Source: Rosa chinensis (taxonomy: Eukaryota > Streptophyta > Magnoliopsida > Rosales > Rosaceae). From it: a stretch of DNA of 64,000 nucleotides. The position numbers and the translations under genes were made by a program. The stretch covers positions 14,817,001 to 14,881,000 of the forward strand of contig NC_037094.1 in assembly GCF_002994745.2 (NCBI RefSeq), in the 5' to 3' direction. Positions 1-64,000 of this stretch are shown here, in pieces. Below the pieces are notes generated by a model, which was not told the DNA's origin, searched no databases, and worked only from the letters and a program-made list of their open reading frames with translations. Each line of letters begins with the position of its first letter. Within the stretch, counting starts at the first letter, position 1.

Positions 1-365
1 ACCAGAGGCTGATCACCAAAACAATTTTTCTGCCCTCGTCATTACTTCATTTTCTAAGCTATCGATGACTTGATCAAGATTATCGACAACTTTCTTCTTT
101 CGAAGCTTGGTACGTGAGATTTAAGAGAAACCAAGTTTGGTGAGAGATGGATTTTTGTTTTGTGAGCTTCTCTATATACCTTGCTTCAACCTGTGAAAAA
201 TATCAGAATCCATAATGAGTATAATCAAATATTCCTTTTACAATTTAAGTATATTTACTGCACACCAGCCAACATGTAGTTGTTGAAGTAGAAGGACACT
301 AAATTGTTGCAATTTGAAACTTAAATCGGAGCAATCAGCAATAATGCTACCAAACTGGTTTGGGA
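1..365. other. intergenic, left edge
   Basis: No convincing gene. A short minus-strand reading frame rich in Lys, Asp and Glu (about 15-117) could be the tail of something lying off the window, but it is too short to assign. From about 330 the sequence belongs to a block that recurs at 2097-2250. Confidence 0.4.
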
Positions 366-377
366 AATTTAAGGAGG

Positions 378-639
378 ACTTGAGAGTTGGTTAAGTTGAC
401 AAGGGCGGACTTGAGGTGTAAACCCACACAAGTTTGATCCCCGCTACCAAAAATCTCTCATTTGGTAGGCAATCTAGAAAATGTCCTGCATAATTCCATA
501 CCAATGGGCTGGGTTGGGACACTGTCAAGTTTCGTATGTCATGTTGGGTTGAGGTCGTAGGTTTGCCCTGACCCTGGTAGTGTAAGAAAGTCTCCCTCTT
601 ACCTAAACTTTTCTTATCCACCAAAAAAATAATAATAAT
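378..639 (+). mobile_element. SINE (tRNA-derived), TSD-flanked
   Basis: An internal RNA polymerase III promoter is visible: a box A-like tggttaagttg at 388-398 and a box B-like agtttgatccc at 431-441. The element ends in a short A-rich (ATA)n tail. It is flanked by near-identical 11-12 bp direct repeats, aatttaaggagg (366-377) and aattaaggagg (640-650). The paralogous block at about 2120-2150 has the matching empty site. Box spacing, length (about 260 bp) and tail are typical of plant SINEs. No coding capacity is expected. Confidence 0.7.
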
Positions 640-758
640 AATTAAGGAGGCAATTCTCTATCTGTACTTGATCTTGACTGGGTTGGTATTAGTAGACAAC
701 CACATGTGCATACTAGTTCTATACTTCCCATTCTGCCCCCTAAGGGCACGAACCTAAA

Positions 759-2082
<1,324 letters not shown>

Positions 2083-2250
2083 AAACCTAAATGCTCATCA
2101 ATAATGCTACCAAACTGGTTTGGGCAATTTAAGAAGCCAAATCTCTATCTGTACTTGATATTGATTGGGTTGGCATTAGTACACAAACCAAATGTGTGTA
2201 CTTGTTCTATACTTCCCACTCTGCCCCCTGAGGGCACGAACCTAAAGTTC

Positions 2251-2788
2251 TAAACACATGACAAGGTTGTGATAGAAAACTAGCCATTGATCAAAACAGT
2301 TTATATGATTGCTCCAATAGTTCGGTTGTAGGATAATGTATTTGAACATAATGTTCAATTCATGAGTACTTTTAGTTTTGTTACATTGGAGGGGAATTGA
2401 ACCTGATTTAACATAATTCTAATTCAATTATCAAGCCCTCCTCATTTGGGCTAACCCTACGAGCTAATTCATTGGTACTTTAATGCAAAGTATTAGAATT
2501 TAGCAATTTAAGTGAAAAGTATTCATTGGTACGTTATTCTAGCTTAGTTTAGACTTACTGTTTCAGCGAGCGTCCCTTTAGACTTTAATGAGTTTAGTTG
2601 TGGCTTAGATAGGTTATCCGGTTTGTCCTGAATTTTCTTATGTAAGTTATGTTAGACTCTGGCATGTTTTCATGGCTAGATTACTAATGAAATCAATCCT
2701 ATTCGAAAAGTATTAATAGAAAGATATTGACATTTTCTTATAATCAAGACTTTTAGTATTAGTGATGAGAATCAATACTTTTAGAATA
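2251..2788. other. intergenic, AT-rich
   Basis: No ORF, RNA gene or inverted repeat that I can support; likely old degraded transposon DNA. Confidence 0.5.
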
Positions 2789-2960
2789 GGGTGGTGCTAT
2801 TCACACACCTTTTTTCTCTATTCACATACCCCTTTTAATTTTCTATTACTTTAATTCAATTTTTTTTTATAAATTACCATAACTACCCTCCATTGTAAAT
2901 ATGTTTCTTTTTCTTTTTTCTTTTTTTCTATTTGGCAATTCAATCATGAATCAAACATGC
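2789..2960 (+). repeat. solo terminus related to the MULE at 47482-50902
   Basis: It starts gggtggtgctattcacacac and continues ttctattactttaattcaat, then a stretch close to the MULE terminal inverted repeat, including the actaccctcc motif and a later caatcat. The homologous MULE ends are at 47482-47656 and 50724-50902. No matching opposite end was found within a few kb, so this looks like a lone end left by a deletion or a truncated family member. It also carries the doubled ttcacacac/ttcacatac unit seen in the right end of the MULE. Confidence 0.65.
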
Positions 2961-3336
2961 TTATAAAATACATCAATTTTTTTAACCTATAAATGAAGGA
3001 AAAATAATACGTTTATTAAGTGGAATGACTTTTATTATTAGACAAAAAATATGCTTCCCAGGTCTTCACCCAACTGAATCCAAATTGTAAAGTTTGTCCT
3101 CATACTTTGCAAAGTACGAAACTCAATGCTTGTTTGTTTATGTCTCTTAATCCATGTGTATCATCCTCAAATAAAAAAAATATATATAGAATCAACGTAT
3201 TATCCACTTCAGCGGTTCAGCCACAAGCTTCCACACTGCAGCTGATGATGTACACAAAATTTGGAGATGCTCTACATAAAATTGAATGCAATGAGTTGCA
3301 ATCTTCGTGAGGGGACAAAATTATGTTATACTAAAA
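2961..3336. other. intergenic
   Basis: Nothing assignable; the short ORF at about 3107-3310 has no family features. Confidence 0.4.
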
Positions 3337-3344
3337 TAATATAG

Positions 3345-4559
3345 TAGGGCTGGGCACGGGCCGGGACGGGCCGGTTACTGACTGATACCGAACCCGATAC
3401 CGAAAATATTATTCGGGATGGGACGGGTTGGGATTACGGTTTTTCAAAGTTGGTACCGAAGGTACCGAAACCGATTGGGATCGGGTCGGGCCCGGGCCCA
3501 ATTCGGGATACCCGACTCTTTTTTTTCCCCGACACTTCAGTATCCAAATTCTAAAATTTCCAGATTTCAATCATTCAAGATGCAGCTGCAGAGATGACAT
3601 ATGAAAATATCTATATTGCGTGACACTAATTTCAAGTGTAGACGACATTGAAACATAAGAAACCAAGTAGATTAAGTTCTAAGAGATCATCTTCCAAGTG
3701 AATTAAGGGAAAAAAAAAGTGTTTCTGTGACCAGAACAAAAAAAATAAAGAAGTGTTTCTTCCATATCAAAATCAAAATACAACTCAAATATCAATTTTT
3801 ACACATCCAGATCTCAACTTTTACAAACCTAGATCTCAAGAAAAGAAGAAAATAAAATTAACCTCAGATACCACTTCTTCCATAGAACATGCACAAATTG
3901 ACAAAACCCAGATCTTAAAAAAGATAATCAAAATCGATAGGAACAGATCTGGAAGGCATTCCTTGTGGGTGGTGCGACGATTGTGGTGCCCCCGAGCCCC
4001 GAGGATGACTGAAGATGGTTGTGGGCCGAGGATGCCGGAGTGCAGTGGTGTAGTGGTGATGTCTTTGAAAAATAGAGGCTGAACAAAGGTTGAGGAAAGA
4101 AGGGCTGAATAAAGGGTGAGGGAGAGAGAGCCAGAGAGGGGTGAAAACGGAAGAGGAGAGAGAGGGAGAAGAAAGAAAAGAAACTGCGGTGGGGAGAGAG
4201 GGCCGAGAGAGGTGAAGACCAGGGGGAAGAGAGAGGGAGAAGAAAGAAAAGAAACTGACAGGGAGGAATAAAGTAATAAAGGGTGAGGGAGAGATGGAGA
4301 CAAGACCAAGACAGAAAAGAAAGTCGGAGTGAAGATAATATAAATTATACATATTATATATATATATATATATATAAATCGGTACGGGACGGGCCCAAAC
4401 GGGATAAGAAAATAAGAACCGAAACCCGTCCCGTTTTTTCGGGACGGGACGGGACGGGCCTAAACAGTGAATTTTAGATTTTGATACCGGCCCGTTTCAT
4501 CAATTTTCGGGACGGTTTCGGGACGGGATCGGGTCTTCGGTTTTGGATGCCCAGCCCTA
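3345..4559. mobile_element. non-autonomous hAT element, 1.2 kb
   Basis: Perfect 12-bp inverted ends, tagggctgggca at the left and its complement at the right, are flanked by a perfect 8-bp target duplication taatatag (3337-3344 and 4560-4567). An 8-bp TSD with TAGGG-type ends is diagnostic of hAT. Both ends are packed with GGGACGGG/CCCGTCCC-type subterminal repeats; the middle is purine-rich (GAGAGAGGG) with no transposase. The Ser/Leu/Pro-rich minus-strand ORFs at 3836-4352 are low-complexity shadows of that tract. Confidence 0.88.
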
Positions 4560-4567
4560 TAATATAG

Positions 4568-4995
4568 TAGAACAAATCATGTTTATAATCATAAGTCCAT
4601 CATTATTACGCTGTTGTAAAGTTCTATAGTTGCTCAAGGATTCAAATACACCAAATAATTTTAATTAGAATCTTATCAGGAATAATGGGTTCAAAGGGGC
4701 TCAAATGATCACTGAACTCACTTTTTTTTTCATGTCTCCATTGCAACGCATGCTACTAGTAGACTAGTGTCTCTGTGGTGGTTATTTTGCGGGGGGAAAC
4801 TTTAGCAAATGGCTAAAGTTAATAAATTCAAATCAATTTATTACATAATTGAATTTTGGATTTAAAAAAAGAATAGAATTATGGATTTGTCTTTCTTGGC
4901 CCAATATGGAATTGTAGATCTTTTTTGGAATGTAACCAGCCTTTTGTTTTTCTTTCTTGGCCCAATATGCCCTTATTTACACGCGTCGACGTTTG
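4568..4995. other. intergenic, upstream of the 87-residue protein gene
   Basis: AT-rich sequence without a recognisable feature. A transcription start for the gene at 5956 probably lies near or shortly after 4900, because a plausible 5' untranslated exon ends at the donor CAG/GTAATC at about 5193. Confidence 0.35.
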
Positions 4996-5955
4996 AGCGG
5001 TGAGTCTTATTAGTGTACACGCGTCGGATCTTAAGCAAAAGTCCAAGAATATAGCCGCAAAAGCTTCCCTCCGAAGCATGAAACTTCCTGAAGCCTCATC
5101 TTTGGCCTCCTTCACATCCTCTTCTCTACTTTCTTCTTCTTCTTCGCTTCGTTTGTTTGTTGCATATGAGTATCTGACCAAGCACCGCATCAGGTAATCT
5201 TTATCTATCTGCCTAATTATATCTCAGTATCTCTTAGTTGTGGCATGCACAACTAGTTCTGGGTTTCACTGGTTTAAGTCCTCTATAACCGTTCTTGGAC
5301 TCGGGTACTGAAACTAGTAGTTTAGTTGGATTTGGTTTTTTATGATCTCAGACTTTCAGTTTGGACTTGTTGCGGTTTCTGTTGGAAATTTTACTGCTTT
5401 CTTTTGGTTTGCACTTTGCACTCGAAAAAAATGGAAGGCCTTCTCTGTACGGAACGTGTTTGATTGTTAGGCTTTTGTTTATTGGAATATGCTGTCAAAT
5501 TATTAAGCCTTGTAGGGTTTTGTAACACCAAAGAGGAGATATTTGGGAATATTGAAGCTTTTTTCATTGATGGTTTAGAGAATTTAAGATATAAGTTTCA
5601 AAGAATAGACCTAATGGTATGTTTCTCTGCGATCATGTCGATTAGCAGTGATTGTAAAGCGTGGTTCATATTCAAAGTCCAGCAGTAAAGCATTATCCTG
5701 GCCTTAATTTTCTGTTTCGCTTTGTTCCATTTGTTTTGAACTTTTAATATGGGGTTGGTACCGAAATGTGTTGTGTTGTGGTCTTACATGCTTATGATGT
5801 GAACTTGTGAAGTATTACTAGACTAGGTGAGGAACTCGACATGCCTCGCTGCATTATGAATGATTGATGGTTGTTGATTTCAGTTTGCTCCAGGAATTGT
5901 TTGCTTTGTTAGTTTCAACTACTGGATTGTGAAGAATAGACAAAATAGAGCTAAT

Positions 5956-6317
5956 ATGCGTGGAGTAGCTGCATTATCGCCTGTTAAGAACAGATTCAAA
6001 CAGATCCACCCCATCAAAGGGTCATGGGGTAAGATATATCCCCTTTCTGGTTCCATTTATGTCATCATTGTATTGTATGACACTTGAGGACTTCTTTATC
6101 TGACTACTATAAGTTACTGTTATTAGGTACTGTGGTCACTTCGACATCAAACAAACAAGGGAACAGCAATTATGGGGAAGCAGGGCTTGTTACAAAAGAG
6201 AAAACTGATCCAATTGTCGTCTTCAGTAGGCCTCCGCCCCTTCCACCTGTTATTGGACCGCTGCTTGTTCTCTCATTGTTAGAAGCCTCGTGGAGTCGCA
6301 ACAACGATGATGACTGA
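5956..6317 (+). CDS. small conserved plant protein of unknown function (87 aa)
   Basis: Two coding exons, 5956-6028 and 6127-6317, joined across a GT-AG intron (donor G/GTAAGA, acceptor TATTAG). The product has a basic N-terminus (MRGVAALSPVKNRF), a middle with Thr/Ser-Asn, then a proline motif FSRPPPLPPVIGPLLVLSLL and an acidic tail ending NNDDD. The SRPPPLPP motif followed by a hydrophobic stretch resembles a short uncharacterised protein I believe is widespread in dicots; no function is known to me. A spliced 5' untranslated leader likely starts near 4900-5190, and a possible intron acceptor lies just upstream of the ATG. It converges on the NTF2-like gene, with 298 bp between the two stops. 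The intron phase restores the frame exactly, which supports a real gene. Confidence 0.72.
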
Positions 6318-6615
6318 CAAGTGATCTCCTTAATGGAATTGCTTGACTGTAGGGCAAAACAAGTTCTCTACTTGAAAAACATGTTTGAAATGTAAAGAAA
6401 AATGTTGTATACATAGCTGAGCAATCGAATTGCGATGTTCCAAAGCCCTATGTAGCCTTCTATAATTGGTGCAAACATCATTTTGTATATCCTCCATATG
6501 CATTGGAAAACAATATGAGGACTTTTTAGGAACCCTGCAGGAGACGTATCGATGGTATGTCATGATAAATCTGTGATGTAATTAATAATTGAGGTCTGAG
6601 GTTTTGTTTAAAACT

Positions 6616-7671
6616 TCACTTACATTCAGTAGCTCTTGGGAAACCATCAAATAGAGACGTCACTGCCTTCAAAAGACTCTGAGATGCCCATCAGCAAAAT
6701 CATACATCAATAAAAGCTTGGTGAAAGTCGAAACTGTTAAGATCGTTGTTGAAAGAGTTACCAGTACTAGGTGTCCTGGTTTGATCGGTGATTCAATAAC
6801 AATCTGTGCTTTCCTGCAGACATTTAGAACCAGTTAAGAGCTGGATTTGTTCATCTTAAATCAAGTTAGAGGTCAAGATGCTGAATTTATTTGTGTACTT
6901 GATAATTAGTTTTTCTCCTTCTTTTGAGTATTCAAAGAAGCTGCAGCCTCTGGTGAATGGGATCTGTTTGTTTTTCCATTCTGCGTACGAAATATAAATC
7001 AACTTAGGAAATAGTTAAGGATTCACAAAATAAATGGTTCAGAATCATATCTACCCATGTGCCAGTTTGCTGCTGCTGTAAGCTGATCACCTCCTTCGCA
7101 CACATGTTGTATGCTGAACTTTATATTATTGCCCATGGCTGCAGTTAGCTCTTCAAAGAAGTTCATTATTACCTGCATAGAATGCAGATTAATTAGGCTT
7201 TGTTAGTAGCAAGGAAATCAGCGACTTTATTGTTGTTGAGAAGAGTATAGGCTAGATGATGATGACCTTTTTGCCTTGTAATGGTGTGCTAAAGGAGCAT
7301 TCCTCTATGCAACACTCACTTGAGATGTAGTGACCTAGTTGCTTCAAGTTTTTCTCATTGATGCATTTGTAGAAGTCATTGATCATGTCGGATGGGGAGA
7401 GCGATCCCGAAGAAAAAGTTGAAATTGTTCTTGCAGCCATGATAGGAAAGAGCCCGCTGATGTTGGAGAGGTTTTTTTCTGCCTTCCTTTTGACATAGAT
7501 GCCATGCGGCTTTGCGTCAGCTCTGTTCTGCCGAACAAACTTGCATGTCCTTTTGATCGTTAAGGAACCAATGGCCGGTCCGGCCATAGGTTTGGAGCAC
7601 ATTCTCTGACTCGGTGCAATGCTGGAGAGATTGACAACGGCAGCCATTGCCTTGCGACAAGTTTGAAACAA
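6616..7671 (-). CDS. NTF2-like (SnoaL-fold) protein, probably plastid-targeted
   Basis: Five exons on the minus strand: 7671-7267, 7172-7055, 6980-6899, 6813-6762 and 6678-6616. All introns are GT-AG and phases add up to 240 codons including stop. The first ATG (7671) gives 239 aa; the second in-frame Met at 7647 (MAAVVNLSSIA) gives 231 aa and fits a chloroplast transit peptide better (Ser/Ala/Arg-rich, no acids for about 40 residues). After the leader, a DMINDFYKCINEKNL segment starts the alpha-beta cone fold, followed by QGKK, VIMNFFEELTAAMG, FSIQHVCEGG, NWHMEWKNKQIPFTRGCSFF, and a C-terminal IESPIKPG and VTSLFDGFP. This order is that of the plant NTF2-like/SnoaL family, whose substrate or ligand is generally unknown, so no reaction is claimed. 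No lesion was found. Confidence 0.85.
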
Positions 7672-7699
7672 AGGGAGATTGAGACGGTGCTAGTTTTGG

Positions 7700-9055
7700 T
7701 ATTGAAGCAAACACTCATGTAGAATGAAGACTTCATACAAGCTAGGCACGAATGTGAAGGAACAGAGGAAAGAATAATGGGCCATTCCAGCATTTTCCTT
7801 AACCAAGGAAAGAATCTCCACCCAGCTGGTTTTTGTTAAATTTGCTTTGTCATATTAATTTGTGCCTTGCTATGAAATCAAAGGATCAGAAGTCCAGTTA
7901 AACCTGAAAATTTCTTCGTACGTATCAGGCGTCAATATCTTTTTGCTAAAATCTTTTTCTCTCGTCCTTGTAGGGTTTGTCAGTCTTTGCCAACTATGTC
8001 ACTACCTGATTTTTGCATCTCGGGGTTTTCAGGGACACCAACACGGCAACACCAACCTGTGACTTCTCATTTAGGCAGAGCAGTTTTGAATCAGTTTTGA
8101 AGTGTACTCTTCTTGTATAAAGTACAGCGACTCCTATGTATCAATGCATTCCTTTTCACGAGTGGGAATACTATCTGCACATCTTTTGCCTGTTGAATTG
8201 ATCGTGAGTCTTTATACCTTTCCTTATAGGAAACTTTTCCCGATGAACAATCTCTCGGAATAGTGTCGTTGTGAACAACAAAATTGTGTTGGTAATGTGC
8301 TAGTCTTTATATTTTTTCCGACAACGATGAACATATTAGGTTTTGAACGACGATATGTTTGTTGAGTTAGCTGTGACATTTTCAGTTTATTTTTCTAGGT
8401 TTTGAACGACAATATGTAATATTTTTTGTTTTCTAAAGAAATTGGTTGTCAATCCATTAATAGAAAATGTGGTTAACAATACACAATTACTACGTCTCGG
8501 GGGCACGATCTATTTGCATCACTGCTCAGGAATCCCTAGGGCATCTCACATAAAGCTCAGGAAAGATGATATGTTTATTGGGTTAACTGCAACATTTTTA
8601 GTTTATTTTTCTCATGGAGGTTTTAAACGAAATTTTGTCCTCATAATTGTAATCCTTTAATTTTATATTATTTGTTTGTGGTTTCAATGACGAAATTTTC
8701 TTCACGAGTGTGTGAATCTTTTTATTTATGAGAGACTATATCCGACCGGTTGGTGAATTCTTTATTTTTTATTTTTTTTTCATGTGAGACCTTTGCTGAC
8801 GAGTAGTTTGTCGACATCCAAAGACAGATATGGATGTGGGAAGTTTACTCACATAGGTAGGCCTTAAAATCACCTCAGTAAATAAGCAACATGATGTCAT
8901 GGACATTGGCTAAACAACCTCAATATACAATACATATCACAATTTAGCAACTTCTGTAAAACAGTGGATCAATACCATTTTCCATCCTAGCCTAAGTTTC
9001 ATATGCCTCTCTTCTTTGAATTTGGCCTTGGGAATCAATCTACTAGACCATGTGA
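7700..9055. other. intergenic, with a degenerate local direct repeat
   Basis: Upstream region of the NTF2-like gene, then non-coding DNA. A unit containing gaacgacgatatgtttgttg (about 8346) recurs in degraded form at about 8404 and 8566 together with cattttcagtttatttttct. No gene is supported. Confidence 0.45.
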
Positions 9056-9632
9056 TTCATCATCAAATATACAAATAATAGATCAAGAACAAGGCTTCAC
9101 CAGTTGGTAGCAGCATGGCCATTTGATATTACCAAGGAGGCTCCCTGAAAACAAGGCCACCATATAAATATATAACTGGATTATGTTCTGCTCCCTCTTA
9201 TCCTCACAGCTTGCAATAAGCTACTATATCTATTAACATTGACTATTATAATAACCAATCACTAATTCCTTACAACTGCCTAAGTATGTAGGAGGTATCC
9301 GAAATTACGGATGTACTCTCCTAGTTCCTCTCTGCCAAACCACCAAAGAAAACCAGGACCAGCCGCAATCCGGTGGAGTGCTGCTAGATAATCCACACGT
9401 GTTCAATGTAAGACAAAATGAAACCAATCATTTGCATTAAACAATGGTAATCATATAGTGAATCGATCAGTCACCAAATCATACACAAATTCAACTTGTC
9501 TCAAGTTGAGCTGAAAGGAATCTTGGACAGCCACTCAGCCAGACAAACAAGCTGGCATGCCTCCTAACCTACACCGGTATAGAAAGATGGTTCCTAGCTT
9601 CCTATGATCTTTGTAGATGAGCTGGGGATCGC

Positions 9633-9640
9633 TATATAAA
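9633..9640 (+). promoter_or_regulatory. TATA box of peptide gene copy 1
   Basis: TATATAAA 101 bp upstream of the ATG at 9734, conserved in position with copy 3. Confidence 0.6.
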
Positions 9641-9733
9641 CTCGCCACCATTGCCATTATATCCACAACTCTCAAACAAGAAAGACCTATAGCAACAAAA
9701 AAGAAAAGGTTGAAATTAACAGTCGGTTGCAAA

Positions 9734-9934
9734 ATGAATAACAAGATATCTGATGTTCCTGCAGCGGAAATCGCCACCAAAAGCTTCAGAAGCAGATCAA
9801 AGCCTCTTCCAAAAAGGGGCCAGATAAAATCAAGAATAGCTGCAAATGCTGTTCACTCCATAGTCTCTGCACTATCCAAAGCCTCTTCAGATCGCAGGAA
9901 TTCCAGCAGAAAATGTATCTCCAGTCAGACCTAG
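9734..9934 (+). CDS. small basic peptide gene, copy 1 (66 aa)
   Basis: Single exon. The start is chosen at 9734 rather than an upstream in-frame ATG at 9617 because all three tandem copies begin MN(N/R/S)K, share caaaATG context and have the TATA-type box downstream of 9617. The protein has an N-terminal KISDVPAAEI, a basic LPKRGQIKSRI core and an amphipathic AANAVHSIVSALSKASSDR segment, then a variable tail. No signal peptide, Cys motif or membrane span is seen. I do not recognise the family; PLPKRGQ-type short plant proteins exist but I cannot name a function. Conservation of the core in three diverged copies, with most differences in the tail, argues it is coding. Confidence 0.68.
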   Translation: MNNKISDVPAAEIATKSFRSRSKPLPKRGQIKSRIAANAVHSIVSALSKASSDRRNSSRKCISSQT

Positions 9935-10768
9935 AACAGTAGAATTATAGATTCATATCATAATATGCAATGAATGATCAGTCCTTTTTAATGTATTTAG
10001 CTCTTCTTCTATTATTTTGTTTTCCTCTTCTAATCATGCTCAATTGGTAGTTTCTAATCACTTATAGCAGCTTATTATGGGGTGAAAAAAAAGAAAAGAA
10101 AAAAAAAAGAATGAGGGCTAAAGAACATCAGCAATAAAATAGCAAGAAGATGGCTAAACCTGGTTTTCATGAGTCATAGATAGTTTAAGATTAACCAACA
10201 TTTGAACATATAGTATGCCACATGCCTTTCAGATGCTACAGTTGTAGCTTTAAACACTTGCAAGGTCACTAAATTAGCCCACATAACTGGTGAACACATG
10301 GAAAAATATCTTGGAAGCAGATTAATGATTATTTCCGACGTCCATGAGAAAAATAGAAAGTTGAGGCCAATGTGGAGGTAAAAAAAATTAAAAAATTAAA
10401 AACAAAGCAGAAGTGCCAAAATTTGGATATAAAAGTAAAACTTCATCACCGTATGTAACTCCAAATGCATATGCAAACTGATCAGATGGCAAGGTATAAA
10501 AGACACCATTGCTCTTTGTAGGTGATAGATCTTTAGAATGGCTGAATATGTTTTTTGTTACTCATTCTGGGGCTGTCATTGATCATAGATCGTTAAACTT
10601 GAACCACCATTTTCCAGCTTAGCTGAATATGTATTGCTTAATCTCATGATGAAGTCATCAGCAAAAAGGTACTGAAGCCATCCTCCAATTTCAAGCGAAC
10701 TTGAATTAGGTTCCTTGTAAAAAAAAAATTTCCCCTTCATTTCTTTTCTCACTCACACTGCCTACTAA

Positions 10769-11043
10769 GTGAAGCATACAGAGCAGAGTATAAGCAGATT
10801 TGTTCCGGGCTTCAGTTCAAGAAGCTTCCTTGCTACACCCCAGGTCACTGTTCTTATGGAACAATCTTCCATGAGCATCAACGGATATTTGATCAATGAT
10901 CATTCTTGCTTTGCTGTAGGAGTAAAAATCGACAGAAGTAAACCACACGGGCACAGTGTTCCACATGTGGCATTCTCTCAAGAAGCTAACATTGAGTTTC
11001 AAGTAAAAGCTTCTTTGACAAGATATGCGTGGCAACACGAAAT
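10769..11043 (-). pseudogene. PPR protein fragment (E-motif region), copy 1
   Basis: Read on the minus strand, the segment contains DQISVDAHGRL, HKNSDLG and, in a shifted frame, KLLELKPG, corresponding to the better preserved copy at 12826-13043. Indels and a frame break make it non-functional. It lies antisense and downstream of peptide copy 1. Confidence 0.5.
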
Positions 11044-11605
11044 GAGAAATGCAAGAAAGTTATCTGATCTGGACAATATATAAATAATAGAACTGACTTC
11101 ACCTGTTGGCAGCAGCATGGCCAGTTGACATAACCAAGGAGGTTTTCCTGAAAGCAAGGACATTATGTATTAGAAGATATACAAATGATATTTTTTCTGC
11201 TCCCTATTACCTTCACAATTTGCATTTTAGCTAATAAAAATGGTAAAAGCATTTGTTAACACTGATAAACTAAACATCACAATTTTTGTCTGTCATCCCC
11301 CCCTACCTGTCAGCCAATCCACAACAGAAACCAGGGACCAGCCACAATCCACGGAGTGCTCCTAGATATCCTGTACGTGTTCATGATCAGACAAGCTCAA
11401 ATAAATCATTTGAATTAAACTGTGGATCATGTTTTAAATCAATCAGCCACCAATATCATCAGACAAATTCAATTTGTCTCAAATTGAGCTGAAAGGAATC
11501 TTGTACAGCTAGACAAGCAAGCTGGCACACCCCATCCCTAACAGGCACCAGTTGAAAATATTGTTTCTTGCTTCCTCTCATCTTTGTGGTTGAGCTCGGG
11601 TTTTC

Positions 11606-11612
11606 TACATAA
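11606..11612 (+). promoter_or_regulatory. degenerate TATA box of peptide gene copy 2
   Basis: The position equivalent to the TATA boxes of copies 1 and 3 reads tacataaa, one base off the consensus; 99 bp upstream of the ATG at 11705. Confidence 0.4.
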
Positions 11613-11704
11613 ACCCCCAACCATTACCATTATCTTCACATCTCTCAAACAAGAAGACTCACAAGCAAGAGAAAACGGTTGAAATTAACGATTCAGGTTG
11701 CAAA

Positions 11705-11899
11705 ATGAACAGAAAAATCTCCGATGTCCCTGCTGCGGAAATCTTCACCAAAAGTTTCAGAAGCAAATCAAGGCCTCTTCCGAAGAGGGGACAGCTAAAA
11801 TCCAGAATAGCTGCAAATGCTCTGCATTCCATTGTCTCTGTGCTATCCAAAGCCTCTTCAGATCGTAAACATCCTAGCAGGAGAACCTATTTTGAGTGA
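11705..11899 (+). CDS. small basic peptide gene, copy 2 (64 aa)
   Basis: Single exon, MNRK start, stop after RRTYFE. Core LPKRGQLKSRIAANALHSI and VSVLSKASSDRKHPSR match the other two copies. Differences from copy 1 include Ile-Ala to Ile-Phe after PAAE and Val to Leu in the helical segment, with the tail completely different in its last five residues. The promoter TATA-type box is weakened, so this copy may be expressed differently or less. Function unknown. Confidence 0.68.
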   Translation: MNRKISDVPAAEIFTKSFRSKSRPLPKRGQLKSRIAANALHSIVSVLSKASSDRKHPSRRTYFE

Positions 11900-12825
11900 G
11901 AGCGAGAGCATTAGAAATTATAGATTCATATCATAATACGCAATGTATGATCAGTACGGTACTTCTTAATATATCTAGCTCTTCCTTTATCCTTTTGTTT
12001 TCTTCTTCTATTTATACTCAGTTCATAGTTTCTAAGCAAATATAGAAGCTTGTTATGGTGAAAGAAAAACAAAGAACAAGGCTATAGAACATCAACAAGA
12101 AAATGGCTAAAGCTGGTTTACATGACTGTCACAGATAATTCAAGAGCAACGAACATACTAACATGTTAGGCTTGTGCCAAATGTCTAGCAGATGCTACAG
12201 TCATAGCTTTAAAGGCCACAATGTTAGCCCAGGAAACGATACTCTTAAATGCTACTGTTGATTTGTTGAACTCATGGAAAATAATCTTGGTTTGCAGATT
12301 CAAAATTACTCATGGCATCCATGACAAGAAATACAAAATTGTGACACCAATATAATGCATGTGTATATAGTGGGAGGGAAGAAAAAAGAATAACAAATAT
12401 GTGCATACATTTGAAATTTGGATATAATAGTAAAACGTCATCAGTGTCCAACACCAAAAGCAATACCATATACGAGTATACAACTAGACTTAAAATCTGA
12501 TTCAGATCGAACAACTAAGACTTCAATATCTGAAAATCCAACCTGAACAGATGTTAAGTGCTGCAGCCAATGTTTCCTATAAGTAGAAAGAAACGATGCG
12601 ATATGTTTTTATTGGCTCATGTAGGTCATAGATCATTAAACTTGAACCATCATTTTCCAACATTAGTGTCAGTGACATTTTCTGATACTTATTAGCTGAT
12701 ATAAATTTCTCAACTCCTTAACGTAATAAGTCATCAGCAGATAAGTACGGAAGCCAACTATAACGAGGTACCATATAAACTTTTATTTCCCTTCATTTCA
12801 TTTCTCACTCACACCACATGCTAGG

Positions 12826-13043
12826 TGAAGCATAGAAAGCAGAATATATGCGGATTCCTTTGCGGGATCCAGTCCAAGAAGCTCTGCTGTAATTCTGCCC
12901 AGGTCAATGTTCTTATGGATGTCGCCGGCTATGGAGAATCTTCCATGAGCATCAGGGACAATGGATATTTGATCAATGGTTCTCCTTGCTTTGTTCTAGG
13001 AGTGAAAATCGACCTAGGTAACCCATACATTGCATTTAAGTAA
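12826..13043 (-). pseudogene. PPR protein fragment (E motif), copy 2
   Basis: On the minus strand one frame reads GDIHKNIDLGRITAELLGLD then PAKESAYILLSML. The pattern IHxNxxLGxxxAExLLxLDP...AYxLLSN is the E motif that follows the last repeat of plant PLS-class PPR proteins (organelle RNA editing factors). Upstream coding is absent or in another frame, so this is a relic. The N-terminal portion of a PPR gene of the same orientation lies at 14300-14751. Confidence 0.62.
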
Positions 13044-13393
13044 CTAAAAGCTTCTTTGACAAGATCTCCATGAAGTAAGAAATGCAATATAATATAAGTT
13101 TTCTGATCTGGTTTTATTTCAAATTTAGACATCAACAAATATACAAATACTAAATCCTTACCATTTTCGCCAGTCCTCCTCTCCTACCTGTCAGCCAATC
13201 CACACAGAAACCCAGGGACCAGCCACAATCCACTGGAGAGCTCCTAGATAACCCGTACGTGTTCATGACCAGACAAGCTCAAACTATGCATCATATTTTA
13301 AATCAATTAGCCACCATAATCATCAGACAAATTCAATTTGTCTCAAGTTGAGCTGAAAGGAATCTTGTACAGCTAGACAAGCAAGCTGGCATG

Positions 13394-13416
13394 CCCCCCC
13401 CCCCCCCCCCCCCCCC
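13394..13416 (+). repeat. poly(C) tract, 23 bases
   Basis: A pure C run in the promoter of peptide copy 3; the equivalent positions in copies 1 and 2 have only short C runs (ctcctaacc, cccatcccta), so it expanded here. Its length may be unreliable in the assembly. Confidence 0.95.
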
Positions 13417-13513
13417 AACACACACCAGTTGAAAAGATTTTTTCTAGCCTTCTCTGAATCTTCATGGATCACATTCACCCCAATCCCCTGATAACTCATT
13501 CAGCTTCAACTGC

Positions 13514-13520
13514 TATATAA
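13514..13520 (+). promoter_or_regulatory. TATA box of peptide gene copy 3
   Basis: TATATAA 91 bp upstream of the ATG at 13605, in the same aactc context as copy 1. Confidence 0.6.
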
Positions 13521-13604
13521 ACTCCCAACCAATACCACTATGTCCAGATCTATCAAACAAAAAGACAGCAAGAAAATAAGTTTGAAATTGACTGAGGTTG
13601 CAAA

Positions 13605-13778
13605 ATGAATAGCAAGGTCTCTGATGTTCAAGCTGCTGAAAGCTTCAGAAGCAGAAGGCCTCTTCCAAAGAGGGGGCAAATAAAATCAAGAATAGCTGCA
13701 AATGCTTTTCATTCCATAGTGTCTGTGCTATCCAAAGCCTCTTCAGACCGCAAACATCCCAGCAGAAAACCCATTTGA
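13605..13778 (+). CDS. small basic peptide gene, copy 3 (57 aa)
   Basis: Single exon starting MNSKVSDV and ending RKHPSRKPI. The core LPKRGQIKSRIAANAFHSI and VSVLSKASSDRKHPSR are intact. Relative to copies 1 and 2 it lacks a few residues between the N-terminal AAE and the FRSR motif and has a shorter C-terminus. The deletion is in frame, consistent with purifying selection on reading frame. A poly(C) expansion lies 190-210 bp upstream. Function unknown. Confidence 0.68.
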   Translation: MNSKVSDVQAAESFRSRRPLPKRGQIKSRIAANAFHSIVSVLSKASSDRKHPSRKPI

Positions 13779-14299
13779 GTGAGAGCTAGAGCGTTAGAAA
13801 TTATATATTCATATCTTATTGGCAATGTATGATAGATATCTTCTTAATGTATTTGGCTCATTTTCTCTCATTTTATTTCTCAGTGTCTATAAAGATATAG
13901 CAGCTAACCGGAGAAACAAAGAAAGAAAAAAACAATAAAAAATAAAATGGCAAGGATTCAAGAGGAGCCAATATTTAAACAATATGTTAAGTTCCCAATT
14001 CCAGCAAGATACTTGGTTATAGCTAGAAACACTTGAAGATATGTTAGCAAAGCAAATTATACTAGTTTGATAGTTGATTATCCTCATAAATTTTCGAACC
14101 CTGGAAAATAGATTCGAACATTTAGCTTATCCACAATGAAAAAGTTGATGGGGATATGTATATGGGAAGTATAAACATAACAGGAAAAAATAAATAAATA
14201 AATAAATACAAAAGTCCTTTGGATTAATAAACATTCCTATCATTATCTAATACTAAATGCAAAAGCAGATTATGACCGCACAAGGCGATGTCAAACCCA

Positions 14300-14751
14300 A
14301 CCTGATCAGATGACAAGTATTGCAAAAAGTGGTTCCGTATGTCGAAACCAAGCTGCAACTTCTCTCAGTATCATCTTGCAAGAAAAAATATGCAGGTCAG
14401 TAATTTCATCGAACACTTTATCTGCAACCCACTTATTCCCACACCTAGACTACTTATCCATAACTGAATTACTCAAATGAACTGAACACCCACATAAAGA
14501 CCCAACCTTTACACCGACCCATGAACCAGTTTCCCCTGCTTCTCACCAAGCACAGCTGGCAAGCCAAACCCAGTCAACTCCGAGCCCAAACCGATCAGAT
14601 AGTTTAAAAACGGGTTCGGGTCGCCGGAATCGGGCCAACCCGGAAATAAGGGCGTTGTACGACACAGTATCTGTGTATGCGGTGTCGTTGAGGAACTGAG
14701 TGGAGGTGTTAAGGGTCTGATAGGGTGATCTGTGAGCTTCTCTTCCTTCAT
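14300..14751 (-). pseudogene. PPR protein, N-terminal part, broken
   Basis: On the minus strand, from about 14650 down, the translation reads DTVSYNALFPGWPDSGDPNP and then a GFGLPAVLG element, the typical plant PPR pattern DTVSYNxxIxGxxxSGDxxxAL...GFTxxAVLxxC. Below 14470 a different frame reads SRCGNKWVADKVFDEITDLH, the next PPR unit (YSRCGxxxxAxKVFDEMxxxD), with a TAG two residues before. Stops and frame changes make it a pseudogene. Its C-terminal E motif appears at 12826-13043, so the peptide-gene duplication unit has broken into it or co-duplicated with it. Confidence 0.65.
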
Positions 14752-14769
14752 GGTTTTGCTGAACCTGAA

Positions 14770-15822
14770 CCTGAATGGCTAATGCTTTCGCGGCAAAATT
14801 CAGTTGAAAAGGTCGTTAGTTCGTTACTACTCAGCTCCGGGCTGGGCTTGGGAGTTGGGATATAACGAGAACAACCTAGGGCCCAAAAAGAGAGAGATTT
14901 GAATTTTGAGAAATAAATGTGTCCGATGATTCCGTCGTACTTATATCTAATGTTCTATTTCAATTAATGTCTTATATTACCGAGAGATTATTCAGAGCAC
15001 CGCCGTACACTTGCATCAACATAAATGAATGGTTAGATTGCATTAAATACACATTTTGTTTATTAAAAATAAAGTTAATAATAAATATCAAAGGTTGAGA
15101 TTATTTTATAAGGGTTTGGTCACTTACACCGTCGGTGCATAAAATAATTTACATCTATTACCATGCAATTTCTACTTCATGGGAAAAAAATGGATGCAGA
15201 CTCATTGAACAAAATGTTGTTTGATATGTGATCTATAAAGTAAGTGAAACTAAACGTTATTGATGCATTATTTTTCAAATGCATCACTAAACAACAGTTA
15301 TTTATCGAGAGATGATAATTAGTAACTAATGCGAAGATATATGATTGGATTATTAATATATGATTCTCACATTCACATAAATTTGTTCACATGTCTTTTT
15401 GGCAACAGTGTATTTCAGATCAAAATCTAGCTACAACTCAAAATTGAGGTCTATGCCATGAAGATTGAAGAATCCAGGAGAATATATGCATAGTTGAACA
15501 ACAAAAGTATGTCAAAACAGGTGGCAATATATGTCGGTGATAATAGGATGAGCGGTGAGAAATGCGGAGTCAATATTAATCCTTCTTTACTGCCTCTGTC
15601 TCCTTAAGTGGGGAACTAGAGGACATTAATAGGAGTATGGTGGAGACTGGAGAGGTTACCAACTGCCCCCACTTTCTTTTGAAATCTCTCACCCTTCTTT
15701 CTTCCAAACCTACCAAAAGAAAACAAGAGGGGTGTTGCACATGTACTAGTCCTGTACAATTTTCAACTTTGGCATCACTATTATTGGTACTTCTTATTAG
15801 GTATGAGAACCATTAACCATGG
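14770..15822. other. intergenic
   Basis: AT-rich DNA upstream of the PPR relic and left of the hAT element; no gene, RNA or inverted repeat is evident. Confidence 0.45.
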
Positions 15823-16048
15823 GGCAAATGTAGGCCTCATCAAAAAGCCCGCGGATCAAGTGGGCCGATGGAGGCCCGCCGGCCCGGAGGGCTTTTAGCC
15901 CGGCCCGGCCCGTCAAAAAACCCGCAAAAGCCCGCCTTGGTGGGCCGAGGGCCGGCCCGCCTAAAGCCCACAAAAACCCGGCCCGGCCCGTAGGCCCGGC
16001 CCGCCAAAGGCCCGCTAGGCCCGGCCCGTAAAAGCCCGTAAAATATTT

Positions 16049-16339
16049 TATATATATATATATATATATATTTGTAGTTATGTGTGTGTGTGTTTATAAA
16101 TATATATACACACACATAGATATATATATATTTGTGTGTGTTTATATATATGTATATATATATATTTATATATGTGTGTGTTTATATATAATATATATAT
16201 AGAGATATATATATGTGTGTGTGTGTGTGTTTATATATATGTATATATATATATTTATATATGTGTGTGTGTTTATATATATGTATATATATATTTATAT
16301 ATGTACGTGTGTGTGTTTATATATAATATATATATATAT

Positions 16340-16383
<44 letters not shown>

Positions 16384-16412
16384 TTGTTTATATATATAAT
16401 ATATATATAGAG

Positions 16413-16443
<31 letters not shown>

Positions 16444-16445
16444 GA
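16049..16445 (+). repeat. compound (TA)n/(TG)n microsatellite
   Basis: About 400 bases of alternating tatata, tgtgtg and short tttata units, themselves in a higher-order pattern (gtgtgtgtttatatat repeated about six times). Tyr/Ile/Val/Cys-rich ORFs across it are artefacts. Confidence 0.95.
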
Positions 16446-16511
16446 AGTTCTTATACTTCTATTATTCTATATAGAATATGTGCATATATATATATTCTAC
16501 ATATCGGTAAT

Positions 16512-17727
16512 TGGTTGACTAATTAGATCGGGTTCAAAACTATGGTGAAATTGACTAAATTTTTAACCACACGCATAATTTATTGTAATAAACTCATCCA
16601 ACGGTCGGTTTTTCCATTTTCTTTGAATTGATAGGGATTGCTCTTTGGAGTGTATGATATATAAATATAGGTTTATAAGAGTAACTAAGTTTGACCTAGT
16701 TGATCGAATTCGAAACAATAACGAAATTGGCTAGATTTTATACAATCACCATAAAACATTACAATCTCTCCATCGAGCGGTTGGTTTCTCCGAATTCATT
16801 TTCTACTTCATGGTTGCTTTAGAATGAACCTAAACAATTTAAATGCAATGTATAAGTCATACAACTAAAGGAATAAAATTGGTATACACCAATGTGTTTG
16901 TAATTAAAATTAATTTTTTTATCTTATGTCCACGCACATCCATCGATGGAATATATACAAACGTGATGTGAAAAAATAAGCACGTTTCGCGGTTGCCAAG
17001 CCATCGGTCAACTAATAAAACATATAAGTGACTACGGTTGACCAATCCGATCGGATTCGAAAATATGGTGAAATTGGCTAAATTTTTTACCACACTCATA
17101 ATTTATTGTAATAAACTCATCCAACGGTCGGTTTTTTCATTTTCTTTGAATTGATAGGGGTTGCTCTTTGGAGTGTATGATATATAAATATAGGTTTATA
17201 AGAGTAACTACGTTTGACCTAGTTGATCGAATTCGAAACAATAACGAAATTGGCTAGATTTTCTACAATCACCATAAAACATTACAATCTCTCCATCGAG
17301 CGGTTGGTTTCTCCGAATTCATTTTCTACTTCATGGTTGCTTTAGAATGAACCTAAACAATTTAAATGCAATGTATAAGTCATACAACTAAAGGAATAAA
17401 ATTGGTATACACCAATGTGTTTGTAATTAAATTTTTTTTTTTTATCTTTTGTCCACGCACATCCATCGATGGAATATATACAAACGTGATGTGAAAAAAT
17501 AAGCACGTTTCGCAGTTGCCATGCCATCGGTCAAACAATAAAACATATAAGTGACTACGGTTGACCAATCCGATCGGATTCGAAAATATGGTGAAATTGG
17601 CTAAATTTTTTACCATACTCATAATTTATTGTAATAAACCCATCCAACGGTCGGTTTTTCCATTTTCTTTGAATTGATAGGGGTTGCTCTTTGGAGTGTA
17701 TGATATATAAATATAGGTTTATAAAAA
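16512..17727 (+). repeat. tandem repeat, period 523-525 bp, about 2.3 copies, inside the hAT element
   Basis: Units start at 16512, 17037 and 17560, with the landmark tatggtgaaattg recurring at 16540, 17063 and 17587 and tggagtgtatgatatataaa in each copy. Copies 1 and 2 are nearly identical over most of the length; copy 3 stops after the tggagtgtatg block. The minus-strand ORFs in the units are duplicates of one another and have no family features. Confidence 0.9.
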
Positions 17728-18147
17728 TTAGTGTCTTTAAAAATTTATTTATCAATAAATTAGTATCTATATATAAATATAGATTTTTTTGGGTACAATA
17801 TAGTTATATAGATCTATTATCTTTGGTTGTATTTGATCATTATCCATTGAATTTCCAAAGCTTGATTAAAAAAAAAAACTTGTGTCTTTAAATATTTATT
17901 TATAAATAAAGCCCGCAAGGCCCGGCCCATAAAAGCCCGCAAGGCCAAGCCCGGCCCGGCCTGAAAAAGCCCGCAAGGCCCGCTTTATATGGACGGGCTT
18001 GGATCCTTTGATTTTTAATAAAGCCCGGCCCGGCCCGGCCCGCAATTATTTAAAAATATGGCAAGGCCCGGCCCGGCCCGGCCCGAGCCCGCTATGAATG
18101 GGCCGGGCCGGGCCCGGCCCGGCCCGTTGACGACCCCTAGGCAAATG

Positions 18148-20600
18148 TGCACTTTGATAATGCATCTTGGTTTTCTTTTCCCTAAGAATATGTGAACAAA
18201 ATGATTACCATGTTTAATGCTGCTAATTATTTGCCTTTGAAATCTATGTTTGAACCTTATATAGTTACAAACATTCTCTTGTTAAATGATTCAACGAATT
18301 ATTCTTTCGTAGTTAAAATGATGACAGTTAACTACCTATTATATTTAGTATGTCTAAATTGAAAAGTAACAATTGGGCCAAACACCATCAATCATCTACT
18401 TAAAACCTCAATGTCAATTTCAACCATAGTCTCATTGACAGAAATCCTAAATCGTTGTGCCCACGTACGCCATGCGCACTTAACCGCACTCACATTTCAA
18501 ATGACATTACACGTAATATATATATATATATATAATTAATTTTAAACTATAAATTGATAGTTTGGTAACATTACATTGTTAATATGAATAAGGTAGAAAA
18601 ATTGTCCTCTAACCATAAAAAGACACATTGATATTAGAGTTGCTATACAAATCCAAAATACGAAACTATTGTCCAATCTCCAAATAGTTAGTAGTTCATT
18701 CACTTATAACCCTATAAAATATCTAAGAATGAATTGTAATATAAGTAATCTAATTAAGATGGTATTAATGATTATGCTTGTAACATTCAAGTATGGTACT
18801 AAACCATTCTTACATTATGTCACCAAGACAAGTCCACTTTAGCAAAAGTAGATAATAACTTTAGACACCACTTGTCGCTTAATTATCTACCATTAAAATC
18901 AATAGTTGAAGTTATAAATGAAGTGAATAATCAATCCGTCACTGTTTTTAATCCCAGCTTTCCTTGACATGAATCAGTAACCAAATCTAACAAGTGTTCT
19001 ATCCAAAACAAAAAAACAAAAAAATGTACCAAATATTTTTTTATATTTTTTTTGAAGAAAATCTGGCTATATATATGGTTGTTGTTGATGATGCTGATTA
19101 TATATCCAGATGATGAGCCAGATATTTCCTTCATTTAACATCAACTACTTTCCCACTCACCCACCAAGAATGCTTGCTCCACATTCAATGAGATCGAAAG
19201 TTTAAACTGGTTTAATTTGGGGCAAAAACAAAAGCTTCCACGGGTCTTCACTGTTTTCAAAATCTGGGGCCAATCATAATTATTGCACTAGATTTTAGCC
19301 TGTAAAACTATTTCGTCTCACTGTACGTTTTTCTGGGTACCTACTGTATTGGCTTATGTTCTAACATAAATCATATATGCCTATATTTTGTTCGCTTCTT
19401 TGTCCCATGCAACTATATATCGCGCCAGTCAATTCAGTTCCACTTGATCCCTGTTTCATGGTGACGCATCTTTCAGGCTAAGGAATGGGAAAACTTTCTC
19501 TTGTGATAGATCACATTACCAGCTAGCTGTTTCTATTTGTTTAAATCTGGCAGTGTAAACTGCCAAAACTGATCCTCTGCAAGTTAATATTATTCACAGA
19601 ATCACTATGACACTATACATATACATCCCAGATCCAATCTGTTGAATCGAATTATTCTAGCTCATTCCTTTGTTTTTGATTCTGTTGTACCGGTTTGTAG
19701 TCCTTGTACATATGTGATCAAAAAATCACCCCAACGCGTATATATGTATGTTCTTCATGACCAAAATGAAATACTACTGCTAGCTATACTTTAAAAATCC
19801 TATTTAACTGACTTGGGTAAAAAGTAGAATGTATATATGCAGCTGTTGCAGGCTAGGGAAAGGAATAAATTCAGTGATTGGAATGCAGATTAAATTGTTT
19901 AGAACTATGAGATCGATGCACATCTTAGAGGGGAAGTTCGAGTTAATGTGATCGAGCACTTTTGGGTTCAAACGTCGAGCTCAAAATATATTCTATTTTA
20001 AGGCAAAAATAGACAGCCATTATTATATGCAAGAGGTGCAACTGCTTAATCCTTAATCAATTTAGGTTATTAATTGGCTAGTAGCTCACTAGCTCAGTCA
20101 ATTATACACAATAAAGTCTTAATCAAAGAACCTAACCCATGCAGATTTTTCGGCAAACGATGACATTTAGTTTTATACTAATATTGAGGCTATTTAAAAT
20201 TCTAACTCTATTAGCAATTATGTGGTACTGGATGATTGATGAACAAGCCAGCATGATCGCTTGAGCTCATGATCAAGATTCAAAGGGTAGGTTTTTCGTA
20301 GTTGCCATCATTCACCAAGAAAACCTAATCTGATATTACAAAACAAATTATAAAAATTAATTAATATCCTCCTAAGAGGGATTATAACCTCAATGCTCAT
20401 TAACCTAACATGATACTGCAAATGGAGCGATTCTTGTCAATATTATTGACAATGCAAATAACAACCATCGTGAAAAATGAGATTTGTCAATGGTTCGTGT
20501 TAATGTTTACATAACACATTGAACCTTCTAATTTTTATTAATGATGACAAAGAATAGTAAAGTTATGGTATGTTAATATTTTTCATACATGTTTTATTAC
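18148..20600. other. intergenic, 2.4 kb
   Basis: AT-rich, with a short (AT)n at about 18519-18534. I see no exon-like ORF, RNA gene or clear transposon end. Confidence 0.45.
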
Positions 20601-20605
20601 ATTTA

Positions 20606-21371
20606 GAGTGCGGCTATTGCCACCCTACGAACCACTTTATTCACTCTACATGCTCCTCACCCTACATATTTTTTTAGTTTCAAGTTTACTTTGTTCACCC
20701 ATTTATAATACCCAAAATATCATTTTCCGTACATACTCTTCTCATCCTACATATATTTTTTTTTAGTTTCAAGTTTGCTTTGTTCATCATACATGATCTT
20801 CCGTTTTTTTAGAATGCAAGAATCAAGCTTAAATGATCGACCTCCTCAAGGAGCTCGGCAAAACCCATTATACAAGAAGCAAAGACGAAGGCCTTCCACT
20901 CGATCTTAGGATATATGTTCCTCAAGAAATCAATATTCAAGTCCACTCAATTCTATGATAATGACCTGGAGAAGAATTCTAATAGGTAGGTTGTATGTAT
21001 GTACATTTTCCTATAGCAAGAGAATCCAACTTGAAGAAAAGAAAACAAAAACACATTTACATCATTTTCAGGCTCCAAGTAGGTGTTTTCAAATTCTATT
21101 AGCATTAATATTTTTGAGTCATAGTTGTTAACATAACATTAGAACGATTGAAGATGATGAGTGCTAAAAAAAGAAAGTGTTATGGTTTAATGATGATTGA
21201 AACGATTAAGCTTTAAGTACGTGTCCTATATAGAATAAGAAAACAAATTGAAATTTTTTAATAAAATATTATCCTTTATTGTAATTTTATTTTAGGGTAT
21301 TTTAGTCTTTTAATAAATCAGAAAGTTGTAGAGTGAACAAAGTGGTTCGTTGAGTGGTAATAGCCGCATCC
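20606..21371. mobile_element. terminal-inverted-repeat DNA element, about 0.77 kb, superfamily unclear
   Basis: The ends share an imperfect inverted repeat of about 43 bp: left gtgcggctattgccacccta (from 20608), right complement gatgcggctattaccactca, both continuing cgaaccactttrttcactctac. Left-arm sequence is partly duplicated: two copies of tttagtttcaagtttrcttt at about 20670 and 20763, each followed by gttca. No TSD is clear: flanks share only the imperfect pair acattta / gcattta. No transposase. Confidence 0.6.
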
Positions 21372-21379
21372 TTGCATTT

Positions 21380-22170
21380 AATATTTAACAATTTGAGGAC
21401 ATGTGTTATAATTTTGAGTACTCACGTTCTAACTAGAAAAAAAATATTCATTAAGGTAAATAAATCATTCAAAATAGTAAAATAAGTTCTCATTTGGTAA
21501 ATATATAACGTACATATAGTTAACATATTGTAGAATTTTCGATAAAGAAAGAAGAAGTAAGTATTACAGAAAAACATGGTTTTGTCAGACGAGTTTTGTT
21601 TGACCTGGTCTCATACCAATTTTATTTTTACATTTGTGTCATATCAATAGACATAAATGGACATTATTAGATTACTAGACACAAAGGGATGGATTTGTTT
21701 ATGCTTAATTTAATTACCATCATATAGCATCACAATCACATAAACGGTATCTGTTACAAGCAGTTACACTCCAAATTTGTTGAATACATTGTGGAAGCTT
21801 TTGCTCTCTTTGCTACAAAAGGTCAAAAATACAAAATTAAAGGTCAAATACTAAGTACAAAAAGAAAAATGATTAGAAGGTAAATACGGCACCAATAAGT
21901 AAAGTTAAACAAAAAAAACCGTCTAATTACGATAATTACTAGCTCCCTTTTATGCCCCATCAAACAAAGACACTTGCAATCAGGTAAGGACAGTAACACA
22001 TGCAACCATGGTCTTCTTTCTGTGGCCGCTCCACACCACCCCCTCGGAAACCGTGTAACAAGATCAACGGTCCGAAACACTCCACCTCTTCACTCACACA
22101 ATTCACATATCCGAGCAAACACGCCCCAAACTAAACCCACATCACAGTCATCACTATAACCAGTAAATAA
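21380..22170. other. intergenic, upstream of the DUF604 gene
   Basis: AT-rich DNA; the last few hundred bases are the distal promoter of the downstream gene. No separate gene is supported. Confidence 0.4.
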
Positions 22171-22178
22171 ATAAAAAA

Positions 22179-22189
22179 ATATATATAAA
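22179..22189 (+). promoter_or_regulatory. TATA-like box, DUF604 gene
   Basis: An atatatataaat run followed about 30-60 bases later by a pyrimidine-rich leader (cttcttcctcttctcctcc at about 22280). This would give a 5' leader of roughly 370 bases before the ATG at 22592. Confidence 0.4.
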
Positions 22190-22591
22190 TAATAATCCGA
22201 GTGTCTCTTTATTCGGGTAGAGTCTTCTGCAACCTGGCAGCAATGCAAGCTCTCACCTTTACATCATCTGCAACACCACTTCGCCTTCTTCTTCCTCTTC
22301 TCCTCCTTTCCCATTCCCAGCTGTTAAATTAACCCCCCAATTTCCTCATTATTACAAAGCCACCCCATTTTTTTCGTTCACATTCACAGAGATCTGGGCC
22401 TGTTCATCGTTTCCTTCATCTCTAGCAATAGGGTCGCAGAGGCGACAAAGATTCTCCCAACATGATACGCAAGCTGTGATTTGTTCATATTTTTTTTTTT
22501 TTCCTTTTTTAAAGATTTTTCTGTTCAATCTCAACGACAGCTAGAGTAGTGTGAGGAACAGGACCCGGGTTGGAGCTCAGGAGTTCTGAAA

Positions 22592-25303
22592 ATGAAAGGC
22601 AGCCTGAACAAAGATTCGGGAGAGAAAGTGATTTGGGATCAGATGCGGAGCTCCACAGGGAACCCTTTACCTGGTCCTGGCTCTCAATCTCCTCGAGCCA
22701 CCCCTAAACTCCTCGTCTGGCTCATCCTCTTCGTCTCCGTCACTTACATCGTCTACACCCTCAAGCTCGTCTCCACGTCACGCGCCGCCTGCGACGACGT
22801 CGACGACCCCTTCTCCACCCCCCGCCACATCACCACCACCACCTCATTACTCGCCGCCACCAACAACAACGTCACGGAAGATCGAACAGCCCAGATTCTG
22901 CGGCTCGAACCGGAGCCGGAGCCGGAGAAAACCGACGTCAAGCACATAGCGTTCGGCATTGCCGCGTCGGCCAAGCTGTGGGCCCAGAGAAAGAGCTACA
23001 TCAAGCTCTGGTACAAGCCGGACTCCATGCGCGGCGTAGTGTGGCTGGACCGGGGCGTGGCCAATCGCAGCGGCGAGGGGCTCCCGCCGCTCAAGATATC
23101 CGGCAACACCTCCGGGTTCGGGTACACCAACAAGCAGGGCCACCGCTCCGCCATCCGGATCTCGCGGATCGTCTCCGAAACGCTGCGTTTGGGCCTCAAG
23201 GACGTCCGCTGGTTCGTCATGGGCGACGACGACACCGTCTTCATCACCGACAACCTCGTCCGCGTCCTCCGGAAATACGACCACACCCAGTACTACTACA
23301 TTGGCTCCCTGTCGGAATCCCACTTGCAGAACATCTTCTTCTCGTACGGCATGGCGTACGGCGGCGGCGGCTTCGCCATAAGCTACCCTCTGGCCAAGGC
23401 CCTAAGCAAAATGCAAGACAGGTGCATACAACGTTATCCCGGTCTGTACGGCTCCGACGACCGAATGCAGGCCTGCATGGCCGAACTCGGTGTTCCACTC
23501 ACTAAAGAACTCGGCTTTCACCAGGTCCGTCAATCTCACTCTCTCAATTTCAATACTTGTCGGTGGTTTGTTGTTTTCTCCGATTTGGGTAATTTTTTGG
23601 TGTTCTGGGTTCCAATTTTTGGTTATTTTCGGGCCGAAACGGATTAGACTAGTCATATAGTTCTGAAACTGCAAAAATTGATTAGGTTTCATTATGAAGT
23701 TGGTGAATTTAATTGAAGTGGTTAATGCGTTCCGGTAACTTTCCGGCTTCCGGGTTCGGGAAATTTTTAGTTTGTTGAGTAGGGTAATATTAGTCCGGTG
23801 GAGGTTGAAGGGGATCTAAGAGTGAGTGATATTGTGACTATTGATCTAGGAACATTGAGCGGCTGATTAGCTCAATATTGACGCGATGGGGTCCACGTGT
23901 AACATCGGTTAGACCAGGTTTGTGTCCTACAGCTCACCACAACGCAGGAACAGAACCATTATGCCCACGAGCATTTATGTGTTCGTGGACGTCACGCTCC
24001 GTTACCTGAACATTGTTGGCAAACCCAGTAATGATTAGGAGTAGCTCAGCTGTTGTTAATTTTAGTTAACCTTATTAATAGAATGCAGCTTTTATTATGG
24101 GAAGCTGGTTAACTTGTACATGTTGCTGTTTTGTTTTGAGCATCTTGTTCCGAATTGTTATGCATTTGGATTTGCAACTGAAGATAGCTAAAGAGACCAT
24201 CATTTTGTTGAGTCCCTTACTCAACCTTTGGTCAGTAAATTGTCAAGCTATCCAGTTTGTAAAGCCCCCCATAAAATAAGTTTTGAAACATTTGTAATCC
24301 GCATTAAGATTTAGTGGGTGGTTCTTTAGGCCGTGGTAGTAGAATTTGGAGTGATTGTCCAATTTTTCCTATTTATGTTTACAGGTTGAGTGTGGATCTT
24401 TTGTATTCCTTTCCTAGTGAATTTTGTATGGTTGAGTTTTACAGTTGTGCCAAGTTAGTCATTGTAACTGATTCTTGATCATGTTTTTTTTTTATAATTA
24501 TTTATTTTATTTTATTATTATCAATGGTGGTACAGTATGACGTGTATGGGAACCTATTCGGACTCCTTGCAGCACACCCGGTGGCACCCTTGGTTACATT
24601 GCATCACCTTGATGTGGTTGAGCCCATCTTTCCCAACGTTACCCGAGTTCAAGCCCTTCAGCAGCTTATGGTCCCAGTGAAGCTGGACTCAGCAGGAATC
24701 ATGCAACAATCTATCTGTTATGACAAGTCAAAGAGCTGGACTATTTCCGTTTCATGGGGCTTTGCTGTCCAAATTTTTCGAGGAGTTTTTTCACCCCGGG
24801 AGATGGAAATGCCTTCCCGAACGTTTTGAACTGGTACAGAAGAGCAGATTTCACTGCATATGCATTCAACACGCGTCCTGTTAGCCGAAACCCTTGCCAG
24901 AAACCTTTTGTGTTTTACTTGTCAAAGGCAAAATTCAATTCTACAATGAATACGACATTCAGCGAGTATGTCCAGCATCGCGCCCCTCATCCCTTGTGCA
25001 AGTGGAAGATGGCTGATCCTGCTAGATTTGAGAAAGTTGAGGTCTATAAGAAGCCTGACCCTCAGCTGTGGAATAGAGTAAGTTCTTTTCAAGAGCTATG
25101 AACTTGTTAACATCACTGTCTACTGCTTACTATAAGTTCCAAACAACAATGATTAACGCGTTTGTGTTTTGCTTTGTTTTTTTCTTGTGCATTGCCAGTC
25201 GCCGAGGAGAAATTGCTGCAGGGTCAGAAACCCGAAACAGAAGAAAGGAACCATGGTGATAGATGTTGGTTTATGTAAAGAGGGCGAGATCAGTGAAATA
25301 TAG
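22592..25303 (+). CDS. DUF604 / GT31-like (Fringe-related) glycosyltransferase, with an apparent frameshift
   Basis: Three exons: 22592-23524, 24536-25077 and 25199-25303, all GT-AG. The protein starts with a cytosolic stretch and one membrane anchor at residues about 40-58 (LLVWLILFVSVTYIVYTL), so it is a type II, probably Golgi, enzyme. The catalytic part has RWFVMGDDDTVF with the metal-binding DDD at about 212-214, a YGGGGFAIS motif, then FHQ joined to YDVYGNLFGLLAAHPVAP across intron 1, and a C-terminal SPRRNCCRV and VIDVGLCKEGEISEI. Family members are about 500-530 aa; the acceptor and sugar donor are not known to me. In exon 2, the frame after EMEMPSRTF hits TGA at 24826, while LNWYRRAD continues in the next frame. 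Exon 2 is 542 bp, one short of a multiple of three, as expected from a 1-base loss in the T run at 24822-24825. It is either a sequencing error or a real null allele. Confidence 0.85.
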
Positions 25304-25309
25304 CAACAA

Positions 25310-26466
25310 CAATTAATCAATTTAGGAATGGAAGCAGGCTTCTTTCTTTTCATATTCCCTCTTCCTTCTTCTTTCCATTTCCTTAATTGATTCATAGGCT
25401 ATCTCTTAATTTATTTTTTCTCTATATTCAAAATTTTGGTCCTTGGAAATCCATTGTGAAACAAATCATTAGAAGGAAAAAAAAAAAAAAAAAATGTCCC
25501 TGTACAAAAGTTGTAGCCTAGTAGACATTCCATAATTGTTTGAGTTAAATTATTCATTTATAAGATTTCCCTCGACAAGATATCTCTGCTTTTGGTAAAG
25601 ACTGACGATGGTAATCTATCTATCTATGGCCATTTGCTTATTTTGTATCTAGAGGCAAAAAGCTTCCATACATGGAACTCTACTCTTATTGAAGTTTTGA
25701 CGATCATGGTTGCGAGTCCTATTCAGAAAGTTGAGCATTTCTACCTCAAATACTACTTTCCATTGCAGGACAAGTTTAAGTTTTACGTGTCCCTTTAGAA
25801 CAAGTTGTCGCTCTTCGAGGCATTTTATCAAGCATGTAAGTTGCTCCGGATCTACTATCTGCAACGCATCAAACCACTCCACATTTATTAAATTGTAGAT
25901 GTCTTCTATGGCGCCAAATGACAGTCTTTTATGGTGTCAAATGACATAATATCAGAGCAGATTATTCACGTGTACGTCACAATCATATATATTTTATATT
26001 GAAAACGTAAGCTTATAAGTGACAACACATTATGTGATGTCCTGAACCTCAACACCTATACAGTGATGTATAAACATCAAGAAAATACAAGATCAAGTTC
26101 TTGGTGGTGGACCTTGAAGGAAAGTCTATACGAGTCTTCAAGACTTACCCAGATAGAGGGAGGTATTGGATTCGACTTTGATACTAGCTACAATTTAATG
26201 GTCGGGCACCAGAATGGTCCTGCTGCTTCCTTCTTCTTATTTTTTTCCGATCTGCTTTTGACCTTTATTCTTGTGTATCATGAAAAATCATTAATCAAAA
26301 TTGACACTTGGAACACGACCCTCAAGACTTGTGACACTCAAATTTATAATTAGACTTTTAACAAAAAACAATTATAATTAGACTAGGTCATGGGCCTCGT
26401 TTTTGTTTTTATAATGTCCTCTGTAGTTCTAAATGGGCCTTTTGAATAGTGTGTTGCAATTAAATA
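25310..26466. other. intergenic, downstream of the DUF604 gene
   Basis: The first 100-200 bases are probably 3' UTR (CT-rich, then ttattttttctcta). A poly(A) run lies at about 25476-25493. Nothing else is assignable. Confidence 0.45.
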
Positions 26467-26469
26467 TTA

Positions 26470-27275
26470 GGTCACGTTTGGATTGCGGAAAATAAGTAAT
26501 GCGGAAAGAAATTTGTTTATTTCCTACGTTTGAGATTCAAAATGAAAGAAAATCATTTCCTGAAGTAAGGGAAAATAAGGGGGAAAGTGGTTCATTCCAA
26601 ACCCTAAGGTCTCGTTTGTTTCTCGGATTTGGGGACTTGGGACTTTCCTTTGTTTGATAACCACAAAGTCCAAAAATGCTTTCTTGACATAAGGGAAAGT
26701 TGAGGTAAACTCATTCCACTCAAACTTCATGGAATTGAGTTTCCTATCCAATTTTCCAGCATTAATTGCAATAATTTTGGACAATAATACCCTAGCATTA
26801 ATTGCTTGAGTATCCTTGGTAGTGTTGAAAATTCATTCTATGTTGTTTTTATTTTAAAATAAGTGGGTATTATTGAAACATTGATATATTTTTACTTTTC
26901 TTTCCTGCACCAACCAAACATAGGAAGGGAAATCAAATGATCTTTCTTGGATGCTTTCCATGCTTTACCAAACACAGGAAAAGAAATCTGACAGAAACTT
27001 TAGTTTCCTTTCCCCACGGAAAGACAAGGGATTCGATTTCTCTTTCGTGAACCAAACGAGGCCTAAATGAATCACTTTCCCCCCTCTTCTTTCCTTGCAT
27101 TTATTACTCACAATATATTTTTTTTACTACATTATTTACCAACTTTTTAACAACTTTCCTGATAAATTTCCTTATGTTATCAAACATCGGAATGGAAAGT
27201 TGTTAGGAAATTTCATTTCATTTCCTATAAGAAAGACAAATGAATTATTTTCCTTTCCGTGAACCAAACGGAGCC
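26470..27275. mobile_element. Tourist-like (PIF/Harbinger) MITE, outer
   Basis: Ends ggtcacgtttggattgcgg and, as complement at the right, ggctccgtttggttcacgg; flanked by the 3-bp duplication tta (26467-26469 and 27276-27278). GG...GTTTGG ends plus a TTA/TAA target are the Tourist signature. It is interrupted by a second copy at 26608-27063; without that insert it is about 347 bp. Confidence 0.78.
26608..27063. mobile_element. Tourist-like MITE nested inside another
   Basis: Ends ggtctcgtttgtttctcgg and, as complement, ggcctcgtttggttcacga; flanked by taa (26605-26607 and 27064-27066). Length 456 bp. No coding capacity. Confidence 0.78.
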
Positions 27276-27279
27276 TTAG

Positions 27280-28021
27280 AATATTAGACTATTAGTATGA
27301 GACTAGCTACAGTATGAGCAAACAGCGCCACAATGTCTTTCCATTATTCCATGATTAGATTTCTAGGTTGTACCCTACTTTTGTTTGTTTATGCAAAGTC
27401 ACGTTCATCATTAAAGATGAACTATTCTGATTTAGAGGGGTGACAATATTATAAATGCAAAAGGCCATAGTAGTACGCATGAATTAATTGAGAAAACAAA
27501 TCATATGGGAACATCCCCATCTGGGGAAGTCGGTTTTGATTTTGGGTTGAAGAAGCTCATAGACTCATGTATCCTGGTGTGTTGACCCAACTAAGCCATA
27601 ATCTTCTTACTAACAACCCCATCTTCTTTTTCTGTGGCAATATTTGACTTCTTGTTTGCATGGTGTGGTCCAATTTCATCACCGTCAACGATTAAAAAAT
27701 AAAAAATTATGAATACCGGTTAGTTCTACCATTATTTTTTATCCGACACAATGAAAGTAATAAAATAGTAAGCTCTCTTAGTGTAAAATGATTTTCTCGA
27801 GGTATTTACTTATGAAGAAATGTTTATTTAGTCGCAAAATATTGATTTTTATAATAATTAATATTCAAAAATAAGAATTGGAGCTCGAAACGTCATTAGC
27901 ATATTTAGCACTCTCTATCTTAGTTTTTTAACTATTTCAGAGCGCAAGTTTAACTTTTTATATCCCACCCCCCTTTACATATGTCAGTAAAAATCAGAAC
28001 CCATGACATTTAGAATGTTAG
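27280..28021. other. intergenic
   Basis: AT-rich DNA between two transposons, with no supported feature. Confidence 0.45.
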
Positions 28022-28472
28022 AATTATAATGGGTTTTTTGCACCAACAGTGTCTGGAGACTTGGGTGACTGACAATATGATACCCGAACTTACAAAGTTA
28101 TCAAAGTAATACCCAGACTCAATTTTTCTTATCAACGTAGTACCCACGGCCATTTTCCGTCAAGGAGCCGTTAACTTGACCACGTGTGACGCACGTGAGT
28201 CGCAAAATGAGGGCAAAAAGACTGATTTACCCTTTATTTAACATTTTACTTATTATTAATAATATATACCTACTTACTCTTTTTTTTTTTATCCTCTTCA
28301 CCTCTCGTCTTTTTCCTCTGCACTCTTGCCCAGTCCCCCTCCCTTCAACTTCCTCTCTTCAACTTTTTCTTTTGATCTAACCATGAGTTTTAGTGACGCA
28401 CAAATGGATCAAACAAGTAAGACCCTTTTCTTTCCTCCTCTATTTCCCAATTTCTGCTTTCAGCTCTTCAAT

Positions 28473-28756
28473 TCTGACCCAAGACGAGTTGAAGAAAATC
28501 GCCGCCTACAAGGTCGTCGAGTCTGGCATGATCTTCGGTCTCAGCTCCGGCTCCACCGTCAAACACACAGTGGATCGCTTGGGCGAGCTTTTACAACCGG
28601 GAAAAGTTCACAACATCATCGAAATTTCCAAGAACACCCACCAACAAGTCATCTCTCTTAGAATTTCATTATCCAACCTCGATCCTCGATCTCGCTATCG
28701 ACGGTGCCGACGAGGTGGATCCCCACCTCAACCTAGTCAAAGGCCGCTGCGGGTTA
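28473..28756 (+). pseudogene. ribose-5-phosphate isomerase fragment captured by the Pack-MULE
   Basis: The + strand reads LTQDELKKIAAYKVVESGMI, then a glycine-Ser/Thr loop FGLSSGSTVKHTVDRLGELL (family pattern GLGTGSTAxxxVxxLGxLL), then after a frame change IDGADEVDPHLNLVKGRCG. These are the N-terminal and active-site parts of ribose-5-phosphate isomerase A, which interconverts ribose-5-P and ribulose-5-P in the pentose phosphate and Calvin cycles. Only about 95 of roughly 260-280 residues are present, a +1 shift lies near 28670, and the DGADE catalytic motif is in the second frame. Not functional as an enzyme. Confidence 0.82.
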
Positions 28757-28764
28757 GAAATTCG

Positions 28765-29465
28765 TGCTGGGTTCAAGAACATGAACGAATCAAGGATTGC
28801 TGACATTTTCTTCTTTTGCTTTTTAGCCGGGTTCAAGAACATAAATATGATGAATTTCTGGGTTCAAGTGTTGCAATCTAGTTGTTTTCTTGTCTTTGAA
28901 TCTCGAATGTTTGTTTTTGTGTCTAATCTTGATGTTGGGGGTGTCTAGCCTTGATAATTTGGATGATAGCCTGAAAGCGGAAGGTTTTGGAATTGAAGGA
29001 AGAGTTGGACTCTGAATTTGTTAGTGTCCTCAAGTCCTTGGGGTTGGATGTGGAGATTAGATCAAAAGAATCAATTGAGCAAACTTTGCCCTCAGAAGTC
29101 AAGGCCAAGATTGAAGTCAAGACCATATTTTTTTCTGCTGGGTTCATGAACATGAATGAATCAACATTGTTGTGATTCTTTTTTTGCTGGGTTCAAGAAC
29201 ATGAAGATGAAGAATTGTTGGGTTCAAGTGTTACCAACATGAATCTGCTGATGTGGTAGCCTTTAATGGAATTATAGCAGATCTGTTGATCAAATTTACT
29301 TGATTTTGTTGTTTGAGTTTGTACTGTTGATCAAATTTTCTTCTTTTTTTGTTCTTTAAGTTTGTATCAATTGATTGGAACTCTAGAGAGAGAAAGATGG
29401 CATCGTAATGGTTTGCTGGGTTTAAGAAGATGAACTTGAATGGGTTCAAGAACATCAACGTTTGC
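28765..29465 (+). repeat. dispersed motif repeat gctgggttcaagaacatgaa in the Pack-MULE
   Basis: A motif close to gctgggttcaagaacatgaa occurs at about 28766, 28828 (gccgggttcaagaacataaa), 29138, 29187 and 29417, with partner phrases gttgggttcaagtgtt and gggttcaagaacatcaac. The copies bracket the captured fragments. Confidence 0.7.
28987..29145 (+). pseudogene. second coding-like fragment in the Pack-MULE, unidentified
   Basis: An ORF reading LKEELDSEFVSVLKSLGLDV and EIRSKESIEQTLPSEVKAKI looks like genuine soluble protein sequence (amphipathic, low in stops) and is unlike the flanking repetitive DNA. I do not recognise the parent. It probably was captured separately from the isomerase fragment. 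Confidence 0.4.
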
Positions 29466-29978
29466 TGGGATTCATTTTGTTTTTTTCGTTTTGGTTGCTT
29501 TTTTGCTGCATTTCAGATGATGAACATGGTTGATCAAAAAAAAAAAGAAAAAAAAATGATGAACATGGAGTTTCGGGAGGAAAGGGAAAAACCAATTATT
29601 TTTAATTTTGAATTTATTTATTTAGGGTTTGATGGAGTGAAAAAGTCTTTTTTGCCCTCATTTTGCGACTCACGTGCATCACACGTGGTCAAGTTAACGG
29701 CTCCTTGACAGAAAATGGCCGTGGGTACTACGTTGATAAGAAAAATTGAGTCTGGGTATTACTTTGATAACTTTGTAAGTTCGGGTATCATATTGTCAGT
29801 CACCCAAGTCTCCAGACACTGTTGGTGCAAAAAACCCAATTATAATTTACCAACATGTTACAGCTCACTGACATAAATAAATAAATAATATAAATTTAAA
29901 ACAAGCTAAAATAAATTGACTAATCAAAATGATATTTTGAGTTACTTTAATTAAAATTTAACTACAAAATTAGCTAGC

Positions 29979-32165
29979 TGATAGGAGCATTTTAATGTGA
30001 TATTTTAATAGTTAATTCCTCACATTTTGCTTAGTTAATTCCTTAACTGAATCGATTTTTAATTCAATTTCTATTTTTAGGTACATTGGAGTAAATGAAG
30101 GTGAAATGAGCGTTAGGTCCATAATTACCTAGAAATGATGGAGAAGAATGAAAATGCACTAAAAAGTCAACCTTGAATATTTTCTTACTCCGGCTAGGAG
30201 AATCAGAGCCAAGCAAGGAAGAAGGAGCGGCCGCCTGACCAAATGAACTTCAAATGAGCTGAAACCTTCCAGATCCATTCTAGACACCCAAAGGATCATT
30301 TCTTATGAAGAGTGCCAGAGAAAAATATGAGTGGAAGGCCTTCAAACAATCAGCCCAATTTTCTACAGAAGCAAAACCGGAAAACTGGACCTGTAAGAGG
30401 TCCAGCAGCATTTCCGGCCCAACCACATGGATTGAAGCTCTGAAAATTTGTCAGGATGATCTACACTCATAGTGGAACATTTCATATGAAGAAGTCAAAG
30501 GCATATAATGAAGTCTTGTTGGAGAAATAATTGAAGGAATAAAGGGGAAGAAACTGACCTGAAAACAGCTCAACACCACATATTCATGTTTCCCACCCAC
30601 ATGAAGAAAGCTAGATGCTTTTCTCTTTTTCCTTGGATATATTTTTTCTACAATCTCTTTAATAGATCATCATCACTTCCATGTTGCTGCACCTTCATGC
30701 TTTGCTTTCATTTCATCATTTCTCTTTCTTTTCCATATTTTACAAATCACTTTCATACTCCACTTTCATTATTTTTCTTCCACTCATCATTTCACTCTTC
30801 TTTTTCTTCCCTATATAAACACCTTCTCCTCTCATTCTAAAACACATTCCTTCATCCATCTCATCTTCTTTGTCTCTCCATTTCCTTTCCATTTTCCTAA
30901 ACCAATTCCTTCATCCATCTCATCTTTTTGTCTCTCCATTTCCTTTCCATTTTCATTTTCCATTCTCTAGTTCTTAGTTTTGCATTTTCAAGTAAAGAGA
31001 AGAAGAAGAAGCCGTGAGGACATAGCCTCCATCATCCACCTTGAAGGCTTGCTTCCAAGATTCAAGATCTAACCATCTAGCTCTCCATCTCCATCTCCAC
31101 TCACGGTGTAATTCGTTCCTTTTCCTTGTAACCTTTTTGGTTTCCTTGTTTGATTTTGTATGAACTTGTTTCTAGTTAACAATAATGTTTAGGGAAAAGT
31201 TTAAGCCCAATTTCTATGTTTAAATAAAGTTTTCGAATTCTATAATTGTGATTCTAAGTTGCTTATGTGAGTTTGTTCGATTAAATTTGCTTTACAGAAA
31301 ACTTTTATATGTTTATCTTATTTGGGTCGACACTTATAGGATTTGCATGTAATTGGTGCTAGGTTTAAGAACATGAAATCGACTTTTCGTTTTGTGTAAC
31401 TTGAATCAAAAGTAGTAAAGGTTTTGGACAAAAATCGAATTTAATTGAAGAGGATTGCAATTAGGTGAACTTATTCATACTAAGTTGTACACTTGAGTTG
31501 ATAGCCTTTCTCTATGTGTAATGCGTTAAACATGACATGATTGACTAGCTTTCTAGGGTTTGATTGCATGTTTGATAGGATTAATCTAGGTGCTTTCGCT
31601 TAGGTTAATTAGCATTGAAAAGTAAAATATGGGAAATCATTTGCTTTCGAATGTTTCACATGATCAACTCCTCTCTCATGACTTGGAAGAACAATTATAG
31701 GGTTTGAATCGAATTTGATTACATGGAATTGATTTTGATCTTTGATCCTTGCGTTCCACCCTTGTATATATGTTTTTACGTTTTCTTTATTTTATTTATT
31801 TTAATTTTAATTTTAAGAATCCTAATCCCCCCCCCCCTTATTTGTGTTTACTTGTATATATTTACTCTTTATTTTATTTTTGTAAATAATACTTTATTAT
31901 TTTAATTCTTTATTTGTTTATACAATTGTATATATTTATATTCTTTATTTTATTTTTGTAAATAATACTTTATTATTTTAATTCTTTATTTGTTTATACA
32001 ATTGTATATATTTATATTCTTTATTTTATTTTTGTAAATAATACTTTTCTTTATTTGTTTCACAATTACAAGTGTACCCTCAATCCCCGGATAGAACGAT
32101 CCCTATTTGCTTATACTACTAACGATATTTCAGGGTTAAATTGTGCGCTTCCCAAGAGCGCGTCA
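29979..32165 (+). repeat. 5' LTR (2187 bp)
   Basis: TGATAGGAG...GCGCGTCA. It differs from the 3' LTR by roughly six substitutions, a C-run of 10 versus 7, and an extra copy of a 76-bp AT-rich unit near 31885-32035. A TATA-like ctatataaac at 30812 precedes the probable transcript start; the short ORF before it is identical in both LTRs and is not a gene. Confidence 0.95.
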
Positions 32166-32170
32166 ATTTT

Positions 32171-32189
32171 TGGCGCCGTTGCCGGGGAT
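32171..32189 (+). other. primer binding site, tRNA-Asp
   Basis: tggcgccgttgccggggat begins 5 bp after the LTR and is complementary to the 3' end of plant tRNA-Asp(GUC) including CCA. This primer type is typical of several plant Ty3 lineages. Confidence 0.85.
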
Positions 32190-33325
32190 TGAAAAATCAC
32201 TTGCTAAATTGTGTCATTTATTGTATATATTTGTTGTATATAAATTGTTTAAAACTTAGTTTAAATATTATTTATATTATTGAACACGAATTTTAATTGT
32301 AGGTTGTAAATTGAGAGGAATAGGTGAAGTCTCTTTTGTTAATATTGGCCTAAACCCCTTATTGGTACCTAGCTCAGGTCCCTTAAGGTTGAGGGCGGCC
32401 TTTATTAACACTTGTTGAACTGTCTTCACACTTATGAACTTTTTCATCTTAGTAAGCATAGCCTATGTGGAATGGTGTCTAGGAAGGGGACAACGTTCAT
32501 GACGGGTTTTTGAATCCAGAAGTGCTTGCAAATGGGCCTAAACCACAATGTGGGAGTAGCTCATGCCAAAATGGATTTTTCCTCTCGTGTTCGTCCTCCC
32601 CCACCTGGCCATTTCAGTAAGGTTGCCCAAACGATTTGAAAGGGAGTTTGTGTCTGGGCGACTATACTTGGGCCGCACGTCCACTTGATTTACCGCTTGG
32701 AATTTGATTCGATATCAATAATGTTTATAATAAAAGAAATACTTGTGAATATTCTATACGTGTAAATTTTTTTTTTTTTTTGTTTCACACTTTAAACTTG
32801 TAAAAATACTTTTCACGTTTTATACTCACTTGAGTACTTAACTTGTGTCTTATGTACAATATACTTGTTAATTATACTTGTAGTTTGTAATTAATAGTTA
32901 TACTTGTTTTTATTTTGTATTTGTTTGTTAGTTATAGTTACTAACTTTATTTAATGTAGGTACTGTCTGGCTGCAAGACGTAAAATACAAGCGCTACTTG
33001 GGAGGCAAACCAATTCAGATTATAATCAGATTTGCTTTCTCTTTCCCTATTTCTTTTTATTTTTCAATTTTTCTCTTTAGTTTTTATTTTAGGATTTGTT
33101 TTCGTAAATGTCTTCTATCTATGCTTACTTATTACATTGCATGCTTTTAATTGATTACATTAAAGATAATGCAATATTTAAGTGTGGGGGAAGAGATTTA
33201 TATTTTTGTCTTTCATTTTGAGTCCTATATATTTATATTTGTCTTTTATTTTTGAGTCCTTTATATAAAAAATAAAAATAAAAAAAAATAAAAACTGCAT
33301 TCATTCTATCTTATTAAATTCAGCT

Positions 33326-33363
<38 letters not shown>
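32190..33363 (+). other. element interior, 5' untranslated and Ty3-type fragment ending in poly(A)
   Basis: No ORF of note. Near 32990 a motif cttgggaggcaaacc resembles the block that follows pol in Tat/Athila-like elements, followed at 33180-33195 by a purine tract aagtgtgggggaagag and then at 33331-33363 a run of about 33 A. The same order (ggaggcaac motif, then gtatgggggaagg) recurs at 35228-35440, so the interior looks assembled from two related pieces with the homeobox gene between them. Confidence 0.55.
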
Positions 33364-33365
<2 letters not shown>

Positions 33366-33377
33366 TTATACACTATA

Positions 33378-34028
33378 CTAAGCTATGTCTGCATTTCCGT
33401 AGGAGTTGAGGCTGAGCTCAAGGGAAATGCGAGAGTCACCGCCATAGCCGCTACCTCCCTCGGAAGTAGTCTTCATGTTGCCAAAGATGTCCTCACCATG
33501 CATGGGGAATAGTGGAAGGGTTTCAATCTCCTGGTGATCTCCTCCTCGTTGTTCCATGAAAGATTGTCCTCCTGTTGTGCCAAAGGAGGCAGTACTGGTA
33601 TTAGTGTTGAAGGGTGAGGAGGAATATGGGTCAACACCATAGCCGACACGTGACCCAAAGTTTAGATCAATGGATCTACCATCATCAGTAGAACTAGTGG
33701 ATCCAAAATTGAGATCGAGAGATCCACCAACCGGAACGTTCTGAAATTCCTTCAACTTCTGCCTCTCACGAGCCTTGAGGTTCTGGAACCAAAAGAAGAC
33801 GTTTTTGTCCTCGATCTGCCCATACTGTTTCAGATGAAGGCAGATCTCTTGAATCTGCTCTGGAGTTGGGTACTTAAAACCCTTATCATAGTAAAGGCCC
33901 TTGAGGATTCTTAGTTGAGGCGGTGTGGGAGCCCACCGGTTACTACTCCCGGCTGCTTGGATGCTTCCTCCCTCCTCGGTTGGTTGCTGGGCTTGTAATT
34001 CCATTTGTTGCTGGGTTTGTAACTCCAT
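33378..34028 (-). CDS. WUSCHEL-type homeobox protein inside an LTR retrotransposon (216 aa)
   Basis: Uninterrupted ORF antisense to the element. A WOX homeodomain spans about residues 30-95: RWAPTPPQLRILKGLYY, PTPEQIQEI, and the recognition helix NVFFWFQNLKARERQK. The ILKxLYY helix-1 motif points to WUSCHEL itself rather than other WOX members; the usual WFQNHKAR has Leu for His. Two DLNFGS repeats lie at 105-110 and 121-126, a WUS box TLPLFPMH at 170-177 and an EAR-like LELSL at 203-207, the repressor motifs that recruit TOPLESS. Plant WUS is about 290 aa, so the linker is shortened. No intron interrupts the ORF, whereas WOX genes usually have at least one, so an mRNA intermediate is likely. 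An upstream in-frame ATG at 34052 (MEP, as in WUS) is followed by TGA, so 34028 is the usable start. A TATA-like box lies 135 bp upstream. Whether it is expressed is unknown. Confidence 0.88.
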   Translation of the reverse strand: MELQTQQQMELQAQQPTEEGGSIQAAGSSNRWAPTPPQLRILKGLYYDKGFKYPTPEQIQEICLHLKQYGQIEDKNVFFWFQNLKARERQKLKEFQNVPVGGSLDLNFGSTSSTDDGRSIDLNFGSRVGYGVDPYSSSPFNTNTSTASFGTTGGQSFMEQRGGDHQEIETLPLFPMHGEDIFGNMKTTSEGGSGYGGDSRISLELSLNSYGNADIA

Positions 34029-34162
34029 TAGTTGCAGAGTTCATGGTTCCATGTTGATGAAGAAAGGATTTGAGTTTCGAAAGAAAGGCTGAAGGGTTGA
34101 GAGAGAAAGGCTGGAACTCGGAAGAATTTTCTTTTGGAGTGAACAGTCGCTCAGAATGCACC

Positions 34163-34170
34163 TATTTATA
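34163..34170 (-). promoter_or_regulatory. TATA-like box upstream of the WUS-like ORF
   Basis: On the minus strand ctataaatagg lies about 135 bases before the ATG, in ordinary plant promoter context. It suggests the gene piece brought or acquired its own promoter rather than relying on the LTR, which reads the opposite way. Confidence 0.45.
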
Positions 34171-34600
34171 GAACGAGTGAGCATATCTCCACCGTTGGAT
34201 GGACGATCTCTGAAATTAAATCTACGCGTTGGATTAAAGTCACCCGAAAACACGGAAAAGCTGTTGACGCGTGGAGGACACGAGGAGCTGTGACAGACAA
34301 GTTATAGCCGAAAGCATGCCATAAATCCAGGAAAAGAAAGGACACGTGGGGGAACCAAACGAATCTCGAGGAGCTGTGACAGACAAGCTACAGCCGAAAG
34401 CAGGTCTAATTGCCATAAATCTAGGAAAAGAAAGGAATATTTACGCGTGGGGGAGTTTTTCATGTGCATACGTGTTTCTTGGGCCGTGAACTGTCATAAC
34501 TCTTCTCCTTCCCGGAGAAGCTTTGTTAAAACCGTGTGCCTGTTGAGATTTCTACCCTATTTTGTGCTTTACATATACATCCTTTTTGTCTCCTCCAGAT
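34171..34600 (-). other. putative promoter region of the WUS-like gene
   Basis: Contains two copies of a block around gaggagctgtgacagacaag (34282 and 34367) followed by tacagccgaaagca / tatagccgaaagca, ccataaat and aggaaaagaaagga, i.e. a direct repeat of about 85 bp. Several acgcgtgg/acacgtgg motifs (G-box-like) are present. Function is inferred only from position. Confidence 0.4.
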
Positions 34601-34611
34601 TTTACTAAGGT

Positions 34612-35181
34612 TTGTCTAAGCGTGCAGTTTCAAATTCCTTCTACTTCCTCATGGCTCGAACCAAGGTAACCCCTCGCAGGGGCGTCAATCAACGCCGTGT
34701 TCTCTCTTTGGAGGAAGAAGGTCGTCAAGCGGCTACTAGAGCTGGGCTTACTCGTCCATGGGACCATCGTCCTATCCGTGAGCGTACCCGCAGTCCCCCT
34801 CCTCTACCTCGTCGCTCTCCCAGACTGCATCCCGGAGAGTCTTCTTCCTCACCAGCTGCTCGTGCTCCTCGGCCTATGGTCACCCTGGAAAGCTTGTCGG
34901 ATTTGATTGATGATTTGCGTTCCTCTCTCCGCGATGGTATTATGGTGACAGATTGGAGAGTCAATTGCATGATCGATTACATCTCTGAGATGAACTGCTC
35001 TTTGATCCGCTGTCACACTGCAATAAACAAGCTTGCTCAGGAAGTCAATAACTTGCAGAGTTATCCTCCTGGGTTTCCTCGCAAGGACGCTACTGCATCA
35101 CAACATGAGGACCCGCCTCCGAAGGCTGAAACCAGCAAGAGGGCTGCCACTCGCCCGCATACCGCTCCTCCAAAGGAGTAA
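34612..35181 (+). CDS. element ORF of unknown function (180-189 aa)
   Basis: Sense to the element. The better start is ATG 34651 (MARTKVTPRRGVNQRR), giving a 176-residue protein; an upstream ATG at 34612 adds 13 residues. The N-terminal half is basic and Pro/Arg-rich (RERTRSPPPLPRRSPRL), the middle is a helical stretch (LESLSDLIDDLRSSLRD through NKLAQEVNNLQ) that could form a coiled coil, and the tail is Pro/Lys-rich. It shows no protease, RT, integrase or zinc knuckle. Ty3 elements of Tat/Athila type often carry an extra ORF around here; I cannot name it. The first five residues equal the histone H3 tail, possibly by chance. Confidence 0.5.
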   Translation: MSKRAVSNSFYFLMARTKVTPRRGVNQRRVLSLEEEGRQAATRAGLTRPWDHRPIRERTRSPPPLPRRSPRLHPGESSSSPAARAPRPMVTLESLSDLIDDLRSSLRDGIMVTDWRVNCMIDYISEMNCSLIRCHTAINKLAQEVNNLQSYPPGFPRKDATASQHEDPPPKAETSKRAATRPHTAPPKE

Positions 35182-37206
35182 ATGGAGGTACAAGTCTAGG
35201 CTGAAAGACTTTAAACATTAAGCACTGCATGGGAGGCAACCCATTTCAACCGTAGCTGTGGAGGAGACATCAAACGCAGATTTGCTTTCTTGAACTCTTC
35301 CTTCTATTTTATTTTCTTAAATTTTAAGTTGTTTTAGGTTTCGTTGTGTTCATTTTCTCTTCTATGCTTGATTTATGCTTTGCATGATTTATATTTGTTT
35401 ATACATTGAGGACAATGCATGAATTAAGTATGGGGGAAGGGTTATTGCTTTATTGTGTTTTTAGTAGTTAGTATATAAAGAAAAAAAAAAAATTGTTGTG
35501 TTTTTATTGTGTTTTTAGTTGATGTTGTGATACACTAAGGTATATTGGATTAAACATAGTCTTGAAAAAGGGTAGCTGTTTCAGTCCCATTGCACATCGA
35601 GACTCCCTGTTCCCGTACCTAAGTGTTGAAATTAAATTAAATTGTAAAAAAAAAAAAAAAAAAAAAATTTGTTGGTTTTAGAGTGTTTTTGTTTGTGTGT
35701 TTGAGTCTTAGGATGCTCCTAACGTCTAGGATGAACATGTCTCCGAATTCATGGCTGAAGGTTTTCATAATCAAAATAGGACTTAATTGAATTCTGTGGT
35801 TAATCGACATTGTGATGCTTGTATGAAGATTTGAGATAGGATTGTAACTTGGTTCATTAAGCATGTCAGGATTAAGTTTGATTCATTTGACCCAAGTGAG
35901 CTATTGAGCTAAAATACTTTCTTTTTGAGTGCTTACTGATAAATCCAGAATTTCGTGGCTGTATTTGCAAAACCTCATCATTCTTTGAAAATCCAATGAT
36001 CATGTGCCATAGATTTTAATGGACTAGAGAATACTAGAACTCGACTGTTGTGACTGTCAAAACTTGTATGCCATAATATGCACTGATCCTGGATAGGATA
36101 GAAGGCATTAGGGTAACCACCAAAGCCAAACAAGCATGTGTCCCCAATTGTGCCCGTCGTGGGACTCCTTAGAATGAACCCCTTTGAGCCTACGTTGAAA
36201 ACCTTTGTTTCATCACCCTCACTACCCTACCATGAGCTTAGTACAGGATATCTCTACCCTTGTCTTAAGGACTTAGTAGAGCATGACATAGTATGTAGGG
36301 GTGACGATGAAAGACAAGTATGGGGTGGGAAAAATCCAAGAAAAAAAAAATTTGCCTTGAAAAAAAAAATAATAAATAAATAAATAAAGAAAGAAAGAAA
36401 GAAAGAAAAGCGGCAAAAGAGAAGAAAAATTGAAAAGAAAACTCTTGGGAAAATGTTGAAGTGTGGTTTTGGACTTGCAAATTTGTAGAAGGCTCAAAGT
36501 TGAAAATTATGCCTTTGTCCATTCTCATGTTGGTTAGAGTGAAGGTTTGGCCCAAAACAATGATATTTGGTCTACAAAAATGATGACATAAGGTGGTCCT
36601 TATATGCTCTGCTAGGTCCTTAGGATTTTTTTGTATCCTTAATCTTCATTTCGAAAACCCTAGCTTAGCCCCATTACAACCTGTTTTAAGTGCTGACTTG
36701 ATCCTTGAGATGGGCAGTCTTTGGTTAGTGGAGTCAGTTACGCAGTCGAGCTTATGGTTTAGGTCCATTTGTGCACTTAGTCATTTCATGAGGTCTTTAA
36801 AAATTCTTCACAAAATGTATTTATTGATGAAATATGCAAGCTGTTTGTTGCCTTACAATTTGTTCTCTTGCATATACTTGAGTGTGAAGCTTTTAAGCAT
36901 AGCCATTTCTGAGAGAAAAATCGAGAGTATGCCCTGTGAGTTTGGATTAGACTTGTTCGAAACATGCTATCATTCACTGTATAACTTAAGTTCTCCATAT
37001 CTTGCTTAGTCATATGAATGTCACAGGTTTATTAACCATGGAATTATCTTTGTGATTTTGATTAAGTGTTTAACGTGAAAGCCATGAGTTTGGAGTCTCT
37101 GAGACAACAGTTAGGAGCAATAGAGTCATTTACTTGCTTTTTCTCAAGTCTTTGTTCTGTTTTGGATTTTTTTTTGTTTTGTTTTGCTAAGGGACTAGCA
37201 AAAGCT
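35182..37206 (+). other. element interior, 3' non-coding part
   Basis: Begins with a tgggaggcaacccatttcaa motif (35230), then a purine tract at 35427-35440 and about 1.7 kb of AT-rich, ORF-poor DNA with poly(A)/(AAAT)n/(AAAG)n runs near 35645 and 36350-36410. This arrangement matches the long 3' untranslated region of Tat/Athila-like Ty3 elements. No gene is supported. Confidence 0.5.
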
Positions 37207-37221
37207 AAGTGTGGGGGAATT
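37207..37221 (+). other. polypurine tract
   Basis: aagtgtgggggaatt directly precedes the 3' LTR; it is the expected plus-strand primer. Confidence 0.8.
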
Positions 37222-39329
37222 TGATAGGAGCATTTTAATGTGATATTTTAATAGTTAATTCCTCACATTTTGCTTAGTTAATTCCTTAACTGAATCGATT
37301 TTTAATTCAATTTCTATTTTTAGGTACATTGGAGTAAATGAAGGTGAAATGAGCGTTAGGTCCATAATTACCTAGAAATGATGGAGAAGAATGAAAATGC
37401 ACTAAAAAGTCAACCTTGAATATTTTCTTACTCCGGCTAGGAGAATCAGAGCCAAGCAAGGAAGAAGGAGCGGCCGCCTGACCAAATGAACTTCAAATGA
37501 GCTGAAACCTTCCAGATCCATTCTAGACACCCAAAGGATCATTTCTTATGAAGAGTGCCAGAGAAAAATATGAGTGGAAGGCCTTCAAACAATCAGCCCA
37601 ATTTTCTACAGAAGCAAAACCGGAAAACTGGACCTGTAAGAGGTCCAGCAGCATTTCCGGCCCAACCACATGGATTGAAGCTCTGAAAATTTGTCAGGAT
37701 GATCTACACTCATAGTGGAACATTTCATATGAAGAAGTCAAAGGCATATAATGAAGTCTTGTTGGAGAAATAATTGAAGGAATAAAGGGGAAGAAACTGA
37801 CCTGAAAACAGCTCAACACCACATATTCATGTTTCCCACCCACATGAAGAAAGCTAGATGCTTTTCTCTTTTTCCTTGGATATATTTTTTCTACAATCTC
37901 TTTAATAGATCATCATCACTTCCATGTTGCTGCACCTTTATGCTTTGCTTTCATTTCATCATTTCTCTTTCTTTTCCATATTTTACAAATCACTTTCATA
38001 CTCCACTTTCATTATTTTTCTTCCACTCATCATTTCACTCTTCTTTTTCTTCCCTATATAAACACCTTCTCCTCTCATTCTAAAACACATTCCTTCATCC
38101 ATCTCATCTTCTTTGTCTCTCCATTTCCTTTCCATTTTCCTAAACCAATTCCTTCATCCATCTCATCTTTTTGTCTCTCCATTTCCTTTCCATTTTCATT
38201 TTCCATTCTCTAGTTCTTAGTTTTGCATTTTCAAGTAAAGAGAAGAAGAAGAAGCCGTGAGGACATAGCCTCCATCATCCACCTTGAAGGCTTGCTTCCA
38301 AGATTCAAGATCCAACCATCTAGCTCTCCATCTCCATCTCCACTCACGGTGTAATTCGTTCCTTTTCCTTGTAACCTTTTTGGTTTCCTTGTTTGATTTT
38401 GTATGAACTTGTTTCTAGTTAACAATAATGTTTAGGGCAAAGTTTAAGCCCAATTTCTATGTTTAAATAAAGTTTTCGAATTCTATAATTGTGATTCTAA
38501 GTTGCTTATGTGAGTTTGTTCGATTAAATTTGCTTTACAGAAAACTTTTATATGTTTATCTTATTTGGGTCGACACTTATAGGATTTGCATGTAATTGGT
38601 GCTAGGTTTAAGAACATGAAATCGACTTTTCGTTTTGTGTAACTTGAATCAAAAGTAGTAAAGGTTTTGGACAAAAATCGAATTTAATTGAAGATGATTG
38701 CAATTAGGTGAACTTATTCATACTAAGTTGTACACTTGAGTTGATAGCCTTTCTCTATGTGTAATGCGTTAAACATGACATGATTGACTAGCTTTCTAGG
38801 GTTTGATTGCATGTTTGATAGGATTAATCTAGGTGCTTTCGCTTAGGTTAATTAGCATTGAAAAGTAAAATATGGGAAATCATTTGCTTTCGAATGTTTC
38901 ACATGATCAACTCCTCTCTCATGACTTGGAAGAACAATTATAGGGTTTGAATCGAATTTGATTACATGGAATTGATTTTGATCTTTGATCCTTGCGTTCC
39001 ACCCTTGTATATATGTTTTTACGTTTTCTTTATTTTATTTATTTTAATTTTAATTTTAAGAATCCTAATCCCCCCCCTTATTTGTGTTTACTTGTATATA
39101 TTTACTTTTTATTTTATTTTTGTAAATAATACTTTATTATTTTAATTCTTTATTTGTTTATACAATTGTATATATTTATATTCTTTATTTTATTTTTGTA
39201 AATAATACTTTTCTTTATTTGTTTCACAATTACAAGTGTACCCTCAATCCCCGGATAGAACGATCCCTATTTGCTTATACTACTAACGATATTTCAGGGT
39301 TAAATTGTGCGCTTCCCAAGAGCGCGTCA
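37222..39329 (+). repeat. 3' LTR (2108 bp)
   Basis: Nearly identical to the 5' LTR. It ends GCGCGTCA, followed by the target duplication ctagc and, 3 bp later, the Copia element. Confidence 0.95.
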
Positions 39330-39337
39330 CTAGCATT

Positions 39338-39531
39338 TGTTAAAGGAAAAGCACATTATGTGCCTTCGTCAATGAAACAGACGAAGAGGGAATCAAGCAA
39401 TTACAAATCACAGCTCAATCAGCATTTAGTATCATCAATGTAATTGATATTTCCGTTGTAATCATGTCCCTATATAAAGGGGTTATGAATGAAATGAGTA
39501 GACCAATTCCCATTATCATTTTAGTTTTACA
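39338..39531 (+). repeat. Copia 5' LTR
   Basis: 194 bp with ctatataaag TATA box at 39471. Differs from the 3' LTR by five substitutions. Confidence 0.95.
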
Positions 39532-41233
39532 CGTTATCAGCACGCTCAGAGCAAATAGCCAAGAAAAAGAAGAAAAAAAAACCCAAACCCTAAGAAGAAA
39601 AAAAAAAATTTCTTCTTTTCTGCCGCGAAAAAAAAAGAAGAAAAAAATTTGTGCAGCAGCCTCCGCTCCCTTCCACAGACCGGCCTCACCCAGCCAATTG
39701 CTCTCCGCACCCAGCCCAGAGCATTTACTCTCCTCCGGCAGACCGACATCCATCTTCCCCGGCGGCCTCTACTCGATCCCAACCCACCTGCAGCGCACGC
39801 ACTTCACCGGCGAAGCCCTACACAGCCTCCAGCCCACCTGCTGCTCCGATCCAGCGCCCCCACTGCACCCCGCCTGCAGATCGGCCTCCTCCTCTCTGGC
39901 CCCCCTGCCTGCAATACTCCAGCCTAGTCCATCCTCCTACCCACGAGGCCAGCCCACAGCACAGATCGCTGCAGAATCCGGCAGCCCTGCAGCCTCGCCC
40001 CACCTCCTGCGCAACACAGCACAACCACGTCTTGCGCAACCCAGCTCTTGCCCATCCCAGCGCCACCCCACCTGCTCGCGCCCAGCACGCTGCCAGCCAA
40101 TCTGTGTAAAACTCAATCCATCTGCAAACCAGAAGAAGAACAGAGAACCAAAAGAAGACGAAGACGCGGAGAAGAGAGAGAGAGAGAAAAAAGAAAAGGA
40201 AAAAAAGGGAGAAAAGAAAAAAAAACAGAAAAAACAGGGACCCGGCCCAAAGTAAAGAGCCGGCACGAAAGAAAAGAAACCGTCCTAAGGCCCAAGAAAA
40301 AAAAAGAGAAGCAACGAAAAAAAAAGACCCAGAACAAAAACAGAAAAACAGAAAAAAAAAAAAAGGGAAACTCGGCCCAAAGTAACAGGGCCAGCCCAAA
40401 GAGCAGACCCAGCCCAGACTGAAAAAAAAAACAAAAGCAGGCCTCACTGGTGAAACAGCCCAGCAAGAAAAAAAAGAAAAAAACAAGGCCCACTGTTGAA
40501 AAAAAGGAAGCAGCCAAGTTTTTCTCACACCCAAAAACATCGCTACGCACGCCTGCATCAACACGCGCGTGCACTAGGATTGTTTTATTTTCTCGCAACC
40601 AAGTATGTTCTCTTTTATTTATTTTCATACTATGGTATATTTTCATTATTTATAATTAGAACTTTTGAGCATGTTTAGTTAGATAATTTTGATCTTTTTA
40701 AGCATGTTTTGTTATTTATGTTTTACATAATTATGTTTAAGCATATTTTAATTATGTTATAGTTTATACTTTATTTTTGAACATGCCATATATATCTTGT
40801 TATATATTATTTATGCAATTGTGAGCATGTTTTGTGAATTTTATTTACTCTTATATAATTATTCCTACGCATGTCTTTATATTATGGTATTGTTTATTTT
40901 ACGAATGATATATTATTGATATCATTATGTGTAACATATATTTTGGTATATATTTGTGAAATTTGAGCATGTCATGTAGTTTATTTTTTATATGCTATAT
41001 TTAAATGTGCTATGATTATTTTTAATACAACATATCAATACCGTTTGGCCATGATAATGAAAATTCATGCGCATTATACACACACTTACTGTGATAAAGT
41101 ATTTTCACATAGCATCAAAAAAATGTGACCATTACCAATCTTGGTCTTGAAATCTAATTCATACGTTTGGAAAATAATTAATGTGGATGTCTTTATGACT
41201 ACGTAATTTATTTATTCTCTCTTGTTTATGTAG
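39532..41233 (+). other. Copia leader, 1.7 kb
   Basis: Between LTR and gag: first about 600 bases of C-rich DNA that gives Pro/Ser/Ala-rich ORFs on + and Phe-rich ORFs on -, then A-rich, then AT-rich DNA with no coding. The long overlapping ORFs in all frames reflect base composition. This is unusually long for a Copia leader. Confidence 0.6.
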
Positions 41234-44200
41234 ATGACTGATCCAACTCGACCTGAGTTTGACATTTTGGACTCAGACGAACTTGAGTACCATCGTTGGG
41301 TTTCCGATATGGAAATTGCATTTGTGGCAAAAGACTACACTGCCACCATTACTGACCCCAAAGATGATGAACTATCTAATAAGGTGAAAGCAGATGCCTT
41401 AATGTTTCTAAGGCGACATATTGATCCTAGCCTACGCTGGGAGTACCTTCAGTTGAAGACACCCAAAGAATTGTGGGATGCCCTTAAAGGACGTTTTGGG
41501 AACATTCATGACACTTTACTCCCAGAACTAGCTATTCAGTGGAATGGCTATAAAAAGGGTCTTGCTTGACTATAAAAAGGTCAATGACTTCAACAAGGAC
41601 ATGTTGCGCTTAAAAGCACGTCTCAATTTTTGTGTAAGGGAAATCACAGAAGATGATATGATCTACAAGACCCTTACCACCTTTCCTAATTAAGCTTTTA
41701 TACTAGCGAACCAGTATCAGTTGGATTATGACAACAAAAGAATCACAACTTTCAATAAGTTGATAAGACTACTGCAAGTGGCTGAGAGACAAAATAAGAT
41801 TCTCTTGAATAACAATGCCAGGCCAACTGGGACAAAGAAAATTCCCGAGGCTAATTATGGAAAAATGAAAGGTGGAAATAACTCCAATGCAAGGGGGTTT
41901 AGACGTGCTGATCCCTACCCACGTGGCAACCATGCAGCACGTGGAAAGGGACATTGGGATCATGGAAACAAGATGCAAAAGGAAAGGTTTTACAATGAAC
42001 TATGCTATAGGTGTGGATTCATTGGGCATTGGTACAAGAACTTCCAAGCAAACAACAGAGTAGTAGCTAATTACAAGAGATATAGAGAGTCTAAAGAACA
42101 AAAGACTCACTATATGGAAGAAGGAGGTCATGACCTAGATGTCAACCTTACAATTGCAGACTTCAATGGCAAAGAGGAACTTGTTAAGTCAATGGATGCT
42201 CTCAATCTTGACTGATCTGCTTTATTCATTTTATTTTCCAAAGATAGTTGTGAAGGCATAATGCCTCATTTTTAATTAGACTATTGATTGGTCTTAAAGT
42301 TTATTTTCAATCATGGATTGATGAATAAGATTTCTGAACAAGACCTTGATTTGATTATCGTTGGCTTATTAATAAATTTTGAATTTTATTCTGAAGCACT
42401 GAATTTATTCAAATTTATTTACTATACACATATTTACATGGTTCGACGTAGCACTATAAAGATGTCAAGCAATACATCTAGAGAAAAATTATTAGAATGA
42501 AAAGAATATCATTCTACGCAAATAGAAATACTCTAAAGAATATGAGTTATATTTTCTAAATACCTCCCAGTTATTTGTAGCAATGGATGGAGGAGAACTT
42601 GATTGCTTAGATGATAGTGGGACTATCCACACAATATTAAGAAATAGGAAATTATTCATTGAACTAATAGCCTATAATTCCTCTGTGACTACGATGATTG
42701 GATCATCACAACTAATAAAATGGCGAGGAACTGCCAAATTTTTTGCTGCCTAATGGCACAACATTTAAAGTCACAGACGCTCTATATGCACCAAGAGCTA
42801 ATCGAACCTTGTTAAAGTTTCAAAGCTATTTGTGCCAACGGTTTTCATGTAAAAACACACCGTGAGAATGGAACTGAATACCTTGATATTACATCTAATG
42901 ACTCTGGAAGGAAACGCATCTTAGAGAAACTTATGAGTCAATTTAGTGGAATGTACCTCACTACGATTCAGATCATTGAATCCTATACTGTCACCAACAA
43001 TGAAATGTGGGACACTGACTCATACAGGCTTTTGCATGACCGCCTATGGCACCGAGGTCGTGACATGATGATCCGTATTTTTAAAGAACTCACATGGACA
43101 TCCCTTCTTTCGAGTGAAAAATGGGAGAAAAATCCGCCACACTGCAAGGTGTCGGTTCTAGTATTGCTCAAATGCAGTCATTGCCTTCTGAAGTACCAGA
43201 AGCACTACCTCCCTCCCATTATGCCTCATTGACTATTTCAAAGGCACATCACTCGTATTGCAAAGCCTGCTCTTTAGCAAAAACAGGATCGAGATCTTCC
43301 TATGCTAAAGATACAAAACAAAACATTCCATTCTTACAAAGGATACAAAGTGATGTCTGTGGACCTATCCATCCAGAATGCGGACCATTCAAGTACTTTA
43401 TGGTTCTGGTGGATGATTCGACAATCTGGTCACATGTCGTTTTATTGTCCACAAGAAATGCTGCAATACTCCTAGCACAGATTATACGTTTAAGGGCTCA
43501 CCACCCTGATCACTCTATCAAGTCTATAAGGCTTGATAATGTTGGAGAGTTTACATCAAACGCATTTGATGATTATTGCATATCTATTTGGATTGATGTA
43601 GAGCATCCTGTACCCCATGTGCATACACAAAATGGTCTCGCAGAAGCCACCATCAAAAGGCTACAGATAGTGGCTAGGGCATTGGTTATGCTCATTAACC
43701 TGCCTATATCTGCATGGGGTTATGCAATAATGCGCGCAGCTTTACTTATTCATTTCAGACCCACTGCTAGCCAACCATTTTCTGCGTAGCAGTTGGTAAC
43801 TGGATATGAGCCTGACATTTCACACTTACGCATATCTGGTTGCACAGTATATGTGCCTATTGCGCCCCCACAACGCACTACACTGGGTCCTCAGAGACGA
43901 TTAAGTATTTATGTTAGATACGAATCCCCAACAATTATCCGCTATTTGGAACCCTTGACAGGCGATCTCTCTACTGCTAGATTTGCGGATTGTCACTTTG
44001 ATGAGATAGTCTTCCCGTCGTTAGGGGGAGATAGGAAAAAGGATTTTCCAAGGGAACTACAAGAATTGTCGTGATTTGTCCCCACTCTATCTCATTTTGA
44101 TCCCCGCACTTCACAAAGTGAAAGTGAAGTGAAAAGAATAATCGATATTCAGAACGTAGCAGATTCGATGCCTGATGCGTTTACTGATATCGCAAAAGTG

Positions 44201-46314
44201 ACGAGATCACATATACCAGCTGCAAATGTGCCTGCAAGGTTAGAAGTCCTCAACAAGGGGCACGGTGCCGCAGATAGAGGCACTGCAACCGCACTTAGTG
44301 GAGGTGTGGTTGAGGCCGTGGCTCCCCAAGGAAGAGGGGGAGGTCACTTGGTTCGATTGACACTCACCCAAGGAAGAAGAGGGTGAGTATGGCATAAACC
44401 AATCATCAATGTATAGAATCCCTCTCATGAGATTGTCTCTAATTATAGTTATGTCTATGAATCAATACTGGATGACGCTCCGATGTTTGAAATGATTCCA
44501 AAGAATAAAGAAATCTCAAAGGATTACGAGAGTACGTATGAGTTGATTGAAAGATCTTCCATACACATTGATGATATATACTGTTGCTCAAGGAATCATA
44601 GAGCACGATGATATCGAACCACGCTCTGTTGAAAAATGTCAACAAAGAGCAGATTGGCCTAAATGGAAAGAATCAATCCAAGTAGAATTAGATTCTCTGA
44701 CAAAGAGACAGGTATTTGGTCAGGTAGTGCTAACCCCACCAAGTGTAAAGCCTGTAGGACATAAATGAGTCTTTGTCAGAAAGCGTAATGAGAAGAATGT
44801 AGTCCTGAGATATAAGGCTCGCCTTGTGGCGCAAGGTTTCTCACAACGCCCTGGAATTGACTACGAGGAGACATTCTCTCCCAAAATGGATGTTATAACG
44901 TTCTGCTACTTAGTTAGCTTAGTAGTTTCCAAAGGACTAGAAAAGCAGCTCATAGATGTGGTTACTGCATATCTCCATGGGGATCTAGATTCAAAGATAT
45001 ATAAGAAAGTGCCTGATGGCCTTACATTACCCAAGCCAAGTGACTCTAAACCACGGAGTGCGTTTGCAACTAGGTTGAAACGCTCACTTTACGGATTAAA
45101 ACAATCCAGGCGGATGTGGTATACCCGTCTAAGTGACTACTTGATTGGGAAGGGATATAAGAACGATGAATTATGCCCCTGCGTATTCATAAAGAAAACA
45201 AGTTCCGGATTTGCAATTGTAGTAGTATATGTCAATGATATAAACATAACTGGTACTCTTGATGAAATAAGAGAAACCGCGAGCTAATTAAAATCCGAAT
45301 TTGAGATGAAAGATCTTGGGAAAACTCGATTCTATCTAGGCCTTGAACTAGAACACCGAGTTTGTGGAATATTAATCCACCAGTCTGCATATGTCCAAAA
45401 GTCAGGCGATATAACATGGACAAAGCACATCCTGCTAGCACTCCCATGATCGGTCGAAGTTTGGATGCAAGGAAAGATCCATTTCATCCAAAGGAAGATG
45501 ACGAACAAGTGTTGGGAGCTGAAATTCCCTATCTAAGTGCAATAGGCGCATTATTGTACTTAGCCCAATTTACTTGACCAAACATTGCATTCTCAGTGAA
45601 CTTGTTAGCTAGATTTAGCTAAGCGCCAACGCAGCGTCACTAGAATGGTATCAAGAACATCTTCGATACCTAAAAGGAACCATTGACTTGAGACTGTTCT
45701 TTCCCTACAGAGAGACAAGAGGGACCGCAGATGGAACTGCAATCCCTGAAGAAAATATTGATGGCGAAAGTGCCACTCACTACACCGAAAAGCCAAATGA
45801 TGTTTTTGTTGGTTTTGCTGATGCTGGGTACCTCTCTGACCCACATAAAGGTCGTTCCCAAAATGGTTATGTATTCACCATTGGGAATACGGCGATATCT
45901 TGGAGATCAACCAAGCAAACCCTTGTGGCTACCTCCTCGAACCATTCAGAGATCATTGCTCTACATGAGGCGGTTCGTGAGTGTGTATGGTTAAGAACTA
46001 TCATTGCATATATTCGAGGGACTAGTGGTTTGAGTTCTACCACTGAAGAGCCTACTTGCATTTACGAACACAATGCAGCTTGCATCGAACAGATGAAGCT
46101 AGGTTATATTAAGGGTGATAACACAAAACACATATCGCCAAAGTTGTCCTACAATCAGCAACAACAGACTCTCCTCAAGATTCAAATGAATCAAGAAAGA
46201 TCTGAGGAGAATGTGGCAGATTTGTTCACCAAATCATTGCCCAAGGACACATTTGAGAAACATGTGAAAAGCATAGGAATGCGAAGACTTTCCAAGCTCC
46301 CTAGATTAATGTAA
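41234..46314 (+). pseudogene. Copia gag-pol polyprotein, multiply broken
   Basis: Gag (from 41234) has the retrotransposon domain pattern (EYHRWVSDMEI, then LWDALKGRFG), and a zinc knuckle at about 42003 (CYRCGFIGHW) whose last Cys is Phe. A protease-like LDDSGT lies near 42608. Integrase has HxxH and CKAC fingers (43040-43270), then the catalytic core with DVCGP, IRLDN and the ENGLAE-type element as QNGLAEA. Reverse transcriptase (44547-45577) has VAQGFSQRPGIDYEETFSP, QLIDVVTAYLHGDL, SLYGLKQSRRMWY and YVNDI where YVDDI is expected, losing a catalytic Asp. RNase H (45688-46314) has GFADAGYLSD and the motif STKQTLVATSS. Stops or shifts near 41569, 41690, 42580, 43130, 43790, 44072, 44766, 45285 and 45575 make it inactive. 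Confidence 0.9.
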
Positions 46315-46510
46315 GTATCAGGGGGAGGTGTAGACGTCAGGGGGAGTCTAACACACACATGTCATACTTAAATGTAGAAGGTGCGTTGTGCTCTTTTCCT
46401 TCGACCAAGTTTTATTTTTGTCCCACAGGGTTTTTATTGTTACTTGGCAAGGTTTTTAGTGAGGCAACAACTCATGCACCATTTCATCTTTGACTCGGCA
46501 CAAGGGGGAG

Positions 46511-46704
46511 TGTTAAAGGAAAAGCACATTATGTGCCTTCATCAAAGAAACAGACGAAGAGGGAATCAAGCAATTACAAATCACAGCTCAATCAGCATTT
46601 AGTATCATCAATGTAATTGATATTTCCGTTGTAATCCTGTCCCTATATAAAGGGGTTATGAATGAAATGAGTAGACCAATTCCCATTATCATTTTACTTT
46701 CACA
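46511..46704 (+). repeat. Copia 3' LTR
   Basis: 194 bp, directly preceded by the purine tract caagggggag (46501-46510). Confidence 0.95.
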
Positions 46705-46709
46705 GCATT

Positions 46710-47473
46710 GCTAAAAATATTCAAGTAACCAAGTCCATTTTAAAAGCGACAAACTTTAAACCACTTTAATTTATAGCCGTTGAAACATAAAAAGCTCTGG
46801 AAAGGTATAATTGGGCGTCAACTATTTAGAAAGGGAAAGAAAGGAATTTACGAGAAGAAAAACCTAAACCCTGTACAGAAGGATTTCAAATCGGTCGTTC
46901 TAGATCTCTAGACCTTTTCTCTCAAAGAAAGCAACCCTAGTGAGAACGAAAAGCCCAAAATATTTCTACCAAAGTGTCGGTGCATAGAAATCCACCAGTT
47001 TTTTACTGAACTGAAAGCCTGGAGCTGTAGTAAAGGTCATAGTTGCTGTTCTGGGGTCAGCAAACCTGCCCTTTTGTAATTAGTTTCATATAAATTTTAT
47101 GAGTAAAAAGCAATCCATCTCTTCAAATTGAAGGTACGTGTCCTTCTTTCTGAGGTCGGGTGGGGGAGAGTGTGAGACTTCACTCTCGAGCAGGATCTGT
47201 CGGGAAAGTTCTTTCACTTCCACAGTTCCATGAGTTGCATTGGAGATGGGGACCCATAACCCATGAGGCCTGGCCCATATCAATAATCCACTGTTTCATA
47301 TATGATATATCCTGACTTTCCTTAATAAATGTTAGAAATCGTTTGGTAAGAGCAAGTTCACCCGTTGAGTCAATAGATCAGAATTACTGAGTTATTAGGT
47401 CAAAACACTGTTTACTGTCACTCGATATATGTTTCCACCCATTCTGTTTCTTGACCGGTCAATTACCGTCCAT
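46710..47473. other. intergenic between Copia and MULE
   Basis: The first bases continue the pre-insertion locus that lies left of 29979. No gene is evident. Confidence 0.45.
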
Positions 47474-47481
47474 TAAATTTT

Positions 47482-50400
47482 GGGTAGTGTTATTCACACA
47501 CCCATTCTATTTTTCTATTACTTTAATTCAATTTATTTTTACAAATTACCCTAACTACCCTCCTTTTCTATTCTATTCTATTTATTTATTTTTTCTTTTT
47601 TGCAAATCAATCATCACCAAACTCTAAAACCTAAACCCTTGTTTTACTGCAGACGAAGACTTCTAAACTCTTTGTGATTCCTTCTTTTCTTTTCCATCAA
47701 AAACTTCTTTAGCATAGTCATTCCATCTCTCTAATGTGATGCTTTGAAGTTCAATTATGGTAGAGCAAGAAATTTTAGACCCATCTTTGGAGAAAATTTT
47801 ACATCTGATTTGCAATGGAGACGTGGAAGAACAATATGAATTTAGTGATCATTCAAGCCCCTTTGAATCCATCATTCCTGGTAAGATTCTAACTCAAATT
47901 ATTTGGTGTATTTCAATCCATTGCTCACATTCAGTTTCTTAGTGATTTAGTGGATCTATGACCTTTAGATTTGTGTGTTCTATTCGTCTTAGTTTGATTT
48001 TGGTATGGGTAGCGTGTTAATCATGGTTTTGACTTGAGTTGATTGATAATTTTGAAATCGTTGACGCTTTGATTTTTTTTTTTTTTCTGGATACCTTATC
48101 GCATATATAACATGCTTATACTACTGTGCTAGTTTCACATGTATTGATGTATAAGAACAAGAAACAATTGTTTCCCGCTGGCAATAAAAGCGAAAAGATG
48201 ATATAACAAGGCTAAAGGCAGAGCTGCTAGACACATTGAAACTTTTATTGTATTGCACTAGCATGATTTAACAAGGCTTGGAAACATTGGATCAAAGATG
48301 AACTGATCAATGTAGGATCAGATTTCTTATACATTAGATACAATTGTTTCTTGTTCTTATGAGTCTTATGCTTTCTTGTTTGGCTGTCTAGAAATTAGTA
48401 TACTAGTTGACATTATATATGAATGATTATTATTTTGGTGATCTAGGAAGTCAAGTAGAGATAAATGAAGTTGACAAAATGCTTTCTTTGGTGGAAGTAA
48501 ATTTTGATAGTCGGGAAGACCTTCTTGTTGCTGTTCATAAAATTGCATTCATGGAAGGGTATGTAACTGTTATAAGAAGATCAAAACCTGATAAGTGTGT
48601 GTACATTGGCTGTGATAGAGGTGGTAAGTATCGAGACACAAGGATGGTTCCACCAGAGAAGAGGAAAAGGAAGACAGCATCTCGCCTAATAAGTTGCCCT
48701 TTTGAAATTGTGGGGAGAAGGAAACCTGAAGGTTTTTGGAAGATTGTGGGGATATACAAGATTTATCTCATAACCATGAACCTTCAAAAGATATGTCTGG
48801 GCATCCTTATTGTCGTCAGTTTTCAAGAGAGGAAATCTTGAAGATTAAAGAAATGAGTAAGGCTGGCGTATCACCACGCCAAATAATGTCTTCACTTCGA
48901 CAAAGTAATCCAGATTTGCAAGCAATTTCCAAAAACATCTATAATGAAAAGTATAGAATTATGAAGGAGAATTTAGTAGGTCGTACAGTTATTCAAGCTT
49001 TATTGGAAGAACTTGGTCAAGCTGGTTTCATCTATAACATTGAGTATGATCAAAATGGTCGGTTGACTCATTTAATGTTTGCTCATCCACTTTCAATTGC
49101 TTTGACTAAGAGCTATACAAATGTCTTTGTGATGGATTGTACATACAAGACTAACTAGTACAAGATGCCATTACTAGACATTGTAGGAGTCACAAGTTTG
49201 AATACATCTTTCTATTCTTTCTTTGTCTTCATGCAAAAAAAGGAAGAAGAGGACTACGTATGGGCTCTAACTATGTTCAGCAGAATTTTGGGAGTTGAGG
49301 TTTATCCTTTGGTGATTATTACTGATAGAGAATTGGCACTGATGAATGCTGTAAATATTGTTTTTCCAAGGGTCTGCTAACATATTATGTGTGTGGCATA
49401 TTGAGAAAAATGTAGTTACAAACTGTAAGCCTCATTTTACAGAAGAAGATGATTGGGTTGCTTTCATCTCTACGTGGACTGCTTTGATCAATTCTCATGA
49501 TGAATCATCCTTTAATGAAGCTTGGACTAATTTTGAAGCTGAATACAATAAGAATGTGGCTATTCTCAATTATATCAAAGGTAGTGGCTTCCATTAAAAG
49601 AGAAATTTGTAACTGCATGGACAGGTCAGGTTACGCACTTGGGTAATCATGCTACATCAAGAGGTGAAGGTGCACATTCAAATCTAAAGAGATATCTTCA
49701 AGTTTCAAGTGGAGGTCTTGGTGAAGTAAAGGAAAGAATTTGTCTTGCCATTGAAAATCAGTTTCATGAAATCAAAGCTTGACTCTCTAGTGAAAAAATT
49801 CGCCATCCACATAAAGTCAGGATTCCGTTCTTCAAAGAACTCGTTACTCATATATCTATCTTTGCACTTGATAAGCTGCATAAGCAATATGAATTAGCAA
49901 AGTCCAACAATCTTTCATCTCAATGCAAGGGTCATTTTTACAGAACAATGGGCCTTCCTTGTGTACATATGATTAGGGAGATGAAATTTGAAGCATTGCA
50001 ATTGAACAGCATTCATGAACAGTACGTGGAGGATTGATACAAGATCATTTGATCATGGTGCGAGCTTGGATGATGGAGATGAGATAGGTGTTCTTTTATC
50101 TGAATTCAAGTTTAAGTATGAGAGAATGCCTCTTACTCATAAAGACAATACCAAGAGGAAACTCACTCAGTTTCTTGGTGCTTCTCTTCCATTATTACTA
50201 GAGCCTAATGTTCAACCTCATAAAGGTCGTCCATTAGGATCAAAAAACGAAAAGGAATCTAGCTCTACAAAGAGTGATCCTTCAGCCTTTGAGCTAATAG
50301 AGGAAAAGTCTCGGAAATGTGGTCATTGTCAAGGTGGTGGTCATAATATTCGAACTTGTCCACTTAAAGACAAAGCTACCAAGCCTTCATTTGGTCCTGC

Positions 50401-50902
50401 AACTCCTACAGAGTAAAGCTATTAATGTAATTTTTTTTTATCATTAATCCTTTAGTCACTTATCTTTACTGGAATTTTGGAGAAATTTGTTTGGTACTGC
50501 ATGTACGTCCTTTGTTTGTTTGGTAATTGAAGTTAAAAACAGCTTTGCTGAATTTTTGAGAAAGCTGCTGATCTGCTAACTTTGAGCTCTCTATTACCCT
50601 ACTTAATGATCTCCAAATATCTTGAATTTTTGACATGTTCTTGTTCTATTAGTTTAAAAATGATCTGGAAATTTTCATGTCATTTGGACCCTTGGTGAAT
50701 ATTTGGTGAATTTTCTAAATCGTCTGTAGTAAAATAAGGGTTTAGATTTTAGAATTTGGTGATGATTGACTTGCAAAAAAGAAAAAAAAAAAAAGCAAAG
50801 GAGGGTAGTTAGGGTAATTTGTAAAAATAAATTGAATTAAAGTAATAGAAAAATAGAATGGGTGTGTGAATAGAAAATATGGGTGTGTGAATAACAGCAC
50901 CC
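47482..50902 (+). mobile_element. Mutator-like element (FAR1-type), decayed, with long inverted ends
   Basis: Terminal inverted repeats of about 175-180 bp (47482-47656 and 50724-50902) start gggtagtgttattcacacac / gggtgctgttattcacacac. They are flanked by the 8-bp duplication taaatttt (47474-47481, 50903-50910). The right end has an extra internal copy of gggtgtgtgaata. A transposase gene of FAR1/Mutator type lies inside, in + orientation, with a spliced first intron. A related solo end lies at 2789. Confidence 0.9.
47757..50416 (+). pseudogene. FAR1/MULE transposase, broken
   Basis: First exon 47757-47880 (donor G/GTAAGA), second from 48447 (acceptor ATCTAG). Then a FAR1-type DNA-binding region (VNFDSREDLLVAVHKIAFME, CDRGGKYR, ISCPFEI), a frame change near 48750 to DLSHNHEPS, and the MULE transposase core: first Asp in VFVMDCTYKTN followed by a TAG at 49156, second Asp in VIITDRELALMNA, a CVWHIEKNV motif after a shift near 49375, and the Glu in RGEGAHSNLKRYL. 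A SWIM-type finger (CKGHFYRTMGLPCVHMI) and a C-terminal zinc knuckle (CGHCQGGGHNIRTC) follow. Further stops or shifts lie near 49597, 49780 and 50035. FAR1/FHY3 light-signalling factors derive from such transposases; here the inverted ends show it is the transposon form, now dead. Confidence 0.88.
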
Positions 50903-50910
50903 TAAATTTT

Positions 50911-52000
50911 TTATTAATTTATTTATTGTAAAATTGAAATATATTTGATGTAAATAGATGGTAATAATGAATATTTATGAATAACTGATGTAGAACGGAT
51001 AACAACAAGGACCAAAGAGCATCTTGCAAATCTGTGAGCCCCAGAAAAACTGTCGAGCTAATTTGAGAAATTAATTTATGATCTCGGTAATTAATAAAGG
51101 TGCTCGAGATTATTTTTCATAATTTTTTTCATAAGGTGAAATCTTGATTTAAGAGTGTGATAAAAAAGTAAACGACATGATGAGTTCGTGAAAATTTTTG
51201 GGGAATTTTTCGGATACCCGAACTAATTTTTATGAATTTCGGAAGTTTATGAAATATTGAAACATTATGAAAAAAGAAAAGAAAGTCAATGGTGCGATAT
51301 GGGCCGTGCAAACTTGCATCGCTTCATCCTAGTCGTCGATTAATTCTGAATTTTAGGCTATATATAGCCTTAGAAGAATCAAACGAATCATTTCGTCCCA
51401 GAAGGTTCGATCTCTCTCAAACGATCGAAAGAGAGACCCGACGACCTGATTTGAGGATCCGACTGTGTTATTGTCGTCCGGCCACCGTACGACCATGCAC
51501 CGACATCAACTTGTTCATCTAGAAGTCGCCAACACACCACTGGTCATGGCTTGACCAATTGTTCACCGTGGAGGAAGAATCGAACGCTGGAAACTGTAAG
51601 GTTCTTCAGCAGGTTTTAGCAAATTCAGGCGACTTCGCCCACCGATTGGGCTGCATGTGGTATGAAAACTTATCCTCTCGTCATGCTCTACCCGTTTGTG
51701 TAATTAGTTTTCGAATTGGATTAAGTTCTTATGATTGGAGTTTCTGGGTTTGTTTCGGGTTCAATGTCACGTCTCTCTCTCCACAGCAGTCACTGATGTC
51801 ACCCACGATCGGTTTTGGGCCGAGCTAGTAGCCGGCAACTCTGGGTCAAGGAATTTGTCCCGGGCTTGGCATTTTTCTTGCCCTGGGTCACGAAACCCTT
51901 GGCTTGGCTGGTCAATGTTGGGCCGGTGGAAGCTTGTTTTTGGGAATTCATGGTCACCACCAAACCGCTAAACATGCTTTAAAACGGAGAATCGGAGATC
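50911..52000 (+). repeat. possible degenerate LTR-type repeat (about 51000-51980)
   Basis: The region has a TATA-like tatatatagcc at 51358, a following leader with gatctctctcaaacgatcgaaagagagacc, then GC-richer non-coding DNA, a composition typical of plant Ty3 LTRs. I found no second copy, TSD or internal region, so this is a guess from composition. Confidence 0.25.
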
Positions 52001-54590
52001 TATAAAACATGAAATGAAGATGCAACTGAAAGCTCAAACTTTGATTTGTGGACCGTCGACTCTGAAGCCTTAGTTATGACATTGATTCGGGGTACGTGAA
52101 CCGACATCGACCGACAAGAGCTTCCGATGCAAGCAATTGGTTGAATTCGTTTACTTGAGAACTTATTGTAGTACGTACACACACACATATATATATTTGA
52201 AACTTTACCAAAGCTAATTAATCCAAAAACCTCATCCATTTTCATGTAACCACTTATAAGTTATATTGTAATACTGGTGAGAATAATTGACGATAAACAA
52301 AAAATACTTGTGAGAATAAAGGAAATTTTGTTTGCAGCCAAATTTTCTTGGCAAAGTTGCCCAACATTGCCAATATAATTGTGTAAAGCTGAAAACTTTG
52401 TCCCTTTTTCTATTTCTTTTATTTTCCCTGTTTTGTTATAAATGGAAATTTGTTCTTGTGATTGGGATCAGAGGACATCATACAAGCTTCATGCTTGGGC
52501 TATTCATTCAAATGAATGTGCCGTGACAATAGTATGGACTTGAGCTATTGGCCCTACCTTTTGTGGACTCTGATGGTCGAATATTACATGATTACTTGGA
52601 ATGCAAACGTTTCTTGCTCCTTTGGAGCTAAAATAGTTGTGGGCTCGTATCTGAATTCTAAAAGAGGCAAATGGCCCATTCTAGACAAGGGCAGTCTTTT
52701 TAGGTGCTTCCTTATTCTTGTGATGTTGCATAGCAAGATTTATCACAGGGAGATGTCGTGGGGAAAGAAGAGATCAAGAGAAGGAGACTACTTGTAGACT
52801 CTCTGTACCTTAAGTTGTTTCTTGGACGCGAAAGTTGCGAAACATGGTAAGATCATCTATGTGTATATATACACAAGGAGGAATTAGATAGCTTTACGAG
52901 ACTCTTAGCTACCAGAGGGCCAGCTTAGGCAACCCCTGACGGGCTACGCACAAGGTCAGCCCCTGGTGTTTGCAAAACTAAGGGAAAAACGAGATAGTTA
53001 TTAGAGAATAACGTACACCTAGATCAGTCGCCAATTTGCTTGGCAAAGACAACAGCTACAAGCTTGTCTTTTACATTACTTCTCTTTAATATTAGTTGTT
53101 GTCAATCGGTGTATAACAAACACGAGGTGGTACAAAACTGAAAACTCACGGTATAAAAATAAAGAGAGAGATAGTGAGATGTATAGAGATATGAATGAGG
53201 GATTGTCTGAGAGATAAAGGCTTGCAAATAATGAAGCTGGCAGCGATGACTTCTGTGGATTTCGATCCAAGCGAGGGTTATAAGATTATGAGCTTTCAGA
53301 AGTAATTTTGTAAGATACAGATGACTTGGGGTTGAGATGTTGAGATCACAACATTTGTAGTTTGGCACTGAGGATTGAAGTTATAAATATTAATAAAAAA
53401 AGAGCTGGAATATATCAGTTATTGCGGTTAGTTTTGTATCTAGGTGTTCAAAACTAATTAGTTGCGTATTTTACTGGATGCTAAATTCTTAGCATTAAGA
53501 AAATTTCCTTAAATTTACCTGTAGCTTGCACGAGACGTCATGACTCATTTGGATTGTGAATGGAACTAATAGAAACCCTAAAATAAATAAATTATAGAAA
53601 CTCCATATATATATGCAAATCTAATTAATTGCATACTGCAATTTGGGGCTTTAGAACACCTTAATAAAGAATAGCGTAGTTTTTCTTTTGTGAAAATTTA
53701 TCACATACTCGTATTATGGTCATGTTAATTCATCGGTCTTTTTCTCACAAACATGTTTGATAGACTAAAAAATGACTCAATACACATAAATTAATATAAA
53801 ATTTTCGGTGAGATTTTTTAGCTCATTTAATTATGTGCATGATTTTAATCAATGAGAATCCATTTTACATAGGATTGAAGCGTTAATATTTGCATTAGCT
53901 AGGCCTAGCTTGCATGCAAAAGAGAGAAGTTCTGATCAATTTCATCAGGTCCACATCTTCAACCAACAAAGAAAACCCTAATGCCTTGCACACTATGCCT
54001 GAAAAGGTAGCTAATAAAGATACCTTTTCTCATTTTACAAAAGCAGAAGAATATAAACCAATCCCAAAGTTGACAACCTAAAAAAGCAGTCACCCCAATT
54101 CTCATTGGCATGATCGAAATACATTACATATGTATCATCTTCACGAGGGCTCGAAAATTAGGGACCACCCAACTCACAAAAAAACGATCACGATATTTGT
54201 ATATTTCCTCTAGGAATTGTCTTAATCCCCCCAAAACCACAAGGACCCAACACCAAATTGTGCTGCTCAACTTAATTGTCCTCATGGAGATAGCCACAAA
54301 AAAATTGCAACTGTTCACTTAAAGATGAGCCACAAATGGTTCCATCATAATCAGTTGGGCACAGAAAGATGTCTAACCACTTAGGTTGAAGATCTTTAGA
54401 AAACAAAACTGAAAAAGAAAAATAATCAAGTCTACCCATATATAAGAGGAAACAAATATTGAATCATCTTTGCACCAGATCACTGGCAATTCCAAATTAG
54501 CCTAGCAATAATAAAACCACGTTCATACAAATTATAAATGAAAATGAAAAAGGAGTACCCAAAATTAATTAATTAACTACCAGCAGCCAT
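52000..54590. other. intergenic, 2.6 kb, downstream of BEL1
   Basis: AT-rich with no supported gene. The last few hundred bases before 54762 probably include the BEL1 3' UTR. Confidence 0.45.
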
Positions 54591-54761
54591 GAAAACGTTG
54601 ATCATATTAATCTGCTTGTCTAACCCAGTATAGCCCCTTATGTATGTATCCCAAGTATTAACTTTCATCTATTCCTACCCACTATTTATCTATTATCACC
54701 TCCAATTGAAACCACAGTGATCGAACCTCCTGATCATCCAAGAGCAATATTGTACTTTTAC

Positions 54762-55874
54762 CTAACCAGCCAAGTCATGGAGCAACTGAGCACCCATCAA
54801 GTTTCTGTAAGGCAAATTGTTCTGGCCTTCGCCGTCTAATAGAGACGAGTACTGAACCGGCTGACACTCTTCGATGTGATCTCTAGGGTAGAAGAGAGAG
54901 CTCTGTGAGGAAGGAGAGAATGCTAAGCTCACCCCATTAGTACCACCATGCTGGTTCAACCCTAATGTCAATGACACACCATGCCCTCCCCCATTGAAGC
55001 TCTGGTTCGGGTTTTCATTACCATAAGTAACTGCGCCTCCAGACTGGTGATGATGATTGTAAGTTGAAAAATCCAGCTCCATCGATGATCCGAATGCATC
55101 TGTTACCCGCCCGAAATTGTGCTGTGGGTGCATTTGGAGGGCGCTTTTGCCGCTTCTGGAGTCATGGCCAGTACTTTTCTCACCTGGGTTGTTTGTGATG
55201 ATGGACGAGAGGCACTCCGAGTCTATTCGGACGAGTTGGAGTTGGTCCTGGGTCGGTTTCTGATCTTCGGGTCGTGTCATCTGCGTGCTCGGATCGCCAT
55301 GATGATCAGTAGTGACACCATCTGAGGAGGACATGTTGTTGTTGTTTTCATGTTCCTTTGTTTCTTCCATGTACATTTCTTCAACCATGGGTTTCCAAAG
55401 CCTCACCCTTGCATTAATGAACCAATTTGATACCTGTTTGAAAACCCAGCACAATATGTAAACAAACAAAATGCGTCAAATTAACATACAATATAATCAT
55501 TGATGACACAGATAATAATATACATTACTTACTGCATTATAATATGATTATATATATCTAACTATGGATCCCAAGAAGATATGCGCTCTTAATAATATAA
55601 ACTAAATGGTGGGATCAAAATTTTAATTTGTAATTTTGTAGATACTAATATTCCAGAGAGAGAGATGTGGACGTGCCTGGCTTCTTGAGAGACCCGTTTG
55701 GCGGGCTAAGATATGTTTATCAACATCGCTTGGGTACCTGCAAAAGTTTTCATCATCATGAAACATTCTTGATACTTTAAAACAAATACTACTGTTACTA
55801 CTGTTACTATGAATATGTAGAATTGAGAGACTCAGTAGTAGTGACTGACCCACAAGCAAAAAGAACACACACAC

Positions 55875-55907
<33 letters not shown>

Positions 55908-57733
55908 GCCATGAGAAAAAACTTAAATGATTGAAAATAATATGACAAAAATCGAAAATTTGGATCAGAATCTGAATGGTGGTGGATAGAACCAACCAAA
56001 TTAAGGTGTTTGTTGGTATCAATGTTTCGCAACCGAAAAACATCATGCACAACCATGTGTTACGAGATTTGAGAGATGAGAACCAAGTCAAAAACTTTGC
56101 CTTGCTAGCACATAACATTGATTCTCTGCAAAAATCTAATTTGTAGTTTTACTGTAAATAGAAGGGATGAGACTTACGGGTGAAGAAAGTGTTCGAAGAG
56201 CCAAGCCCGAAGAACCGAGACGGATCTCTCAGGAAGGCCACGTTGGGGCCGCCATGGATGACTCTCCATCATGTTCATCTGTTGAAAAGCTCTCTGCTGC
56301 CGGAGAGTTTGGTCGAGAATCCGAAGCCGAGGCGTCTCGCCTCGGCTTGCTCCGGGAGCCACCGGGTCTTTCTCCCCCATTGCTTTCCTTGTGGCCTGAA
56401 TCTGAGCTACAATCCCGTCTTTCAAGCTCCGGAAATGTCTTGACATGGCTTTCGAAGCCAGCTTAGAGTACACCGTGGCGGCTCCAGTCCCTGCCACGGT
56501 TTCGAAGGATGAGACCACAGCCTTCATCTGATCACAGTAGTGCTTGTATCTCCTCTCCACCTAATAAACCACATATGATCATGAAATTAAAAAATAAATG
56601 GAAAATAAAGGGTTTCTGGGTATTAATTGAAAGGCCTCCAAATTTGTTAGTTAGTGTAATAAACTAATCATGGAGACCTCAATTCATCAATACCCAGTAA
56701 ATTTTTTTAACTTTCCATTCTAATACACTCCCAGAAACTGAAAGTGGGGTTTCAAGGAAAGGAAGGGATCTTTTTCATGAAGCGAAATAAAAATAATTAC
56801 TAGTCAAGAAAATTACATAAATATTTATATCTACTTTACCTCTTCCAGCATTTGAAGCAGTCTGGTTTTTCTCTTCTGCAATTCAACGAATTCGAGGGAG
56901 TACAGGGAAGACTGCTTTTTCGAAGACGAAGAAGTACTGCCATTATTATTATCCTGATCGTCCCACTGTTTGGTTTTGTTTGACTTGTGCTTTGAAACTC
57001 CAAGAGCATCAGTCTGCTTTGTTCCGAGGCTACAGAACTCATTTAAGAGCTCCTGAGCTGGGCCTAAGTACTTTGAGTTTCTGAGCTGGAAAAGCCCAGA
57101 AGCTGCAGCTTGATTCTCATGAAGAAGAGATTGGTGACCAAGACCTGAGCTTTTACCCAAATACCCATCTTGCAATATCATATGACTCTGATTGATGCTC
57201 CCAATATCTTGATGATGATTTGTCTGCCTGAGTTCAAAGGACTGTAAGCCAATACTAGAGGGATTGGATGAGCTAAGAGAGAGTGAGAGGCCTTGGCTTG
57301 GCCTCTCATTACCTTCACATGGGAAAACACACCTCAATGAAGAATCATCAACAAGGAACCTATTGTTGCTGTTCTCCTGGTGCCAAGCTCCACCAGACTC
57401 CATTAGATTCTGGTTTTCGCTGCTCGTTTCCGACATGCCGGTTGTGTTGTACTCTTGCTGATGAGGATGGTAGAAATGATCGGCGCCTTTCGAAGATGAA
57501 GGTCCTCCTCCTCCTCCTCCATGTTTGGAGAAGAAGGCTCCTTTAGAGAAGCCTATCATCTCCATGCCAGTGGTCAAGTTGAAGATCTCTGCTGGGTTTG
57601 ACTGATCAAAGCCTTGGATCTGATTTGTGAACTGGTTCTGATGGTGGATGGTTGGATTCGCTGATGAAACATCCGAGTAGCAAAAACCAACTGATGAGGA
57701 CTTATGATCTTCACTGCACAGCTCTCTAGCCAT
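54762..57733 (-). CDS. BEL1: BEL1-type TALE homeodomain transcription factor (669 aa)
   Basis: Four coding exons on the minus strand: 57733-56840, 56560-56178, 55737-55677 and 55433-54762. Phases close exactly at 670 codons including stop. Domains in order: a ZIBEL-like GLSLSLSSS (about 148-156), the SKY motif [14 protein letters not shown] (220-233), the BELL helix region (about 283-350), and a TALE homeodomain (about 394-456) with the PYP insertion and recognition helix [16 protein letters not shown]-terminal motifs are GVSLTLGL and a [16 protein letters not shown] end. The N-terminal [24 protein letters not shown] and this C-terminus are those of Arabidopsis BEL1, not other BLH genes. BEL1 is a nuclear protein that pairs with KNOX partners and specifies ovule integument identity. 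Introns 1 and 2 are GT-AG; intron 3 appears to be GC-AG. A 5' UTR intron is possible (donor near 57892). Confidence 0.95.
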
Positions 57734-58110
57734 GGAAAAGAAACTCAGATTCTGTCTTCTTCTTCACAACAAAAAGAAGAAAGAAAGAAATTAATTAATT
57801 AATGAGAAACTTGAAGAATATGAATCAATCAAATCAAGATCAAGAGTCCAAATTGATGAAAAACCCGAAAAGGTAGTTATATATATTTACCAAGTGGATG
57901 TGGAGGTTGAGTATGTATGTTGGGGTGGTGATGGTGGTGGGCTTCTTCTGTTTCTCAGACTTGTTCTGTTAATAAGCCAACAGGGTGAGCCATGAAAGCC
58001 CGAACCTAGGAAGAAAAGATCAAATATATCTCCTCAGAAATAGAAGATCAGATAGGGCTGATGATGACCTCCTAACCATGTTCATCATTTCATTTCATTT
58101 CATATATGGC

Positions 58111-58166
58111 CTCTCTCTCTCTCTCTCTCTCGCCCCTCTCTATTCTGCTCTCTATTCTCTCTCTCT
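58111..58166 (-). repeat. GA-rich microsatellite in the BEL1 leader or promoter
   Basis: Two adjoining CT runs on + (GA on the coding strand), separated by gcccctctctattctgctctctattct. Confidence 0.8.
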
Positions 58167-58182
58167 AGTGGGTCAATGCTCC

Positions 58183-58192
58183 ATGATATAAA
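58183..58192 (-). promoter_or_regulatory. TATA-like box, BEL1
   Basis: On the minus strand gtatttatatc at about 58183-58193 lies just upstream of a long GA-type repeat (CT on +, about 58111-58131 and 58134-58166) that would sit at the start of the leader. GA repeats near the start are common in plant homeobox gene leaders. Confidence 0.35.
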
Positions 58193-58199
58193 TACCTCC

Positions 58200-61100
58200 A
58201 AAATAGACTTCATATTCTATGAATTCTAATACCCGGCCCCCTCAATTATTTCATACCCAACAATTATTTAAAAATTACTGTTAATTAAAAATATATATTA
58301 ATTTTTTAAGCAATATAATAATTTAACGATTAAAAAATGTGATTGATTATTTAAACACCCTCCTCTCCCCTCCCCTGAACTAGTAGATAATACAACAACA
58401 TAATAGTAATGAATCAATGATCGTCCTTTGCCTTGCTGCACAAACTACAAGCCGCCACACGACTTGTTCCATCTTTACTTTAATCATTTCTTCTCAAAAC
58501 CCTACTCTATGATTAACTTCATCATAATCAAAGACCAAAACCCAGAAATAATCATTGTGAAGAAAATAAAATCTCTGTAGGGGGAAGGGAGCGAATCCCC
58601 AGAAGTCTTTTCCTAAGTAGGAGTTGTTTCCAGGCTTAGAGATGGATTTAGTGAGCTATAGCCTCCTATTCTTTTATGGAAGGGGCGATGGGGCCCTTCC
58701 CTGCCCTTCCGCAGGCCTGAGCTCCAGTCCTAGCTTAGGGTCTCTGTAATGGGTTTACAAGAACCAAAAGAGTCGGGGAGTTTTTGTTTTTGTGTTTTTT
58801 TTTTTCACGGTGGGGGGGGGGGGGGGGGTGAAATATAAGAGAATAGATGCGCCTGGAGTCGTGGCAAAATGTTCCCAAAATAAGGGACTGTGGGACGAGA
58901 TGAGGTGGTCCAATTGTTTTTGCCATCCATCTAATTCTTATTAATTGTGTGTATTAAAGTAGTCCACCCATATATATGTGTATCTCATTTGGGACCGCAC
59001 CGTCTTTTTCTGTTTTTCTTTCTTTCTTTCTTTTGTGTTTAATTACGAATGGAGAATGAAAATAATATGCCCTACTCCACGCGCACCCTTCTATCCCTTC
59101 CCTGTCATTCATTTAGTCTTCTTCCACAAGTGCCCTATCATGATCACCAACATTTTTCAAGTTGGTTTCTCCTCCACATGTTCTTTAAGGAAATCATGAC
59201 TTCTTCCCCAATTGCAAGGTCATTGGCACAATGAAGAGTTGATCGATGGAAGTTTTCTCTATTAGCTAGGGTTAAATGTAGCAATGAGGATACGGTTGTC
59301 GGTCGATTTATATTAACGCGGATTGATTCTCAAATAGGATGTAAAGTAAATTTACTAAACAATGAATAAGAGTTGTCCATCGACCAACATAAGTAGGTAT
59401 AGCCTGATTGTTGGAATTCACAATATTCATCATTGCGATTGACAAGGAGATTATAATTTCCCGTATACAAGCGTGGGTAAGTTATGTAGATCCAACATGA
59501 TGAGATTTTCTCTATTGCCATAAATCCGGATCAAATTATAGTTGAATCGTTTGGCACAATTAGGATCGACCAATTCTCAGTAGGATCTTACGTTTAGGTT
59601 CCAAATTCATTTGTGCCTCTCATATTTTCGGCTCTAATAGAATAATCTAGGAAAATTTTTCCAATAGTTCTACAAAAGATTTTACTAATCTATTATATAA
59701 GTATTCCAAATGCCGATTGTAGGTGAAATTGTAGTGATAATATGTCATGCATTCTTGAATAAACTAGAATGACTTCGTACCACATCACTTGCTTAATCAA
59801 ATTTCTCATCAATGTGAGACATACACACATAAAGCATGGGTCCTATGTGTACAATATCTCTAGTAGAAACATGATCAATGATTAAGTGGTATATGCAACA
59901 ATGCAATGTTAACTATATCATAGGACGATTTATAAGACTTTTGAAAAGCCAAGTTCTTGTCATCTTGAGAACGAGCAAGCCTCATGTACATAAGGAGATT
60001 ATAGACCGTAGGTTTTCTCCTCATATGATCTTAAGGGCCATAACAAAACCCTCATGTTCCTTCAAACCAACCTCATACACCAAAAACGAAACTCACCTTT
60101 CTAATTAATTATATTTTCAGTGAAATGAAATTCACATTCAAATTAAAATGACCTCATTTTCAAGTAATTAAAATGTTTTTGAAGCCAAAATGAAAGATCC
60201 TTTCCATTTCACTTTCCCATTTTCAAAAACGATAAACAAAAACAAAAATATTTTTAGCAAGTAAGAAATGTTGGTTACGTGAGCTACAAGCTCCAAGAAA
60301 TGAGAGTGTTATATTGCAAGAGGTCCTAGGCGGCTTTAATGGTTTGGTCTGTTGGAAAAAGCAGGTGGTCCTAAACTAAGAGAAGCTTTCCCCGCAGCTT
60401 GCCATTTTTCCCTTCTATCTTCACCTCTTTACCGTACCCTAATCGATCATACACCAGGCTGACCTCATTCTGCGCACCCCTGCGCAACTTAGCACCTCGA
60501 TCACTCTCTCCGAGTCTGTCTGAGACTCTCTGCCAGAAAACTCAGTTTAACTATCAGCCTTTATCAGCCTTACGTAACTTTCATCCAGATTTTATATGTT
60601 AATGGCTCAGTTGCTTACATAACCTTTCCTCTTTGCTTATGCATGCCCTTGGATCCGTACGGACACGCCCTACTTTTGAAGGGTAAGTCTATGATTGTGT
60701 TTTGTAATTTTGTTTATGGGGAAGGATGGGTCAATTCTGGGTGGGGCGCCACCCCAAAACCCATAAAAGACGGGTGACCTTGCATTGAGATCAGCGGCCT
60801 GGTACTGTTGTTTGTTTGCTCCAGTTTTGAAACTGGGTGCTTATTTTCTTCGGAACTTGGAACTAAATAATTTTGAGGCCAATAGGGTGGTCCTTGGTTC
60901 ATATATAGATTTATATTGATGGGTTTTTAATTTTTTTGCATGGACCATTCTAGACGAACCATGCTAGCTGATTAGGGTTTCCAGTCATCCCAGTGGCCTC
61001 TCTGCCATTGATGCAGCTTTTGAATCTAGGAACAACATGGTTTTTGTAAGAGAGAGAAGAAAGTGGTGAACGGTGATGACGACGATCCAAGTGGAAGGGA

Positions 61101-61530
61101 GCTCGAGGGGGTTGGGGGGTAGGGCAAGAAGACACAGTATGCAGATCTAAGGGGATTGATTTACTGTTTAGTTATGTTTTGGGGGCCTTTGGACCAATGG
61201 ATTGGTGTGGCTTTTATGGCTGTAGGGACTGTCTTGTACTTTGACTCTGCCAGCCACAGAAGAAAGGTTTCTGGACTATTTCATCCTCATCATCGAGTTA
61301 TTTTGCACAGCATTTTTCATATTTGTCATGACAGTCCATGATTTAACTTGACAAGTAAATCAAAGAACTAGGGATTCATTTTTATAACACCATAGGGATC
61401 AAACCCAAAATTCTTAAAAAAAAAAAAAAAACAAGAAGAAGTTTCCTTGACCTTAAAAGAAAATAAATAGAGAAGTCTTCTTCCCCAATTTCAACTCAGT
61501 TCACAAATTTCTAGACAAGGTTACATCTAA
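58200..61530. other. intergenic, 3.3 kb, upstream of BEL1
   Basis: Mostly non-coding. It includes a G-run of 17 at 58812-58828, a CT-rich leader-like segment at 60399-60560 and a poly(A) at about 61417-61431. Short ORFs at 60399-60602, 60714-60902, 60950-61135 and 61156-61341 have no recognisable motifs, and I do not support any as genes. Confidence 0.45.
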
Positions 61531-61532
61531 AC

Positions 61533-62060
61533 TGCAAGGCCGGCCCTGAGGGCTGCTACCTGAGGCAGCCACCTCAAGCCACCGCTCTCTGGCGAGCCTC
61601 CGCCAATTTTTTTTTTTCAATTGTATCCGTATATATTTTTCTTTCCCCTGCATTATGCAATGTGGCCGTGCTTGTGCAGCGGTAACATTATTTTGCCGCT
61701 GTTTGCAGCACCAAGGTTCAAAACATAGTGGCTTCTTTTTTCTTTCTTATAGGAAAAGAATATTTTGGAATTGAATACTAATGTATTTGCCCTTTGTTTC
61801 ATTGGTTTCTCTTGTAATTAAGTATATTTTGTTCTTTGTTATTTTTTCAACTTCTAAGAGAAAATTTATTTTGGAATTGAACACCTTGTTTTTTTTTTTT
61901 CAATTACTATTAATGTATGGGTTTAATTTATATATATATATTTTTTATTATTATATATATATATATATTTTTTTTGATTATATATATATATTTTTTTTTT
62001 TATGTGAGGCCACATTTTAATTATTCACCTCAGGCCTCTAAAATGTAAGGACCGGCACTA
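61533..62060. mobile_element. small non-autonomous hAT-like element, 0.53 kb
   Basis: Left end tgcaaggccggccctgaggg and right end, as complement, tagtgccggtccttac share the GCCGG-CCT core; both sides also have a cctgaggc/cctgaggtg subterminal motif. Flanks are 8-bp near repeats atctaaac (61525-61532) and atctaaag (62061-62068). The interior is AT-rich with (AT)n at about 61930-61990. This fits hAT elements of the GGGCCGGCCCTG-ended type, but with imperfect ends. Confidence 0.6.
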
Positions 62061-62068
62061 ATCTAAAG

Positions 62069-64000
62069 AAATCAATTCAACATGATAATAGTATTGCTAG
62101 AATAGCTAGACTGTTATAAACAACTAGCTAGCCCTAATTTGATGGCTTCGATTAACAACTACTGCTAGCATCAAGGTCACGTAAAATGAAAGGCTTATAC
62201 GATGAACAATTTATTTGCCATTTTTAGTGAAGGTGGTTGTTTTCCTTTGTTTTCATGCATGGACCTTGGAATGTGAAACACATGAAAACAAAAGGCCAAA
62301 GGCATCACAATAGTGACTCATGAGGACCTGCTATTGTCACATTTCTAAATTGGTTATCCTAAAATGGTAGGAGAGTCTTTCCAAAGATACCTCCTCGATC
62401 CTCTATAGTATGTCATTGTTTCCCTTGTCAACATTTTCCACAGGTTTTTGAAAATGGTTTCGTTTGAAGGAAGCGATGGAATATGTTGCATTATCAAAGG
62501 TGTAATTTTCAGGGAATGCAAAACGATTTGAAATCCCTTAAAAAACAAAACAAAACAATTTGAAATATTCGTTTCAATATTTAATGAAATCCATAAATTG
62601 CTTGACCTTAGTTGCCGATGGAATTATGACTGCACAATAGTGATCAGTCCCTAGCTTTCGCCTTTGTCCTAATCAAACGTAGCAATTTATGATTAATTTC
62701 CATAATAGACTGGGCATAATGACGGCTGCATTTTTTACCTTTCAAAACTAAGCACCATTTATCACAATCATTATTTCAAACTATGATTGTAAGGTACAAT
62801 TTACTCTACAGCTGGTTACTTTTTTATCATATTTATTGAGCATCTTCTCCATACTATAATAAACCCTAGTCCAATACACAAACCCTAATTCAAAAGGTCT
62901 TACTCTTAAACCCTAATCTGAAAACCTAGTATGATTTGTATTGTGTCTTTTAGGCTTCTAAGTACGTAGCTGGCCATGAAGTCTTTAGTTTGGTTTTGAT
63001 GCTTAATCATATCGCAATTTTAGTTGCTAGCCAGTTGCTCCTACGTACTCTAATGAACTCTAAAAGAAGTTTTCTCGAAACTCGATCAAATGAGTTGGTT
63101 CAGGAGGTCAGGTGGTTCAAATGCTGATGAAAATTCCAGATTTGACCATGAGTAACTGATGGAAGTTCTGAAATTTAACTAGAGATAGGACATTATTGGT
63201 TCATGATCAATTTGTACTACTCATGTCATGGTGGCTGTTATTATTTCTTACCCAACTAAAAGGGATTGTATATAGAAGTTGAAAGCATGTAGTGTTCATT
63301 ATTTCATGGGTAACCATAGCTTTGCCAATTTTCCTTTTATTCCTCATCCTGTGGAAAGGAGGAGGAGAAGAAAAGAGCAATTTGGCACTAGCTCGTAGTG
63401 CATAATAACACCACAAATAAAGACGACCCGAATGGATATTTTTTGTTGTCGTGGGCCATAATTGGTTACCATTGTATGAAAAATAAATTCCAAAGGGTAA
63501 GTTAAGAAGGGGCCCTTTTTGTTCCTATAGCCGTTAAAATTTAACATCAAAACCTTCACCCATTTTTGTTCTTGAATGATCGAATGGACTGTCAAGCTCC
63601 ATCTCTCTGCTGGTTAATTAATTTGCATCCTTTCTGGGGTGGGTGTCTAGCTAGATCGATCAATTTTCTTGAGATGGATAGCGTCAATTCCACAGTTAAC
63701 AGGCAAATAAATGAGAGTGAAAGAATGATAAAATCGATATATTCATCATAAACTATATAATTTATTGTTCCTTTGCTTTTCCAGCTCCAGCTCTTATATA
63801 TTACTAATTGAATGCAACTGTATTACCTGAGAAATTTCCATTTTTCTTTTTCATTCTAATCCAATATGCATGCATTAATGATTTGAATTTTGACTTTTCA
63901 CATTGAGGAAAAGAAAAGGATTCTTGTTTGTATATATAAAGCATGTATTGAACTTTCATATAAGACCATCAACTTTTGTGATATGTTCAATATACAATAT
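62069..64000. other. intergenic, right edge
   Basis: AT-rich; no gene, RNA or transposon end that I can support. Confidence 0.45.

Follow-up and report, generated by a model that had tools for sequence, protein, structure and literature searches.

In Rosa chinensis, a gene of the WUSCHEL (WUS) type lies inside an LTR retrotransposon within the window analysed here (the whole stretch of 64,000 nucleotides). This raises the question of how a stem-cell regulator entered a mobile element and whether it is kept there by selection. Our analysis suggests that the captured gene now forms part of the equipment of the element itself.

Results

Structure of the element

Positions 29979-39329 of the window represent a young, non-autonomous LTR retrotransposon with TG...CA ends (Table 1). 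A reading made from the sequence only had recognized a perfect 5-bp TSD, paired LTRs and a young age, and we confirm these boundaries: CTAGC is present on both sides, and the two LTRs differ by 5 substitutions in 2,108 aligned bases (K2P 0.0024). The 5' LTR is 79 bp longer than the 3' LTR, chiefly owing to one additional copy of a 76-bp repeat. According to the positions of the PBS and PPT, both of which we take to be Tat-like, the element reads from left to right, and the homeobox ORF is therefore antisense.

The internal region comprises 5,056 bp and, besides the WOX gene and ORF176, contains no ATG-started ORF longer than 99 aa. A Pfam search with five ORFs returned the homeodomain only, and no gag or pol of an autonomous Ty3/gypsy element of the Tat or Retand kind. 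The retention of LTRs, PBS and PPT, the absence of gag-pol and the internal region of several kb are features of large non-autonomous elements, presumably of the LARD type, from which the rose element differs by having two conserved ORFs in addition. Capsid, reverse transcriptase and integrase must be supplied by a helper element. In the search for this helper, a 61-aa piece of a WOX-less sibling (L085), which we regard as gag-like, matched a family with many open frames of 410-525 aa; the 71-aa frame from which the piece was taken had no Pfam match.

Table 1. Features of the WOX-bearing element and its flanks (window coordinates).
Feature	Position	Strand	Basis
TSD CTAGC, left copy	29974..29978	.	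sequence
5' LTR (LTR5), 2,187 bp	29979..32165	+	LTR pair
PBS-like TTTTTGGCGCCGTTGCCGGGGA	32167..32188	+	sequence
Internal duplication, copy 1, terminating in PPT-like AAGTGTGGGGGAA; 70.7% like 35277-35439	33027..33193	+	
WUSCHEL-type gene, 216 aa, no intron	33378..34028	-	ORF, Pfam, structure match
Region between the divergent WOX and ORF176 genes, 622 bp	34029..34650	-	
TATA box CTATAAATA	34163..34171	-	sequence, alignment
ORF176, sense, 176 aa, head to head with WOX	34651..35181	+	ORF list
Internal duplication, copy 2, with PPT-like AAGTATGGGGGAA	35277..35439	+	
Internal-region tail; mean p-distance 0.16 between copies, tracking LTR divergence	35600..37200	+	
PPT AAGTGTGGGGGAATT	37207..37221	+	sequence
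3' LTR (LTR3), 2,108 bp	37222..39329	+	LTR pair
TSD CTAGC, right copy	39330..39334	.	sequence

The WOX gene and ORF176

The antisense homeobox ORF proved to be uninterrupted, as had been claimed, with a WUS box, an EAR-like motif and a TATA-like box. The homeodomain, taken as residues 31-94 of the protein, was recognized by Pfam (PF00046, 6.5e-11) and by its match to the WUSCHEL structure 6ry3 (7e-22); the layout further includes SIDLNFGS-type repeats, the WUS box TLPLFPMH and the EAR-like SLELSL. The homeodomain, the WUS box TL.LFP and the position in the tree assign the protein to the WUS/modern clade of WOX. Across eight multi-copy WOX proteins of Rosa and two host WUS proteins, 29 homeodomain positions, TL.LFP and SLELSL are invariant. 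Judging by the sequence, the element protein retains K82, A93, R94, I66, F85 and N90 (the last presumably a residue with a known role in WUS), while Y86 is altered to F, H91 to L and F101 to E. Roles have been described for K82, A93, R94, I66 and F85 of WUS (PMC7203112). A functional WUS protein recognizes DNA with TGAA repeats and acts as a regulator of stem cells. The description of the gene as a nearly complete regulator thus holds for its motifs, but the protein has been remodelled: the SIDLNFGS repeats replace the middle part, and the last residues of the native protein are gone.

The TATA box of the region that separates WOX from ORF176 is intact in 14 of the 16 copies aligned. ORF176, which went unmentioned in the sequence-only reading, matched no Pfam family over the cut-off; among its relatives, names of which are restricted to Rosa, scores under the cut-off (SlyX, 0.0029 in P0124; DUF1664, 0.095 in P0121) were left unused. 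Its N/S ratio is 0.43 of the neutral expectation. The AlphaFold model is of low confidence (mean pLDDT 59.2, pTM 0.27) and predicts helices at residues 14-30, 79-96 and 102-136.

Origin from native WUS

In the phylogenetic tree, all 47 Rosa WOX rows form a single clade adjoining native rose WUS (support 97/88 and 99/86). The sequence-only reading had named a WOX locus outside the element, with introns and identical flanking DNA, as evidence against it. Native WUS (L072 and L084) does lie outside the element and has introns, but its flanks differ. A 338-bp insert of native WUS (417-754 of a 2,401-bp stretch) was considered as a 5'UTR intron and rejected, having no GT..AG ends; it is bounded by the repeat ACCTCTCTGTCAACTT.

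The exons of native WUS, which end and resume at 1382|1466 and 1578|1912, abut in the older copy L069 (1889|1887 and 1999|1998). L070, L071 and L073 share the second exon join with L069, and at the first one about 30-40 bp of exon are missing as well; the ORF of the window is continuous but without the region of both joins. The element TATA segment is present in the older copies L069-L071 and absent from native WUS; BLAST support for it is limited to L069 and L070 (76.7-78.5% over 79-86 bp). Older WUS copies thus combine the TATA segment of the element, missing from the native gene, with an absence of introns, and this indicates that a spliced WUS mRNA was captured. As judged from these joins, the mRNA origin is established on the older copies, and the mRNA intermediate proposed earlier is supported. 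The gene is indeed carried in a young element, but the capture itself appears to be old and fixed in the family rather than the act of one young element. Among the long intronless WUS copies, five of six contain stops.

Copy number, mobility and diverged LTR backbones

Genome searches with 30-mers gave 473 matches for the homeodomain and 434 for ORF176, whereas the reversed control patterns gave 0 matches, against 473, 434 and 1,349 for the real ones. Loci chosen through ORF176 carried the WOX gene in 19 cases out of 20, with 17 of the 20 intact. An LTR pair was present in 20 of 21 elements examined; eight of the 20 pairs had zero substitutions, and 19 had K2P of at most 0.0112. TSDs of 5 bp were detected at 13 of the 21 elements, each of them distinct; of the eight others, four reach the edge of the extracted stretch and one (L020) has no LTR pair. 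The distinct TSDs, together with the 473 homeodomain places, support the earlier expectation that the gene spreads with the element. WOX-less siblings that share the LTR start are apparently numerous.

The distance between copies was 0.182 for the LTRs versus 0.029 for the WOX and ORF176 cassette, with a correlation of -0.06 (120 pairs). The same cassette is therefore found on elements with strongly diverged LTR backbones. It may be able to change backbones and to behave as a mobile accessory module among retrotransposons.

Relation to published rose WOX genes

A published survey of rose listed 381 RcWOX genes, of which 364 belong to the Rosa-only clades I-V, and suggested whole-genome duplication; its discussion (section 4.1) states that no collinear copies were found and calls for further evidence (PMC11405225). 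These clades are treated there as a host gene family, whereas the genes described here are borne by elements; no word with the stem "transpos" appears in the text of that paper (PMC11405225). The clade V motifs printed there match copies extracted here (e.g., L049), and the element WOX genes are probably the same as the Rosa-only clades. In RNA-seq of rooting cuttings, 359 of the 364 were almost without expression (PMC11405225).

Selection on the WOX gene

Among copies chosen from a ranking by likeness to the protein of the window, dN/dS for the whole ORF was 0.52 over all pairs, and diversity was nearly flat over the codon positions (0.0164, 0.0202, 0.0212). These values first spoke against selection, and the division by domains altered the picture. 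In 52 intact copies, the homeodomain showed 19 synonymous and 6 nonsynonymous distinct changes (0.149 of neutral, P=8.4e-6), far from the neutrality that the sequence-only reading had asked about. In the part after the homeodomain (linker) there were 28 and 62, respectively (0.76 of neutral, P=0.23), and neither this part nor the N-terminus departed significantly from neutrality. Of the 52 copies, 35 came from this ranking, a criterion biased towards few nonsynonymous changes, and a second sample was therefore drawn through ORF176. It consisted of 20 loci taken at random from 103 of 150 listed rows; the rows omitted before the draw were, by eye, nearly all ones with an already sampled WOX, which biases the draw against similarity. 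Its 17 intact copies gave 8 synonymous and 2 nonsynonymous changes in the homeodomain (0.12 of neutral, P=0.0028). Over three samplings, the values were 0.12-0.17 of neutral for the homeodomain and 0.58-0.84 for the part after it. In a separate count, pN/pS was 0.043-0.059 in the homeodomain and 0.71-0.86 downstream of it. This demonstrates strong purifying selection, for the homeodomain only. Scrambled frames with dN/dS near 1, named beforehand as refuting evidence, were not the state of the young copies, which are mostly intact; in comparisons between older clades, homeodomain dN/dS reaches 1.03. Presence in nearly all ORF176-picked loci, together with this constraint, characterizes WOX as an accessory gene of the element.

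It is rather unlikely that the gene is a neutral passenger, that is, an accidental capture recently amplified from a few intact sources, with open frames that reflect youth. Such a passenger agrees with the low divergence of the LTR pairs, the near-neutral flanks of the homeodomain, the apparent abundance of WOX-less siblings and the little expression reported (PMC11405225). Over the whole ORF, moreover, internal branches were no more constrained than terminal ones (0.58 vs 0.38), whereas under selection on source copies the reverse is to be expected. However, a passenger does not explain the sharp contrast within a single ORF. Divergence between copies at the synonymous sites of the homeodomain also amounts to 3-4%, which exceeds the difference between their own LTR pairs, and the WUS box and EAR motif are common to clades that lie up to about 0.7 from native WUS in homeodomain dS.

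Sites for WUS in the LTR

TGAA, tandem TGAW and TAAT were counted in the LTR and compared with 200 dinucleotide shuffles. The sites were not enriched over the LTR (TGAW.?TGAW, 2 observed vs 2.0 expected; TAAT, 36 vs 41.1; TGAA, 43 vs 38.8); the sole raised count was that of TGAA within U3 (26 vs 17.8, P=0.02 uncorrected). We therefore rejected the idea that the element regulates itself by way of WUS sites in its LTR. Six of 20 elements (that of the window, L009, L010, L019, L025 and L027) have a tandem-like site located 26 bp above the TATA of the LTR; LTR homology alone can explain this recurrence, and it was not used as evidence.

Discussion

We consider it fairly probable that a non-autonomous LTR family of rose captured a spliced WUS mRNA and kept it as an accessory gene that aids spread through the germ line. 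The host mRNA would have been captured long ago and retained in antisense orientation, under a TATA promoter that lies within the element. The WOX protein would be produced in a subset of cells, with precursors of the meristem or germ line as the likeliest, and may bind DNA sites of the WUS type, and its WUS box and EAR motif could then shift transcription and help the family to enter the germ line. This might proceed through an action of the protein on element or helper transcription, or through a bias of cells toward the stem-cell state. Gametes descend from shoot stem cells. More tentatively, retrotransposons may at least twice (in Rosa and, by report, in Vigna) have kept a stem-cell homeobox gene as a germ-line access factor: the WUS protein would make shoot stem cells permissive for its own family, selection for element spread, rather than on the plant, would preserve the homeodomain, and the cassette would serve as a mobile accessory module.

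Co-option by the host, with one or a few copies acting as rose WOX genes under host-level selection and the others as by-products, appears improbable. In its favour, counts exceeded 10 in at least three rooting periods for five of the Rosa-only WOX genes (PMC11405225), but the constraint is shared by dozens of young copies at scattered sites, many of them in separate elements that have their own TSDs. Selection on a few host loci is therefore insufficient, unless these loci are the source copies. A function of the RNA, in which the antisense transcript pairs with genomic RNA as dsRNA and the protein is irrelevant, has been proposed for antisense transcripts of plant retroelements (PMC7264820) and fits the conserved TATA box; selection on homeodomain amino acids would be superfluous if the RNA alone mattered, and we regard this function as very improbable. 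Ordinary growth of the family through duplication, whether in tandem or of the whole genome, has been put forward for the 381 RcWOX genes (PMC11405225). For the copies examined it is refuted by their LTR pairs and TSDs, their lack of introns and the element DNA that they have in common on both sides, and it is hardly credible; some copies may still have multiplied locally with the element.

As retrotransposon cargo, the element copies probably account for the puzzle of 381 WOX genes in rose (PMC11405225). A warning follows for gene-family counts of this kind: the genes counted, and qPCR or editing targets selected among them, can in fact be copies of an element.

WOX genes inside LTR retrotransposons have also been reported from Vigna marina and V. 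riukiuensis (K. Naito, meeting report PMC10714607). As in rose, the WOX genes there are numerous (more than 1,000 copies in V. riukiuensis), and most are enclosed by identical LTRs and flanked by TSDs; the plants belong to another family (PMC10714607). In a search with the Vigna WUS protein, no multi-copy WOX of Vigna appeared among the best 120 of 2,450 matches. The tree places the Rosa gene as sister of the rose's own WUS, so that a shared origin is very unlikely, and rose probably represents a second, independent capture of WOX by LTR elements besides that in Vigna. Together, the two cases suggest that stem-cell regulators are favoured as cargo.

Antisense accessory genes are known from maize Grande (gene23), rice RIRE2 and Silene Retand, where an antisense ORF is likewise conserved in most copies; gene23 has its own promoter and a nuclear protein, and TRP28 has predicted DNA binding (PMC7264820, PMC11963269). 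Those ORFs are sited between pol and the 3' LTR and have no clear host homologue (PMC7264820, PMC11963269), whereas the rose element lacks pol and carries a captured host transcription factor; the TRP28 domain (PF04195), the mark of the Retand antisense ORF, was absent from it in the Pfam search. The rose element thus offers an antisense accessory gene with a known host ancestor of known biochemical role, which makes the question of what such ORFs do directly testable. Maize Bs1 resembles it in carrying host gene sequence, but transduction of this kind is usually in sense orientation with gag-pol and in one or few copies (PMC7264820), whereas the rose gene is antisense and present in hundreds of copies.

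Structure and Age of the Element

The window occupies C7:14817001-14881000 of the 515-Mb Rosa chinensis genome. The two LTRs of its element differ by three transitions and two transversions (K2P 0.0024), and at a rate of 1.3e-8 substitutions per site and year this would correspond to an age of about 0.1 million years. Neither gag nor pol is recognisable in the internal region of 5,056 bp, which holds no ATG-started ORFs longer than 99 aa except the WUSCHEL-type gene (WOX) and ORF176; a Pfam search with five ORFs of the element matched the homeodomain only. The two genes are arranged head to head, 622 bp apart, with the TATA box CTATAAATA in the gap between them. Elsewhere in the window, an open frame presumably resembling the first part of a BEL1-like homeodomain gene is probably an ordinary host gene.

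Features of the window
Feature	Position	Strand	Details
LTR element	29979-39329		LTR5 2,187 bp, LTR3 2,108 bp; TSD CTAGC
PBS-like site	directly 3' of LTR5		
Polypurine tract	5' of LTR3		
Internal duplication	33027-33193 and 35277-35439		PPT-like ends
WOX	33378-34028	minus	216 aa
ORF176	34651-35181	plus	176 aa
Open frame	56831-57763	minus	310 codons

Origin of the Captured Gene

The sequence-only reading had proposed that the gene arrived through an mRNA intermediate, and the older copies bear this out. A search with Fragaria WUS matched the native gene (C2:11711808-11713110) in separate blocks and revealed six long continuous copies elsewhere, which span the intron positions and carry stops in five cases. 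In the older copy L069 the native exons stand back to back, with both introns exactly absent (~83 and ~333 bp; GT..AG no more than 2 bases from where the matches end); L070, L071, and L073 have the same second join, and their first join lacks a further ~30-40 bp of exon. L070 retains native sequence as far as ~282 bp above its ATG, a distance that leaves out a later native insert. Above this native stretch, the TATA segment and leader of the window element were aligned in L069-L071 (covered without their LTRs, and L072-L083 over the ORF), and alignment found neither in the 975 bp preceding the ATG of the native gene. With BLAST, the TATA segment was recovered in L069 (78.5% over 79 bp) and L070 (76.7% over 86 bp), and at E 1e-5 it had no support in L071. 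Because the introns are lost and the older copies have this segment in common, we conclude that a WUS mRNA, spliced and with the 5' leader still attached, ended up behind a promoter that is now internal to the element. We regard mRNA capture borne by an element as nearly certain.

According to the protein readings, the 3' end was also changed: native NSYG-YNTTNYY became NSYG-(S/L)TLFS... in L069, L070, L071, and L073, whereas in the youngest copies NSYG or a similar sequence precedes a short terminal AD.A tail.

A maximum-likelihood tree was built from 70 proteins, namely 46 chosen Rosa WOX rows (one without a species name; R. rugosa included, partial and very short rows left out), the window, native rose WUS, eight other Rosaceae, and 14 other WUS proteins. 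The 47 Rosa WOX proteins grouped in a single clade (97/88); native rose WUS was its sister (99/86), with Argentina and Fragaria WUS next (100/100). This placement suggests that the capture most likely occurred in the line leading to Rosa.

The 5' region of native WUS (C2:11711700-11714100, positions 417-754 in gene orientation) contains a SINE-like insert of 338 bp with a T-run at its start and the 16-bp repeat ACCTCTCTGTCAACTT on both sides. It is missing from L070, and so probably entered native WUS after the capture.

Family Size, Mobility, and Intactness

Protein searches of the genome gave 682 (WOX) and 689 (ORF176) first-look candidates, of which 150 each were scored. Whole-genome pattern counts (up to three mismatches; reversed controls zero) gave 473 matches for a WOX homeodomain 30-mer, 434 for an ORF176 30-mer, and 1,349 for an LTR-start 33-mer. 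We sampled 20 whole elements and 20 short stretches according to their WOX similarity; a further 20 stretches were chosen via ORF176.

An LTR pair was present in 20 of 21 whole elements (window included). K2P did not exceed 0.0112 in 19 of the 20 pairs, and eight showed zero substitutions over 1.7-2.1 kb (L028 over 421 bp only); the remaining value, 0.114 in L014, probably reflects wrong or nested pairing. TSDs were seen in 13 of the 21 elements, all different, which supports the claim that the gene can spread with the element. WOX was surveyed in 42 copies (window, 20 whole elements, L008, and 20 short stretches) and was open for at least 190 codons in 35 of 41 readable ones, L047 being incomplete at the fetched edge. 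Among the ORF176-chosen loci, WOX stood at the predicted place in 19 of 20: it was intact in 17, interrupted by a stop at codon 166 in another, and incomplete at the fetched edge in the last of them; the remaining locus had no WOX within the 821 bp fetched.

Young copies cluster in blocks at C1:55.6-68.5, C2:33.7-88.6, C3:0-16.6, and C7:2.7-19.2 Mb; with block limits set after inspection of the data, 77 of 78 placed exact ORF176 30-mers (81 counting unplaced contigs) fall within these 100.9 of 503.9 Mb. Older WOX copies occur on all seven chromosomes. The blocks may be segments from one ancestor of a hybrid rose. Copies spaced regularly at ~7 or ~14.8 kb (C2:38740930-38761058, C2:69354242-69370591, C7:15789514-15803532) look like tandem arrays formed by LTR recombination or segmental duplication.

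Selection on WOX and ORF176

Pairwise pN/pS (kappa 1-3) was calculated for 52 intact copies (35 from the WOX-similarity ranking, 17 chosen via ORF176), and distinct changes were compared with a neutral spectrum of 241 changes in noncoding element DNA.

Distinct changes relative to neutral expectation (intact frames only; P-values approximate)
Part and copies	pN/pS	Synonymous	Nonsynonymous	Ratio	P
Homeodomain, 52	0.043-0.059	19	6	0.149	8.4e-6
Homeodomain, 35 WOX-ranked		14	5	0.169	2.4e-4
Homeodomain, 17 ORF176-chosen		8	2	0.12	0.0028
After homeodomain, 52	0.71-0.86	28	62	0.76	0.23
N-terminus, 52	0.52-0.73	12	19	0.54 (1.03 in ORF176-chosen set)	0.10
ORF176, 16 elements		28	33	0.43	0.0013

Comparison between copies shows strong constraint on the homeodomain but not on the part after it. 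It is likely that selection has kept the homeodomain while in the element, although the whole WOX ORF runs counter to this, with 0.38 on terminal and 0.58 on internal branches. Homeodomain dN/dS was 0.28 between the native gene and young copies, 0.15 between the native gene and L069/L071, 0.27-0.60 between the native gene and other clades, and 0.35-1.03 among copied clades; the last range indicates that the homeodomain changed fast at times.

Across eight Rosa multi-copy WOX proteins and two host WUS proteins, no variation occurs at 29 positions of the homeodomain, in the WUS box TL.LFP, or in SLELSL, and in these WOX proteins the linker is replaced by SIDLNFGS-type repeats. N90, which we take to have a role in the WUS homeodomain, and R94 (numbered as homeodomain codon plus 37) are retained and untouched by any variant among the 52 copies. 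In AtWUS, R94 reads a base, according to passages of PMC7203112. The residue corresponding to AtWUS Q89, after WF, is V or G in some clades (older copies L074, L075, L077 and L069, L071), a possible alteration of DNA-binding specificity.

Mosaic Elements and a Possible Helper

Over 120 pairs of 16 elements, mean distance was 0.182 for the LTR, 0.160 for the tail (35600-37200), and 0.029 for the cassette part (32200-35500), the low last value arising partly from how elements were chosen and the most divergent LTRs being perhaps partly misaligned. Distances correlated between LTR and tail (0.73) and not between LTR and cassette (-0.06); one pair combined an LTR distance of 0.34 with a cassette distance of 0.028. 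This discordance is too large for sampling or misalignment, and we infer template switching between co-packaged RNAs as the simplest mechanism.

L085, a WOX-less sibling element, begins its LTR as the window element does, with an LTR spacing of 5.4 kb (1.5 kb seen). Its matches to the window, at 32789-33407 and 35687-36064, flank a gag-like piece, whose place is taken in the window element by the WOX and ORF176 cassette. Each half of the internal duplication lies downstream of one gene's end, in the element direction, and L085 has related segments; the duplication may mark where cassettes were joined by template switching.

The gag-like piece belongs, at ~91% identity, to a family with open frames of 410-525 aa at C5:48-51, C6:29-36, and C7:37-41 Mb and on unplaced contigs, a possible helper.

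Putative Function and Comparison With Known Systems

Our best reading is that the element WOX is a putative DNA-binding accessory regulator, favoured by selection for the spread of the element; we lean toward a benefit to the element rather than to the host. WUS sites were not enriched in the LTR. In RNA-seq of rooting cuttings, passages of PMC11405225 report almost no expression in 359 of the 364 WOX genes confined to Rosa. This agrees either with silencing everywhere except in special cells or with a lack of function.

Among the matches listed in the open-access literature (subscription papers and preprints being outside its scope), no paper ties Rosa WOX copies to a retrotransposon, and none there combines Rosa chinensis, WOX, retrotransposon, and WUSCHEL. 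WOX genes within LTR elements have been described for two Vigna species in a meeting report (PMC10714607), so that this kind of arrangement is already known, though not from rose. Its passages on this similar case in another plant treat neither origin nor selection.
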